Source: Parietichytrium sp. I65-24A (taxonomy: Eukaryota; Sar; Bigyra; Thraustochytrida; Thraustochytriidae). From it: a stretch of DNA of 64,000 bases. This document shows positions 1-64,000 of this stretch, one piece after another. The position numbers and the translations under genes are program-made. Numbering within the stretch: position 1 is the stretch's first letter; each line of letters opens with the position of its first letter. Under the pieces are notes generated by a model. That model searched no databases. It saw only the letters and a program-made list of their open reading frames with translations, and was not told the origin of the DNA. Location: contig BLSF01000029.1 of assembly GCA_012862575.1 (NCBI GenBank), forward strand, positions 1 through 64,000, written 5' to 3'.

Positions 1-1600
1 GCGATCCGGTTCCTGTCCGAGCTGGATGCCACCAATGTTCAGACCGTTAATGGCGACACGCTGCTGGTGGACGGCGCCACCGTGGGCTCGTGGCTCCTGC
101 TCGAGGCCCATCTCTGCTCCTCGAAGCCGCTGACCACTGCCGGCGACACTTTCCTCGCCATGGCCGTGTACCGTGTCCCCCTGCCCTACGGCAGTCCCAA
201 TAGCAGAAGACCCCAGCGGCGGCTAAGACCCCGTGCTGCACCCCATGCAGCGTTTGGGCCAACTTGGTCCCCACGGAGCGCGCGTCAAGGCGATCCAGTT
301 CATCATGACTGGCGGGGTCGTGCTGGCATAGGATGCCAACATCAAGACCAACTGGGTTGTAACGTCGCCGGAGCCCGCACTCAGGTCCGCGCGGGAACTT
401 GGGTTGCAGGCGCTCCCGGACGACACACAGGTAGACCTCCTCCTGCTCAACAGGACCCTGGTCGAGAGCGGCAAGGACCGCCAGCCTGGAGCGCATGGCA
501 GGCTCTCAGTGGCGGCCGCGGGGCGCTGTTCCGCTCGTTTCCTGGCACCTGGCATCTGGCAGGGCTTCCAGTAGGTCTCGCTCGACAAGCGCGAACACGA
601 GCGACTAAGACCCTCCGTTCCCGCCCGCGAGGCATCGTGGTTGAGCGCGGCGGAGCTGCTCCCGGGTTCTGGAGGCTTTGGAGGCCCCTCCTTCGTCCGA
701 GCGTGGGACGACATTTGCGTGATGTCGACGGGACGGCGGGAGGCAGCTGCTGCGCGGTATCTTCGTGGACGGCGTGGCGGGCGCTCGGCTCGCGCTACTG
801 CTGGGGGCTCTCTTTGGCGCGGTGGCGTTCGACTGAAAGTCCGCCGGCGCAGCGCAAACGGGCGACGCCGCCATATCCCTCGCGGCGTTCGGGGCCGTGC
901 TGCTGGAGCACATCAAGTCGTTGCCCGCCCGGCTGAGGCCTTACGAACCGCTGCTCTCCGTTGAGGTGCGCGCCTCACTCGAGCTCGCGAAAGCCACGAA
1001 CCTCCTGGAATATCGTCTCGTGGCCGGCTCCGCCACGCTGGATGTCTGCGGCCGTGGGTGCGCTGGCCCTGGCGAAAGCCCCGTGCCGCTCTCCCCCACC
1101 GCGCTGGCATTCAAGCTCAGCCTGCTCGCGCTCATTGGCGCAGCCCTCCTCCTGCTCGCGCACGAGACGCGCAGATGGCAAAGAAGGCTCAGATCGCTCA
1201 GAACACCCGGAATACTTGGAACAGCTACGCGGGAACCAACGCCGAAACCCAAGCAGTAGCACACCTCCCGAATCTGGCTGCACTTGTGACCTGCTGGGCG
1301 ATATTCACCACAGTGGCGGTCGTCGGCTCCCTCGAGGGGCGGGTCTCGGCTTCCTCGAGTGGACCCGCCCCTTGACCGCGTGCGAGACCACGCGGGCCCG
1401 GCCTGGAGCGACACTGGAAGCGACACGGGAAGCGGAACAGTAGAGCCAGAATGAGGGAGAAGGGACGGATGGCATGTCACGCATCGAGCGCTCTGAGGGC
1501 CTTGAGTAGGAGCTGGCGCTGCATTGGGAGGAGGCAGGGGCATGCAAGAACTCCCGCTCGTGGCTTCCCGCCCCGCTGCTCTCTTCAGAGTTTGGACAGC
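1..1600 (+). pseudogene. decayed GC-rich coding sequence, unidentified
   Basis: The stretch is clearly GC-richer than what follows and carries protein-like reading in more than one + strand frame, none of which stays open for a whole plausible protein. The first 60 or so codons read like a real protein, and a later part (about 890-1250) contains two hydrophobic stretches that could be membrane segments near a basic C-terminus. I take it as an old coding sequence with several breaks that also runs off the left edge of the window. I do not recognise the family and cannot tell a host pseudogene from a decayed mobile or viral element. No terminal repeats are visible. Confidence 0.4.
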
Positions 1601-2245
1601 TGTTTAAAATAGTGCACGGCATGACCTCTACTAGCGCCGCTTTTTCGCACTCGTCCTCCGTCAGCGCCTGCGCAGAAAAAAGGGGTTGCAGTTTTTCGAA
1701 GCTGAAAGGAGCGTGCGCTATTGTGTCTTATTTTTGCTCCAGCATTTTCAGGGTGAAGGGCGTTGAGGTTCTGTGCGCGGCTGTAGGAGAAGTTACTTGG
1801 CCGCCTCGGCAGCGATAGTAAAAGGAGGTCAGGAGTGTTTTTTTTACGGTCAAGATCCTTCTTGGCAGTGACACTCCACCGCATGTGAACAACGTCCGCG
1901 CTCTCACTCTTAGTAGCTTGCAATGGGCGAGTCTGAAGGAGGCGCGTCGCAACATCCTTGTCGTCGACACAAGAGCGTTCTTAGCTGCTTGAGCAATCTG
2001 CAGGATTCGATGAGGGACTCGACTCTGTGAGTTTTTTGCGGTGGTGGCTGTGCTGGACGCTGGAAAAATGGATTTGGCCTGAGGAATCTCAGTCGCTTGC
2101 ATTAGAATAAAGGTAATGCACTTTCGAAGGCAGAAACATGCCAAGAAAGGGTTTTTTAATACTCCAAGGCGGAGGATTTGCCTTTGGAGCAGAGATGGCG
2201 AGCCGGATTGTGGAAGTGCTCGCTTGCTTGTCGTCGTTCCTGCGC
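1600..2245. repeat. diverged repeat, copy A
   Basis: This is the first of three copies of one sequence. It aligns with copy C (3355-3985) over almost its whole length. Shared blocks include the start GGCATGACCT, the centre CTGTGCGCGGCTG, the segment around GAAGGAGGCG, and CATGCCAAGA near the end. Spacing is kept with only small indels. No copy has a convincing open reading frame, and the copies share no frame, so I read this as a non-coding repeat or a long-dead gene family. Confidence 0.75.
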
Positions 2246-2669
2246 ATAATTTCAGCTCCTGGGGTTCACGCATACGCTGGGTTTTATCCTGGGTGGGAGT
2301 GTGGTCAGCAGTACGAGGCGCTTGTTCCACACCTTTTGCGGGGGCCTTGTACGCACCGGCGACAATGTACGGAGATGCTGTCAGGTTGCGCGCTCTGGGA
2401 CCCACAGATTGTAGCTTGTCGCTTTTTGAAGAGCTCTGCTAACCTAAGGCGTTGAGCTTTGGTACTTCTCGGAGAGCTGTAGCGCGTCGTTATTCCGAAG
2501 GCATTCTTCCCAGCCGTTTCGGCGCGTATTGAGGCAGAAAGGACAGGGGTGGCGGGAGTGAGTGTACCGTGTGCTCCAGCTGACGGGCGCAGTTGGTTGG
2601 CGGGTTTGCTGTTTCGGAGGCCACGGTGGCGGCAGCTTTTGTCCATTTTGTTATGTTGCAGTTATTTTG

Positions 2670-3250
2670 GCACTGGCGTCACAGCCGAAACCGGCGTTGC
2701 TATTCCCGGCGGCGCCTGCCTGCGCGGGACCAAAAACTTTGCAGCGCCTCGCATCGAAGAGGATCGAGTGCTGCGACGTTTTGTTCTTGCTTCTAGGGCA
2801 TACGGCTTTGGAGTCCTGTGTGCCGCTGCGGAGAGTGTATACTCAATGGGCACGAAAACGTCCGTCAGCTGCGGGTCGAAGCAGTTGGTTGGTTGTGTGC
2901 TGTCTCACCTCAAAGCGAGATAGCAGAAGGAGATCAGAAGACTCTGAAAGCCTTGGCGAGCAATCATTCTACAGCATGCAACAAAAGGTCATTTCTTTCC
3001 TCCAGCTTGCTTGCAAGGTATGGGTCTTGAGGCACGCTTGCACAAGTACGCTCGCAGGAACTCGAGCATTCTGCAATGTTCAACGAGGGGCTCAACTCTG
3101 TCAGCGTCTTATGGAGGCGGCTCTGTTGGAGGCTGGAAGAGGAGTGAGTTTTGTAGAAGGAGACCGGCTTTACTGATTCGGAGATCATTGGCTGCGCAAG
3201 ACTCTTGAAGTGTTCATCATCTGCTCCGGTTGGGGGGAGGTTGTTATGTT
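2670..3250. repeat. diverged repeat, copy B
   Basis: This is the second and most diverged copy. It aligns with A and C from about ACTGGCGTCACAG through CGCCTGCCTGCGCGGGA, then the GCGAGATAGCAGAAGGAGAT block (A has GCGATAGTAAAAGGAGGT, C has GCGACAGCAAAATGAGCT). It continues through ATTCTGCAATG to GGAGGCTCTGTTGGAGGCTGG-like sequence at about 3115-3145. Its boundaries are approximate because similarity fades at both ends. Confidence 0.65.
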
Positions 3251-3354
3251 TCGGCATTCAGCGAGTTCAGTTGCTTCGGATCAGGCTTTTCTTTAACTAA
3301 CCCGAGAGCACACTGGACTTGCTGCTTTGAACTCCTCCTCGTAAAGCATCTGCT

Positions 3355-3985
3355 GCTGGTTAAATAATTTACGGCATGACCTGTACTGGCGCCACGATTT
3401 TGCACTCGTCCTCACACGGCGCCTATGCAGGAACAAAGGTTGCAGTTCCTCGGAGTTCAAGAGAACGTGCGCTTTTGTCTCTGGTTCTTGCTCCAGTGTT
3501 AGGGAAATGGGGTTTCAAGTTCTGTGCGCGGCTGCGGGAGAATTTACTTGGCGGGGCCATCTCAGCAGCGACAGCAAAATGAGCTCAGGAGTCTCTTGAA
3601 CGGTCGATCTCATTTGGCAGCACTACTTCACGGCCTGTGAACTATGGCCGTGCCCGCTCTCTTGAAAGCTTGCAAAGAGGATGGATCTGAAGGAGGCGTG
3701 TTGCAACGTTGTGGTCTTAGCTGCTTGATCATTCTGCACTATGCGACGAGGAGCTTGATTCTGTCAGTTTTTTGCGGCGGAGGCTCTGCGGGAGGCTGGA
3801 AAAGTGAGTCTGGCCTAAGGAATTTCAGGCGCTTGTGAAAACTTGAAGGTAATTTGCTTCTGGAGGCAGGAGCATGCCAAGAGAGCGTCTTCTGAGGCGC
3901 CACGGCGGGAGCTTTGCCTTAGGGTCAGATTGCGGCAGTGCTGAGGCGCGAGATCTGCTCGTTGTTTCAGAGCAACAAACTTACC
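3355..3985. repeat. diverged repeat, copy C
   Basis: This is the third copy, closer to A than to B. It starts GGCATGACCTGTACTGGCGC, where A has GGCATGACCTCTACTAGCGC, and follows A to the CATGCCAAGAGAGCG block near 3875. No transposase, terminal repeat or target-site duplication is visible, so the copies look like an old tandem triplication rather than separate insertions. Confidence 0.75.
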
Positions 3986-4202
3986 CTATGCTTCTACGAG
4001 CATGCCACTGGTTGTTCGCGCCTCCAAGCTCTTGGCCCTGAACACAAAGGCAGGAAAGCGGAGACGCTTTTTGCGCAGTTGCCAAGAGTGCGTCTAGCCT
4101 AACCCGTAAAACCTTTGATAAGGAGAGAAACATAATTCGCAGTTTAGAACAGATTAAAATAACATCGATATAAACGCTCGCCGCTCACAAAAACAGAGAG
4201 CC

Positions 4203-5048
4203 TCAAAGACTTTTCTTCGCCCGCTTGGCTGCACAGAGGGATATCGCTGCGCCTACTAATGCTGCGCCAAAGAATGGGGCAAAAAGCATCACGATGCCCC
4301 AGGTTTTGACGCCCATTTTACCCCACGGCGTCTCGGAAAAATCCGGGTCATGTGTAGGCACCAGAGTCAAATTTGCGCTGGTGCCGTCAAAGTGCGGCGT
4401 TGAGATGGGCTTGTACACAGAATAAGTGTAGCATGTGAAGCCGTCGTCAAGATTTGAGAATGCTAAACGCGGTGCAAAGTTAAGGTAGGAGACAGTCATC
4501 AAAATTCCGTGGAAAGCTTTCGCCGAGAAAAAGCGCTGTGCGAAGCCTCTATCGTTCAGAATCGCTTGCCTCTCCTCATCCATGATGGCCTCCAGAGTGA
4601 GCCCCTCCAAGCCTTGCTTCTCAACCCTTCGATCCGTTGCACTCAGTACGGCTTTGCTCAGGGACACCTGATGCCTCGAAATGACTGCCCATGCCAAAGT
4701 CAAGCAAGTGAGCACCCAAAGGAAATTCCAAAGCACACCTTCTGGGAGACCAGTATTGTTGATCAACATCGACGTTGCGGTGCACCAGAGCATACCTGCG
4801 ATGTAAATGCGCCCAAGCCATTTGTGCAACCAGTGCAGCTCCGGTACCAGCCTCGTGATGAACGCAAATAGCCCGACAATACCTGTGAAGAACGCGAGCG
4901 CAACATGTAGAAACCACACTTCTCGCACGCAGGAGTACTTGTCAAATGTGTACGTGAACTCGCTGCTTTGAAAAGCATTCATTGGATCCGACGTGTTTAG
5001 CTGCTCCAACACCATCTCCACACTCGGGCTGGTCGACATCCCTGACAT
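4203..5048 (-). CDS. small polytopic membrane protein, DUF2306-like
   Basis: This 281-residue protein starts at an ATG at 5048. About five hydrophobic segments are visible, at roughly residues 45-66, 77-96, 103-122, 173-193 and 248-272. Between the first two lies an E-L-H-x-L-H-K-W-L-G-R-I-Y motif, which resembles the HR-LGR-Y signature of the DUF2306 family of predicted membrane proteins. That family has no settled function. A soluble or lumenal loop of about 45 residues, with possible N-glycosylation sites, sits between segments 4 and 5. The C-terminus is basic and ends K-R-A-K-K-S-L. It is a single exon. The family call rests on motif resemblance only; the gene itself is well supported by length and composition. 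Confidence 0.7.
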   Translation of the reverse strand: MSGMSTSPSVEMVLEQLNTSDPMNAFQSSEFTYTFDKYSCVREVWFLHVALAFFTGIVGLFAFITRLVPELHWLHKWLGRIYIAGMLWCTATSMLINNTGLPEGVLWNFLWVLTCLTLAWAVISRHQVSLSKAVLSATDRRVEKQGLEGLTLEAIMDEERQAILNDRGFAQRFFSAKAFHGILMTVSYLNFAPRLAFSNLDDGFTCYTYSVYKPISTPHFDGTSANLTLVPTHDPDFSETPWGKMGVKTWGIVMLFAPFFGAALVGAAISLCAAKRAKKSL

Positions 5049-6730
5049 CTACCCTTCGGATGGGGTCGTCTCGCCCTTGCTGCACTTTGCTCCCTTGCCT
5101 TTCACAGACTCTTCGTTTCTTGCGTTTCTTGCGTTGGCGCACTGCGATGTGACGTGACCTTTTGCTTCGCTTGAGGACTTTGAGGATTGCAGACCCGAGC
5201 TAGCTAGCCATGTAGAACTAACTATTAGTGATAGGGTGATGCGTCTCTGGTTGCTTTGTTCTCCCCCTCCAGCAACTTTCTCACCGCCTCTGTCTAACTG
5301 CTAATAACTGTTTCGGTGAGCTTCGCACCCGCAAAAAGCCAAAAAGCAGTGGAACTCCAAGTCTACAGACTCAGATGGAAGAAGTGTTGCGTGCGAGCCA
5401 GCCGATGCAAACGACAATGAGCAGCGGTAGGTAACCCCTGCCATAGTGCGGCGGAGCGAGGCTCCCAAGCGAGATTGGGCGCGACTGAGCGTGACTGAGC
5501 GTGAGGGACAACCCAGGTGCACTGGTGCACTCCTTAGCTGCCAGGGTGAGCGCTTGTTTGTCTGTGGAAAAATGCGCCATTGCAACGCGCTTCGTTTCGC
5601 AGCTGGTCGTGCCAAAGTGGATAGATAGCCACGCGGAGCGGTGCCATGTGACAGCCAGGTGGCCTAAAGCCTGGTTCTTCTGGACTTCCATCGTGCTTGC
5701 GTTCGCGCCTTCGATTGGGTATGTGGACTGCAGAGCGCGACCACAAAACCAGAGCGGGTCAAACTCGCTTTCAAGACTGCCTCAATCGCCACTGCCCTGC
5801 AACTTTATAATCGCTGACAACCTCGCCTTCGTTCTTGTGCCGGCGACGATAGGTTGTAATCACAATCCTTCTCATTTTGCCAGTGTTCGGCACAGGGTTG
5901 AGGACCGTGCTTTGTGGACCTTCTAGTCCTCTCCTCACACTCGCTACTCTCAGCATTTCCTCGACGCCCGGAATGTCAAATTCCCTCAAGTGTGAATTCC
6001 CCATCGTTTGGCACCACTGCAAAGATCTCGCGTCGCAAAGAATGGAGAGCTGTCAAGTTGATAATTTCACAAACACTTGCTTGTCGAGTGATTCCCATGC
6101 GTTGCCAGCCACCTGACTAGACGAAGTCGGAATCTTCTCATCCCTGGCTCGCAAAGATTTTGAAAGACGATCCCATTCTTTCTCGAAATCGAAATCCGCT
6201 TCAGGACATCTACAACTGCACTGCATCCTGTACGTCGTTCGATGATGAATGGCTATTAATTTAACCCCACATTTGTCGAGCGGAGCGAAACTGTTTGGAT
6301 ATCCTCTGACATACCTTAACGCTTGGTCCAGTGGCGCATCCTCGCCCACATGAGCGTCAACATGCTGGATAGCTACGGCGAGGTGGGCGTCAACCAAGCC
6401 TTTGCCATCTGCGGACCCCGCATGTGTACATTATGCCCAAGGCTTTAAAAGGGACCAAGCTTAATTTTGTGGGTTCAGAATCGCCCTCCACCTGAGCCAG
6501 TTTGTCTTCGGGCAGAAAGTGGTAATGTAACGAATCACAAAAATATGAATTGCTTTTTGTAAGTGAATACTCATACTTGCTCTCCCCTACAAAAGCGACA
6601 AAGTACACTCGAAAATTTATTTTTGTTTAAAAAGATAGAAAGAAACAAAATGTAGATGTTCGTTCGTCGACCCACGAAAGCCAGTAGGGTATCAATGGTT
6701 TTCTGGCTACCTCTTGAATGCCAGATGGAC
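5049..6730. other. intergenic, with possible relic ORFs at 6053-6608
   Basis: No secure gene is seen. On the minus strand, 6390-6608 and 6053-6397 are two adjoining reading frames of 72 and 114 residues. Both look somewhat protein-like, the latter with a D-A-H-L-A-V-A-I-Q-H-V-D-A-H segment, and they meet near 6395. Either a single frame shift or an intron acceptor (GTCCGCAG at the junction) could join them, so this may be a remnant of a host gene or the last exon of one. The remainder, including the CT-rich and GTGACTGAGCGTGA repeats near 5490, shows nothing I can name. Confidence 0.3.
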
Positions 6731-9700
6731 TCAGTTCCAAAGGACAACGTATTTGATTTTCACGCGCGCCGGGTCGAACACGATATACTCGGACGCTCCA
6801 CCTGTGATTTGAGGTGGCGCTCGGGGGTCCTTAGAAGCATCAATAGTTGTTCCCAGAGACAACCCCACCCCTTTCTTCGTGAGGAAGAGCCCAGATGGAT
6901 CAGGGATGCGTCTTCCTGGGGCATAGAGCGAGTCGTAGTTTGTTGGGGGCTCTGATACCTCCCCTTCCTCTCCGGGTCTGAGTGTGTATGCGCGACCAAG
7001 AGCGGCTTCGACAACAAGAGTTATTTTTGTTCCATCGAGTCCGAGCTTTGAGCTGCCGCCAATAGATCTTCGTGATGAAGAATACTGTGAGGCTTTTTGA
7101 AAGCTGTCCGAAGCGTAAATTCCTTTGCCGAAGCGATATCCGTTCGCTGGCGCTTCTGGTGGTGCAACACAAAGTCCCCGAAGAAGTATACCAACTACAT
7201 TGGAGACAGCGGTTGAGTGGAAGAGCAGTCTGTTGCAAGGAAGACCACTCTTATCGGAAGAAGCGCGATCGGAAATGTACGGTTCAAATCGCTCGGCATC
7301 CTCAAATCGGGTGAGTCTCAAAATACTGGAGACATGTGCGTGCGGAGCAGAAGCATGAACGTAGGATTCAAGTAGCTTGAACTTGTCAGTATCATGGGCT
7401 AGCGGGCGCACCTTGACGCCAAGCAAGTCGTGGAGTGTCGAAAGCCGCTTTGGAAGGGGATCGTCAATGGATACGCCGCCAATCACAAAGTTGAGAGTTT
7501 CTTCCACGTCCTGAAGTGAAGCAAGCAAGGCGGTCTCCTTTTGCAATTCTGCATAGGTGCTGATTGGGGTCATCCTCGTCAGACTATCGCGCTCCAAGCT
7601 TCCAAAGTCTCGAGGGACGGCACGATAAACTTGGTCGCTCAGTTTGCGAATTTTGGCATTTACAGCGTGGATCTGCGAGCTTTGTTCCTTAAACCTTTGT
7701 CCGCGCAGAAGGCGCAGCTTTTCGCATACACTTAGCAATTGCTCGATTCGCGACAGAAGGTTGTAGGCACGGGAGAATGAAGCTTGGCCGAGAGGCATTG
7801 GCAGCGGCGAACCCAGCGAATCTGAGCGGTTTGATCGCAGGGCCCGTCGAACGGTGCTGAGATCAGTGATCAGGCGCAAGAAGGAGCTCGTTTCGCGTGG
7901 CATCAGCTTATTCAAAAGCTCATTTTCGGCACGGACCTGAGCCTCCGACCGTTTTGGCTGCATTTCCTCGTAATGTTTACGAACCCATTCATAACTTGCT
8001 GACTGGACTGGCTGGTAATCCGCTCCGATTATCGACCTGGTCTTTGCCTCGAACACAGAGTGAAAATAAGCCGCTGCGGAGTCAAAATCCCTGTAGCCCT
8101 TTTGCCGGGTTTGATTGGCATCATTGGTACGACCCCAGCGCTCGATTACGCGATACTTTGCGAAATGAGCAGCTTGCGCAAACATGTGCCGCGCCGTGGT
8201 TTCTCCCTTGGCATGTTCAAGCATTTCCTTGACGGTATTCTCGTTGGCAACTACCAGTTGAAGAATATGGACAGAGTTGGACCCATACATTGAATCAGAC
8301 GAATTGCTTTTTTGCAAATACGCGTCGTATACCGTGCCTTCATCATCGACATAAACATCATAAGCGCTCCGTGCATCGAAGGAGTTGTCAATAGGGATAA
8401 CAAGCCGCCCTTCTTTTGCAAGCTTCCGCTGCCGCGCCTCGGCTTGCTCCACAATGCGCTCCCGCTCTGATGACATCCCGGCCCATTTCTTCCTCAGCGC
8501 TGCTAAAGCTTTAGAGTAAATTTGCCTTTGGGCATGCCTCTTGCTCGCGGAGACTTTGGCAGCCGCATCGCGCTCAGACCGAGCGTCTTGCATCGCAGCT
8601 TGTGCTTCGGGAGAGTCAAACACCCCTGGCGGCAAGGTGTCCAGCAGGTGGTTGCGATGAATCTCTGGAAGCGCTCCCAAAACCCAAGCTGCAGACTTGC
8701 CGGCACTTGACTTGACCAACACATCCCCTCCTTTGCCCACCAACACGCTCATAACGTCGGTGTCAAGAGACACGCCTTCACTGCTTGATGTGAACGCCAA
8801 GTGTATACACGTATCGCCATCTCCGTTCTTCGTGTTGATCTGTTGGGGTCCTTGAGGCAAATCGAGCAGCGCACTGATCATCGGTAGCCTATGCAGCCGC
8901 ACCGCCATATGCACTGGTGTGTCTCCGCTTGCGCTTCGCGACGAGACAAGCGCAGCCATCATCTTCTCACCGAGATGGCTAGCAAGGGCTGACACTGTAG
9001 CTGGTGGATGGTTGTCGACAACGATGTGATGGAGCAACGCTAACTTTTGGTTGTCGTCACTGTGCACCACTGCAGGCTTAGCGAGGGCAATCCGCGCAAC
9101 CATGTCGAGGCGTTTCTGGCAATCTTCCGCGCTTACAGACCCTGAAAAGCGAAAGAGCTTTTCCAAGATACTTCCCGCAAACTCCCCTTCTTCAATGTCC
9201 ATCGATTGAAGAAGCTCTTCCGTCCACTCTAGGGATCCACCAGCTATGCTGGCAGAGAGCGCCTTTTGGACGTCACACTTGGGATGCTGCAAAAGCGCAA
9301 ACACAACTCCAACCATATTATTTTTCACGGCATGCTCGTACACCGAAACCTCCACCTTCGCTGAGGGCTTTGCAGCCCATTCAGCTGCTGTTTGGCGCAG
9401 CTTGGCTCGATCATTTACAGCAGCAACGCCACTGTTGCTGAGAGCGTCATCGGACGCAGAGGCAATATCCTGATATGTCCATCCTCTCAGACCGCTCCGT
9501 AGCTCATTCGCAAGCCCCGCCGAGGTCAGAACGCCTTCAATGTCTTCGGGCGCTTCTCTGAAAAGTCCTGGCTCGAGCTCAACGCCTTGCTCCATCAAAA
9601 AGACGGCCACGTGCTGAAAAGAACATTCTAAAGCCACGCCAAGAGCGGAATTTCCAGTTTTGTTTCGGATGTTCAAAAGAGCCGGGCAACGTCGAAGGAG

Positions 9701-12700
9701 AAAGGAAACGCACGGGGTGCTACTGACATTTGCGCAACACGAGTGCAGAACAGAATTCCCCTCTTCGTCAATGCCATCCCACGGCAAATCAGAGCGCCAG
9801 CGTTCCCAGGTGATGAGCGATCGAATGGCACTGTCACCAATGTCGCCTGTTCCCGAGGAAAAGCGTGAGTAGCTATGAGAGGTGCCGCCGAAGCCCTTGC
9901 CTCCTGCGCGGACGGCGTGTGGCGCACAGGGTTTTGGCACGATGGCACCCTTTGGTGATTCGCGGCGGCCAATCTCGGTCCCTGAAAATAGAACGTGGAG
10001 CAAGTTCCTGCCATGGGCGTCAGGCTTTTTGACATCAGTACTCTGCTGGGACAACAAAAGCTTGCAAAGCTCAAAAGACTGGATGCAAGCCAACAAGAGA
10101 GGTGAGCGGTCGTCTGTAAGAGTCGTGAGATTCAGGTCTGCGGGACGATTTCCCACCTCTAGTACCCTTTTGAACAGGTCAACCTTATTCTGGATTGCCA
10201 GCAGATGCAGGAGTGGCCAACCAGTGTGCTCATTTTGCCGTTTAGCAAGCTCCCGCTCTCGAAGTCGCTGAAGACGGCTCTGTTCCGTCTGATGTCTGAG
10301 TTCTTCCACTGTCTCGGTGTGTCCATTTTCGTTGTTCTCTTCGTCCTCGTTCTCCCCGTCCGAACCTGCGCCGGTGGCGGTCTCCTCCTCTACGTCGTCA
10401 TCATCGTCTGCTCCGTTTGCGGCCTCGTCGCTGTCTTTTGAAGATGACTCTGGGTTCTGAACTGGTTCTCGCACGATTGCGTTGGAATCGACTATACCGT
10501 ACATCATCATAGTTGGGGCATCGCCAGACGTTTGTTGACAATCATTTGCGCCTGAATCTACATTGCACGAGCTTTTCCCAAGCATGGCTTCAAGAAAATT
10601 CCATCGCCGATGCGCCGCAGCATAGAGAACAGTGTTGTAGCCCGTGCGGTCAAACTCATTGATACTTTCAAAGCCGCCGCGGTTCAGAAGAAGCTTGAAA
10701 GCTTCAACGTTACGTTCAAAGCTATCGTCCAGCACCTCTGCCGCGAAGCGAACCAGAGAACGCCCATGGTCATCGCGTTTGTCGATGCGAGGAAGTTCTG
10801 ATGGAGCTAGCGGATCGGGCCCCAATTCAAATGCTGAGACTCCCCGGTCGAGCAGATAATTCAACACGCGCTCGAGGGTAATGGGACCACACATTCCGCG
10901 ACGAGACCTTTGCAGAACGTAATGCAACAGGGATGGAGTTTCCACAATCTTCTCACTTGCCTTGTCTCCCAGGAGCTCTACAGCTTTGTTGCTGTGGCTG
11001 AGAAATCTAATGATGGTGTCCTCGTCGATAAACGGGAGCTTCCGCTTCTTGGCCTCGCGATACTTTTGATCGCCCTTTCCAATCTTGTTCCCCCATTCTG
11101 TGACACCGTCCACGCCAGAATAGCAGCAATGCGTGGTCTTACCGTTTACTTTAGCCTGAACAACACCTCCATTCGCTTCAAGAACCTTTTGAATGATATG
11201 TTTGCGATGAGAAAAGACTCCCGTAAGAACGACAAACCATCCCGCAAAGGGGGATTCCACATCCATCCCTGCGTCGAGCCCACTTTTCGGTGCTTCTTTC
11301 AGCCTGCGGTCCTCTTCCTCTTGTTTCTTCTTCATGGCCAGCGCTATCTTGGCACGCTCTTCTTTGGTATCGAGCGAGACGCCGGCTTTGAAGAGGACAT
11401 CTGCGCATCCTAGACTTCCCTCTCGCATAGCTCTGAGTATGGCTGGCTCTCCGTTGGCACAAACGGATCGAGGGCACGCGCCTTTCGTCAACAGCAGCCG
11501 CACAAAGTCGACACTGCTAAGCGTGATCGCTCGATGGAGCATTGGTTCCGGAACTTCTTTCCTCGGAGCGTCAACCGATATCCCGATTTTGTCGATGAGA
11601 TACTCTGCAATCTCTAGAGCATCCCAAGTAATAGCGTGGGCGAGGTGTAAATGGGTTGCTTGGGGATGGACTGGGTTAGGCCTCTTGTCTTCCCTCTTGT
11701 CTTCCTGGAGGTCGCCGTCTAGAGCGTCCCGAGGATTATCGTGAGCGAGGTGTAAATGGGTCGCTCGGGGATGGACTGGATCAGCCCTCTTGTCTTCCTG
11801 GAGTTTGCCTCCAACGAGCATCTCGGACTCCGGTTCTACCTCTCCGTCTTCAACGCGATATTTGAAGACAAGCTCGTCAACGGTCGGCAAATCATCCGGG
11901 ACGGAAATCGCACCTTCCAGCAAAGCTCGCACGGTTGCCAGACTGTGCTTTTGGATTGCATCGCACAGCATCTCGGATCCACTCAGAAGACATGGCTCGC
12001 GAGTCAGCTCCTTCTTGTAGTCGTCGTGACAGATCAAGAGGCGGAAAAAGCGAGTGTCTCCATCTTCCCGCAACGAAGCGCGCAGCGTAGTTGCTTGGCT
12101 GGTCGGCTGTCGGAAAGCCGCGCTCTGCTTTGCATCAAAGTAAAACGTGACCCACGCAAGATTATGTAGTCGGCCGGCCTCCAAGGCTTGCCCTGTCATG
12201 TTTTTCTTCTGCGCTTGGACAGCGGCGTGCAACCCATCCTCCTCCTCCTCGGATAAGCCAACTGTCAGGAACTTCAACGCGGGGCTCGGCTGTACGATAT
12301 CTACAAATTCTGGCAGCGGATTCTCTGCTTTGATTTCACCCTGTGCTGCCCCCGCCTTTTCGACCATCGCTGACGTACCGTCCGGCGCCACCGCTGCGAA
12401 ATTGTAGGCTGTCCAATTAAAATCGGTTGAGATCGTTACATCGCCACCAGCTTTCATCAGCGCTTCGAATATACCAGCGTGTGAGTTTAGCGCCGCCAAG
12501 TGGAGCGGGGTTACATACTTGCCAAGAGCAGGCCCGTTCACAGAGTCCGCGTCGAGCTCCGACACGTCACGCAGTTCCTGAACATCCACAGCTTCGATTG
12601 CGGCAAGGTGGAGCCTGCGTACGCCCTCCTGGATTCGCCCCGCTGCCGCGAGCGCTTGCTCTACCTTGGACATCTCTTCAGAGTCATTTTCTTCATCGCC

Positions 12701-13633
12701 ATCTTCCACCTTCCCCTGGGGCACTTCTTTCTCTTCCTTCAGAGATCTGGAGTCGTCAAATTCATCAGACATCTCCACATCCTGCGAAGCACCTGCCGCA
12801 GCAGTTTGCCCGCCCTCCTCAGGAAGCACCAGACCAAGACCAAGCCGGTGGCGCAGCAGGCGTCGGACAAGGCTTACCCGACCCACCTTCATGGCTTGTA
12901 CTGTAAGCGAGTCCACCATATCATCCGGCGAAGGGTGGACTTGAAACAAAAATTCAAGCGCATCTTTGGTGAGGTCCGGGCCGTAGCTTGTAACGAGACT
13001 GTCGAGTAAACCGAGCCGACGCCTGTTTTGGGCAACTTCCTCGCACTTAAGCGGGAAGAAACGAATCAAGGTTCGCGCACACTCCAGATGGCCCAACTGA
13101 ATCGCCTTGGCCAGTCCACTGGTGTTGTCCGAGGCAGTGACTTCGACACCCATCTGCCAGCGCACTCCACGTGCTCGAAGAGCTTCGTCAAAGTCCCCCC
13201 TAGCTTCGGCGGCGAGAATCTCGGCCGCAATCGATTCAGAGACAGCCTTTCCACTCTCCACTTCTCGGAACTCGCGGAAATGCAGGAGGATGCACTCGAG
13301 CCTCTCCGCGTCGTTTCCGCACACTGCATTCCACGCGGCACGCTTTCCAACCTTACTTGACTCCAACTCATTTTCGACGTTCAGCAGACTGTACTTGGCT
13401 TGCGCCGGCGCGACTGGCACATCCAACAACACTTTGACCACATCGTCATTGAGCTTGCTTTCGCTCAATCGGTCGATCTCGTCCCTTGCCCTAGCTTTGA
13501 GCGCCTTAGTACGTTGTGCTTTGGATTGTCTCGCCACCTTTTCCGCTGCGGCCACGGTCTCATTCTCTTCCACTTTAGCCGCTTTCACGCCTTTTCCGCT
13601 GCCCTTCTTGTTGCTTGCTTTACGCTTACCCAT
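6731..13633 (-). CDS. ankyrin/BRCT/WGR/PARP poly(ADP-ribose) polymerase
   Basis: This 2,300-residue single-exon protein starts at ATG 13633 with a lysine-rich, nuclear-signal-like N-terminus. Ankyrin-type repeats recur, clearest near residues 375-400, 700-760, 990-1010, 1130-1155, 1330 and 1570-1615. A BRCT domain lies at about 795-885 (GWFVVLTGVF start). An acidic low-complexity stretch is at about 1065-1130 and a WGR domain at about 1800-1890, with RWGR at about 1829. The PARP regulatory helical domain is near 1940-2060 (PMPLGQASFSRAYNLLSRIE). The catalytic domain fills the C-terminus, with the H-Y-E triad visible as LLFHST (about 2137), GIYASDSFQKASQY (about 2173) and SEYIVFDP (about 2281). 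The retained glutamate predicts chain-forming ADP-ribosylation from NAD+, triggered by DNA breaks through WGR. The layout recalls the nematode tankyrase-like PME-5, with an added BRCT. A 35-codon tandem duplication lies near residues 610-675. Confidence 0.93.
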   Translation of the reverse strand: MGKRKASNKKGSGKGVKAAKVEENETVAAAEKVARQSKAQRTKALKARARDEIDRLSESKLNDDVVKVLLDVPVAPAQAKYSLLNVENELESSKVGKRAAWNAVCGNDAERLECILLHFREFREVESGKAVSESIAAEILAAEARGDFDEALRARGVRWQMGVEVTASDNTSGLAKAIQLGHLECARTLIRFFPLKCEEVAQNRRRLGLLDSLVTSYGPDLTKDALEFLFQVHPSPDDMVDSLTVQAMKVGRVSLVRRLLRHRLGLGLVLPEEGGQTAAAGASQDVEMSDEFDDSRSLKEEKEVPQGKVEDGDEENDSEEMSKVEQALAAAGRIQEGVRRLHLAAIEAVDVQELRDVSELDADSVNGPALGKYVTPLHLAALNSHAGIFEALMKAGGDVTISTDFNWTAYNFAAVAPDGTSAMVEKAGAAQGEIKAENPLPEFVDIVQPSPALKFLTVGLSEEEEDGLHAAVQAQKKNMTGQALEAGRLHNLAWVTFYFDAKQSAAFRQPTSQATTLRASLREDGDTRFFRLLICHDDYKKELTREPCLLSGSEMLCDAIQKHSLATVRALLEGAISVPDDLPTVDELVFKYRVEDGEVEPESEMLVGGKLQEDKRADPVHPRATHLHLAHDNPRDALDGDLQEDKREDKRPNPVHPQATHLHLAHAITWDALEIAEYLIDKIGISVDAPRKEVPEPMLHRAITLSSVDFVRLLLTKGACPRSVCANGEPAILRAMREGSLGCADVLFKAGVSLDTKEERAKIALAMKKKQEEEDRRLKEAPKSGLDAGMDVESPFAGWFVVLTGVFSHRKHIIQKVLEANGGVVQAKVNGKTTHCCYSGVDGVTEWGNKIGKGDQKYREAKKRKLPFIDEDTIIRFLSHSNKAVELLGDKASEKIVETPSLLHYVLQRSRRGMCGPITLERVLNYLLDRGVSAFELGPDPLAPSELPRIDKRDDHGRSLVRFAAEVLDDSFERNVEAFKLLLNRGGFESINEFDRTGYNTVLYAAAHRRWNFLEAMLGKSSCNVDSGANDCQQTSGDAPTMMMYGIVDSNAIVREPVQNPESSSKDSDEAANGADDDDDVEEETATGAGSDGENEDEENNENGHTETVEELRHQTEQSRLQRLRERELAKRQNEHTGWPLLHLLAIQNKVDLFKRVLEVGNRPADLNLTTLTDDRSPLLLACIQSFELCKLLLSQQSTDVKKPDAHGRNLLHVLFSGTEIGRRESPKGAIVPKPCAPHAVRAGGKGFGGTSHSYSRFSSGTGDIGDSAIRSLITWERWRSDLPWDGIDEEGNSVLHSCCANVSSTPCVSFLLRRCPALLNIRNKTGNSALGVALECSFQHVAVFLMEQGVELEPGLFREAPEDIEGVLTSAGLANELRSGLRGWTYQDIASASDDALSNSGVAAVNDRAKLRQTAAEWAAKPSAKVEVSVYEHAVKNNMVGVVFALLQHPKCDVQKALSASIAGGSLEWTEELLQSMDIEEGEFAGSILEKLFRFSGSVSAEDCQKRLDMVARIALAKPAVVHSDDNQKLALLHHIVVDNHPPATVSALASHLGEKMMAALVSSRSASGDTPVHMAVRLHRLPMISALLDLPQGPQQINTKNGDGDTCIHLAFTSSSEGVSLDTDVMSVLVGKGGDVLVKSSAGKSAAWVLGALPEIHRNHLLDTLPPGVFDSPEAQAAMQDARSERDAAAKVSASKRHAQRQIYSKALAALRKKWAGMSSERERIVEQAEARQRKLAKEGRLVIPIDNSFDARSAYDVYVDDEGTVYDAYLQKSNSSDSMYGSNSVHILQLVVANENTVKEMLEHAKGETTARHMFAQAAHFAKYRVIERWGRTNDANQTRQKGYRDFDSAAAYFHSVFEAKTRSIIGADYQPVQSASYEWVRKHYEEMQPKRSEAQVRAENELLNKLMPRETSSFLRLITDLSTVRRALRSNRSDSLGSPLPMPLGQASFSRAYNLLSRIEQLLSVCEKLRLLRGQRFKEQSSQIHAVNAKIRKLSDQVYRAVPRDFGSLERDSLTRMTPISTYAELQKETALLASLQDVEETLNFVIGGVSIDDPLPKRLSTLHDLLGVKVRPLAHDTDKFKLLESYVHASAPHAHVSSILRLTRFEDAERFEPYISDRASSDKSGLPCNRLLFHSTAVSNVVGILLRGLCVAPPEAPANGYRFGKGIYASDSFQKASQYSSSRRSIGGSSKLGLDGTKITLVVEAALGRAYTLRPGEEGEVSEPPTNYDSLYAPGRRIPDPSGLFLTKKGVGLSLGTTIDASKDPRAPPQITGGASEYIVFDPARVKIKYVVLWN
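11613..11803. repeat. in-frame tandem duplication inside the PARP gene
   Basis: Two units, 11613-11710 and 11718-11803, start 105 bp apart (35 codons). Both run from TCTAGAGC through GCGAGGTGTAAATGGG and GGGGATGGACTGG to CTTGTCTTCCTGGAG. The first has an extra 12-bp CCCTCTTGTCTT repeat. Both encode a variant of an HPRATHLHLAH / HPQATHLHLAH segment. The reading frame is kept. The similarity is high enough to suggest a recent event. Confidence 0.9.
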
Positions 13634-14782
13634 CCTGCTCTTGCTCGCGCCCTTGTCCCTGGCCCCTTACTCGTTCGTAGTTTTCTCACTTCAGATCCGC
13701 ACGGGTGTTTCGATACTGCTGCTGTTGCTGCTGCTCCTACTGCTGTGCTTTGCAGATGTTTCAGGAAAGCAGGGCAAGAGCTCAGGAAAAGAGAAAGAAA
13801 GGCAGTGCACTCCTTTTCTTCGATCTTTTTCGTCGATCAAATTATTCTCAATTCTGGTGGCAGGTTGGCAGGTACTAGAAATTTTTTAGGACGGGTATTG
13901 ATTGACACTGTCAGTGAGTATGCAGTGTCTGTCTTGTCTTGCTACTAGGACCATTGGCAACTCAACTCTCTGGACATGTGGACCCCTGAGGAGCGCAGAG
14001 AGCGCAGACAAGTTTACGTGCTCTTTGGAGCACCTACGTGGAATTAGAAGTTTCGGCTATGATACCCAGGGTGCGCACCTCCTCTACGGCTGTATATACG
14101 GATAGACGTAAGTGGGCCGTGTCAAGATTGTCAAGATTGCCAGCTACTCACAGTCAGTACCGGTACCGGTACTCTGTCGCGGTGAGTTGCCATCAAACTC
14201 ATACTGCAACCAATTTACTGCCAGCAACTATTACCTAATAGCTCTAGGTAGTAGCTCTCTAGTAGCTAGACTGAGAGGGAAACAGAAACAACAACTTCTT
14301 GTTCATGAACTTGAGCTTCGAAGTTCAGAACTTACGGGAACTTGAACTTGAAGCCGCAGTTTCCAACCGCTCTTTTTTATCTTGATTGAGATGGCGGGCG
14401 ATGGCGGTGATGGCGGCATCATGTTGCAAGCAACCAAGCTGAAGAGCGAGATTTAGCGGATGGTGTTTTTTCATCGATGTGACAAAAACCCCTGTGTGAT
14501 CCATGACGTGCGGAACGCAAATACAACGCCCTCCGTCCACGCAGCCCACTAAAACCACTAAACACTAAACACTAAACACTAAACATTCACTAAATCCACT
14601 AATGTCTAGAACTATAGTAATTAATATCCCATTAGGGTAGGGACTCCGAGTACCGGTACTGAGTACATCAGCCTGAGCGTAGGAACTTGTCACTATTAGT
14701 GATTGTGAGTTCCGAGGGTTTGGGATGGTTTTGGGGTGTTTCGGGCGTCGACTCGAAAGCTGCAGCCCGGGCCGCAAAAGTG
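13634..14782. promoter_or_regulatory. divergent intergenic region with GTAC palindromes
   Basis: This is the shared upstream region of the PARP gene (-) and the TsaD gene (+). It contains a 16-bp run of overlapping GTACCGGTAC palindromes at 14157-14172, another at 14650-14659 that runs directly into GTACTGAGTAC, and a telomere-like CACTAAA tract at 14547-14603. Trinucleotide GCTGCT repeats lie near 13720 just upstream of the PARP start. No TATA box is convincing. The regulatory role is inferred from position only. Confidence 0.4.
14547..14603. repeat. CACTAAA heptamer tract
   Basis: About four perfect heptamers of ACTAAAC are flanked by degenerate copies (ACTAAAACC, ATTCACTAAATCC). It differs by one base per unit from the plant-type telomere heptamer CCCTAAA. 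It is internal and short, so it may be just a minisatellite. Confidence 0.7.
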
Positions 14783-16036
14783 ATGGCGCTCCCTCTCAGG
14801 TGCGGGGCGCAGTCCTTGTGGCGTGCGCTGCACGTAGAGGCAAAGCGCCCTTTGATATTTGCTGGCATCGAAAGCAGCTGCGATGATTCCGCGGTCGGTT
14901 TGGTGACAGTCGAAGGAAACGTGCTTGCAAATGTTGTCCAGTCGCAAGTCAAGGTTCATGAGGAGTACGGGGGAATCGTGCCACACCTAGCCGCTCGTGC
15001 CCACGGCACAAACCTGCCTCTGGTTTCTGAACAAGCATTCCGTCAAGCAGATATCTCCTGGGACGACGTTGACGCTATTTGTGTGACTACAGGACCAGGA
15101 TTGGCCCCGTGCTTGCGGGTTGGGGTCGAGTATGCTGTGAGAAAGGCAGTGGAGCATGACCTGCCAATTGTGTCAGTGAATCACCTTGTCGGCCATACAT
15201 TGGCGTCTCGTCTCGAGCACAGTTCCTGGTGCGGCTTTCCGTACCTGGGCCTTATCGTGTCCGGGGGCCACACTCTTCTCATCCAGGCCAACGACACAAA
15301 TGACTTCAAAATTTTGGGAACGACACAGGACGATGCTATGGGCGAGGCTTTCGACAAAGTCGCCCGAATGCTAAACCTACGAAACGCTGGCATTGCACAT
15401 CCTGGAAAAGTGCTGGAAAAGGTGGCGTCAGAGGGAAACCCTTGCACATATTCCTTTCCGGTTCCTCTGCGAAGAAACGTTGGAGATCCCGACTTTTCCT
15501 TCTCTGGGCTTAAATCTGCAGTAAGTCGTATCGTTTCTTCTGGTGAGCCATTTCGAAGCGAAGATGTCGCTGCTGGATTTCAGACCGCTGCAGTAGAGCA
15601 TGCTTTGAATGTGGTGAGGCGAGGACTCGTCTTCGCCGGTTGCGAAGTCAGCGAGAGTTCGAAGCCTTCGGCGCGCCTTTTGCGCCAGCTTGAGAAGGAC
15701 AAGCTGCGTCGATCGAATTCCAAATTGCTTGATGTGCTTCGCCCCCCGAGCGGGCTGGTCATGTCCGGTGGAGTTGCCTCCAATACCTATCTCCGAGGCG
15801 AACTATCTGCCCTCTTAAATCACTTTGGCGTTCCTCTGCACTTCCCGCCTCCAAACCTCTGTACGGATAACGGGGCTATGATCGCATGGGCTGGTTGCGA
15901 GCTCTACAATTCTGGGAAGCTTGATCTATCGGACCACATTTTGGACCCTGCGACCAATATTCTCGATGTCGTTCGTTCTGTTGTAAATCCCCGTTGGCGA
16001 ATCAGTGACGTTCAGAGAACGTCTCTGCGAACCTAG
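14783..16036 (+). CDS. QRI7: tRNA N6-threonylcarbamoyladenosine synthase, TsaD/Qri7 family
   Basis: The protein transfers the threonylcarbamoyl group from threonylcarbamoyl-AMP to adenosine 37 of ANN-decoding tRNAs. From the ATG at 14783 it is 417 residues. An in-frame ATG at 14687 would add 32. I prefer 14783 because the peptide then starts with a short basic, hydrophobic stretch (MALPLRCGAQSLWRALHVEA) typical of mitochondrial import, right before the conserved GIESSCDDS (about residue 27). Metal-binding HLAARAH is near 66 and VNHLVGH near 131. VSGGHT near 159, MSGGVASN near 325 and CTDNGAMIAW near 359 complete the ASKHA-fold signatures. The bacterial-type sequence and presequence favour the organellar Qri7/OSGEPL1 branch over the cytosolic KEOPS subunit Kae1. 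An insertion of about 25 residues rich in K, R and S precedes the MSGG motif. Confidence 0.93.
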   Translation: MALPLRCGAQSLWRALHVEAKRPLIFAGIESSCDDSAVGLVTVEGNVLANVVQSQVKVHEEYGGIVPHLAARAHGTNLPLVSEQAFRQADISWDDVDAICVTTGPGLAPCLRVGVEYAVRKAVEHDLPIVSVNHLVGHTLASRLEHSSWCGFPYLGLIVSGGHTLLIQANDTNDFKILGTTQDDAMGEAFDKVARMLNLRNAGIAHPGKVLEKVASEGNPCTYSFPVPLRRNVGDPDFSFSGLKSAVSRIVSSGEPFRSEDVAAGFQTAAVEHALNVVRRGLVFAGCEVSESSKPSARLLRQLEKDKLRRSNSKLLDVLRPPSGLVMSGGVASNTYLRGELSALLNHFGVPLHFPPPNLCTDNGAMIAWAGCELYNSGKLDLSDHILDPATNILDVVRSVVNPRWRISDVQRTSLRT

Positions 16037-17630
16037 CTCCAGTTTCGCGCTGTGCATTTTTTTCGTTGAGGTCTTCAAAAGTCGCCCTTCTCTTTTGTTT
16101 GTGCAACATCATTTTGAAAATAGAACAAGACACACTGCGTCGTGCGATCCTCAGATTCGGCTGGACAGGGGATAGACCTCAGACTGTGAGAAATTCGTCC
16201 TCAGCGGATTCGCCAAAGCCATCAATACGTCCAACTGGTACGTATTGCGTAGGTACGTGTACACACTCGACCTGCACAGACGGGATTTGCTCTTCCGCAG
16301 GGCCAGTCGAGTCACGGTTGCAATGTAAGTAACGGTACGACTAAGCCAGCAGAGGTGTCGTGCTCGGCGACTTATGAGCGAACATGAACGGCGGGACTCG
16401 AGCACTGGAATGTTTCACAACATAACCTTTTTACACCTCCATCGCGATCCTGGTCCTTCTTGACTGAAAATGCTGTTTTTCTGAGAATACCAAAAAGAAC
16501 AGCAGTTGTTTGCACGGAAACCAAGAACAAAAAGGTGGACGAGAAACGCCAGTGTGGACGTTGTCGAAACCAAGACAATCTCGCGTACCATATGAACCTG
16601 AAGCCCGTTTGCAAATCGGCTCTGCCGTACTTGTTTATGTGCGGTGTTGCGGGCCTTAATAGTAAATGTTCAATGTTTCGTTTTGATTGTTGAGTCAAAT
16701 CTTTTTCCCAAAGATAAACCGACTTACCTAAGTAAGTAGCCACTCGATAAGTAAAGCCACGAAGTGCAGTGTAAACAAATCCTATCGAAAGGTGGGGTGG
16801 CCGGCCACTCGAGAACCCTGCAGCGTGAAGGAACGAATGCAAGCAGTGCAGTGCCATCAGCGCGATGCATGACCAGCTAGCCACAAGAAAATTCTATCTT
16901 TGTTCTTACAATTGAGGGTGGTTCCAACCCACTCCAACTAAAACCCTTGCCACCACATTGGGCAGGGAAAGGCTCAAATTCTTAAGGATGAGGACTGACT
17001 GCAAGTGCTCACCTTTCCCGTGCTACTGAAACGCGAGTGTTCGCGGCTCTCGAGACCCAGTTTCCACACACCCCACACTGCATCACGGTGAGGAGTAGAT
17101 CAACGTTCGCAAAACTTTTTTATAGAATTTATCACGTGGAATTTATATATAAATTTTAGAATTATTGGCAACTCGTCCCTGTAGCGTGGAAATTCTATTA
17201 TTGGCTACCTGAAAGTCGACGAAAAATCTATGTCACTCACACCTCATACGATACCGGTACCGGTACCGGTACAGTAAAATCTGATGGTGCACATTACCGC
17301 AGTGCCACTGCGTCCTCGTACAAGCTCAAATAGGCCATCCAGCCTGAGTGGTCGGCGTGTCCAGCAATGTCCAGCTGACTGACTGTCAGAGTTGCGCGTG
17401 AAAAGGTGGAGGTTGACGAAGTGAGCAGCTGGAAGTTGGAGAAAGAGTCTTGCAAATCGATCTCTTGTTGAAGTTGGGGCAAAAGTAGTTGACAGAGCTT
17501 GTTTGCAGCAGAACACGTCTTTAAAAATTTCAACTCGAGCTCTCTCTCACGGAGTGCGAGAATTGCTTGCTGCTTGAGGCCTCACTTCTCCGTTTCTTGT
17601 GTCACTCACTCCCTTTGTCTGGTTAATGAC
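16037..17630. other. intergenic, AT-rich with palindromes
   Basis: No gene is supported. Open frames on both strands at 16370-16890 overlap each other and have no recognisable features. An AT palindrome AATTTATATATAAATT lies near 17138-17153. A run of three overlapping TACCGGTA units occupies 17252-17272, about 360 bp before the TRM13 start codon. Confidence 0.5.
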
Positions 17631-19136
17631 ATGGAAGAGGTAGCGAGTAGGGTGGAGAAGGCAAGGGATGATCCAGAGCAAGGTGCGGCGGAGGTATTGA
17701 CCAGCTCGTTGATCCGCCAGACAGGGCGGAAAAGTAAGCGGCCTAGACAGTGTAGCGGAGATCGGCCGCAGCCAAGGCCAGGACGCTGTACTCTGTTCAT
17801 TGAGCGGAAACGCAAGTACTGCTCTCACCCTCTTCCCAAAGATGGAGGTCAATTTTGCCACATGCACAGCGCCGAGAGCGAGAAACATGGGAAACGAGTT
17901 CCCTGTCCTGTCGACCCGAGTCACACGGTTTTCGAAAGCCGTCTCGACAAGCATGTCAAAATCTGCACACAGGTTACCCGGCAAGCAGAACTAGAATCGC
18001 AGCCATACTTTCATGAAAACCTCAATTCCTCTTCGGAGTTGCCGACATCTCAGAGTAGCACTGCGGAATCGAGGTTGTTTGACTTTGAGCTTCATGAACA
18101 GGACAAATTAATCTTACGGCTAGATGATCTTCTCAAGAGAGCCGGGATTTTGGAGGAGCCGAGCTACCTTGAGTTCTTGGAGCCCACGTCGGAGATTGAC
18201 AATAGTGAAAAGAGCGCGGGGGAGAGCAAGTGTGCCCGCGACAGACATACGGTACAAGAAGATGCTATTATTGACAATGCACTTCAGGTCTTGGGAGCTG
18301 ACAGTCTCCCCAAAGACATCTGCGTTGTTGAGATGGGGGCCGGCAAAGGTGGGCTTTCTTTGCGATTCGCAACTCGTCTCGGCCCCGAAATGGGTGGCTC
18401 CTTCGTAATGGTCGATCGCGCAGCCGCCAAGCACCATAAAGGCGCGAAAATCATGGCCGAGTCTAATAAGAGGGTCGAGAAGGTTAGGATTGACATTCGA
18501 GATCTTGACTTGTGGAAAGTCCCTCTCGTTTCGCAATACGTCACCGACTGCAGGCAAGAAAGAAAGTCCCCGCTTGTCATGGCATCCAAGCACTTGTGCG
18601 GGGACGCAACTTGTTACACCTTACGGTGTGCCGCTCAAAACGTTCGTTTAGGGTTTGACGACCCGCAGGTTCCCGACGTAATTGTCATCGCGCTTTGCTG
18701 CCACAATCGATGCACCCCGGTGGGGTACGTGAATCCCACATACATTACAAATGTGCTGCAATTGACGTCGCGAGAATTCGACATGGTACGAAGAATGTCC
18801 AGTTGGGCAACGTGCGCCCCAGAAAAGCGAACAGAGCAGCAACAGCAGCAGCAGCCTCCGCTGCAAACAGAAGAGGTGAGACATCTGGAGTCCAATGAAC
18901 AGAACGCTGCAGCGCATTCCACATGCTCTCCTCCTGTTCTAGATATTAGTGATCAAGAGCGCGTCAAAATCGGCCTCAAATGCAAGCTCCTGCTGAATCA
19001 AGGAAGACTCTTGTATCTTCGACAGTACGGTTTTTCAGCAAAGTTGGTGAAGTTTATTGGAAAGTCAACGACGCTTGAGAATACCCTTCTCGTCGCTTGG
19101 CCTAGGCGGGCAGCGAAAGGAAAGGAAATGCCATAG
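17631..19136 (+). CDS. TRM13: tRNA 2'-O-methyltransferase TRM13
   Basis: TRM13 methylates the ribose at position 4 of the acceptor stem of certain tRNAs, using S-adenosylmethionine. I start at ATG 17631 (501 residues). The frame stays open upstream to 17499, but those codons show no family similarity. A CCCH finger of the TRM13 type (CTLFIERKRKYC then FCHMH) lies at about residues 53-80. A U11-48K-like CHHC finger (RVPCPVDPSHTV then HVKIC) lies at about 89-113. The methyltransferase domain begins near 215, with the cofactor loop EMGAGKGGLS at about 230. Family signatures SKHLCGDATC (about 320) and ALCCHNRC (about 353; the usual form is CCHHRC) follow. A glutamine run near residue 403 and a serine-rich stretch form a low-complexity insert before the C-terminal LRQYGF block. 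All expected domains are present and it appears intact. Confidence 0.95.
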   Translation: MEEVASRVEKARDDPEQGAAEVLTSSLIRQTGRKSKRPRQCSGDRPQPRPGRCTLFIERKRKYCSHPLPKDGGQFCHMHSAESEKHGKRVPCPVDPSHTVFESRLDKHVKICTQVTRQAELESQPYFHENLNSSSELPTSQSSTAESRLFDFELHEQDKLILRLDDLLKRAGILEEPSYLEFLEPTSEIDNSEKSAGESKCARDRHTVQEDAIIDNALQVLGADSLPKDICVVEMGAGKGGLSLRFATRLGPEMGGSFVMVDRAAAKHHKGAKIMAESNKRVEKVRIDIRDLDLWKVPLVSQYVTDCRQERKSPLVMASKHLCGDATCYTLRCAAQNVRLGFDDPQVPDVIVIALCCHNRCTPVGYVNPTYITNVLQLTSREFDMVRRMSSWATCAPEKRTEQQQQQQPPLQTEEVRHLESNEQNAAAHSTCSPPVLDISDQERVKIGLKCKLLLNQGRLLYLRQYGFSAKLVKFIGKSTTLENTLLVAWPRRAAKGKEMP

Positions 19137-19503
19137 AACAAGTACAAGAACTGGAAGCTCGGTGTGCGCCGAGACAAGCTGTCGTGAACAGCCAACCATA
19201 CTGGGCCTAACGAAGATACTGTAGTAAAAGTCGTTTACGTAAACATAATTCATGCTCTTGTTGTTAAATTTGGAAAGAATCTAGAGTCGAAATTGTGTGG
19301 CGGGGAACGGCTACGAGTCTAGAGGCGACAATCAAACGTTACGTCATGATCAAATTGACCGATTGCCATCCATCCATCGCCAACTCGCGGCTGGGTCACA
19401 CCACACAAAGGCCACCAAAACAATGTTGTGTATAGAGGAAAGAAATTCACACGGACTGAGCCGCGGCTAATGTAGCCAAGACCCCAAAACGGCCCGGGCT
19501 TTT
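19137..19503. other. convergent 3' intergenic region
   Basis: This 367-bp stretch lies between the stops of TRM13 (+) and the desaturase (-) and should hold both 3' ends. I see no coding sequence or strong repeat. Confidence 0.6.
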
Positions 19504-20773
19504 TTATTGGGACTTTTCGTTCTCGCGCTTGACGCGATTGTAAAAAGTGACGTGTGGATTCCACAGGAACTGCCAAAGTGCCATCACCCAGCTCTCATGG
19601 TATGGGAGATTGTCGTAGTACTTGCTTCCCATTTTGCGGAGCGCTGGAAGCTTGCTCCATGCAACATAAGGGAAATCGTGGTGCTGGTCATGATAGCCCA
19701 CGTTCCAGGTCAAGTAGTTCAGTGGTCCGTAATAGCTTGCGGTTTCTGCCTCACCAACGAAGGTGTAATGTTCTGCGATAAAGTGGCTTGCAAGCGGGTG
19801 CCAAGATCCAGCGAGGTGTGCGCAAGCGAGGAAGTACCAGATCGGCCCCATACCCCAAAAGTGGTAGACTGTCGCGATGAACCCCACCTGAACGAGGGCA
19901 TTGAATCCATGCCACTTTGTGAAAGCCTGCGGCTTGATCAGCACAGGGCGAAAAGCATAAAACCAGGTCTGATTAAACATGTAAAACAATTTGCCTGGGG
20001 TGGACGACAGCAGACGAGCCTCAAAGGCCGTTGGAAGATCAGTGTCCACTCCATCGGTGCCTTGAAACTTGTGATGTTCGTTGTGATATTCCTTGAACGC
20101 GATTACGTAAGGCACGAGCATTGGCATGTTGACAAAGAGGGCAAGAAGTTTGTTCAACGTTTGAGAACGGAAAGCCAAATTATGCGAGATTTCGTGATTG
20201 GCAAGGAAAAGGGCCTGGGCCAACGAGGCCCCAAAAATGTAAGCGACAAGCCAGAATTTCAAACTCCCAGCTTCGTCGCGAAGATAGTAGCCAATTGAAA
20301 TCTGCAAGGTCACCAACACCAAGCAGATTGGAAATGTGCGCCACTCGGGCCCCGTCAATTTCTGGATTTCGGGACCCATGTCCTTCATCATAACTTTGCG
20401 CCGGATTGCCTGCACCCGAGTGAGTCAAAAAAAAATAACAAAATAAAATGCAAGACATTAGAATCCGGTCTGTCCGCTGGTGCGACTGAGTCTCTTCCCC
20501 AACTCGATGTCCAAAAAAAAGTAAAAAACTTACATGAGGCTCACCGCTTAAAGTCCAAACAAAGTCTTTCAGGTCGTCAAGCTTCTTCAAACCGTGGTCC
20601 CCGGTGAAAATATCGTAAGAGTTGGCGTCTGGACGTGGCTTTGGAGCTTCCTTATTGAAAACGTGGCCGTTGATTTCGACCGTGTCCACCTCAACACTAG
20701 CCTTCTTGGTTGGGCATTCAGCGAGGGGTTGGGCAAGCCCGGCTTCCTTTCTGCTCTCTGCGGCTGGAGGCAT
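19504..20773 (-). CDS. DEGS: sphingolipid delta-4 desaturase (dihydroceramide desaturase), 2 exons
   Basis: This endoplasmic-reticulum membrane enzyme introduces the 4,5 double bond of the sphingoid base, using a di-iron centre and electrons from cytochrome b5. Exon 1 is 20534-20773 (ATG at 20773, 80 residues) and exon 2 is 19504-20409. The intron 20410-20533 has CAT|GTAAGT and TGCAG|GCA borders in phase 0. Joining them restores the family's DFVWTLSGEPH-AIRRKVM segment, the N-terminal lipid-desaturase signature. The product is 381 residues. Histidine boxes are NHEISHN (about residue 151), HNEHHKFQG (about 189) and HDQHHDFP near 320, with a further HYTF segment between. Hydrophobic segments surround the boxes as in the family. 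The N-terminus is about 45 residues longer than is typical and proline- and lysine-rich. A continuous frame that reads through the intron exists by chance. Confidence 0.94.
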
Positions 20774-21280
20774 CGTGACTCTTCTCTGAAGGCCTGGTGT
20801 CTTACGTGTCTCCTCTCTTTCTCTGGGTGGCTCGGGTGGCAGGAAATTTGCGCCAAGACAACGCGAGCAGGGAACTCGTGGAGGCGCGCGGAGATACTGA
20901 GACCAGCACCAAGACCCTTGACTGCACAAGGTCAACCGAGTGGTTCCGATCTGTCGCGGACTCGCAGCGTTCTCGACCAAAGTTTCCAATCTGCTTGCTT
21001 GCGGTGCCCGCCGTTCCTTCACAGCGTCTTGTGCTGCTGCTATGCGCGTTGAGGTAGTTGAAGTACAACGAGGCACTAGTACTCAGTACTCTCTCATCAT
21101 ACTCACTCTCGCCGTGAGCGCCACGTCTACCTCCTCTCACACGCACGCACACCCACTACGGTGTCGGTAGATGTCAGAAGTAGTGTCGGTCTCAGTTTGG
21201 AGGGAGTGGAGAGGAGAGTGGAATGGGGAGAGAGAGCACGACTACGAATGACTACGACGACGCCAAATTCTCTCTCGGCA

Positions 21281-21283
<3 letters not shown>
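20774..21283. promoter_or_regulatory. upstream region of the desaturase
   Basis: This is the DNA directly 5' of the desaturase start. It is GA-rich on the gene's sense strand toward 21230-21310. An open frame that continues upstream of the ATG on the minus strand lacks family similarity, so I treat it as 5' leader. The promoter function is inferred from position. Confidence 0.35.

Positions 21284-21312
<29 letters not shown>
21284..21312. repeat. CT dinucleotide microsatellite
   Basis: About 13 CT units, followed by TTCTCCC. It lies roughly 510 bp upstream of the desaturase start codon, so it reads GA in that gene's sense. Confidence 0.9.
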
Positions 21313-21316
<4 letters not shown>

Positions 21317-24300
21317 CAGCGTGTCAACTGTCAGTATGCTTGTATTTATACTGGTACTCATTACCTATTACCCATAAATACGAGTCCCGCTACTTGGGTA
21401 CTAGTGATGAGTACTCACTGTTAGTACACATCTTTTCCACTGTTTGTTATCTCCAGACTAACTAGAGCAATAGAATGTTGTTCATGAGCGCTCTTAGTTT
21501 TCACTAACTTACCTACACACTCGCTCACCAATGGCGACTAGTATTCATACGGCTTAATGCTCAAAGCGTAGTCGCAAACACCCTCCATCACCCACCACCG
21601 CAAGAGACAGAGGAGGTACTAGCTCGTACCGGTATAAGGATGTAGAACAGTTAAAAATGTAATTTGTTACAGAAGTAGACTTCACCATTTCCGCCTTGTA
21701 CTAGTACTCAGCACGAGTTTGAGGTATTCTTAACTCGGTGATGCGAGTCCTATGACAGAACATCGAAAGTTGTGAGTACAATCTCAGGTCGTAGAAAGTT
21801 GAGAAAGGCACGCATGACGGCACCAATGACAGCCAATTGGCCCCACCCATGTTTCGCGGAACATCTGGTCATTGCCCACAGTTGGGAAGGCACATTGGCT
21901 CAACGATTTCTTAACAAGCTTCCACGTGCAAACCGCCGTGTATTTGTAAAATTTAATAATCAAGTACCGGTACCGGCACAGAGACAAGAACAGACTCTTT
22001 CATTCCTTGAAATTTGAATTTTTTATTTTGATTCTGATTATTCTCGGGCTGCTTATTCACTGCCTTAACGGGACGAGTAAGGACAGTCAGTGCTACAAGC
22101 TTTGTCGCACTGGCAAAAACGTTTATCAGCGGAGCTTGCAAGGAAAAGATTTCTGAATTCTGAATTCTGAATTCTGATTCTGAACATTCGAAACTCACAT
22201 GTTAATCAAAACGAAGAATCAAGCTTTGAATTGTTCGCCTATTACTTTTATTTTCGAGTTCTGTTACCCCACTTTCAACTTCTACTCCCGAGTCGGATTC
22301 GAGAAAATTACGTGCGGAATGAGGATGCGGAATTCAGGAACTTGAAAACGCAAGTACAAACGGAAGCAGAACAAAAATGTCAGAAAATGTCAGTGGCAGT
22401 CGATTACTAATGCTACGCTCGGAGTGCGCAGTGTGTGACTCTTGTTTCTTGTGTTCTGCACCGAAGAGGAAGGTTTATTTTCTACAACCACTCCGAACAG
22501 TTGTCAGCCTGTCAACGCTCTACCTGTCGCTCAAGATGTTTGGAGCTCGCATTTCTTCGAGTTGTAGGGCTACACCGCCAGACGGCTTTGATGATTGGTC
22601 CTCTGGGTAGACGTGAAAACATATAGTCGTTTCCGGTAGGATCAAGTCTCACCTATCGGGGCGATAGATGCTTTCAGGCAAAGGTTGCTAAGGCTTTGAG
22701 TAATGAGGAGAGAGCATCTTGGTAATCTTGGTTGCATAAACATGGAGACAATGTTGGCGCAAAGAGCTCTTCAGTTCCAAGTTCGCACACCTTAGTGTAC
22801 TACTTACTGAAGTAGGCGGAGCGGTGACTCGAGAAAAGTCCTTCGAATCGTAGAATCGTAGTGTGTACTAATACACGACATTCCACCACTCTCACTCTGT
22901 TTGTTCGATCAAAATGAACATGAAGATGACAGTTTTGATGGAAACGACTTGAATGGAAACGGCCCCAGGAACGTTCGGCGATCTGCTTTTGAAGTTATTT
23001 GTGTCTGCTGTGTCTGCTGCGTCTTCCGTGTCTATTGTGCGAGATACGCAGTGTGTATACCGTGATTCTCATTGGGTATGAGTATTTGTATCAATCCCGG
23101 TAGGTTACATTAGGTTACTGGTATTGCAAGCTGAATCTGATTTTCCTCCCTGATAAGTGTTCTACTTTGTGTTTGTGTTCTGACGCCGAGAATACTGCCC
23201 GTGAGCTTTCAAAGGCTCGAGCAAGTCGATCATCACAGCCACAATGTGATCAGACAAAGTCTTGCGCTCCCTTGGATCTCTATGCTCCACGAAAAGTTAT
23301 CTTACGCCACTCTCCCTGCGGTTAATTGAAAGGCCGCTTGAGCAGAAAGACTCGGGTGCGAATGGCTTCCATTCTCGCAACGAAAATGGTAAAATCAATT
23401 CCATGACTTTGTTTCTTCGGTCCGGGGGTTGTTTGCTCTGACTCGGACTCGCACGCGGCATTAGATTCAAACCCTTGCGGTAGCGACGAGTCTTCTTGAG
23501 TTTCCAATTCTTGCAAAGTATGCGCCTTCGTTTTTCACAAGCAACGCCAGGAGGCAGTGAGCGCCTTTAGAAAAGTGAAACACGGACTCATCGAGTGGCC
23601 TGATCCTCCACCTGCGCTGCATACGGTATTCTCGAGTTCCGAGGTTCCAGTTTGAGACTCTGAGCAAGTTCGGCCTGGGGCAAGTTGTGCAACAATATTT
23701 TGCGATTCGGAAATAAATCGCTTTGCAACAGCAACGTGCAATGAAATGTATTTTGCTCATAGATAATTAAATTTGGCAAGGTGAATCGCAGTCTTCAAAA
23801 CAATTAATTCAAAAGTTCAAAGACTCTGTGATATATGTGGCAGAACGAACTTTCTTGATTCCTCGATCGGCAAAGAGTGCATGCAAGACAACTGCAACCT
23901 CGTTGTCATCAAAAGAGGTGGATTTGGCCACCTTACCACGAAGGACGATGACCCGAATCGAGCTAGTAGTTGCGCCATGCCCTAACTTGGAAAGCACGGA
24001 AGCAACCAAATACGTTTTTCAGGATTCTAGGTGAGCATACAAGCCGCAGAGTCCCGGTTCTTCACTCGAGAACCGGTGTCCAAGCATGTCCAAGCCCCCA
24101 CTCAAGTCGCATACAGTACTCCTAGAAGCCACCACACTATACCGTGGGTTACTGCTGCTCACTATCGATCGCTTCCACTAGCCAGTCTAGCATGCAGAGC
24201 ATGCGCTAAATCAAGTCGGTCTGAAATGGGTTTGGAGAACAGTAAACAAGAATCACGCTGGCTCGCGTGCCAGCCAGTCAAAGTTCAGCGCGCTGTTTGA

Positions 24301-25679
24301 ATTGGATTATGCCTAGTTAGCAAGCAGACAGTAGCAAGTATCCGCCAAGGCATATGCGATCACTAGGGCTGCCGGGGTAGACTGTACCACCTACCCACTG
24401 GAGCGCACTTTTGCACATTGTCTCAGGGTAAGTGAATTTTGAAAGGTCGCCTCATGATTTAAAAAAAAAACGGTTTTCGCGTTTCCTCGGCCAAGGCTTG
24501 GCTGTCATTCGAGCTGCTGCGCGTGACCTTGAATACCTTGAATGCTGTACGCTCTACTCAACAACACTCGAACGTCGTTCTGTTCGCTGCTTTTGACATG
24601 TGAATCGATTTCACTGTGATGGGTTGAGAGCGACCATATTCGTGCGCGGCCCCCCTTACATATAGATACTATTTAGCACAGTAATAAGCGATCTTGTCCA
24701 TCACTCGATTCTCTAGTCAAGAGCTGTACGGTGTCTCCACATCCTTATCAGCTCGTAGAGGGAGACCACCTCGCATCATCACGATGTTAATGGTGCCAGT
24801 AGTCGCTGGCAAGCTTGATATTGAGGTGTGCGTGTTATGCAAAGCGGATAGCCAGAACGGTAGCAGCTGCTCTTCACCGCAGACTTGGATAGACTGGCAA
24901 GGCATGCTGCACGCATTCCGCTGTTGCCGTTCGCTCCTTCTGACTCTTATGACTGACAAGAAATCTGTAGAACTGGAGGCCTCAGCATTAAGAGAACAAG
25001 AGCACGGAAAGGCAGCACCTTACACATGCGCATCTCATGTGAGCACTACGCCCCCCGCTAACGAGGTAAGCACAGCCACTGCCTGTGAGTAATTACTGGG
25101 ACTTACAAGTCCTGACATCTTTGGTGAAAGAGTGATTGCTTTAAAGAGTACTCATAAAGTACCAGTACCACTCCCGATTCCCTCACAGAGTGCGCTGACG
25201 TGATCGACAGCGATGCAAGTACCGCTCGTTACCGAGGCACCAATACCAGGACCGGTACTTGCGCATAGTCGAAAGCAGTAGCAGGCTCTGGGCAAGCCCG
25301 CTTTACGTTTTGGGAGCTCGTCCGCGTCAGTCCATCGCCCACGGCGACACTGCCCGCACACTGCCCGCGTTGCCCACGCTGCCCACACTACTGAGCGAAA
25401 GCCGGGGGTCAAGACTCAAGAGGCAGGAGACAGGAGACAGGAGACAGCGCTGAGTGGCCCGGAATTCACGCAAGGTACAGGAGGTGCGGGTCACACTGAG
25501 GACGCAACCAAAAATAGAAAGAGCCCGAGTGGAGAGAAAGCTTCCAAGCACGGCCAAGAACGGCCTCCCTACTTTTCCCCTACTCAGTCCAGGCTTCAGC
25601 TGCGAGGCTTCTGACACCGTCTGCAAGTCAACTGAATAGTTGGGACTCCTGCCTGGGAGACGCAAGGATTGGGAAAGTC
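21313..25679. other. long intergenic region without a secure gene
   Basis: This 4.4-kb stretch has stops in all frames at short spacing. It contains GTACCGGTAC at 21964-21973, a GAATTCT-type triple repeat near 22154-22185, a poly(A) run near 24464, and a small TGCCC-repeat cluster at about 25350-25390. Two minus-strand frames look weakly protein-like. One is 23809-24009, with a segment like SSIRVIVLRGKV; the other is 23322-23516, ending VFLLKRPFN. Neither has a convincing ATG. They might be exon remnants of one gene but I cannot connect or name them. A plus-strand frame at 24784-25092 opens with ATG but shows no family features. Confidence 0.5.
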
Positions 25680-27854
25680 ATGGAGCCTCGCCCAGACGGC
25701 TCACACGCAAGCAAGAAAAGGAAAATTGGACAACCCCCGGCGAATCACTCGAGCTTACCTCCAGAGCTCCCTGTCCAAAGATTTGGAAAGTCTCCTTCAA
25801 GTTTTCTGCACAGTAGCCTCTCTTCCCCAATCATACAACAATGGGCTTCGCAACACCAACAGCATGGGCTTCCTCTACCTGGGCCTGCGAGCGAACTCCC
25901 TGTGGAAATAACCCAAATTGTGAATGGCGTGCTTGCTGAATTTGGCTCTAGTGACCCAACTTTGGTTGATGCTGTCAATTGCGTCGCGAAGCGGCTATAC
26001 AGGATGCTCTTGAATCTTCAAAATTTGCCTCACTCGAAGAGGGAACAGCCAGCCCCTATTCCGCGAAAAACAGAGTTCATAGCGTCCTCGTCTCCTAAAG
26101 CTGTTGAAGAGCTCGCCCCGCAAGAGTCTCAGTCACCGCTCACAAATACAAACATGGGAACTGGCAGTCACCTGTCGAACCTGAAGAGGCATGGTAGCAG
26201 CTCTGGCGCGAGCTCGTCCACAATAAAGCTATTTGGGAATTTCCTTCCAGGAGAGGTCGACCCTAAGAGAGCTGAAATACTCAACTCGTTCTTATCGTCT
26301 CCGAAAGTGGGCTCCAGCGGCACGCTCGATGGCTCTCCGTTCAAGATCTCCACAGGATTTTCTCTCAATAACACCGAGAATCACTTTATTCTCGGAGATG
26401 GTCGTCACAATCCGCACTCGTCGAACGCCGGGCACAGCCAAGCAATGTTGAACGCTGCGATCGAGTCTAACAACGCACCGCACCTCCAAATCGCTCAAAA
26501 CCCCCCTCAGATACTTGGAACCGTGAACATGACACAAGCCCCGCACAGTGGTGCAGGAAACAAGCGTGTAGTGCCAGGCTCTCAACTGCGTACGTTTTTT
26601 TCGGGGGAGAGCACCGCTTCGAGCTCGAGCCCAACGAGTCCTGCTTCGGGACACTCGAGCAAGGACGATCTCAATGGCGGGCAATCCTCTACGCAGCGAT
26701 ATCACATTCTTCAAGAGTTCGCAGCGAGCCAACATCACCCAGTTCGTGACCCACAGCAACTTCTTACCACCCCTTCAAACTGCGGGACCAAGCAAGTGCC
26801 GGCAACACAACATGCCCCGACTCAACGGCCAGCGTTAGACGGGCCAGCCTTCGCTAGCGGCTCATCCCCGCTGTCCCATTCAGGTCCCAAGCTTCTTTCA
26901 AGCGCCACCGCGATTCCTCCTCCGAATACCGAACGAATGAAGATTCTCTCGCGCAGGAACAGCTCTACCAGCCTAACCAGCGATGGATTCAAGGGTAGCG
27001 TTTCGTCCGCGACTTCTGTGGACGACGATGATGATATGGACGCCGAATCCAACGATGACAGCAATGCTCCGAACGGAGGCAAGTGGACCGATGAACAGAA
27101 CAACGCACTGCTCGAGGCTGTGACCAAGCACGGCGCCAAAAACTGGCGGGTCATTGCCGATCTCGTACCTGGGCGGGATCATGTGCAGTGCTTGCAACGA
27201 TGGAGCAAGGTCCTTCGGCCAGGCTTGAAGAAGGGTCAGTGGAGTGTCGAGGAGGACCAAAAGCTAGTCGAGATGATGCAGGCTGGGAACGTGAACTGGG
27301 GCACCATTTCCATGCAAATACCGGGTCGGACTGCGAAGCAATGTCGCGAACGATGGTGCTTGAACCTTGACCCCACGATAAATAGAGAGCCGTGGACGGA
27401 AAAGGAAGATGAATTGTTGCTATCTCTGCAAAACAATATGGGGAGCAAGTGGGCCGAAATCAAATGCCAATTTAAAGGCCGAACAGAAAATAGCGTCAAG
27501 ACAAGGTTCAAGTCTTTAATGCGCCAGAAAGCTCGGAGTTGGACACCTGAGCAAGACAAGAAGCTTATTTCGTTATGCGCAAAATATGGCAAGAACTGGA
27601 AGAAAATTTCCGAGGAACTTGAAGGCAGAACAAGGAACGCCGCGAAGACGCGCCTGAAAGAACTCATCAAGTTGGGCTTTGTAACTTTGCCGCCTTCAAC
27701 GACCCAGTCACAGCAAGCTGCCCCTCCTTCAAACCCGCGTCTTCCTCCGCCGGACGAGCAGCTGGTGCAGAGTGTGCGGATGAGCGTCCGCGGCTCAGAG
27801 AATTTCTCGCATGCCCAAACTTTGCAAATGCTTGCTTCTCAGCCTTCACAGTAA
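25680..27854 (+). CDS. MYB transcription factor with four tandem SANT/MYB repeats
   Basis: This 724-residue single-exon nuclear protein starts at ATG 25680, and a K-K-R-K nuclear signal lies within the first 20 residues. The first 460 residues are serine-, proline- and histidine-rich and probably disordered, ending in an acidic DDDDDMDAESNDD patch. Four MYB repeats follow: R1 at about 467-517 (W...W...W in KWTDEQ, NWRVIA, RWSKVL), R2 at about 520-570 (QWSVEED, NWGTIS, RWCLNL), R3 at about 572-622 (PWTEKED, KWAEIK, RFKSLM) and R4 at about 624-672 (SWTPEQD, NWKKIS, RLKELI). In R3 and R4 the third tryptophan is replaced by F and L. R1-R3 resembles the animal/plant 3R-MYB group that controls G2/M genes. 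The fourth repeat sets it apart from c-MYB. The actual targets are not readable here. Confidence 0.93.
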   Translation: MEPRPDGSHASKKRKIGQPPANHSSLPPELPVQRFGKSPSSFLHSSLSSPIIQQWASQHQQHGLPLPGPASELPVEITQIVNGVLAEFGSSDPTLVDAVNCVAKRLYRMLLNLQNLPHSKREQPAPIPRKTEFIASSSPKAVEELAPQESQSPLTNTNMGTGSHLSNLKRHGSSSGASSSTIKLFGNFLPGEVDPKRAEILNSFLSSPKVGSSGTLDGSPFKISTGFSLNNTENHFILGDGRHNPHSSNAGHSQAMLNAAIESNNAPHLQIAQNPPQILGTVNMTQAPHSGAGNKRVVPGSQLRTFFSGESTASSSSPTSPASGHSSKDDLNGGQSSTQRYHILQEFAASQHHPVRDPQQLLTTPSNCGTKQVPATQHAPTQRPALDGPAFASGSSPLSHSGPKLLSSATAIPPPNTERMKILSRRNSSTSLTSDGFKGSVSSATSVDDDDDMDAESNDDSNAPNGGKWTDEQNNALLEAVTKHGAKNWRVIADLVPGRDHVQCLQRWSKVLRPGLKKGQWSVEEDQKLVEMMQAGNVNWGTISMQIPGRTAKQCRERWCLNLDPTINREPWTEKEDELLLSLQNNMGSKWAEIKCQFKGRTENSVKTRFKSLMRQKARSWTPEQDKKLISLCAKYGKNWKKISEELEGRTRNAAKTRLKELIKLGFVTLPPSTTQSQQAAPPSNPRLPPPDEQLVQSVRMSVRGSENFSHAQTLQMLASQPSQ

Positions 27855-28720
27855 CTCCCGCTGCCTACTGCACGGTGACCCTGCTGTACAATTTACATAC
27901 TGATGACTTGTCAAAAGCTGGCTTTTGCTAAAATGGGAAAAGCACTTGTGACTCTTGTGACCTTACCGGCAATTGACTCTTGAAACTGATCTCGTTGTGT
28001 TGCCCAGCACCCGCAATCATGTGACTACTATTTTGTTGTGGTATCTCTGCTTTCGTTTCATAAAACATATGATCCTTCTGTGTTCCATATTCCCACTCGC
28101 AGTTCAACATTTTCTTCTTCTTTTTCCCAGCCTCTTGCTCATCAATTTGTCTTCTGAATGACTTGGCCGAACTCAAGAGCTGAAAGAAGTATTTGAGTCT
28201 GTAGTGTCTGTAGATTGTCTGAAGAGTCTGAAGAGTCTGAAGGGAACCAAATTGAAGCAAAGAGAATCAAAGTAATCAAAGTCACCACGTAACTCAAGTG
28301 AAAAAGCGTTTCTCTCATTTCTTGGATTTGGGTTTCCGCGGCTGTCCTACCAGAACTTAACAAACAAGGCTAAGCTGCGGGTGAGAGTTCAGCTAGAGGC
28401 TAGAATATCCTCGAGGATGCAAATGGCTTGCAGTTCTTCTTCACTGTCATTGGAGGGCACTGTGACACTGCTGTGACCTAGGTTTGGCGCGCTCAGCACG
28501 CTCACGTATCGAGAAGAGCTTCTGTGAGCATCGAGGAGGGACAACGTCAGTGGGGAGTGTAGAAGGGGCAAAGTTGCTGTGCACGTCAAGGTTTCTGACG
28601 GCCCCTCCGCTTGTCTGCATTTGCACCTGCATCTACACCTACAGCCGCATCTCTCTCTCTGTCTCTCTCACGTGGTGCGAGGGCCGTCTACACATCTTTG
28701 GTGGGTCGCTTGGCAGCATC
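27855..28720. promoter_or_regulatory. intergenic, upstream of the repair fusion
   Basis: This is the space between two same-strand genes. It has short tandem GAGTCTGAA/TGTCTGTAG units near 28190-28240, and a CTCTCTCTCTGTCTCTCTC pyrimidine run at about 28649-28669, 50 bp before the next start codon. The frame of the downstream gene stays open back to 28484, but that part lacks domain similarity and runs through the CT tract, so I regard it as leader. Confidence 0.4.
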
Positions 28721-31700
28721 ATGCACGCGTTTTTGAGGTGGCGCTGTGGTGAATGCTCTTTCGCTGAAAACCCGGGAAAGGCGTCCGCTTGTTCCAGCTG
28801 TGGCTCCCCTCGGAAGAGCAAGGCTCATGGACACAAACGAGATGCTCCTGCAACACCGCCCGCATCCTCGGATGTAGCGGTCGCCAAGAAGCCGCGCCAG
28901 AACTCCACTTCGTCTGCGCGCGCTGGATCGGCTGCTGGGGCGTGGAGCGCGATGCTCGGGCAGCGAGCGGCCTTGGACCCGACACAGTTCCAAAACAAGT
29001 ACAAAAGCGCCGAACTACCTGCGCACTGGCAGGCCGCGCACGGCGGGTCTGTTCTTTTCCGGCGATTTCAGAGCTCGCTGTCCACAAACGGCGCAGCGGA
29101 GCTCTGGAACAGTGGCGCAGGCAAGGTTGCTGGTTTTGATTTTGATGGCTGCTTATGCGTATTCACTCAGGGCGGCTTCGTTATAGGGACCATAGAGCAG
29201 CGCATTCTCCACAAGTCCACCAAAACGCTTTTGCACGGCCTCCATCATCGCGGTTACAGGATTGTCATTTTCAGCAACGAAAGCTTAGGGAGATTTAAAA
29301 ACCCGCAGCCAATTCAAAACGCAGTGCTGCGGAAAACTCAAAGGGTTGACGCCTTCCTGGAATACCTTGGGTTGCCCGTGGAGGTGTACATGGCCACAGA
29401 GAAAGATAGCTTTAGGAAACCGAGCTCGAAGGACCGCGCGAAATATGGAACGTCCTGCGGGGGGACGGGGATGTGGACCTTCATGCGCAACGACCCTTGT
29501 GCGTGTGGGTTTTCCAGTGCCCACGCGCCAATTCTTTCTGAAAGCTTTTACGTTGGCGACGCTGCCGGTCGAGAAGGGGATATTTCGGACGGAGACAAGG
29601 TTTTCGCGGCTCAAGTCGGAGTCGAGTTCATGTACCCTGAACAGTTCTTTATCCTTGGCCGAGGGCATGAGCTGGCTGGTGTCTCACCAACGTCCAGCTT
29701 TGTGGAGCACGTGCAGCAGCAGTTCAACTTGCAGCTCGTCCGCTCGTATGCCACAGCTTCTCTTTGCGCCAGATTTGCCGACCCAATGAGCACTCCGGCT
29801 GTTATTGTTCTTGTTGGCCTCCCAGGGAGCGGCAAGTCAACGGCTACTCAGTCGGTTGTGGAAAGCTTTAGCAGCCCCCTCGTTCAGCGTCTTAGTCAAG
29901 ACTTGCTTGGTTCTAAAGGAAAGGTCGAGTCTGCTGTTGCTCAAGCACTCAATGGAGGATCAAAAGTGGTTTTCGTTGACCGCACAAATTTGTCTAAAAG
30001 CCAGCGGGAGACCTGGGTTGCTCTTGGAAGGAAGCACGGCTCTACTTGTTGCATTGTGAGCTTCTCTGTCGATCAGCCCACCTGCCTCCAGCGCTTGTCA
30101 AAGCGTACAAATCACGAAGGAGCAAACTTCCCCACAAATCCCAGGGGAATACAAACCGTTCTTTCTCGAATGCTTGCTACCTACGAAATGCCCGACACAC
30201 AGGAGGCCGACGAAGTTTACCACATCGACACCTCTTGGCCTACGGAATTGGCAGAAATGGCCCTGTACACAGCCCTCTTGCAACACTGCAAGCCTCCAGA
30301 TCACGACCGCTCTGAGGGAAACCCATCAGGTGAGGCCGCCATGCTCACAGAACTGCAGAAGCAGTTCCACCGCAGGCTCAGTGAAGAAGCCTTGGAAAGC
30401 CAAAACATAAAGCTACCCTCCGGTGGCCCTTCCAAACACAGTGCTGCCTCAACACCGCAAGAGATCTCTGCACGTGGGAAAAGGCTGGTCTTCGGTGCCG
30501 TTTCATGCGGCGAATTTGGGTTTGAGCCTTTGAGAGGCTTGAAGGTATTAGTCAGAGTAGTGAGCCGGTGGCTTAAAGAAAAAGAACTCGCGAATGTCAA
30601 ACTCGCCCTTGTCCTTCCTGCAGAAGCGTCGATGAGGAAGGCGCTTACCGCAGACGAAACCTCGCGGGACAGAATAAGCAGGATTCGAAACTTCGAAATA
30701 CTGGAGGGGCGCCTTGAGGATATTCCAGATGCATTTGCTATTGGCATCAGCTCTGCAACATTGTTGCGACCGGGTGAGAGCGCGGACAATGTTGCCTTCC
30801 ATAAACTATCCAAGTCGGCTGCTATCCCTCAGTGCACGGTGCAAGGACTCATCTCCAGTCAATTAGGCGAGAACTTTAACGCACCAGTCGGGTCAGCCCA
30901 CGCGGTCAAGCTCCCTGCAGTTCACCCATCCCGAAAGGCCAACGGGACCCGGGTTGCAATATTTGTTGTCGGCCCAAACATGAACCCGGCTAAAAGCAAC
31001 TGTCTTGGGCAAGACTACGACACAGGGGAATTGTTGCTCGAAAAGAGCTACATTTCGCTTTTCGAGGCATATCATAAGGCTGCTCTCGAGTCGAGCGCAG
31101 AGACCGATACCTCTACACCAAAAGACAAAAACTCCCAGACCATTGCGCCGAAACAAGAAGACACACCCTTTCAGATTTATGCGCATCCACGTGCACCACC
31201 ACCGTCTGCCCCAGGGGGGAACTGGAAGAACGCCTTGCATGCGTATTGCTCGGCGCAGCCGGATCCTGCTGTGCAACGCGCTATCTTCTTCCGCAACGAC
31301 AAGTATTGTGTGATCTATGACGCTTTCCCAAAAGCCCATGTTCACCTTTTGCTTCTCTTCTTACCGCCTTCTGGTCTCGGTGATCTGAATGAGATGGCTG
31401 ACTTGAAGGCATCTCACATCGCGGCGTTGGAAGGTGCGCAAGCCTTTGTCCTCGGTAAACTGGTGCAGCACCTGAGTTTGCAGTGTGCTAGCCCGCTACA
31501 AGTTGGTTTCCATGCAGTCCCGTCCATGAATCGGCTTCACCTCCACATCATTTCACAGGACTTTAACAGCAGCGCTATGAAGACGAAACAGCATTGGACC
31601 TCGTTCACTCACCCCGAGTATTTTATCAGCCTACAGCGTGTGTTAAACTTGCTCAAGGAAAATCCAGAGCAACTAATGGACATTCGTCGGCGTGCAAAAT

Positions 31701-31825
31701 TGCTTGAGCACAGGTTGTGTTGCCACCGGTGTGGCGTGGTATTGCCGAACATGCCCCAACTAAAAACCCATATTGGCACTTGCGAAGAGCCAATCATGCC
31801 GAGAGAGGTTGACGAGACCTTGTGA
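28721..31825 (+). CDS. DNA-end repair fusion: RanBP2 zinc finger, PNKP phosphatase and kinase, macro, aprataxin HIT, zinc finger
   Basis: This single exon of 1,034 residues starts at ATG 28721. A RanBP2-type finger (WRCGECSF, then CSSC) covers residues 4-32. A PNKP-type 3'-phosphatase domain begins near 135 with GFDFDGCLCVF, and FSNESLGRF and YVGDAAGREGD follow. The kinase domain begins near 360 with P-loop VGLPGSGKST, and VFVDRTNL follows. A macro domain (about 585-790) ends with VVGPNMNPAKSNCL. The aprataxin HIT domain (about 825-985) has the HLHIISQDF triad motif near 938 and KQHWTSF. A C-terminal finger with C-x2-C, H and C/E follows at about 997-1023. Together these can remove 3' phosphate, phosphorylate 5' hydroxyl and remove 5' AMP from aborted ligations. 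Plant bHLH140 proteins share the kinase-macro-HIT-finger part; I know of no described form with the phosphatase included. The usual DxDGT threonine is cysteine here. Confidence 0.93.
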   Translation: MHAFLRWRCGECSFAENPGKASACSSCGSPRKSKAHGHKRDAPATPPASSDVAVAKKPRQNSTSSARAGSAAGAWSAMLGQRAALDPTQFQNKYKSAELPAHWQAAHGGSVLFRRFQSSLSTNGAAELWNSGAGKVAGFDFDGCLCVFTQGGFVIGTIEQRILHKSTKTLLHGLHHRGYRIVIFSNESLGRFKNPQPIQNAVLRKTQRVDAFLEYLGLPVEVYMATEKDSFRKPSSKDRAKYGTSCGGTGMWTFMRNDPCACGFSSAHAPILSESFYVGDAAGREGDISDGDKVFAAQVGVEFMYPEQFFILGRGHELAGVSPTSSFVEHVQQQFNLQLVRSYATASLCARFADPMSTPAVIVLVGLPGSGKSTATQSVVESFSSPLVQRLSQDLLGSKGKVESAVAQALNGGSKVVFVDRTNLSKSQRETWVALGRKHGSTCCIVSFSVDQPTCLQRLSKRTNHEGANFPTNPRGIQTVLSRMLATYEMPDTQEADEVYHIDTSWPTELAEMALYTALLQHCKPPDHDRSEGNPSGEAAMLTELQKQFHRRLSEEALESQNIKLPSGGPSKHSAASTPQEISARGKRLVFGAVSCGEFGFEPLRGLKVLVRVVSRWLKEKELANVKLALVLPAEASMRKALTADETSRDRISRIRNFEILEGRLEDIPDAFAIGISSATLLRPGESADNVAFHKLSKSAAIPQCTVQGLISSQLGENFNAPVGSAHAVKLPAVHPSRKANGTRVAIFVVGPNMNPAKSNCLGQDYDTGELLLEKSYISLFEAYHKAALESSAETDTSTPKDKNSQTIAPKQEDTPFQIYAHPRAPPPSAPGGNWKNALHAYCSAQPDPAVQRAIFFRNDKYCVIYDAFPKAHVHLLLLFLPPSGLGDLNEMADLKASHIAALEGAQAFVLGKLVQHLSLQCASPLQVGFHAVPSMNRLHLHIISQDFNSSAMKTKQHWTSFTHPEYFISLQRVLNLLKENPEQLMDIRRRAKLLEHRLCCHRCGVVLPNMPQLKTHIGTCEEPIMPREVDETL

Positions 31826-32304
31826 GCCACTGTTCTCCTCTCAGCACCCATCAGCAACTAGAAAGTTCATCTTACTACAACGAGAGCCTGTGATGAGGAG
31901 AAGTGGGGGGAAAGGGAGGAGAAGGAGAAGGAGAAAGCAACAAGCTATTTAATTGACATAACTTAGCCATCCTTTTCATCACAGGTCGACCCGGCCTTGC
32001 GAGCGTGAGAAAACCAACCCTTCTGAATGCGAAAAGTCGTTCGTGTCGAAATCCAGAAGCCCTATATCGTCGTCTCGCAAAAAGCAAAGCCCTAGGTTCA
32101 CTTTGCAATTCGTGCGGCGAATCGAAACAACTTTTGAGCGGATTCGAGCCAACTTGAAGCATCGTAGAAACGTTTGGGTTGCTACGGCCCAACCGAATAG
32201 ATTGTGTATGAATTTGCCGCCAGCTTGGCTTCGAGCGCTGCTGAAAAGATAGCTTGATGAGTGTAACAATGTTTATTTGCCAATTGCTTGTACTTGAATA
32301 TGTC
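31826..32304. other. convergent 3' region, with a possible alternative kinesin tail
   Basis: This lies between convergent stops. On the minus strand a good splice pair spans 32241-32308 (GTAAGA donor overlapping the kinesin stop codon, CTATCTTTTCAG acceptor). Using it would replace the kinesin stop with an extra tail of about 86 residues, read to 31979. The tail has no recognisable domain. A GGAGAA repeat lies near 31915-31935. Confidence 0.4.
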
Positions 32305-34914
32305 TTACTTGCTAACGTGCTTGGAGGCAGTCCCGAGCTCCACTTGGCGAGCTCTCGCCGCGAAGTTGAGGGAGCATACGGTCTCGCCGGCATTGGTGCT
32401 CACAGGACTGCACTGGACGAACATCAGTGTCTTGGAGTCAGCGGACAATGAGTCTTGAAGCAAATATGTGAGAGTCGAGTTACGGTATGGAACGTGGGAT
32501 TGTTTGTTCGCCCGCGCCTGAATAACATCCCCGAGGGCCGACAGAGACTTATTGATGTTGGTTGCTTCGGCAAGTCTCGCGCCTTGAACTCCGGACTTGC
32601 TCACGCGCTCGGAGCCTGCAAGGTCGATCAAGTGAAGCTTTCCGCGAGCCTCTTCGTTCGTCAGCGAGTTCCGGGCCACAATATACGTTGAAAGCATTGA
32701 GTGACTGCGCGACGAGTGGGCGTTCATATCTGTGCAAGCCACGGCGCGATTCTTTTTGCCGAGGTTCATGAGCTTCATAACCTGTGTATGGTCCGTAACA
32801 GAGACCATGGTAAGTCCCGGTACTTGCATGCCATGCTTACCTGCCTTCACTTCAAGCTTTTTCTGCTTGTTTTTGTCCGCAAGCAGGTCCCTGATCTGCT
32901 CGTTGTAGATTTCAAGCAGGGACACTTGTACTTCAAAGGTCCACTCTCCTCCAACCTGTCTTTCGTTCATGTTTTCGAACAGTCTTGCAAGCGCTCTGTA
33001 GTTCACACCTCGATCATCTTCGCGGCCCTCCATGGTATGCGTTTTCCCACTTCCTGTTTGTCCGTAGGCAAAAATACAAACATTGTACCCGTCGAGAATG
33101 GAAGTGCACAGGTCAGATACCTCTTTAAAAACTTGCTCGTTGGTCGCGTTGGATTTAAAAACGTGGTCAAACTCCCACTGCTGCTCGCGGCCTTTTGGGT
33201 TTCGCACCTCAACAGACCCTTCCTCCGGAAATTTCACCACGACATCTGCCTTTTCAAAGTCCAGCGCGGGCCGGACGCGGCACAAAACGCGAATGTTTCC
33301 ACGGAGTTCTTGCACGAGGTTGAACAGGCGCTTCCTCTCTTTGTACTCTCTCTCGTACTTGGCCACTACGCCAGAAAGCGATTGCGACTTCTCCTCGACC
33401 TTTGCCTTGAGCTTTTTGATCATTGCGAAAACGTCTTTTTGAGCCCCACTGACAATGTCTTGCACGGCGAGTTTCATACTTTCCACATTTGCCTTCTCCC
33501 GTTTGCATTGGGCTTGAAGCTTCTGAATCGATCGAGCGAGCTCGGTTCGGCTGCTCGCAGCCTTGGCTTTGGCCATTTTGACAGCCTTGGATTCGGTGGC
33601 CAGAGCATTTTGCAACTCCTCCACCCTTTGTGACAACTCGAGAATACGCGAATCGTACGAAGCAACGTCCACCTCCTTCGGTTTTGGGGCGGCATGCAGT
33701 GTCTCAATCTCCTGCTCGCGAAGGGCAAGCTGCTCGCGAAGCTGGGAACATTCTGTCTCCGCCTCAGTCAGCTTCTTTTTCATCTTCTCGAACTTTTCTT
33801 TGATCTTCTCTGCCTTTGAACCTTTCGCATCGCTAGCGTCGACAGCACCTTCCTCCCCGGCAGATGGGGGAGCAGGAGGTGAAGCTGCATTGGTGAGAGA
33901 CGTGGTCTTGGCGCCGGATTCACTCCCACGCTTGTCCAACTCAGTTTGAGCTTCTTTCAACAACAACAAGAGCTCGTCTTTCTCCTTTTCCACGGAAGCT
34001 ACTTTAGCCTGGGAAGTTTTGGCCACTTTAAGGGCCTTGACGAGCTTAGTTTTCAGCGCTTCCACGCTGAGATTGTTCAACTTGGAGGAAAAGGCGGCAC
34101 TGTTCTTGCCGCCCTTTACCCCTTCCATGCCGACATCTCCGCGCTCGTTTGCAGTATCCTTGGACTCCGTGTCGGCGTGGGTTGTGGGCGACCTATCATT
34201 TGAGTTGTTGTCAGTTTCACCAGCCTGGAAAGGCACTAACATTGGAATTTCTCCAGCAATGAGATCCGAGAGACACTGACGAAGCAGGTCATTCTCTCCC
34301 GTGACCGACTCAAGGTGCTTCTTAAGCATGCCCAGTTCTTCGACCTGTGAAATCGAGACATTCTTCGATTCCGCGTCGGAGTGCCCCACTGCTGCGTCCA
34401 AGTCAGCCGATCTTTGGCTCTCAAACTCCTTCCTCAAGGCGGCGCTTTTACCTGCATCGGCGTGCTCTGCAAATTTGAGAAGCTCTTCGACCAGTGCCTC
34501 CCGTTGTTGGAGCTTTTCCTTGTAGCTTTTCGTGAGGATCGTCATCTGTGTCTTGGACATCTGTTTAAGTTTTGAAAGCTGTTCCGCGGCCTTCCTCTCT
34601 TTCTCGCCCATCTCGTGAATGTCTTTCAGGGCGGTCATGTATCGATGCTGGAGTTGCTCAAACTCCTCGCGAACAATGGACGCGTCTACGTCTTCACCGT
34701 TGTACTCCTTTGCTTCCTCGTCCTCCGAGCAAGAATCGGAATCATTGTCGCTCAGTCCAAGTTCTTCGCGCAACGCCTTTCTCTGCTTCTCAGCAATTTT
34801 TTCCGCGAGGTTGGCTAAGTGCACGTCACCGTTTTCCTCCTGCGCCCGCCTTGCGAGGTCCGGGTCATAGACCTTGGGTCGCGAAAAGGACGCGGTAGGG
34901 TTATAAAATGACAT
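32305..34914 (-). CDS. kinesin-14, C-terminal motor
   Basis: This is a minus-end-directed microtubule motor of spindle and minus-end transport. It is a single exon of 869 residues from ATG 34914. Residues 1-70 are acidic and serine-rich. About 80-530 is predominantly coiled coil with heptad-rich E, K, L and Q. The neck-motor junction LRGNIRVLCRVRP lies at about 535-547, the order diagnostic of kinesin-14. The motor shows the P-loop GQTGSGKTHTM, switch I NAHSSRSH and switch II DLAGSE. It ends with the family's NFAARARQVELG shortly before the stop. An alternative splice at 32241-32308 could extend the tail. Relatives are Kar3, Ncd and KIFC1-like proteins; I do not assign an individual orthologue. 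The central region has a 40-residue glycine/proline/serine break in the coil near 345-375. Confidence 0.95.
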   Translation of the reverse strand: MSFYNPTASFSRPKVYDPDLARRAQEENGDVHLANLAEKIAEKQRKALREELGLSDNDSDSCSEDEEAKEYNGEDVDASIVREEFEQLQHRYMTALKDIHEMGEKERKAAEQLSKLKQMSKTQMTILTKSYKEKLQQREALVEELLKFAEHADAGKSAALRKEFESQRSADLDAAVGHSDAESKNVSISQVEELGMLKKHLESVTGENDLLRQCLSDLIAGEIPMLVPFQAGETDNNSNDRSPTTHADTESKDTANERGDVGMEGVKGGKNSAAFSSKLNNLSVEALKTKLVKALKVAKTSQAKVASVEKEKDELLLLLKEAQTELDKRGSESGAKTTSLTNAASPPAPPSAGEEGAVDASDAKGSKAEKIKEKFEKMKKKLTEAETECSQLREQLALREQEIETLHAAPKPKEVDVASYDSRILELSQRVEELQNALATESKAVKMAKAKAASSRTELARSIQKLQAQCKREKANVESMKLAVQDIVSGAQKDVFAMIKKLKAKVEEKSQSLSGVVAKYEREYKERKRLFNLVQELRGNIRVLCRVRPALDFEKADVVVKFPEEGSVEVRNPKGREQQWEFDHVFKSNATNEQVFKEVSDLCTSILDGYNVCIFAYGQTGSGKTHTMEGREDDRGVNYRALARLFENMNERQVGGEWTFEVQVSLLEIYNEQIRDLLADKNKQKKLEVKAGKHGMQVPGLTMVSVTDHTQVMKLMNLGKKNRAVACTDMNAHSSRSHSMLSTYIVARNSLTNEEARGKLHLIDLAGSERVSKSGVQGARLAEATNINKSLSALGDVIQARANKQSHVPYRNSTLTYLLQDSLSADSKTLMFVQCSPVSTNAGETVCSLNFAARARQVELGTASKHVSK

Positions 34915-36860
34915 TTCGACGGGGAAGATGTCTCACAGTGCTACTCAGCAAACGCGGTCGCTTTCGCTTTGCACTGCGTGCGCTCCGTGTCTGCGAATCT
35001 ACGAGTTCGACTCCGGTTGGCCACCCGGCGCTCGCCGTAACTCGATGCGAGAGCTGCACGCAAACCACGTTCGGGTGTCCAGGTCCAAGTTTGAAGTGAG
35101 AATGAAAGCGACAGTGAGAGACAAACTGCCGCGAAACCCCTTTCGATCTGGCCGCCCGACGGCAGGCCACAGCTCCAGACTACAAGTGAGCACCAAAGGG
35201 TTTTGAGAGAGAGAGGAGCAGGCAGGGAAGAAGTTGGAAGGGGGAGGAGCAAGCAGGGAAGAAGTTGGAAGGGGGCGGAGGACTGGGAGGTGCAATGTTA
35301 CTACTGCCCGCGAGTGCCAGTGTTCTGTACATGACAGATGGTAGTTTAACTACTCAACCTCATGCAACTTAATGCATGCATGGAGCCTCGACGGACCAAG
35401 ACGAAAGAGTTGCTCTCTGTCAGTCTCGTTAGCATTGGCATGGGGTCGTGAGATTCTGAAGAGCAAATGCATCGCACTTGTACTCCAGGTTGGTGCGTTT
35501 CTGCTACTGCAGTCATGTAGAATGCAATACTACATGGGTTAGAACCTCCCAGTGCACGTGATCACATGCGGAAATTCTATCCGTTTAAAGACGTTGAGCT
35601 TCCGCGGCCGGCCCAACTTGAACTAATTAATACTCACTCGGACTGCCTTTGAGAGACACTCAAGCTGTTAGACTGGCGGAGTGTCTTGCACTTTGTTTCT
35701 GAATGGAGTCGCCTGTGGCGGAGGCCTCGCACCGCTGTCGCCTCAACCCTTTCTGTTGGGAAGCGAAAAGAGTGCTTTTTTCTATGAGTTGTGCCAGGTC
35801 ATGGACCAGGCCATGATCGATGCACTTGATGAAAGTATTTCTTTTTCCGATCGGTTTCTAAATGTGCCATTCATTTTTTGCTTTACAGTTGGTTAGAACA
35901 GAAGACATCCCGGAGGCATGTTGGCAGTGTGAGTTGAACGAATGTTCTTGTGCTCTGCCGATTTCGCTTTTCTGAGCTAGTTCATTTCTGGACACTGTGC
36001 AGAGCGTTGTGCGCGACCTGAAGCGCCGCTTTTTGACCGCTCGCTACATTTCACATGTTCTCTTGACTCAAGGTCGCTTTGCCTGCACGGAACTGCGCCC
36101 TTGGACGTTTGATGTCACGATGATGGATGTGAAAGTCGCAAGATGTCAGAGGGCTTTTTGATATTTGCAGTACAGTTAACGAAGCCGTATTCGAGCAACA
36201 CAGCCTTGGGAAGGGAGGCTGGGATCGTGACCGTGTGTGCTGGCCCGGCCAGTGGTTTTCCCAACGGCTCGCAGGCTTCGTCTTACTTGGACCACGTTGT
36301 TCCATCGTCTGCATCACCATAAAAACTTTTTTAACTGTAAAAAATAGAATTATTTATTTGTTAGAGCGGTGTTATTAGGAGCGGATGGGAAGAACCTTAG
36401 CGGCACCGTTTTCTCAAATTTAAAATTTTTGTTATGCTTTTGAAATTTTCAAAGCTTTCTCGCATTGGATTGAGGTGGCAGAGAGGAGCGGCGCATGTGA
36501 ATAACCCGGATCTCCCTTCACCCTCGCACTGTTTCACTATCTTGAGCGATACGCCACTTTCACGGTGACGGTGGTGCTCGAGGGAACGGACCCTTCATCT
36601 CCTTCATCACAACGATTGTGAAACAATTTTGTTATACTGATCTAACAGATCTAACTCTCTGACTCCTGACTACGGTAGGAGTCCCCAGGGTAGGCCTATG
36701 TGAGCCGCCTGTCTTAGAGGGCTCCAAACGAACCCTAGCACATACCGGCCAAATGACCAGCGCAACTACGGGAAACCTTGAGACAGCAGGAGACTCAAGA
36801 CAGTCGACAGGAGAAATACGGGGAAGGGAGGAAAGGAGGAAGGGAGACAAGAGAGTAGAG

Positions 36861-36946
<86 letters not shown>

Positions 36947-37497
36947 ATGGAAAGAGGAAGCAGGTAGGCAGGTAGGCAGGTGGAGCTGAGACTGTAGAAT
37001 TAAAAGTTGAGAGTAGAGAGAAGAGTAGGGAGTAGAGAGTAGAGAGTAGAGAGTAGAGTAGGGAGGCGTAGAGAGGAGAGAATTGAGCGTTGAGAGGAGA
37101 GCGAAGACAGGAGGCAGGAGGCAAGAGAGTACGGAGGGAGAGAGCGAAAGCAAGCGCGAAGAGGCCGTCGGCGGAGAAGAAGAAGAAGAAGGACAAGGAC
37201 AAGGAAAAGGACAAATAGAAGGAGGAGCCCCCACACACCCGTCTCTTGAGAGCGTAAGCGTAGGCGTGCTCTCCACACCCAGTCACTCACTCACTCACTC
37301 ACTCACTCACCCACTCGCTCGTTCACCGCGAGAGCCCAGGTGTGCGTGCGTCCAAATCAGCGTGTGGTGCCGTCGTTCGAGGCTTTGTGGGAGTGCGATA
37401 CGGCGTCGCGCCGCGTGAGGTTCCACCACAGTACATCGCAATCCATCGCAATCCGTTGCAATCCATCGCACCTTGTCTGCGCTAGACAGCATCAAAA
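34915..37497. other. intergenic, repeat-rich upstream region of the MNS1-like gene
   Basis: No secure gene is seen. It contains a direct repeat of about 33 bp (GAGGAGCAGGCAGGGAAGAA type) at 35213-35279. A short GTG-initiated frame at 35681-35896 does not look coding. AT-rich DNA lies near 36310-36450. From 36790 a strongly purine-rich stretch holds the TAGATAG heptamer array, GAGAGTA repeats, and an ACTC array at about 37282-37315. These lie within 700 bp of the MNS1 start, so they may be part of its promoter or 5' leader. Confidence 0.5.
36861..36945. repeat. heptamer satellite (GTAGATA)n
   Basis: About 12 near-perfect 7-bp units. It is flanked by related GTAGAGA units at 37015-37065, which suggests expansion from a common purine-rich sequence. 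Confidence 0.95.
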
Positions 37498-38892
37498 ATG
37501 GGCGACAGGTCGTACCAGCGCAGAATGGTGGCGCAGCGCGAGGCAGACGCCCGTCGCGAGTCGCTGAGCCGCGTGTTGTGCGAGGACTCGCGCGTGCAGC
37601 AGGTGAATCGGTGGCAGTCCAAGGCCGCTGCGCAGAGGCATCGCTTCCGCGCGGAGCAGCTGGAAGAGGAGCGGCGGCGCGAGGAGGAGCAGGCGGCGGC
37701 GGCGGTCGATGCGCGGCGTCGCGAGCGCCAGCAGCTGCAGGAGAGCAAGCTAGCCGAGGAGCTGGTGCGCAAGAAGCAGGAGGACAAGGCGGATGCGAGC
37801 CGGGTGGAGCTCATCATTCAGAGCGACCCGCGGCTGCGTGACCTACAGCGCAAGCTCAAGCAGGCCTACATCACCAAGGAGCGCACGGAGCAGCTGCGCG
37901 AGAAGGCGTCGTTCGAGTACTCGGCAAAGGTGCAGGAGGCCGAGATGGACCGCGCGATGCTTGCGTCGATCCAGCGCGAGGAGGAGAGGCGAGCGCAAGA
38001 GGAGCGTAGCAGGCGTGAGTGGGTGCAGAGGAGCAAGGAGGACCTGCTTCAGCAGATGCAGGAGCGCACGCACATTAACCAGCAGCAGGCGCGCGAGGAG
38101 TACGAGCAGGACAAGCGCAACGTGGAGATGGTCATCGAGCAGATCATGCGCGAGGAGCAGGCGGCGCTGGACGATAAGCGCGCCAAACAGAACGAGACGC
38201 GCGTGCTGCTTGAAAAGTACCAGGCCCAGTACGAGGAGGAGAAGCGCAACAGGCTGCTGGAGGAGAAGGAGCACGAGCGTAAGATCCAAGAGTACCAGGC
38301 TGCCGTTTACGAGCGCGATCAGGCACAGCAGGCGCGTAAAGAGGAGGAGGCCGCCCGCCAGGAGAAAATCTATCAGGAGATCTTGCGTCAACAGGAGGAG
38401 CTGCGCCGCGAGGAAGAGGAGTTGCTGGACATCCGCGAGACCTTATCCATGGAGGAGATGGAGCAGAGGGAGATCAAGAAGGAGAGGGAGCGCCAGGAAC
38501 GCATCCAGCGCATGAAACAAGAGATGATCGACGCCAACGAGAAACAAAAGTACTACAAGTCCGAACAGCAGATCCGCGAGGCCATGGAGGAGATGGATCT
38601 CCGGCGCAAGATTCTTGCGCGATACGAGGAGGAGTGCGAGAAGGAGAGGCAGCAGGCTGCTCGCCGCAGAGAGGACATGATCAGACACAAGGCTGCCATC
38701 GAGACCCAGCAGCGAGAGAGGCGCGAGCTGTTCGAGAGGGCGCAGGAGCAAGAGCAAGAAGAGTTCCTCCGACAGCAACAAGAAGCAGAGTTTAGGGAGC
38801 GCGTTGTGCAGGAGGCTGCTCGCCGGCTTTTGGAGCAACATCGCTCCACTATTGAAAACTACGGTGGCGGCATGCGCAATTTCCAGCTCTAG
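37498..38892 (+). CDS. MNS1: MNS1-like ciliary coiled-coil protein (TPH domain)
   Basis: This 464-residue single-exon protein starts at ATG 37498 after an A-rich context. Nearly the whole chain is charged alpha-helix rich in R, E, Q and K with regular arginine/glutamate spacing, the trichohyalin/plectin-homology (TPH) type shared by MNS1, CFAP45 and CFAP53. The N-terminus (SYQRRMVAQREADARRESL) and a length near that of animal MNS1 (about 495) favour MNS1, known as a microtubule inner protein inside ciliary doublets. The C-terminus ends in a less charged YGGGMRNFQL. Codon use is strongly GC-biased at third positions compared with its neighbours, as in highly expressed genes. CFAP45/CFAP53-type relatives remain possible, because coiled-coil composition alone separates these families poorly. 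It implies a motile cilium at some life stage. Confidence 0.75.
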   Translation: MGDRSYQRRMVAQREADARRESLSRVLCEDSRVQQVNRWQSKAAAQRHRFRAEQLEEERRREEEQAAAAVDARRRERQQLQESKLAEELVRKKQEDKADASRVELIIQSDPRLRDLQRKLKQAYITKERTEQLREKASFEYSAKVQEAEMDRAMLASIQREEERRAQEERSRREWVQRSKEDLLQQMQERTHINQQQAREEYEQDKRNVEMVIEQIMREEQAALDDKRAKQNETRVLLEKYQAQYEEEKRNRLLEEKEHERKIQEYQAAVYERDQAQQARKEEEAARQEKIYQEILRQQEELRREEEELLDIRETLSMEEMEQREIKKERERQERIQRMKQEMIDANEKQKYYKSEQQIREAMEEMDLRRKILARYEEECEKERQQAARRREDMIRHKAAIETQQRERRELFERAQEQEQEEFLRQQQEAEFRERVVQEAARRLLEQHRSTIENYGGGMRNFQL

Positions 38893-39391
38893 TTACCCGT
38901 CGTACACGTTGTGTTGTTCGTGTCGCTGTTAAGTAGACGTACCCTTCCCTTTCTCCCGTCTCTCCCTGTCTTTCTCGCCGACTGTTTTTTTAAAATGTGT
39001 ACCAAAGTCAACCCGCTGCCGGCTCCCTGCACGTTTTCACGCACGCGGAATACCTCCATCGCAACCTTCAATGCTCCTTATTTACCAACGACTGGCATGC
39101 GGAACAAGAAAATGTAGTCTGAATCTTCTGAGAGTGAACAGCAGGATATAATGTCAAGATACAATGTGAAGGACGAAAAACGCAAGATAATCAATATGCC
39201 CAGCACTTGCGGCACTGTGCTACGTCAGCTTGTCAGCCCTGTAAATTACTCTGGTCAAGAATGCTATCGAGCGGAGCAGCCGAGTGAATTCCAATTTGCA
39301 AATTTGATTCTTTAACTTTCTTCTCATGATTAAATTTACTGTTTCTTTGCAGAATGCAGGGGAAGAGAGATGTCCACAGGAACGGCCCTTT
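38893..39391. other. convergent 3' region
   Basis: This is the 3' side of the MNS1-like and VWA8 genes. Nothing coding or repeated is evident. A pyrimidine run CCCTTTCTCCCGTCTCTCC lies near 38945. Confidence 0.5.
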
Positions 39392-42300
39392 CTAAGCTTG
39401 CTTCAACAGACTGTTCATGAAAATTTTCTTGAGTACTTGAGGGATTTCAGACGTACTGTTGCCGTAAGGTAGGGCAATTCGTGGAAAGAAAAGAGTTAGT
39501 GCTGGTGTTTGTCTTGACCTGTGAAAGACTCTGGCGAAGACTACTTACCTGAGGGTTACGAAGGCTCTGTCTGACGGAAGCTCCGAGCGCAACCGTTGCG
39601 CTTGATCGCCCATCGAACCGATGAAAAGAATGAAGACGTTCACCCGGTCGTCCATGTCCATTAAGGACTTCAGATCTGCGGGCTCAATGCCATATTGTTC
39701 CAGATTCGCGTCGCTGAGCAGAATCACAAAGCTCTCGTCGCTTTCTTGTGCGGCAATTTCCTTGATCGCAAGTCCTGTAAAAAAATCTCTCACCAGTTAG
39801 TCTCAATCAACGAATTAAAACAGCTTGTAAAGCAAAAGAGGCCAATGTAGATACTTACGCGCACCATCGAGTGTGTTATCTCCACTCGAGCAAGTCTCGG
39901 CGTGCATATTCATTGCACGCAAGACATCAAGCCGTTGTTGGTCACTACCCACACCACGTGGGCCTTCTTTTACAAATACAAGATCGTCTGTGCTTCCGCT
40001 GTGACCCCTGATCTGGTACAGCACTTTGTTCTCGTGGCCCTTGAATGACTCAAATACCATCACAGCGCTCTCCAAGCTCCGCTCCAAGCGGCCGTCCGCA
40101 GCATAGGATGCCATCGAAGACGATACATCAAAAAGGAATGTGATCCGCTTTGGAAGGCTTTGAAATGAAAATGGGTCAGGCTTTTGTTCGCCTCGGCGCT
40201 TGTAAATATTGCGGGACCCCGTCAAACCGTCGATAAGCTTTCGGTCATCAAGGTCACCAGCGTCCTTGTTGCGCAGCCATACTCGCTCGTTGCGCTTTGC
40301 CTGAAGAGCATCCAGCGTCGTTCGTAGCTCGTGTATTTCTTGTTTGACGGCTTCCTTGTAGCGAATGTAAATTTGGGCATCTTGCTTGTTCATTTCGAGC
40401 TCCTGCAGAGATGCATTCCAATTCTCCTTACTCAGTTTCTTCGCAGCTTCCCTGGCCTCTCTAGACATCTCATCCTGCTGTTGCTTGGCGCGCCTGCGAT
40501 TTGACCCAATGCTGGAGGATGTATCCCCAGATCGCTTCTCTAGAAGCTCCTTCTCCATCGCAGCAATGTTTGCGCGAAGTTGGGCAGCCTCGGTTTCCAG
40601 GCGAGGATCACGGCCCTGGGATTGGGCTAGAAGCGACTCTACGCGCGACAGTCTTTGCCTCTCACGCTTGAGCCTCTCCATCAAATCGGTGTTTGGATTC
40701 TCGGTTTCTTCTGCTTCCAGTGCTTCTGCAAGTCGGCGCTCTAGACGTTCTTGCTCGCTCATGAGCTTTTCATCGTGGGGAAAAAGCTTGAGCATCTGTT
40801 GAAGCTCGCTTAGTCGGCCCTCGATTTCCCGCCTCGCTCGGTCTGAGAGCTTCCTTGGGCCGTGAAATTGACCAGGCTCAGGAATGAAAAGCGGATCACC
40901 ACCCCCGCCTTTGCCACCCCCTCCACCACCACCACCACCACCACCACCGCCACCGCCACCTTGTCCTCCACTCCCCTGACCTTCGCCTCCTTGCCCTTGC
41001 CCTTGGCCACTCCCAGAACCCCTTCCATTCCCATTCCCATTCCCGTTCCCATTGCCCTTTCCTCCATTTTGGCGCGAATTTGATCTCCGCCCGCGTGATC
41101 GTGCGCGAGTGCCTTTACTGCCTCTTTTGTTTGGAGACCTGCCTTTCCGCGATCGTGATTTCTTTCGCACAAGGACAAGTTCGCCTTCTCCATTCATCTC
41201 ACCATCCTCCAGCTCAAACTCGCCGTCCATTTCGATCACCTCCAACTCATCTCCTTCGCCTTCCTCTTCGCCAAATTCCTCGTCAAAGTCATCCTCGTCA
41301 TCTTCATCCATGTTTTCAAAGTCAATGTCGAGTTGCATATCTCGCGTTTCAGTACCCACCATTTTTTTCCAGTTCTGATGAGAAGCCTCGAGCTTGATTG
41401 CATCAACTTCGAAAATGGTACCAGACCCAGTACGATCCAGGACCAGTACGTTTCCGTCCGGTAGTTCCACCGAAAACAAAACTTTTCTGCGGAGTCGTGA
41501 AGAAGCATCTACACCTGTCGCGCCGTCAACTTGGTACTCGTGCGAGGCTGTGCTTAGGAAGGCAGCAGCGCTGTCCTCCTCCTCATCGTCGTCCTCCATG
41601 TCCGCTGCAAGTCGGCCTGACCACATATTCCTTGCCGCTCCAAACAGAGATGTATCTGGAAGGGTGAGTTTGACCTGTCGAACCTGGCTACGCGCAAAGT
41701 CTACCACCTCGAGACAGGCTTCTTGGGCGAAACCGATATAACCAGGCTGCTGAGACACTGGCTGGCTGTTCCTCTGTTCAGAAGACACGGCCGGATCTCG
41801 AAGCAACACATTGCATAGCTGACCAGTCTGCGACAAGAAGGTATTTGCTCCGAGATATTCCTCGGCTCCACTGCCCACAACAGAAGTGGAAGTTGTTCGC
41901 AGGAAAGATCTCAGGTGCGCTTCGAGATTTGTCGAGCCAAAGGCAAAGACGGGCTTTTTCGCTCGCGCAGCATGCACTGCATTGTGGTAATCGAATGTGT
42001 CCACAAGTCCGCCGAGGAGCTGGCCCAACGTGCCCTTGCTGTACAAGCACCGGCGATCTCGAGCCATACCTTCCCGCATCGGAAGTTGCTCAGAAATCAT
42101 TGATGTGTTGGCAATGTAGGCGTGCTCAGCATGAAGACGTTGCGTCGAGCCGGTTCCAGCTCCTTCTACAAAGCGTTCCACGCGTTCGACTACGAAACTT
42201 GCGTACCGAATAGTCTCAAAAGCTTCCTCTGTCGACGTGTATTGATCGTGGCTCGTTGACTCGTACACATCGTCTTCACGAGAGGCGGAAGCAGGCTCGC

Positions 42301-45300
42301 TCTCGATGCCAGCCAATGACACGAGCGGATCTACTTGAGCAAACGTCTGAAGTGATCTGATCCTGTCACCTTCAGCATGGAGTAAGTAAAGCCGGTTCAA
42401 AGGGGTTGACCCAGAAGCGCTACTGAGTGCGCGTTCGAAAGCTCCTTCATGACCTGCGGACTCAGTGAGGAGAAACTTGGTCGATGATACGACTTCCAAA
42501 TTGTCGATGAACACACCAGTATGCACCTCTGTGAAGGTTTCCAAATGCAGGTTCAAAATGAGCAAAGTGGACGAGTTTTGTTGGAAAAACACAAGAATGC
42601 CTTGACTAGCGCAGAGATCCGTCAGCATTGTGATTCTCTGGCGTTCAGTCCAAAGCCCAGGACCTTCACCCGGACCACGCGGGCGATGGCCTTCTCGGAA
42701 TGGCTCGAGTGGTATGTGAACCAGAGTCTGCGTTGAACTCTTAAGATCAATTATATGCACGCACTGTTCCTCTTGCACGAACATACAAACCCTGTGCGAA
42801 TTACGCATCGGCGCAAGATTGCATCGAGATGGCGCTGGTTTGCGCACATTTTTAATCACCTCTCCTTTGTAGTTGAAGTGAGGAAAGATGATGTCGTAAA
42901 CATCATACTTTCGGAAAGAGGAGGAGATGTGATACAAATGCAGGCTGTGGTAGGAATCGTTAGCAACGACAAACAGCGAGCCATCAGCAGCCATCGTCAA
43001 GTCCAAAACACCCGAGCTTGGTCCAGAGAGTTGGGAGCTGAGTGGAAGCGCGAAGGAAAAGACTTGCTCGTTGAACGTTTCAATGCGTCCTTCATATCGA
43101 GACAAGTTGTTCTTTCGCTTTGCGGAGAGGATTGCGGGGTAAACTGAAGAACCGTTGTTCCCATTGTCAAGGCGCCAAGGAATATCCTGGACACGGTAGC
43201 TGCAAATAAAAGGCACTGCCTCGGCACTGCGTCTCCACTTTTCTGTCAACATCGGGGTCGCTAAAGGCATCACATTCCCCATTTTCACTTTGTATGCAGC
43301 TTCAAGACCAACGGGAATGCCATGCTTTTGAAAGAGATTCATGATGATCTCCTTTTCCTCAGCTGCATACTGATCAAAATCGAAAACATTTTGGAGAATC
43401 ACTGCCATACCATCGTCAGGAAATCTCTGCATGTGCTTCACAATGTTGACCAGTTCCCGAGTGCTGTATGGGTAACTTATGACACCCTTTTCAACTAGTC
43501 CTCGAAGATCGTGGAACGCAATTGACAGTCTTCGTAGCGTCTCCTCTGGAACGTTCGGAGCGTAACTGCGAAGCAGGTGCATTTCGGATTCCTCGTCGGG
43601 ATTGTCCACGACATAGCAGGAGAATACATCTCCGATTTCCCGCATAAACTCGTTGCCCATGAATGGATACCCAGGTCCTGTAGTCGCAGCAAAGAAAGAG
43701 GAAAATCGAAAAAGAGATTGTGAGCGAAATGCGTTGTTCCTGTCCACTCCCGAGTCCAAATATACACAGATTACCCAAAGACAGCAGCGTCAAAAGCCAC
43801 AACTTACTGTTTGCCAAAACGATGGCGCGAAAGTCTGGATGCACGACAATTGTGTTTCGTTTCTCTGAGTCACCAAGAGATCTGCTCGCTTCCTTTTCTG
43901 CGATGGCCCGAGAAAGTAGGCGTCGGCCATCAGCAAGTATCATTTCTCCATCAGCGAGTAGAGATTTCAAGATGGCTGTCACATGCGTAGGAGCTTTATC
44001 AGCTTCGTCGATAACCAATGTGTGTCCATGAATGGCAGCCTTCACAAGAGGAGAGTCTTCAAATTTTATAACTCCGTCCACGACAATCGGCTGGGAAGTG
44101 AGATGATTGACTGTTGTGTCTCGGTCAAGTTGAATGTACTCTCTCGGCATGAAGAGAAGCTGCAAGAATCGATCTGCCAATTTGTTCTTTCCAACACCTT
44201 GATTGCCGATGAGAAGGAGATGTTCGCCAAGTTGAAAGTCGACAAGCATGTCGCGGAGAATTCTGGATTGCCTGGGATTGTCAAAGAACAATGTTTGTGG
44301 GACGAGGAGGGCATTGGAAGGTTGGTGAATTCTTGCGCTGACGGCGCCAATCTCAACTGTGCCGATTTGCGGCCGCTCTCGCCGCAAATAGCCGGTCTTC
44401 GACCCACCCTTTGGGACGACGGGCTCCGGAAACATGTTGACTTTGATCTTGAAACCTTTCGCCTCAATGTCTTCATCCTGGGCCTGGATGTTCAAGTCAA
44501 GCGTAGAACCCCCGGGCATGATTCCTGCAGCAATGAGTTCTTCAGTCAACACTTCTTTGGCCAGAGGCGGAAGGAATCTGGCAAGGCACGCATTTTGAAT
44601 CATATCACTGAGCGTTTCGCCGGTTTGACTCATGAACTTCAAGCGACGCGCAATCCTGACTAGTTGGCGGGTCGTAAGGGAGGCTGCCACGGATCGAGCC
44701 TCGTCATCATGTCGAATGCGCAGCGCATTGACGAAGTCAAGAAGACGCTGCACTTGCTCCGAAGCTGTCCTTTGTGTCTCGCTGTCACTCTGACGAGTTT
44801 CCTCAAGATCGACATCAGAAAATGACTTTGTGACGAGTTGATCAATAACGGCAGCCTCCTCTGCCTTCTGAAGCGCTCGCATCCAAAGAAAGGGAGCAAA
44901 CGAGCTGTTGATTTCTGGTGTCAACCACGTTTGCTGAGCCATCGTTTGCCCAGCCAATGACTGAGGTCTGGCGACGCTCACGATCCGGCACATGGGATGG
45001 ACGGCAAGAACTTCGAGTTGACTGTTCTCATCCAGGCGATCTTCTTTGCGGATAATGCGGCCTTCGGCGCGAAGTTTATCAACCACCTGTGCCGGCAAAA
45101 ACCTTGTGCCATCTGGGAGGATCAAAAACCTCTCAGAGAGGAGGGATTGTAACGTGGCGAGGGTTTGAGCCGGAACCTGTTCCAAGCCGTCGAGTACCAC
45201 AATACTGCCATGCATGCAAGCCAGGACAAGCGGCGATGGAAGCCAGACAGTGTCTCCGTTCAGCAGGGTAGTTCTTCGCTGCAGTAGATCCTGGGCTGTC

Positions 45301-47024
45301 ATGTCCTTGTAAAGTGGGAAATACAAGAGTGGTTTGTCACATGTTGCTGCAAACTGCTTGACGAGCAAAGACTTGCCACACCCGCGAGGACCGACGAGGC
45401 ACATATCTCGCCCAGCGCCATGCATCAAAAGCATTTGCGTGAGGATTTCAGAGTGGTACTCTATTGGAACATACTCTGAGAGCCAATTCCTAGTAGCTGG
45501 AAGCTTCAATGCCACAGAAGAGGGGCACGCGGTTTCGTAGACGACACCGTCAGACGGGTCCAGGGAATAGCCTGACGCGGACGTGTAGAGATAACCAAGA
45601 TATTGCGTGCGAAGGTGCGCATTCTCTGCACTCATTCCAACATCATCCTCCCGTCGCTCCAATTCTTCTCTCAGCTCTTTCCATTTCCTTCGCTCCCCGG
45701 TTTCCGGATCCAAGTGCACAGGATTCCACCTCTCCGAAAGCGAATCGGCGCCAAGAGCGTCGACCGGTACAGCCCCAAAGCGGGAGAAAACGTCCATAAC
45801 CAGTTGGGTCTGAAGCGAATCGAACCAAGGCAAAGAGGGATACGGGTAAATGAGGCCCAGGACAAATCTTAAAGAGAGTGACGGGTAAGCCTGGAGAAGC
45901 GAGATCGTCAGGCCAAGTTCATGCGGGAACTCAGCTTTACGTAAGAGGCGCGGCGGAAGTCCCTCTAGACCGTGATATTCGGCGGCAATAAATGCTCCTC
46001 GTATGCCCAATACAGCTTGATATTTCGCAAGCGCGTCCTGGGTGAGAGGTTTCTGCAAAAGCTGCATGCGCAAGTTGTCTTGGGATACCGAGAAGGTTGG
46101 AACATCAAGAGCTTGAAAGCGTGACCGGAACGGGGGGTCCAATGGATTGCCGTCGTATTCCGGAACAGGCAGGCCAAGGGCTAGCACACGAAACCGTGGA
46201 TCGACCTTGACCAGCGCAATGTCCTTCTTGTCACCATTGGATTCATTATTTCCCCTCTCGATGCGAATCCGGTTTTCTTCGGACTGACTTAGGGCGTCGA
46301 AGCGGTGCGGTGCGGTGAGAAAGCGCCCGTCTTCCAGGTGCATCTCGCGATTCTCCAACAAATTGTTCAGGACAGAAAGAATGTTCCGCTCCGCCTTCTC
46401 GACACCTTCCAGGATCAGAACTCGACCACATATAGCAGCTCGAGCCGCAGGGCCATCTACAAAGATGACAGAGCTGGATCGAATCTCGCGCCGCTGAGTG
46501 AGGTCGCTTACTGTCGTGTCCTGCGAGATCGCTACGAACTCCACCTCGCGATTCACCAGCTCACAGTAGGCAAGGGCTAGCTCTCGCTTCATAGATCCGC
46601 ACGGCCCGATCAAGAAGAGATCCTGGTGCAAAACATCCTTCTTCATCATGAAAAGAAACGCGCTCAGGCTCGACTGGGTGAGGTAGAATCTCTCCACAGT
46701 AGAATGATCGGCCCCCGAACGCACCGCGCTTGGGGCATTTTCATCACTTTGCCGCGCTTGCTGCGGGATTACAAACTTTTCCAGGTACCCGCTCGGAACA
46801 AGCTCGGGGCAGTTGGTCCGTTCCAGCTGGATACTGCACGCCACTTTCCCTTGTCCATCGATGATACTCAACGTATTTTCATTCGAGCAGTATGAGAGAA
46901 CCAACTGCCCACTTGGCCCGTCGTCGCCGCTGGCTGACTCTGCACTGCGGAGAAGGTGCTGACGGAACTTGCTCACCCTCCGCGACGCCGACCCACCTTG
47001 CTCGCTCTCTCCCCCGACTCCCAT
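39392..47024 (-). CDS. VWA8: VWA8-type AAA+/von Willebrand A protein, 4 exons
   Basis: Exons are 43808-47024, 39859-43677, 39549-39774 and 39392-39455, joined across introns of 130, 84 and 93 bp, each with GTAAGT donors and CAG acceptors. Phases are 1, 1 and 2, and the frame is preserved throughout. The product is about 2,441 residues, against roughly 1,900 in human VWA8. Three AAA+ modules have Walker A regions at about 138 (GPCGSMKRE, degenerate), 542 (GPRGCGKS) and 938 (GNQGVGKN), the last with VIDEADKAP. A long middle region includes an acidic stretch near 1870, a basic SRSRKGRSPNKR block, and a glycine-rich run with 16 consecutive glycines near 1985. The VWA domain begins near 2250 with the MIDAS DVSSS. 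The last exon encodes TSEIPQVLKKIF, matching the VWA8 C-terminus. Animal VWA8 is a mitochondrial ATPase of unclear role. The start ATG at 47024 lies before a GA-rich leader. Confidence 0.93.
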
Positions 47025-47125
47025 CTCCCTCTTTCTCCCTCACTTTTGTTAGGTGTCCTTCCTTCCCTCCCTCCCTCCCTCCCTCTCCCTCTCTCTCTTT
47101 CCCCCCCACACACACACTCTCTCTC

Positions 47126-47245
47126 TTTCTCTCTCTCCTTGCTTGAAATCCTTCCAAAGGCCCTGGTTCCGAGAGTGCGGCAGAGAGGCCGGCTGGGTCG
47201 CTGGGTTTGTTCAAAACAAAGAGCCCACCCGACGTGCGGTGCCAC
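47126..47245. repeat. 120-bp direct repeat, left copy
   Basis: It is identical to 47317-47436, including CTTGCTTGAAATCC and GACGTGCGGTGCCAC. It flanks the run of N from the left, 191 bp from its partner. Confidence 0.95.
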
Positions 47246-47254
47246 GAGTAGTGT

Positions 47255-47279
47255 NNNNNNNNNNNNNNNNNNNNNNNNN
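47255..47279. other. assembly gap of 25 N
   Basis: Twenty-five undetermined bases sit between the two copies of the 120-bp repeat. The true distance and number of copies are unknown. Confidence 0.99.
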
Positions 47280-47316
47280 TCCCTCCTCTCTCTCTCTCTC
47301 CCACACACAAACACTC

Positions 47317-47436
47317 TTTCTCTCTCTCCTTGCTTGAAATCCTTCCAAAGGCCCTGGTTCCGAGAGTGCGGCAGAGAGGCCGGCTGGGTCGCTGGGTTTG
47401 TTCAAAACAAAGAGCCCACCCGACGTGCGGTGCCAC
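47317..47436. repeat. 120-bp direct repeat, right copy
   Basis: It is identical to 47126-47245. Each copy is preceded by a similar CACACA/CTCTCT pyrimidine stretch. The pair may be a genuine tandem duplication collapsed at the gap, or the same contig end present twice. Confidence 0.95.
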
Positions 47437-48555
47437 TGCGTCCGCTGCGAGTACAGGCGCTGGGACTCAGTGCGTACTACTCAGTACTCAGTACTCAGTA
47501 CTCACTGTCAGTACTCGCAGTCAGTCACAGTACTCGGAGTGAAAGTGAAAGTGAAAGTGAAAGTCAACGAAGGCGTCTGGGAAGAAGTGATCTCAGTCAG
47601 ATCTGTCCGTCCTTTTCTTTCTGACTACTAGCTTGGCTACTAGTGAATCCACTGACTGACCTCGAGTGTACTGTTACCAGCATCCGTGTCAGTACACGTA
47701 TAGTCTGTCTGGAGTGTCTGGAGCATGGTCTAGCTAGCGAGAGCTACTAAGGCAGATTGGAGCGCTTGTGTGTCTGTCATCGTCAGTCCTTGGCATGTTG
47801 AGATGTGCGGGCTTGGCTTGGCGTGGCTTTGAGTCAAACCGAGTCGGACCAAGCTGGAGTGCGCCAATGCAAACCGTTTCACGGTTGACAATCTGAACCG
47901 ACTCGGTTCCGAAGGTACGTGATCTTGCGAGAACTACAACTTGCTGCGGGTTTGGGATTTCGACTTTTGAAAGGGCAGACTCGGACCCACTGGGATCTAA
48001 GAGTCGAATGTTTGCGCACAATTCGAGTACCGGTAGTACTACAGTGTAGTATAATTTATGTCCTGCGACTTGGCCGGCAGCAGCGCGAGCAACGCTTGAA
48101 GATCAGCCGTGGTCGGACCAGTCACGGTCGTGACTGTAGTGACAGATATTTCACTTGACTGTTATGGTTGATACTAGCTAATGGATGTAAGACTGCGCAA
48201 TTGCTGACTTCCACGACATGGGAAAATGGGAGGCAAGAACGATGTTGACGATGTTGCTTGATGATGTTGACGATGTGCAGCTTGGCAAAGCAGTGATGGA
48301 TGGATGCGCACGAGCAGTATAAGTTTACAAGGGCATACACTGTCAAATTCAAACCGTGGGGAGGAGCGGACTCAAAAGTCATGGAACAGTTTGCGCGCAG
48401 GAGGTGGGACTTTTTCTTGAAGACCTGCACGGGTCATAGAGCAAGAAAATTTGTCGGGAAGATAATTGGACTCCGAAGGCAGAAATTTAATGGCCCAAAA
48501 CAAATAAGTGTAAGGAATTACTAACTGTAAATACAAAAAAAAGCTGACCGGTGGT

Positions 48556-51121
48556 TCAGCCAAGTGACACAGAAGAATCATGGGAAGCAAACGAGAGCGA
48601 GCGAAGGTCCTTCTCGAGGTCCGTCTCCGTCGGCTCATCGGGATCGATGCACGAGGAGCTGCGGGAGGAAAGAAGCGTTCGAACTGACTTTAAGGAAAAA
48701 TGTCCGCCGCTCTTTTCTCTGGTGGGAAGGACTCGCCTTAGACCACGAACGAAGTCTTTGACCGTCCACTTGCTGTTATTCAGATCCATCCCTGTCCGAA
48801 TCCAGTGCTTGACGAGTTCTTGGTACGACCAAATTGATTTGTTCAGCATCACAGGGTCCATGATGGGGTCTCCGTTCAGATCACAGGACCCTGCAATGCT
48901 TTGCGTAGTTGTTCCCGCAATATCCTCGAAAGCTGGGATTGCTTGTTCCCGCTGAAATCGCTGCCACTCCGGCCATTGTTCAAGCCAAATCTCAAAGTCT
49001 GCATCAGAAATGGATAGCGCATCTTGCACAGTTGCCTCGAGTTCTGATCCTTCGACCTTAATGTAGTTCGGAAACTTCATCGCAGTGGCGCTGACAGGGA
49101 GATCCAGCTCGTCCTTGAGTGCGATTTCGAATGCCAAGTAAACGCACACATCGTCTACAAAGCCGAGGCTCTTAATTTTCTTTCGCACGTGCTCGTGCAC
49201 CACTCCGAGCCGCATGACGCTCAAGCCGACTTCCCGCAGTTCACTTTCACAGTGCCGGGCATGAGCTACTTTAACAATAAGGGTCATCTGATTGAGCGCC
49301 CAGATCGGCTGTACAAATTCAACGCACGCACGAACGAACAGCCAGAAAGCAAAACAAACAGGGATATTACGTTCAGTAAAAAGAAAGTCGCGGTGATAAA
49401 CAAGCGGGCCGGGACAGGCTCGACAACAACACAACTGATCACCCAGCCATCCATATCTAAATCATACTTACCTTGTCACCGCAAGCATCAACCGAATCAT
49501 TCATTCTTGTGACAATTTCATCGCGAGCAACCTCGTCATTGCATACCACTTCAAGGACTTCGTTGACTCTCCGAATAAGACCGGGACGCATTTCCAAATC
49601 CTCAAACTCTTTGGAAATACGGAGGTGTGAGAGAAATAGGATCAAGCCTCGCTCGTACGCACGGTTTACAAATTGTTTGACAGGTAGTTTACATTCCCAC
49701 ACCTCTAGAGCCTCGTCTAGCGAAACAAAGCGGTCCACGAACTGATTTCGATCTTCGATGGCCACAAAAAACTGCATACCTGGGATGTCTGCATCTCGGA
49801 TCCGTTCCAGCTCTTCTTCCAAAAGGCCCGCACCGGCAAGGTAGACATTGCGGTTTTGACCGTACCAAAGTGGATCGGATGAGCAGCCCAAATTGAGAAT
49901 CTCGTCAGGAAGCCGACGGAGTGACGTGCAATCTTCCAAATGTAGATCTCCACCGATGATAATTTCGCCCGGTAGCTCTACAAGGGACGTACAGCCACGC
50001 AAAAACAGATCCCCGCCCACGCGAAGGACCTTGGGGAGTTTTGTGATGTCAATGCAGCCGCTGAGATCCAAGGAGCCACCCACGTGCAAGACCTTGGGGA
50101 GATGTTGGAGGTTGGTGCACTCGCATAGGTCGAGATCGGTCTCAACGATTAGTGTTTCTGGGAGGGTAGTCAAGGCAGTGCAGCCACTCAAATCAAGGCG
50201 CTGAACACGCAGTTCCTCAGGTAACTGCTTGAGTGCAGTGCAGTAGCGCAGGCTCAAAACGTGATCAATTTGAAGCTGCGGTGTATCTACAGTCTCGAGG
50301 TTGATGCAATTATCAAGTGTCAAATTCCCACCCACCGTGAGCTTCTTGCTTGGCAAAGATTTGAGCGAGGCGCATCCGGCCAGGCTGAGGTTTTCTTTGA
50401 CCGATAACTCGGCGGGCAATTCAACTAACTTTGTGCAGTGGTCCATGGTTAGAGAACCTTTTACGCGCTTTAAGTTGTCTGGGATGGCCTCCAATAGGCA
50501 ACAAGCCGTGAGATTCACATTTCGCCGGATTCGGGCCCGTTTTGGGAAGCAAGATAGCTCCATACAGCCAGACAAGTCCAGGTCAAAGGCGGCAAGGTCC
50601 TCCGGAAGCTCGGCAAGTTTCAAAGCACCTGATAAGTCAAGGATGCCGTCCACCCGCAGAGAGGAGAGGTTTCTCATCTCGGTACAGCCACGAAGGCTGA
50701 GCCCCCCACCAATGACCCTTAGGGGAGGGAGGCATTTAGTCCCGCTCAAGTCTACGACCTTGGAGTCCCACACATGGACACAGATTCTCTCGCCCTCTTC
50801 AAGGGTAAGTGGCCAGCTCCTGAGCTCCGTCAAGGTATTTTCCCCAGAGCATTCAGCCAGCAGCTCCCTGATGCGTTTTCTATCCGCCTTGGAATTGCGT
50901 AGAACCGTGTGCGCCCAATTCCTGAGCTTGTGTATTCTCCGCTTGACAAGCACTTTATTGTCCATCAGTTGCTCCATGATCGATCCTCTCTGCTGCGGCA
51001 GCCCGCCTCCATGCCCAATTGGCCTCGTTGCCCCCATGCGACTAGCTCGTCTTCTTCCGCGAAAAACCCCCGAGTTGCCTTCCATGTCGGTGAGGCCACG
51101 GAGCCCAGTGATGTGCGCCAT
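48556..51121 (-). CDS. leucine-rich-repeat protein with IpaH-type NEL ubiquitin-ligase domain, 2 exons
   Basis: Exon 1 is 49472-51121 (ATG at 51121, 550 residues) and exon 2 is 48556-49287. The 184-bp intron has AAG|GTAAGT and CAATCAG|ATG borders in phase 0. The product is 793 residues. A helical N-terminus (about 45-110) precedes some 13 short repeats (about 118-410) of the form L-x-L-x-x-C-x-x-L-x-x-L-P. The cap NVYLAGAGLLEEELERI resembles the repeat cap of bacterial NEL effectors. The NEL domain runs from about 445. The catalytic-type cysteine is C547 in ACGDK, within the CxD motif. Exon 2 continues with FVDDVCVYLAFEIAL and then the EIWLEQWPEW block, both typical of NEL. Known NEL proteins (IpaH, SspH, SlrP) are bacterial effectors that charge ubiquitin on this cysteine. 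From about 680 a segment GDPIMDPVML...SYQELVKHWI resembles a U-box. The tail is serine-rich. The gene looks intact and is probably a cytosolic ubiquitin ligase of transferred origin. Confidence 0.85.
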
Positions 51122-51637
51122 CGCCTTCTCGCCCGGTCCTTTCCCGCTGGTGCCCTAGGCAACAAAAACTTCAACTTCTTCTAGCTTGTACACCACAGAA
51201 CAAGTCACCAGATCTCTGCGGCCTTCACACACCACGTGCCGAATTCCCGTGCAGCCCTCGCAGCGGTGAACTCGCCCGCGACCAAGCGCTGGCCCAGCGT
51301 CTGCGCACCTGTAGTGAACGCGAGATTGCAAGCCCAACAACAATAACAACAACAACAACATCAGCAGGAAGAAGGGGGAGAGAGAGAGGAGAGAGAGGAT
51401 GAGAGAGGCACGCAGACCACTCAGAAATAGCATAGACACTAGACAACTACATAGAACGTTTTGCAGAGAGAGAAGAGAGAGAGAGAGAGAGCGAGGGAGA
51501 GAGAGGGACTCGCTTGTAGTGACCAGAGAGTCTATATTCTAGTTGGCGTTCTTGTCCGCATCGTGTTATAATCATTAGTAAGTACGTGTTGTGATGGCAG
51601 AGATGAGAAATGATGAGAAGGTCTTGCTCTTTCACGA
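51122..51637. promoter_or_regulatory. upstream region of the LRR-NEL gene
   Basis: It contains CAACAA trinucleotide repeats (51330-51362) and dense GA tracts at 51374-51402 and 51467-51507. Such purine/pyrimidine tracts lie upstream of several genes in this window. There is no gene. The promoter role is inferred from position. Confidence 0.35.
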
Positions 51638-51706
51638 CATTGGCTACATTGGCTACATTGGCTACATTGGCTACATTGGCTACATTGGCTACATTGGCTA
51701 CATTGG
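51638..51706. repeat. 9-bp minisatellite (GGCTACATT)n
   Basis: About 7.6 perfect units of a 9-mer. It would encode repeated N-V-A on the minus strand, which creates a spurious open frame. Confidence 0.97.
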
Positions 51707-53247
51707 CCGGGCCTCCGATCCACTCCACTCCTCGTCTTGAGTACCAGTACGGGCTGTGCGAGAGTACTTGTCCTGAGTTCTGAGTACCACTCGTACAACT
51801 CGTACCTCCGACTTGAACATGCTCAAGCTCTTGTTTCCTTCCTTCCATTTCCTTCCCTCCTTTCCCTCTTGTCTGGCGCACACCCTGCTACGGAGCGCTG
51901 GTGCTTGCTACTAGGCACCTAGTAGAGTGGCCAGCTTACATTTTGTAATGGCCATCAGCGAGTCTGTTTGCAGTTCATAGTTTTGTTCAAGTTTGTCTCG
52001 TGCCTTCCTTGCCCAGTGGTGCTTTTGCTAGTTCACGGTCAACCAAACTTGAAGATGTACTGAGTACCATGGTACCCAGCACCTGGTGACCTGGTGGCGT
52101 CGAGTCTGATTGACAGCTGCAAAAATTCTCGAGTGTGGGGAGAAGCGCATTCGCACCTTGCGAGGCGAAAGGGGGAGGATAGAGAGGATAGTGGTGGAGG
52201 GCGGCATATCTGCTTTTCCCCGAAGGAACTGGGCTCTGATTGGTCCATTTCGAGCTTCAGAGCCTTCAGGCTGTGGACTTTGAACTTGCCGAGAACGAAA
52301 GGTCACCCGTAAAACCTCATCCTCTCACAATCAGTACTGGCACTCCGTACTCAGTACGGGTACCTGACTGTGATTTGTTCTCCACTTCAGGCTGTCTGCA
52401 ATCATGGTCAACACAACTTTGTACTGCCTGCCCCCGCTCACCTCCTCCGTCAGACTTTCTTGCTAGTCGACATAAACGGACACGGAAACAGTTCTCCAAC
52501 GCACTTTCAACCATCTTGAACAACTCCACAATGTGAATTTATCTAAAGGGGGGACGAATGAAAGAAAAGAACGATGGGTTGCCGCTTCAACAATTTGCAT
52601 TTGATGCTGCGCTGCCTCTGTGCTGTCACGAGAACAAAGTCAAGCGCGTGAGTGAGCTCGTTTCACATTGACCAACTCTCCTCAAAAACACGTCGCAAAA
52701 CTGGGCTCGTGGCACCTCACACCCACTGTACTCACTGTCACTACCAGTACCGGTACATACCAGTACTATGTAAAGAGGGCACTTACATGGTACTAGTACT
52801 GGTACCAGCCTTGAGCGAATGTTCTGATTGTTCTCTGCCCGAAGATTTTTCTTTTCCGGTTGGTTTCTGTTCTGATTCTGATTGATTGGTTGATCGATGC
52901 CAATTCACCGTCAAGCGAAGAACAAGCTCAGCCCGCGAAGGAAACGAACGCCAGGCTGAACAACCAGCTGTGCTGTCTTGCTTTGCATTGGAAAGGACTG
53001 TGGGGACACGAGCAGCTTGAAGGGGGGGCAGATGGCTAATTGAACGATTGACTTTTCTTCTTTTTGTTTTGTTTTAAAAGTTGGTAGTTTGTGGCAACCC
53101 GCTTAATGCAAGTTTGCAAGACAAGACTGTCGTGAAGACGATAGAGATCAGGCAAGTGTACAGAGACTTATGATACTTTGGCGTACACTGCAAAAGTTTC
53201 AGCAACGCTTTCAACGCCACGACGAAGGTTTTGCGATGCTCTACAGT
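51707..53247. other. intergenic, GTAC-palindrome-rich
   Basis: No gene is supported. GTACCGGTAC lies at 52747-52756, a GGTACTAGTACTGGTACC cluster near 52788-52806, and related GAGTACCAGTAC and GTACTCAGTAC sequences near 51740, 52060 and 52350. A TGATTGATTGGTTGATCGAT run lies near 52876. Confidence 0.5.
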
Positions 53248-53925
53248 TTAGATCATGCCCTCTGGGCCCCTGCCACCGTATCCGCCCATCTGCTGCTGTG
53301 GACCGCCATAGCCGCCCATCTGCTGCTGTGGACCGCCATAGCCGCCCATTTGTTGCTGTTCTCTGGCAGCGCGGGCGTCGTTTCTTCTTCTCATAAAGAC
53401 AGCGAGGCCGATGATACCGAGCCCGGTGCCACCTAAAGCAAGGACGATGGGATCTTCGTAAAATTCTTTTGCCTCTGAGTCGGCTGATGTGGAGGCTGTC
53501 GGGGTTTTGGTTGTCGTGGTGTTGCCGGTGCCGGTGCCGGTGTCGGTGCCAGTGCCCGTTCCGTCGTCAGTGCCCGTTCCGTCGTCGGTTGCCGCAGGAA
53601 CTATGGTGGCGTCACCAGGGTCGCCCAAAGGCAAGCCAGTTGGAACTGTGCCGCCGCTCACAGACAAGCACTCTGGGTCCCCTAGTTCAGCGCCGTTGAT
53701 CGATCCATCGCCGTCACTGTCTGCATTGCACAGAGTTTTGTCCCACACCTTGCCGTTTGCAACCCAGGCAAGCCCGAAGCTGTCGCGAGGGCCACTTGCT
53801 GTCTCGTGTCCAAGATTTGGAATTTGTGCTCCGTTTGGAAAGGTTGGTGCGTAAGTTGGGTATGCATTGCTCTCCTGGAAGAGGGCTTGGGCAAGTGCGA
53901 GGAGGCCGAGTGTAGTGAACTTCAT
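53248..53925 (-). CDS. secreted temptin-like protein with C-terminal membrane anchor
   Basis: I start at ATG 53925 (225 residues), because the peptide then opens with a clear signal sequence (MKFTTLGLLALAQALFQESNA). The frame is open further upstream without such a signal. Residues 21-95 resemble the temptin Cys/Cys domain: YPTYAPTFPNGAQIP at the mature start, two cysteines in this stretch, and an EF-hand-like DSDGDGSINGAELGD calcium loop. A threonine/glycine/aspartate low-complexity linker (about 110-155) follows, probably O-glycosylated. A hydrophobic segment at about 168-187 is then followed by MRRR stop-transfer residues. The cytosolic tail has three QQQMGGYGG repeats. Temptin is a mollusc pheromone component, and temptin-like domains are widespread in oomycetes and other protists with unknown roles. 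A cell-surface role is likely; a partner is not evident. Confidence 0.85.
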   Translation of the reverse strand: MKFTTLGLLALAQALFQESNAYPTYAPTFPNGAQIPNLGHETASGPRDSFGLAWVANGKVWDKTLCNADSDGDGSINGAELGDPECLSVSGGTVPTGLPLGDPGDATIVPAATDDGTGTDDGTGTGTDTGTGTGNTTTTKTPTASTSADSEAKEFYEDPIVLALGGTGLGIIGLAVFMRRRNDARAAREQQQMGGYGGPQQQMGGYGGPQQQMGGYGGRGPEGMI

Positions 53926-55793
53926 CTTTGGCAAGGGAGTCTGACCGATGTCCTGCGTTGGGGTTCTGCTGTATCTCCAGAGCTGCGAAACCTTGCCCCA
54001 GCACAACTCCACTCGGTGAGTACTGAGTACTGAATACCATGCGGTTGGGGCTCATGTGCTGAGTACGTGGCTCTACCCTCGTAGACGAGACTCATTCTCC
54101 ACAGCACTCACTTCCTTCGACCAGCTTTAGCATTTCGAGCCAATCCCCCGCCGTGGACAACAGTGTCTTGAAAGGGAATTTCTTGCTTTGACATGTGAGA
54201 GACAGAACAGAGAGCCTCGTTTGTTATGCATAAAGGTAAGCACATTGCCGCACACGCTTGTTTTTCCCATAGCTTTCGGACTGTCTCTGATCAATTTCCA
54301 ACTTTGCCAACTCTCCCCGCACCCATCATTCTGCTCCCATCCGCGGGGTGACTTGTAGCCAAGCCCATGTCATATCTCTACATGCACGCACACCGGCGCT
54401 TGAGCGCCACGAGCTCTTAGCGTTCGTTCACGCTTCCAATTATTAGTAAGATCGCTCCAACATTTACAAAATTTCAGATTCAGACGGGTCCTGAAATGTG
54501 GGCGTGCGGCACATCACTGGCCCAAAATCACATAAATCATCATCAATGTAAATTATTTGGCACAAGCATGCACAAGCTAGTTCACACCCTTTTAGGCTCC
54601 CCATAAAATTGTTAACCCATCCAATGCTAATGCATGTAGCTGTATTCCAATCAGCTCATGGTCATAGCGGATGATCTATTTAGAAAGAGCTAAAAGTGTA
54701 ATAACTTGTCACACGTTCACCACCCTCTTAGCCCCAGTTTGACATTTTTGGCTGCGTCGATTCACTCATGGTCAAACTCACAGCCAGCTCAGAACTCAGA
54801 ATGAACCTGAGGTCGTGTGACCGACTGACTCCAGTGCGCGGCGCCTGTGAACGATCTAATTCGAGTTGACGTGTGAAGCGACGAAACGACACGGGCGTAA
54901 AGGCAGGTTTGACAGTTTTCAATTCTGCAGCGGACCATGCGTCAACACGTCGGTGGCACAAGCGTCTCGCTCTGAAAACGCTGGATTCTGCTAATTTTGA
55001 GCTTTCGAAAGAAGATTTGGAAGGAGGTTTGCTGTGAGTATCTGTGAGTGCGATCCAGTCAGCACCAACTCGTCAGCTAAACGGTTTGAGTGTACCACAC
55101 CCCTCATGTAGTTTGCACAATTCACGAGTCAAGAGATTGTAGTTTACGGTTAGAACGATGGTAAGAGTATTCTCGAAAAGGTTGCGCAAGCCAATTTTTT
55201 ACCAACAGTCTCTCGATAGTATGGTTTGCAGGAAATTACGCTTAATCGACAAAAAGTGAGAGAATTCCAGTGAAGAAGGGGGCAAGCTGATAGTGCACAG
55301 TTGTTGTAATTTATGTACTCTGTAAACAAAAAACAAAGCCAGCCACAAAGCCACAAAGGTCATAAGTTAAGGCTTCGCTCTGCAAAGTCCTATTAAAATT
55401 AACTCATGGTCATCTTGCCAAACTCCGTCACCTTATCTTACAACAGGAGTACGAGGAGAGGTTTGAAATAATAGATCTTTTCGCACGTGTTGAAAAGCGA
55501 TGAGATACGGCGTTCGCCTCTAGGTTCGCCCTTGGCGAAAAGCGTCGCTCGCCAGCATCAGTCTCCCACATGACATGTGCTCTTACGAGCGTCTCCAATG
55601 TTCAAGCGAAAAAGTGAGCTGTCAAAGATAGAGAACATTTCAATGGCTTACATTGTATTTTACATCGGCGTTGTGGAATAGCGTGCAGTTCAATGTGTTC
55701 GTTGAGCGGGTCGTGCTTTGCAATGGAATCTGTACTTGGGTACTCGCCCGGCCCACGCTACGTGGCCTTTGGCGCCTTGGCAAGAACGACTCT
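53926..55793. other. intergenic
   Basis: No gene is supported. GAGTACTGAGTACTGAATACC lies at 54017-54037 upstream of the temptin-like gene. The phrase CTCATGGTCA recurs near 54655, 54766 and 55404. 54440-55340 is AT-richer. Short frames near 54730-54960 and 55150-55360 (-) show no features. Confidence 0.5.
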
Positions 55794-56627
55794 CTAGCTA
55801 AAATGTGTCGGGAAGAGCGCGAAGTGATCCAGTCGAGGTTCTGAGTAAAGGACATCTTCCAATTCGGACTCGGAACCCGGGAATTCCCATACGTGGCCAG
55901 CGTCAATTGGGTCCTGGTCAAAAAGAAATCGTTCGAGGAGGTCGGCGTGATCTATGAGCGACTCCGTTTCGTCCAGACGCTGACGCTTGCCTGTGCGTGT
56001 CTCGTTGCAGGTCGGTCCCAGCCTCTTGATTGGCTCCCTTGCAAGCGTGCTGTCCGCACGGTTCTCCCCACGCATGTCTCGAAGTTGTCGGAGTGCATTG
56101 AGACTGGCGCGCAAGTAGGGCGGAGGCATGGATATGAGGCCTTTGACCTTGTTCCTGACTGCAACTACTGAACGCATCCTGTTTGGAAACTGCAGGTTGA
56201 AGTTGTACGTGAGCTCCGTCCAGAATGTCCTGTTCTCGTAAGGTCCGAACGTCTTGCTCTTGTTGCGCTCCGCAAAGCAGTCTTTATAGTCTTGTTCGAG
56301 ACTGCTAACAATACATTTGACTTCGTCGACAAAAAAGGAATTTTCCACCGTCAGGCTCGAAAGAAGCTGTTTAAAGAAGCTCTTCCATAGCTGCTTGGGG
56401 TTCAAGTCATGAAAATGGGCTTCCATAGCCTTGACATGGCAAGCGCTCAGCCGAAGAGATATCAAAGTATCGACAATGGCCACTGTCTTTGCTCTGATCT
56501 CATTCGTTGGCGAAGAACTTCCCAAGAAGCAAGTCAAGTCAGCCTGCTCCTGTGAACAGAGGAATTGGAGTTTGTGCATATTTGAGATCACCCACTGCTT
56601 AAAATCGTTCATCACCTCGGCGTGCAT
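55794..56627 (-). CDS. hypothetical protein
   Basis: From ATG 56627 this is 277 residues. The frame continues upstream for about 25 codons to a stop, with only a TTG, so either this ATG is used or an upstream exon joins near AAAACAG at about 56725. I do not recognise the family. The first 190 residues look globular and helical (FKQWVISNMHKLQFLCSQEQ and LWKSFFKQLLSSL). A G-K-R-Q-R nuclear-signal-like patch lies near 230, and the C-terminal 55 residues are acidic (DQDPIDAG, GSESELEDVL). The mix of a globular domain, basic patch and acidic tail would suit a nuclear factor, but that is guesswork. Base composition is similar to the flanking genes and I see no sign of transfer. Confidence 0.55.
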   Translation of the reverse strand: MHAEVMNDFKQWVISNMHKLQFLCSQEQADLTCFLGSSSPTNEIRAKTVAIVDTLISLRLSACHVKAMEAHFHDLNPKQLWKSFFKQLLSSLTVENSFFVDEVKCIVSSLEQDYKDCFAERNKSKTFGPYENRTFWTELTYNFNLQFPNRMRSVVAVRNKVKGLISMPPPYLRASLNALRQLRDMRGENRADSTLAREPIKRLGPTCNETRTGKRQRLDETESLIDHADLLERFLFDQDPIDAGHVWEFPGSESELEDVLYSEPRLDHFALFPTHFS

Positions 56628-57884
56628 CTTATCTTTTGAAAATGTAAAAGAGGCTCCAATCGAAAGCAAATTAACAAGTTGTTGCAAGGCGGTTTTATTT
56701 CTGTTTTCGTCTCAAGTCGTTGTGGATCTGCAAGCGTTTGTGATTTGCTGGAGTGGCCACGATCCAGAGCGAAAGCCACCACGGGAGAACCTAGCCTCAC
56801 TTTTCGTAGAGTGTTTGTGATATGCGCCCAACAGGAAGACTCTGTCTCGCCGGCAGCAAACGTGCTTTGATCCTTTTGTATACAATTTTGGTTTCGAGAA
56901 GTGCCGCATGTAAAATACATATCACACCATCTGTATCTTTTGCCTCCTTCACTCGGGCACCTAGCATCCTTGGCTTGTGGCAGTACGGAGTGTGAAGCCA
57001 CACAAAATCCACACGATATGAACACTGTGCGAAACAGCACTAAAAGTGTTCAGAGTAGCTTGGCGAACATCTTGCATTCCGTTTTGACCGATGGACCCCT
57101 TTTGGCCACCTGAGCGGCCGTCGCCATGTCCCGGTGTCACATCAAATTCATCAGACCGACGTTCTTCGGCTGCTCAAAACAAGCACGGCAACGTGTTAGC
57201 TCTTGATCAAAATCTGCGGTAGTCTCCACACTTAATAAAAGCTGCTAAGCTTATGAGACGAGATGGACAGGTAGCACTACATAGAAACACCTAGGCCTTC
57301 TCGGCCAGTTGAGGTGTGCTACTAATCATTGTTAGCGTACGTCTAGCTACGTTTGTAGAAGCAAATATTAGCGCGCACTATAGGTCCATCACAAAATTCT
57401 GTGATATGCTGTGACGATCATGGCATATTTTTGACTCTTTTTGGTGGGCCAAAGGAAGGCGGAGCGGATGACACTGCATGGAAATTGATGACAAGCAAAC
57501 AAAGAGAAAAGATTATTGAAAGGATGCTGTAAGAGCTTGACGAAGAGGTTAATGAATGGGTGATAGCGGCGTTGAGAGATTGTAAAACAGGCTGTGGAGT
57601 TTAAGTGATGGTCTTGTCTCTCGCTCAACAAAGTAGCGCCGCCATGCAAAATTAGCCAGCCCAAGCCTTTCGACGGGAGGAGCAAAGACTAGTCGGTCCA
57701 CCAGAAAAGACCCAGGGTGGTGGGGAGCAAGGGGAATGGCGCCGAGTGGAGCAAAAGACAAAGAAGGAGAGGATGCACAAGCGGAATTTAGCACCAGAGC
57801 ATTACAGGCAAGGGGGCTGAAACACATACAGCGGGAACAGTGCACAAGGTGCATTGCCAAGAACACGAGACTCGCGAGGGCTGT
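56628..57884. other. intergenic
   Basis: This lies between the hypothetical protein and the 3' end of the G-alpha gene. A minus-strand frame at 56612-57040 overlaps the hypothetical gene's 5' end in another frame and may hold its leader or a first exon. I found no splice pair I trust. No repeats stand out. Confidence 0.45.
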
Positions 57885-59015
57885 TTACATAAAGCCGTTC
57901 TCGGTCAGGTTGTTCTTGAGGATGATATCCTTACAGCTCTCCATGACGACCCTGACTTGGTCAGAGTCGGTAGCACACGTGACCTTGGTGTAGATCTCGC
58001 GCTTGGAGTTGTTTCCCTTTCCGTACTGTTTGTACAACTCGCTGAGGTACTGGGTGGTGGCATTGTACACCTGCTCAAACTCTGGAGTTCCGTCCTGAGC
58101 GGATGGGGTGCCAGGCACAGCGACTGGTCCACGGTAGTCCTGGTTGCGAGCATCTGGGCCTTTCTCGACACGGAAAGGGATTACAGCGAGCTTCTTCCTG
58201 AATACGTCGCGCTTGTTGAGGAAGAGGATCATGGACTTGTTCTTGAACCAGGTGGACTCGCACATCTCCTTGAAAAGGTCGAGCGCCTCCTGCTGGCGGT
58301 TGGTGTGCTGATCTTCGTATAGCACCTGATCGTACTCGCTAATGGCTGCCACAAAGATCACCGCGGTGACGTTGTCGAAGCAGTGAATCCACTTTTTGCG
58401 CTCGTTGCGCTGGCCACCGACATCGAACATTGCCACGCGCACACCATTGATGTTGTACTCTGCCTCGACGATTCCACTGGTTCTCACGCGACTGCGAAGG
58501 ATGTCCTGGTTGTCTGGCAGAAAGCCAGGCTTGCTGATGCGTTCGATGTTGTCCATAAAATACTCGAGTGCGTCCTGCACCTGGAAGTTGCTGCGCTGAG
58601 CCCAGGTTTCCTGCACACCCTTGTCTTGCCACAGAGCCAACAGCTTGCGTCCGAGGCTCTCGTTGATGACAGTTCCCTCGTCCAACGACGCGATCTCGTC
58701 GGCCAAATCCGAGTCTTCTGCAGGGGTGAAGTTGTCGAGGTTGGAGAGCAATATCTTCATGTTGGAGAGGACGTTGTTGTACACCACCTTGACTCCTGCT
58801 TGCAGCTCGGCCTGTGTGAACCCGTGCTGCTGGCTGAACAGAATTTTCATCTGCTTGAACAGCGTGCTCTTACCAGACTCGCCTGCGCCCAGAAGAAGAA
58901 GCTTGAGCTTTTGCGACTCGGCCGCCTGCTCCTTCTTGGCCTGCGCCTCCAGCTCCTTGTTGCGCTGCAGCTCCTGCCGCTGCTCGGCCGTCATGCTCGA
59001 TCCGCAAGCCCCCAT
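57885..59015 (-). CDS. heterotrimeric G protein alpha subunit
   Basis: This is a membrane-attached GTPase that relays signals from seven-helix receptors. It is a single exon of 376 residues from ATG 59015. MGACGSS at the start predicts N-myristoylation at Gly2 and palmitoylation at Cys4. GTPase motifs are G1 GAGESGKS (43-50), the switch I arginine in RVRTSGI, G3 DVGGQRNERKKW, G4 NKRD (commonly NKKD in this family) and G5 TCATD. The helical domain sits between G1 and switch I as expected. A loop of about 20 extra residues (GPVAVPGTPSAQDGTPEF) lies before the last helices. The C-terminus NGFM lacks the cysteine four residues from the end that pertussis toxin modifies. The codons are strongly GC-rich, suggesting high expression. 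The subclass cannot be decided from sequence alone. Confidence 0.97.
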   Translation of the reverse strand: MGACGSSMTAEQRQELQRNKELEAQAKKEQAAESQKLKLLLLGAGESGKSTLFKQMKILFSQQHGFTQAELQAGVKVVYNNVLSNMKILLSNLDNFTPAEDSDLADEIASLDEGTVINESLGRKLLALWQDKGVQETWAQRSNFQVQDALEYFMDNIERISKPGFLPDNQDILRSRVRTSGIVEAEYNINGVRVAMFDVGGQRNERKKWIHCFDNVTAVIFVAAISEYDQVLYEDQHTNRQQEALDLFKEMCESTWFKNKSMILFLNKRDVFRKKLAVIPFRVEKGPDARNQDYRGPVAVPGTPSAQDGTPEFEQVYNATTQYLSELYKQYGKGNNSKREIYTKVTCATDSDQVRVVMESCKDIILKNNLTENGFM

Positions 59016-59301
59016 CCTTCTTCCTCTTCTTCTTCTTCTCTACCACCGCAACACGCGCCCCTGACCGAGATAGGTTACCAAACGAGACACTCCCTCCACG
59101 GATGGAAGCTGCGCACGGGCGAGTGGGCGAGCGGGCTGCTGATACTGTTGGCTGTGTGTGGAGAGGTCCGTCAAAGTGAGCGACCAAGCCGAGAGGTGGC
59201 GGCGATCCTCGAGCTCCCTTCCTTCCTTCTTTCCTTCTTGCTCGCGGTCTTGTCGTCCTTGGCTCTCTGGGCGAAGACCGACGGAGTCTGCCTGGCGTTC
59301 T

Positions 59302-59334
<33 letters not shown>

Positions 59335-59700
59335 CTCGCTCGCTCGCTCTCCTTTCACCTCTCTGCTCTCTGCTCTCTGCTCTCTGCGTCTGCTCTCTCT
59401 CTCTGCTCTGTGCACTGTGCACTCTGCGCTGGTCGTCCGTGGTTGAGTGGGTGAGTGAGAGAGAGAGAGAGAGAGTGAGAGAGAGCGTGAGTGAGTGAGT
59501 GAGTGGGTGAGTGAGTGAGTGAGTGAGTGAGTGAGTGAGTGGGAGGGAGAGAGAGGGAGTGAGGGGGAGAGTGAGGAGAGAGAGTGACAGAGTGAAAGAG
59601 AGGGAGAGAGGAAGAAAGGAGAATTTAAGGACGTTAGGGGAGGAGGAAAGCCAGTAGAGTGGGTTAGAGAGTCGGAGTACGAAACTGTGAGTGTGCCTCT
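59016..59700. promoter_or_regulatory. upstream region of G-alpha with CT and GAGT tracts
   Basis: Upstream of the start are CT dinucleotides with CTAT units (59301-59335), CTCTCTG units (to about 59420), and a long GAGT/GA array at about 59449-59560. These resemble the tracts near the MNS1, VWA8, desaturase and LRR-NEL starts. Confidence 0.4.
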
Positions 59701-62700
59701 AGGTCTGATTATCCAGGATTAGTGTAGTTCTTGCGACTAAGCACAGCCTAATAAACAATTAGGGATTCCTCCTCCTTCGCTCCCCACTCACGTAGCCATC
59801 TATCATTATATTTTTTGTTTTCTCTTTTGGTCTGAATTAATTCTTTCTTTTTTTCTTCCCTCTCAGTGAGCCCTTCCTTACTAGCTACTGTTATCTACTC
59901 CTACTTAGCTCCTCTGACTCTGACTTCTGACTTTCTGACGGCCGGTGGTGGGTGGGTATAGGCGGCGGGTGGGTAGGCGGCGCTACTACTGCCGGTAGGA
60001 GGACTAGCTGAGGGCCAGTGCAGCAGTTAGTCCAGGAGGTAGCTGGTAGTACGACGATGTGAAGAAAGGTGTGATATAATTCCACTCGATAGAGTTGCTC
60101 TCCAGACCACACACACTTTTTTCATTCGCAAGGAGAAACGTAAGAAAGGGCTTGGCGCGAGTACTAGCACTCACAGAGAGTACCTCTGCAGACGAGAGGG
60201 AGGCAGAAAGGAAGAAATAAGCTTGCTGGTGGGAGTCATCTTGGAAAAATTGAAAAGTGCCTTTTTCAAACTCGCAGGTAGAGGAGTTGATCAAATTAGA
60301 AACGTTTCCCCGGGGTCTTACCCCTGTCTACTGTGCCGTTACCGACGGTGTGTGATCTCCCCCATCCTCTATCTGCCGTGCCACATCGGAGCTCCTTACT
60401 CTCTTTGCTATTCGAAATGTAGGATTCACTTCAGCGACAGTACTCAATACTAGTAATAGTACTATGTACCCGTCCCTTTTGTGAGTGGAAACCACACACC
60501 TTTACACTAGTCTCCTTACAGTGACTTGCCATCGCAAGAGGTCCTACGCGATGGCGTAGTTTCGTTGGGCAGCTAAGTACCCTTGCTAGGACCACGGGCG
60601 AGTGTCAAGGGAAACTATTAACGATTAGGTTTAACAGGTCCTACACTCAAACGCCCTCCCGCTCGGAGCTGCCTGAAGAACTAATTTACAGTTACTAAAG
60701 CACGTACTGACAGTGGGCACTAGTGGGCACTGAGTGTACCGAAAGTTGCTCAGGAAATGACACTGTGAATTCTTCTCTCACCCAAATTCCACTTGACTCA
60801 CTGTCATTTCACACTCACAGCTTTGCTTTACTGACCAGTGCTACTCGTACTGAGTACACCCCTCCTCGCATTCAATCGCATTCCTCAGGGAAAGAACTTG
60901 AACTTGAAGCCTCTCTTTCTAACGTACCATGAGAACAAAGAATAAGAGTTAACTGAACTCTCTCTCTCTCTCACTCACACACACACACCCGCCCACCTGT
61001 AATAAGTCAACTTAAGTCAGTGCTTTTGGCGTTTTGACTGGCAAAAATTGAACAAACCTCTTCAAGAAAGTAACACCCGAACTTTTGATGCAAAATTAGA
61101 CGACAAAGGTTGACAGATTCCGTCATGCGAGCTGATAAATGAAAAGCCATCATCACTACGCGCACACATTGACTGGCTTGCCTATGCTTATCTACCCTAA
61201 ATTTCACACATACTAAGTCGGCCACGCCAAGTCATTGACTCAACTCTAGAGGACGCCTACCACTGCTCTAGCACATTCTCCCACTCCTGTCTTATCGCAT
61301 GCGCTATCTAGGGCTACTCCAGGATTTGTAACTTTCCACACCGCTGAGGGAGGCTATAGAAATGCAGTAGCTTTCAGACTTCGCGTCCGTTATAAGTTCA
61401 AAGTTTGCTCTGGTGCAGTGTGTCTGATTTCGTGGTTTCGACATCCTTCATTCCAAGAATTTCAAGAGCAGAGAAGCTTTCTTCACAACTTTTTCTTAAT
61501 TTACAGTGTTTAGAAAAAACTCACGAGTGGAGTTCGGGTTCTTCTCTCCCGCCTTCACCTCACAAGAACCCGAGCGCGTCGTCGCCTTGTTCAAGCAGCG
61601 AGCTAGCATTTTGGGAATCTTTTGCCATTTCTATTGGGTCTTCTTCCCACTGCTCCCTTTTTCTTCCCATCGCTCGGTGCCATACGTTCCCTAATGCCCA
61701 CATACTCCGCGCCGTAGGACAGTTCAGGAGACACACCGTCGTATGCAGGTAATGGCGAGTAGCGTATATATAGCTAACCAAGCCATCCACAGAATCTCCT
61801 TGCGTCTCACTAGGAATAATATTCCCCTAAGAAGGCTTTATGAGTGCCAGCTAACATCATCTGGACATATTTGGACATCCGCGAGGGCTAGTGTAAGGCA
61901 CAGCTCGTTCGACTACGGAAAATGCTATTTGTCACCGTACAAGAGGAGGTGTGCATACTCAGTATAGACAGACTCCTCAAGAGTCAAAAGTATTGTATTT
62001 CCACCTTTTCCCACTTAATAATTCTCATCATTCTGCTAATGTCTGATGTCTCTAAACTTATCACTATACGATTAACAGTGTGCGTGATGGTGAGTTGAGT
62101 CGAAAAATGTCGAAAACCCAAAACTGGTGTCGCACATCGCGACAGTTCGACAGGTCAGTTCCTCGTTCGAGTCAGCTTGGTTGAATGATTGACATGCGTG
62201 ACATGTTGATGTTCATAATGAATGATTAATAGGATTTTTCCAAAACGAGTTTCGCTTCGTTCGCCTTTGGTCCTTGAGAGAATTCTTGAGTGCCTGGCAG
62301 GGAACAGAAAATGTGCAGCTTTGTGAGCACCAACTAACAAAAGCACGTTCTAATTCTCTCATCTTGCACGCCTGAGGCTATACTATTAAAGCTATTGAAG
62401 CGCGGTTGCACTTGGTTGCAAATCGGGCGTGGGAATGTCTCGTTTTCTATAGACTATTTCTAGCTAATAGAGAGAGAATGGATCCAACGCGCCAAGAGCG
62501 CATCCGTGATTCCAAGAAAAGGTTTTCTGAACTGCGTTATCTTGACAATGGGTCGCGGCTTTAGTTCTCCGCAACCGTTGGTCCTTCGACTTGACCATCG
62601 CAGGATCCAAGCAAACAAAACTTTCGCGATGATCTCTTTTTTGGATTTCTTTCTTTGCAGTTTTCTAAATTCGTATTACTGTGGTTCCTCGCGCACAGTC

Positions 62701-62890
62701 CAAGAAGGTCAAACCGATGATCGGGATGTGCACATGCGATGAGGGTGTTTGTTTTTTATATGTTATTTGGCGCGCTCCTTTCCCAAGCGAGTCTACTGTC
62801 GCACGACTTTCTGTAAGATGCCGGAAGGTGTACTGATGTGTACTGGCTTGTTCAGACACGAGTCAGCGACGTTGAGAAGTATCGGACGGT
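59701..62890. other. intergenic
   Basis: No gene is supported in 3.2 kb. Visible elements are an 8-bp perfect inverted repeat GCCATCGC/GCGATGGC at about 60527-60554 with a 12-base loop, and CT/CA runs at 60960-60990. GTAC-rich motifs lie near 60444-60470 and 60848. A plus-strand frame at 61405-61752 is serine-rich and has no family features. Confidence 0.5.
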
Positions 62891-63976
62891 TTAATACTCC
62901 TCTTGTATCTCAGTTGGACTGTTTGGCATCGAGTCTCCGTGCTTGAGCTCCCGTTGGTCGTCGTAGTCTTCCACTTCCACACCGCCTTCAGCGCCCTCCG
63001 AGAGAACCGCCTCTGCTGCAGCAAGCGCTGCTTCACCATCGACATCGTCTTCGGTGGCGTACAAAACCCTGAGCACCTCCTTCACAATGTTTCTATCAGG
63101 TCCCTGATAGTTCTGCAACAGGAGTTCCACTTCGCGCAGCTTGCCAAAGTAAAAGTCCCTCTCGCGCTCAAGCCCTTCGACTTGTAGCTTGAGCTCCGAA
63201 TTGGAGTTTTGGAGGTCTTGGAGTTGCTCGTCGAGCTCAGAGTTACGGTCGTTCGCAGCCTGAAGATCGTTCTCCATTTGGTCCATCTTTTTGGAGTCCA
63301 AGCCGCTAGCTGGAGCCCCCTTGTTCAGTGCGCGGGAGTTTTCCTTTGCAGAAGGAGATGGCTTTCTGGTAGGGGCGTTTTTAGCAATAGATGCGACCTT
63401 TGAAGCGGCAGGCTTTGGGGCTCTTGAAGGTGCGGAGGACCCTCCGCTCGGGGAGAGGGCATCTCCGGAGCTTACCGCTGCAGTGCCCTGAGCTGGCTTA
63501 AAGAGGTTCACGCCTTTGCCTTTGTTACGCCGCCCCACAGCGTCGTACTCCTCAACGGCGGAAGAATAGTTATCCTCGTAAAACTTGCGCAACCACTGCA
63601 TAAACTCCAAGTTATCCTGGTACCTTGCTCGAATGAGACGATCGACCTCGATGGCACGGTCAATGCTCAGTTTGCTACGCGCAGTTGAAATGGGAACCAG
63701 CAGATGCAAAGAAATGAAATTGTGCCGGCTGTTAGATTCACGAACGCCCTCCAAACCGATGCACTCACGTTAAACTTACGCAAAGACAGACTGCAGCACC
63801 TTGTAGTTGTTCACAAATTCATAATCGGTCTTGGCGCCCCAGTTCACCTTGGCCATCGGCACTTTACCAGGGAAGAGAGCGTCCATCACTTGACATGCCA
63901 CCGCGCCAGACGCGGTCTCCTCAATCCTTCGCCAAGTACAGAGCCAGCCACGAATTGCCCCAACCGACAAAAACAA
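62891..63976 (-). CDS. EB1: EB1 microtubule plus-end-binding protein, 5' end outside the window
   Basis: EB1 tracks growing microtubule ends and recruits partners there. The last exon is 62891-63674. The preceding exon is 63780 to about 63976 or less. The 105-bp intron has GC|GTAAGT and CGTAG|C borders in phase 2, giving YKVLQSVFAKLSIDRAIEVDRLI, a typical EB1 calponin-homology stretch. The CH domain shows VACQVMDALFPGKVPMAKVNW and QDNLEFMQWLRKFYEDNY. A basic serine/proline linker, a coiled coil and the EB1 homology motif ERDFYFGKLREVELLLQ follow. The chain ends in EEY, the terminus that CAP-Gly proteins bind. The true 5' boundary is unclear: family similarity starts near RIEETASG (63926), so an acceptor may lie there and the N-terminal exon or exons lie beyond 64000. 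Confidence 0.93.
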
Positions 63977-64000
63977 AACAGCGCCAATCTCTCATTGTCA

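What the first reader, a model, noticed from the sequence alone, without database searches (positions are those of the whole stretch)
48556..51121. Intron-bearing eukaryotic gene for an LRR-NEL (IpaH-type) ubiquitin ligase
Seen: about 13 short LP-type repeats, then a domain carrying a CxD motif (C547, D549), the block FVDDVCVYLAFEIAL and the W-rich EIWLEQWPEW block, in the order found in IpaH, SspH2 and SlrP. The frame is split by a 184-bp GTAAGT...CAG intron three codons after the cysteine, and the neighbours are ordinary eukaryotic genes. Known: NEL ligases are described as effectors of Gram-negative bacteria that use host E2 enzymes. Inference: an ancient bacterial gene was captured, gained an intron, and serves the host as a ubiquitin ligase.
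Basis: partly seen in the sequence, partly recalled or inferred. Interest (0 to 1): 0.92.

Follow-up and report, generated by a model that had tools for sequence, protein, structure and literature searches.

The report
Protist's own hybrid NEL–U-box ubiquitin ligase
A marine protist appears to carry its own family of a ubiquitin-tagging enzyme known so far as a weapon that bacteria inject into host cells, and in this family the part that docks the ubiquitin carrier seems to have been exchanged for a different docking module.

Summary
The gene is eukaryotic and spliced. The 800-residue product scores 85.7 bits against the NEL model (cut-off 24) and keeps C547-x-D549. The intron is 163 bp (49309-49471), not 184: the junction restores the relatives' DKPIWALNQ motif. 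It is one of 12 NEL loci in a 42.5-Mb genome. Relatives with a named organism come from the thraustochytrid Hondaea fermentalgiana.

The unexpected part lies behind the NEL core. In solved NELs a helical E2-ubiquitin-binding "thumb" follows (PMC12506513, passages). Here homology stops about where the thumb begins and a U-box-like domain follows. Relatives in Endozoicomonas and some Chlamydiae share this layout; most chlamydial NELs fetched do not. The protist-type proteins form one clade (100/100): one acquisition, then expansion, fits best; direction is unresolved (AU p 0.30).

Likely mechanism: LRR binds substrate, U-box brings E2~Ub, the NEL cysteine takes and passes on ubiquitin. Activity is untested. 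I found no report in print (open-licence papers only).

The parts
49472..51121 (-). exon 1: N-terminal region, LRR domain and first half of the NEL catalytic subdomain, through K550
49309..49471 (-). 163-bp intron, GTAAGT...TACAG, interrupts the frame three codons after the catalytic cysteine
   Evidence: junction restores DKPIWALNQ; NEL score 88.8 bits against 75.7 for the 184-bp alternative
48556..49308 (-). exon 2: second half of the NEL catalytic subdomain, U-box-like domain, serine-rich tail, stop
49883..50767 (-). about 13 leucine-rich repeat units of about 21 residues (LRR_EndoS type), residues about 119-413
48943..49666 (-). NEL catalytic subdomain (Pfam PF14496 match, residues 486-672; interrupted by the intron)
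49475..49483 (-). catalytic CxD motif, C547-G-D549
48724..48894 (-). U-box-like domain, residues 689-745, where solved NELs have the E2-Ub-binding thumb
48559..48723 (-). serine-rich C-terminal tail, low model confidence

Best explanation
The window holds an intact, spliced gene of a labyrinthulomycete-type protist for an E3 ubiquitin ligase with three working parts: an LRR that binds substrate, a NEL catalytic subdomain with C547/D549, and a C-terminal U-box-like domain that stands where other NELs carry their helical E2-Ub-binding thumb. Proposed cycle: the U-box-like domain recruits the cell's own E2~ubiquitin, C547 takes the ubiquitin by transthiolation, and passes it to a lysine of the LRR-bound substrate. 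It would be a U-box/thioester hybrid, working like the RING-then-cysteine relay of RBR ligases with unrelated parts. The family entered the lineage once, most likely from a symbiotic bacterium that already had the NEL-U-box layout, then multiplied and exchanged its substrate-binding front. Shown by computation: gene structure, domain order, homology, single clade, predicted folds. Inferred: activity, E2 binding by the U-box-like domain, the relay, substrate role of the LRR, direction of transfer.
Confidence: 0.6

Rival explanations
1. The U-box-like domain is a fold without E2-binding duty (scaffold, dimer contact or autoinhibitory lid); the NEL core recruits E2~Ub through other surfaces, so the enzyme works like IpaH without a thumb.
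For: Protist tails are divergent: no Pfam U-box hit in 27, and 17 of 40 miss E 0.01 with the bacterial tail profile.
Against: It stands where the E2-UbBD is in solved NELs and a recognisable tail is aligned in all 12 own loci, including L019 with a degenerate catalytic motif.
Confidence: 0.22
2. The ligase activity is U-box-driven (direct transfer from E2) and the NEL core is a passive substrate or ubiquitin clamp.
For: U-boxes alone are active ligases (established knowledge); one own paralog, L019, has lost CxD.
Against: C-x-D-K is kept in 31 of 32 aligned sequences.
Confidence: 0.08
3. The biological role is cell-autonomous immunity or surveillance: variable LRR, ARM and SPRY-LRR fronts sense invaders or effectors and the NEL-U-box back tags them.
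For: Exchange of fronts and 12 loci; two Hondaea relatives bear disease-resistance names given by annotation.
Against: No expression or challenge data; ordinary substrate recognition explains the same fronts.
Confidence: 0.3
4. The transfer ran from a protist to bacteria: NEL-U-box arose in a eukaryote and symbionts took it up.
For: A tree with all sampled bacterial U-box NELs on one side is not rejected (p 0.304); U-boxes are typical of eukaryotes (established knowledge).
Confidence: 0.12
5. Bacterial contamination, misassembly or pseudogene.
For: NEL is otherwise known as a bacterial family.
Against: Intron exactly at the motif; codon usage correlates 0.85 with the 8 pooled neighbour frames, within the neighbours' own 0.68-0.91; eukaryotic flanks; 12 loci on 12 contigs; relatives in Hondaea. 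A pattern scan of GTDB genomes with the protist motifs gave no relative, but such scans are insensitive (compare).
Confidence: 0.02

Closest known systems
IpaH / SspH / SlrP ligases (NEL family, bacterial type III effectors)
   Same: LRR in front of a NEL catalytic subdomain with CxD; Pfam PF14496; the 9 Foldseek hits at E <= 0.001 for a relative's model are these structures
   Different: Encoded by a eukaryote, multigene; a U-box-like domain stands in place of the helical E2-UbBD thumb; intron here
NEL-type proteins of Endozoicomonas and Chlamydiae (P0043, P0039, L020, L021, L048)
   Same: NEL core and U-box-like tail; LRR in P0043 and P0039; best profile hits with a bacterial name, E 1.8e-36 (P0039) and 2.4e-35 (P0043)
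   Different: Bacterial; another catalytic-loop motif (for example CDDRVI or CDDRII instead of CxDKPIWALNQ); P0039 and P0043 33-34% identical to P0017; L048 has a front that is not recognised as LRR
U-box ligases (Prp19, E4B, CHIP, AvrPtoB, LubX)
   Same: Predicted fold and profile similarity of the C-terminal domain
   Different: The domain here is below Pfam's U-box cut-off and fused to a thioester-type catalytic domain
RBR ligases
   Same: Works-like only: E2-binding module plus catalytic cysteine in one chain
   Different: No RING or IBR match; different folds
Algal NLR-like genes said to carry a NEL-like domain (PMC7145615, passages seen)
   Same: Earlier claim of NEL-like sequence in eukaryotes
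   Different: In the passages the basis is a superfamily described as showing LRR motifs; the catalytic domain and a U-box are not described there; not tested here

Membership tests
NEL (Pfam PF14496) catalytic domain | Profile score above curated cut-off | tested here: met
   85.7 bits, cut-off 24
NEL (Pfam PF14496) catalytic domain | Catalytic CxD motif | tested here: met
   C547-G-D549
NEL (Pfam PF14496) catalytic domain | NEL fold | tested here: met
   [not shown]
IpaH/SspH-type NEL ligase | LRR directly in front of NEL | tested here: met
   About 13 units, LRR_EndoS 29.1 bits (cut-off 27.9)
IpaH/SspH-type NEL ligase | C-terminal E2-UbBD thumb of two long antiparallel helices | tested here: not met
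   Profile homology ends about at the thumb boundary, structural match to SspH1 at 622; both models show hairpin-helix-strand-helix there instead of two long helices
IpaH/SspH-type NEL ligase | Encoded by a Gram-negative bacterium | tested here: not met
   Eukaryotic flanks and intron
IpaH/SspH-type NEL ligase | Ubiquitin thioester and ligase activity | not testable with these tools
   needs biochemistry
U-box | Pfam PF04564 score above cut-off | tested here: not met
   No hit on the spliced protein at E 0.001 nor on 27 tails at E 10; bacterial L048 12.6 bits, cut-off 21.4
U-box | Profile-level homology | tested here: met
   direct protist-to-PDB comparison alone is not significant
U-box | U-box fold | tested here: met
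   [not shown]
U-box | E2-contact residues | tested here: inconclusive
   By eye: hydrophobic loop-1 residue and helix Trp kept, loop-2 Pro replaced in protist tails
RBR | RING1-IBR-RING2 domains | tested here: not met
   No such Pfam hit at E 0.001

The most novel reading that the evidence does not exclude
A third way of building a hybrid (RBR-like) ubiquitin ligase: a NEL thioester core whose E2-binding thumb has been replaced by a U-box, born in or carried by protist and animal symbionts and now working as an endogenous, expanded ligase family in thraustochytrid-type protists. These would be the first native eukaryotic NEL ligases.
Probability: 0.5. Interest if true: 0.92.

Novelty: new variant of a known kind. 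Interest (0 to 1): 0.86.

Why it matters
NEL ligases are described as bacterial effectors whose catalytic domain has no structural homology to eukaryotic E3s (PMC12506513, passage), and where they came from is open. A multigene eukaryotic family, plus bacterial relatives with the same layout in symbionts of protists and marine animals, makes the origin testable. The exchange of the thumb for a U-box would be a natural domain swap showing that NEL catalysis and E2 recruitment are separable modules, of use for engineered degraders that already employ NEL domains (PMC12203931, passages). It also shows that names such as 'importin', 'tubulin' and 'disease resistance protein' in a thraustochytrid genome hide a ligase family.

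Tried and rejected
Rejected: the 184-bp intron. Contamination and pseudogene. A viral source: no relative in viral contigs by pattern scan; phage records gave two copies of one phage with an LRR match and one record with a 25% match over 79% of P0017.

Led nowhere: naming the organism through rRNA (not completed); a plasmid search with a 24-residue piece (no match; its first letter was mistyped); naming the bacteria around P0038 (20 proteins, none with an organism). dN/dS of L016/L017 gave 0.87, no support for constraint. The AU test did not resolve direction. Plain Foldseek on the exon 2 model was busy twice; only the VIA second look was obtained. Column shuffles: two of three sets finished (0 of 200 as good in each), the A1-A4 set crashed; one search timed out. 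GTDB pattern scans are weak as tests of absence: one search found 2 loci where the profile search found 51 genomes in one phylum.

Rows left out before counts. Tree (68 rows): left out were L017 (near copy); P0022, P0023, P0025-P0028, P0048 (short or partial); 17 further bacterial proteins close to rows kept; chlamydial L022 (same as L021), L031, L034, L039, L041, L044, L046, L050, L052; and P0058-P0061, whose source is not named and may be pathogens; the 30 chlamydial frames are those left after the three with a U-box-like tail (L021, L025, L048) had been set aside, so this is a statement of 3 in 33 and of the profile's specificity, not an independent control; that the 30 carry a thumb was not tested by structure. 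One search scored only the 7998 candidates sharing most words.

Full report
What was checked. The minus-strand frame starts at ATG 51121, runs open to K550 and is followed by GTAAGT at 49471 and a stop. Relatives decide: the DKPIWALNQ motif is rebuilt exactly by 49472|49308; 19 of 20 relatives and 9 of the other 11 own loci keep PIWALNQ exactly or with one change, and the Pfam NEL score of the spliced piece is 88.8 bits with it against 75.7 without. The full 800-residue product has NEL at residues 486-672 with 85.7 bits (E 4e-24) and LRR_EndoS at 29.1 bits (cut-off 27.9). About thirteen LRR units lie about 21 residues apart.

Host. Nine neighbouring frames were scanned; eight have Pfam hits, among them PARP with ankyrin repeats, Myb, PNK3P with a HIT/zinc-finger end, kinesin, TPH, dynein-related AAA and G-alpha. 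Codon usage of the gene correlates 0.85 with the eight pooled neighbours, which correlate 0.68-0.91 each with the rest. The genome has 42.5 Mb in 172 contigs and 12 NEL matches on 12 contigs. Of 20 relatives in a protein search, 5 show an organism, each time Hondaea fermentalgiana, a thraustochytrid, and one is an MMETSP transcript product marked complete (P0008). The window's organism is therefore probably a labyrinthulomycete; no call names it.

Family. Eleven other loci have open frames through the NEL domain. Fronts differ: LRR; ARM repeats (L013, L016, L019); SPRY plus LRR (L010, L011) (7 frames scanned). L017 is a near copy of L016 and may be an allele. C-x-D-K is kept in 11 of 12 own loci and 20 of 20 relatives; L019 lacks it. 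Pattern scans with the protist motifs gave no relative among GTDB genomes or viral contigs, a weak test.

The tail. Each own locus continues past the W-rich block with a conserved stretch; consensus of 27 sequences: G....DPVRL....WSL.DLL.HWV.TG.DLNN...S. Pfam has no name for it, and its profile alone touches the Prp19 U-box only at E 0.9. The answer came from bacteria. A profile search with own NEL sequences returned 47 proteins at E <= 0.1, among them NEL-type proteins of Endozoicomonas and of a Rhabdochlamydiaceae symbiont of Dictyostelium. A scan of GTDB genomes with such proteins gave an Endozoicomonas and a Chlamydiae MAG. In these bacteria the tail is more recognisable: its profile finds U-box, RING or unspecified E3-ligase chains in 11 of 12 PDB hits at E <= 10 and, with more sequences, in 13 of 16 at E <= 1, led by LubX (1.9e-4) with Prp19 at 1.2e-3. 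The protist tails match the bacterial tails with 91.7% and 93.7% probability and the profile of eight U-boxes of the same genome with E 1.5e-4, probability 51.9%; none of 200 column shuffles did as well. A profile from bacterial tails alone finds the window protein best of 40 protist-type tails (20.4 bits, E 8.3e-7 for 60 sequences); 23 of 40 reach E 0.01 and 29 reach 0.1. Of 33 distinct chlamydial frames 3 have such a tail; the other 30, set aside on that ground, stay above E 0.1.

Place of the tail. In SspH1 the catalytic subdomain is 405-622 with C492, and the E2-Ub-binding thumb is 623-697, two long antiparallel helices and a small helical end (PMC12506513, passages). The own-NEL profile matches 12 solved NEL sequences, each match ending at profile position 223-247 of 299. 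Structural alignment of both models with SspH1 ends at its residue 622. Other NEL chains end near the equivalent point, if the construct limits given in the paper are used as offsets (my inference): SspH2 715 against 711, IpaH9.8 468-472 against 470, 3ckd 503 against 501 for IpaH1.4. In 4 of 8 NEL rows the last aligned model residue is 183, inside the U-box-like part, so the aligner does place some of it there. In a plasmid search with a bacterial NEL-U-box piece 181 records matched and none covered 80% of the query; each of the 20 listed matches ends at residue 225 of 315, before the U-box-like part. I read this as replacement of the thumb, not addition to it.

Origin. In a tree of 68 NEL cores the 33 protist-type rows form one clade (100/100) on a long stem of 1.36 changes per column, beside three bacterial rows without names (98/88); the U-box-bearing rows and one relative without a U-box match (L023) stand against 19 chlamydial rows without one (100/98). 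Holding the sampled bacterial U-box rows and L023 together is not rejected (p 0.304), so whether the protist clade is nested within the bacterial ones is open. NELs are common in Chlamydiota: 51 of 232 genomes. A single transfer from a bacterium that already had the U-box is the most economical reading; the reverse is not excluded.

Mechanism. Shown: anatomy, homology, predicted folds. Inferred: the U-box-like domain binds E2~Ub in the thumb's stead, C547 forms the thioester, LRR binds substrate. Against: divergence of the protist domain below Pfam's threshold, replaced loop-2 proline (by eye), no activity data, and a neutral-looking dN/dS in the one close paralog pair tested.

Novelty. Searches in the held open-licence library listed no report of eukaryotic catalytic NELs or of NEL-U-box proteins; most subscription papers are not in it. 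A 2019 paper claims NEL-like sequence in algal NLR genes on what its passages describe as a superfamily with LRR motifs (PMC7145615). Pfam tags already sit on the Hondaea proteins, under unrelated names. The 2022 NEL review treats the family as bacterial in the passages I saw (PMC9320238).

Counts were mended (19 of 20 and 9 of 11 for the motif), the chlamydial comparison is now told as selected, the pattern scans as weak, and the alignment rows that reach into the U-box-like part are told.

Noticed in passing
window 6731-13633 (-): 2300-residue frame with ankyrin repeats, BRCT, WGR, PARP regulatory and PARP catalytic domains.
   Followed up: no
window 39815-43759 and 43491-47024 (-): A 1314-residue frame without Pfam match overlaps, in another frame, the dynein-related AAA frame upstream; possibly one spliced gene.
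   Followed up: no
window about 51640-51705: Tandem array of a 9-base unit (TTGGCTACA) upstream of the gene, beyond a GA-rich stretch (by eye).
   Followed up: no
L019 (G000:C19:523181-523726): ARM-NEL paralog with the CxD motif lost and a very long branch (3.16): probable pseudo-enzyme.
   Followed up: partly
L016 and L017: Near copies (96.2% over 936 codons), one on a 22-kb contig; dN/dS about 0.87, allele or recent duplicate.
   Followed up: partly
P0005, P0007, P0012, P0015, P0019: Hondaea NEL proteins carry names such as importin alpha, tubulin chain and disease resistance protein; P0012 joins NEL and tubulin and may be two merged gene models.
   Followed up: no
Chlamydiota genomes searched: 51 of 232 genomes carry NEL matches, up to 12 scored in one 1.6-Mb genome (G050); most of the frames fetched have no U-box-like tail.
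   Followed up: partly
L014 (G000:C4): Very long NEL protein with repeated LTH..LR..GI units in the middle, SAM-like by eye; not scanned with Pfam.
   Followed up: no
phage record MH898687.1, 27185-27562: Edwardsiella phage Edno5 encodes a stretch 57.6% identical to the LRR part of P0017.
   Followed up: no
[not shown]
   Followed up: no
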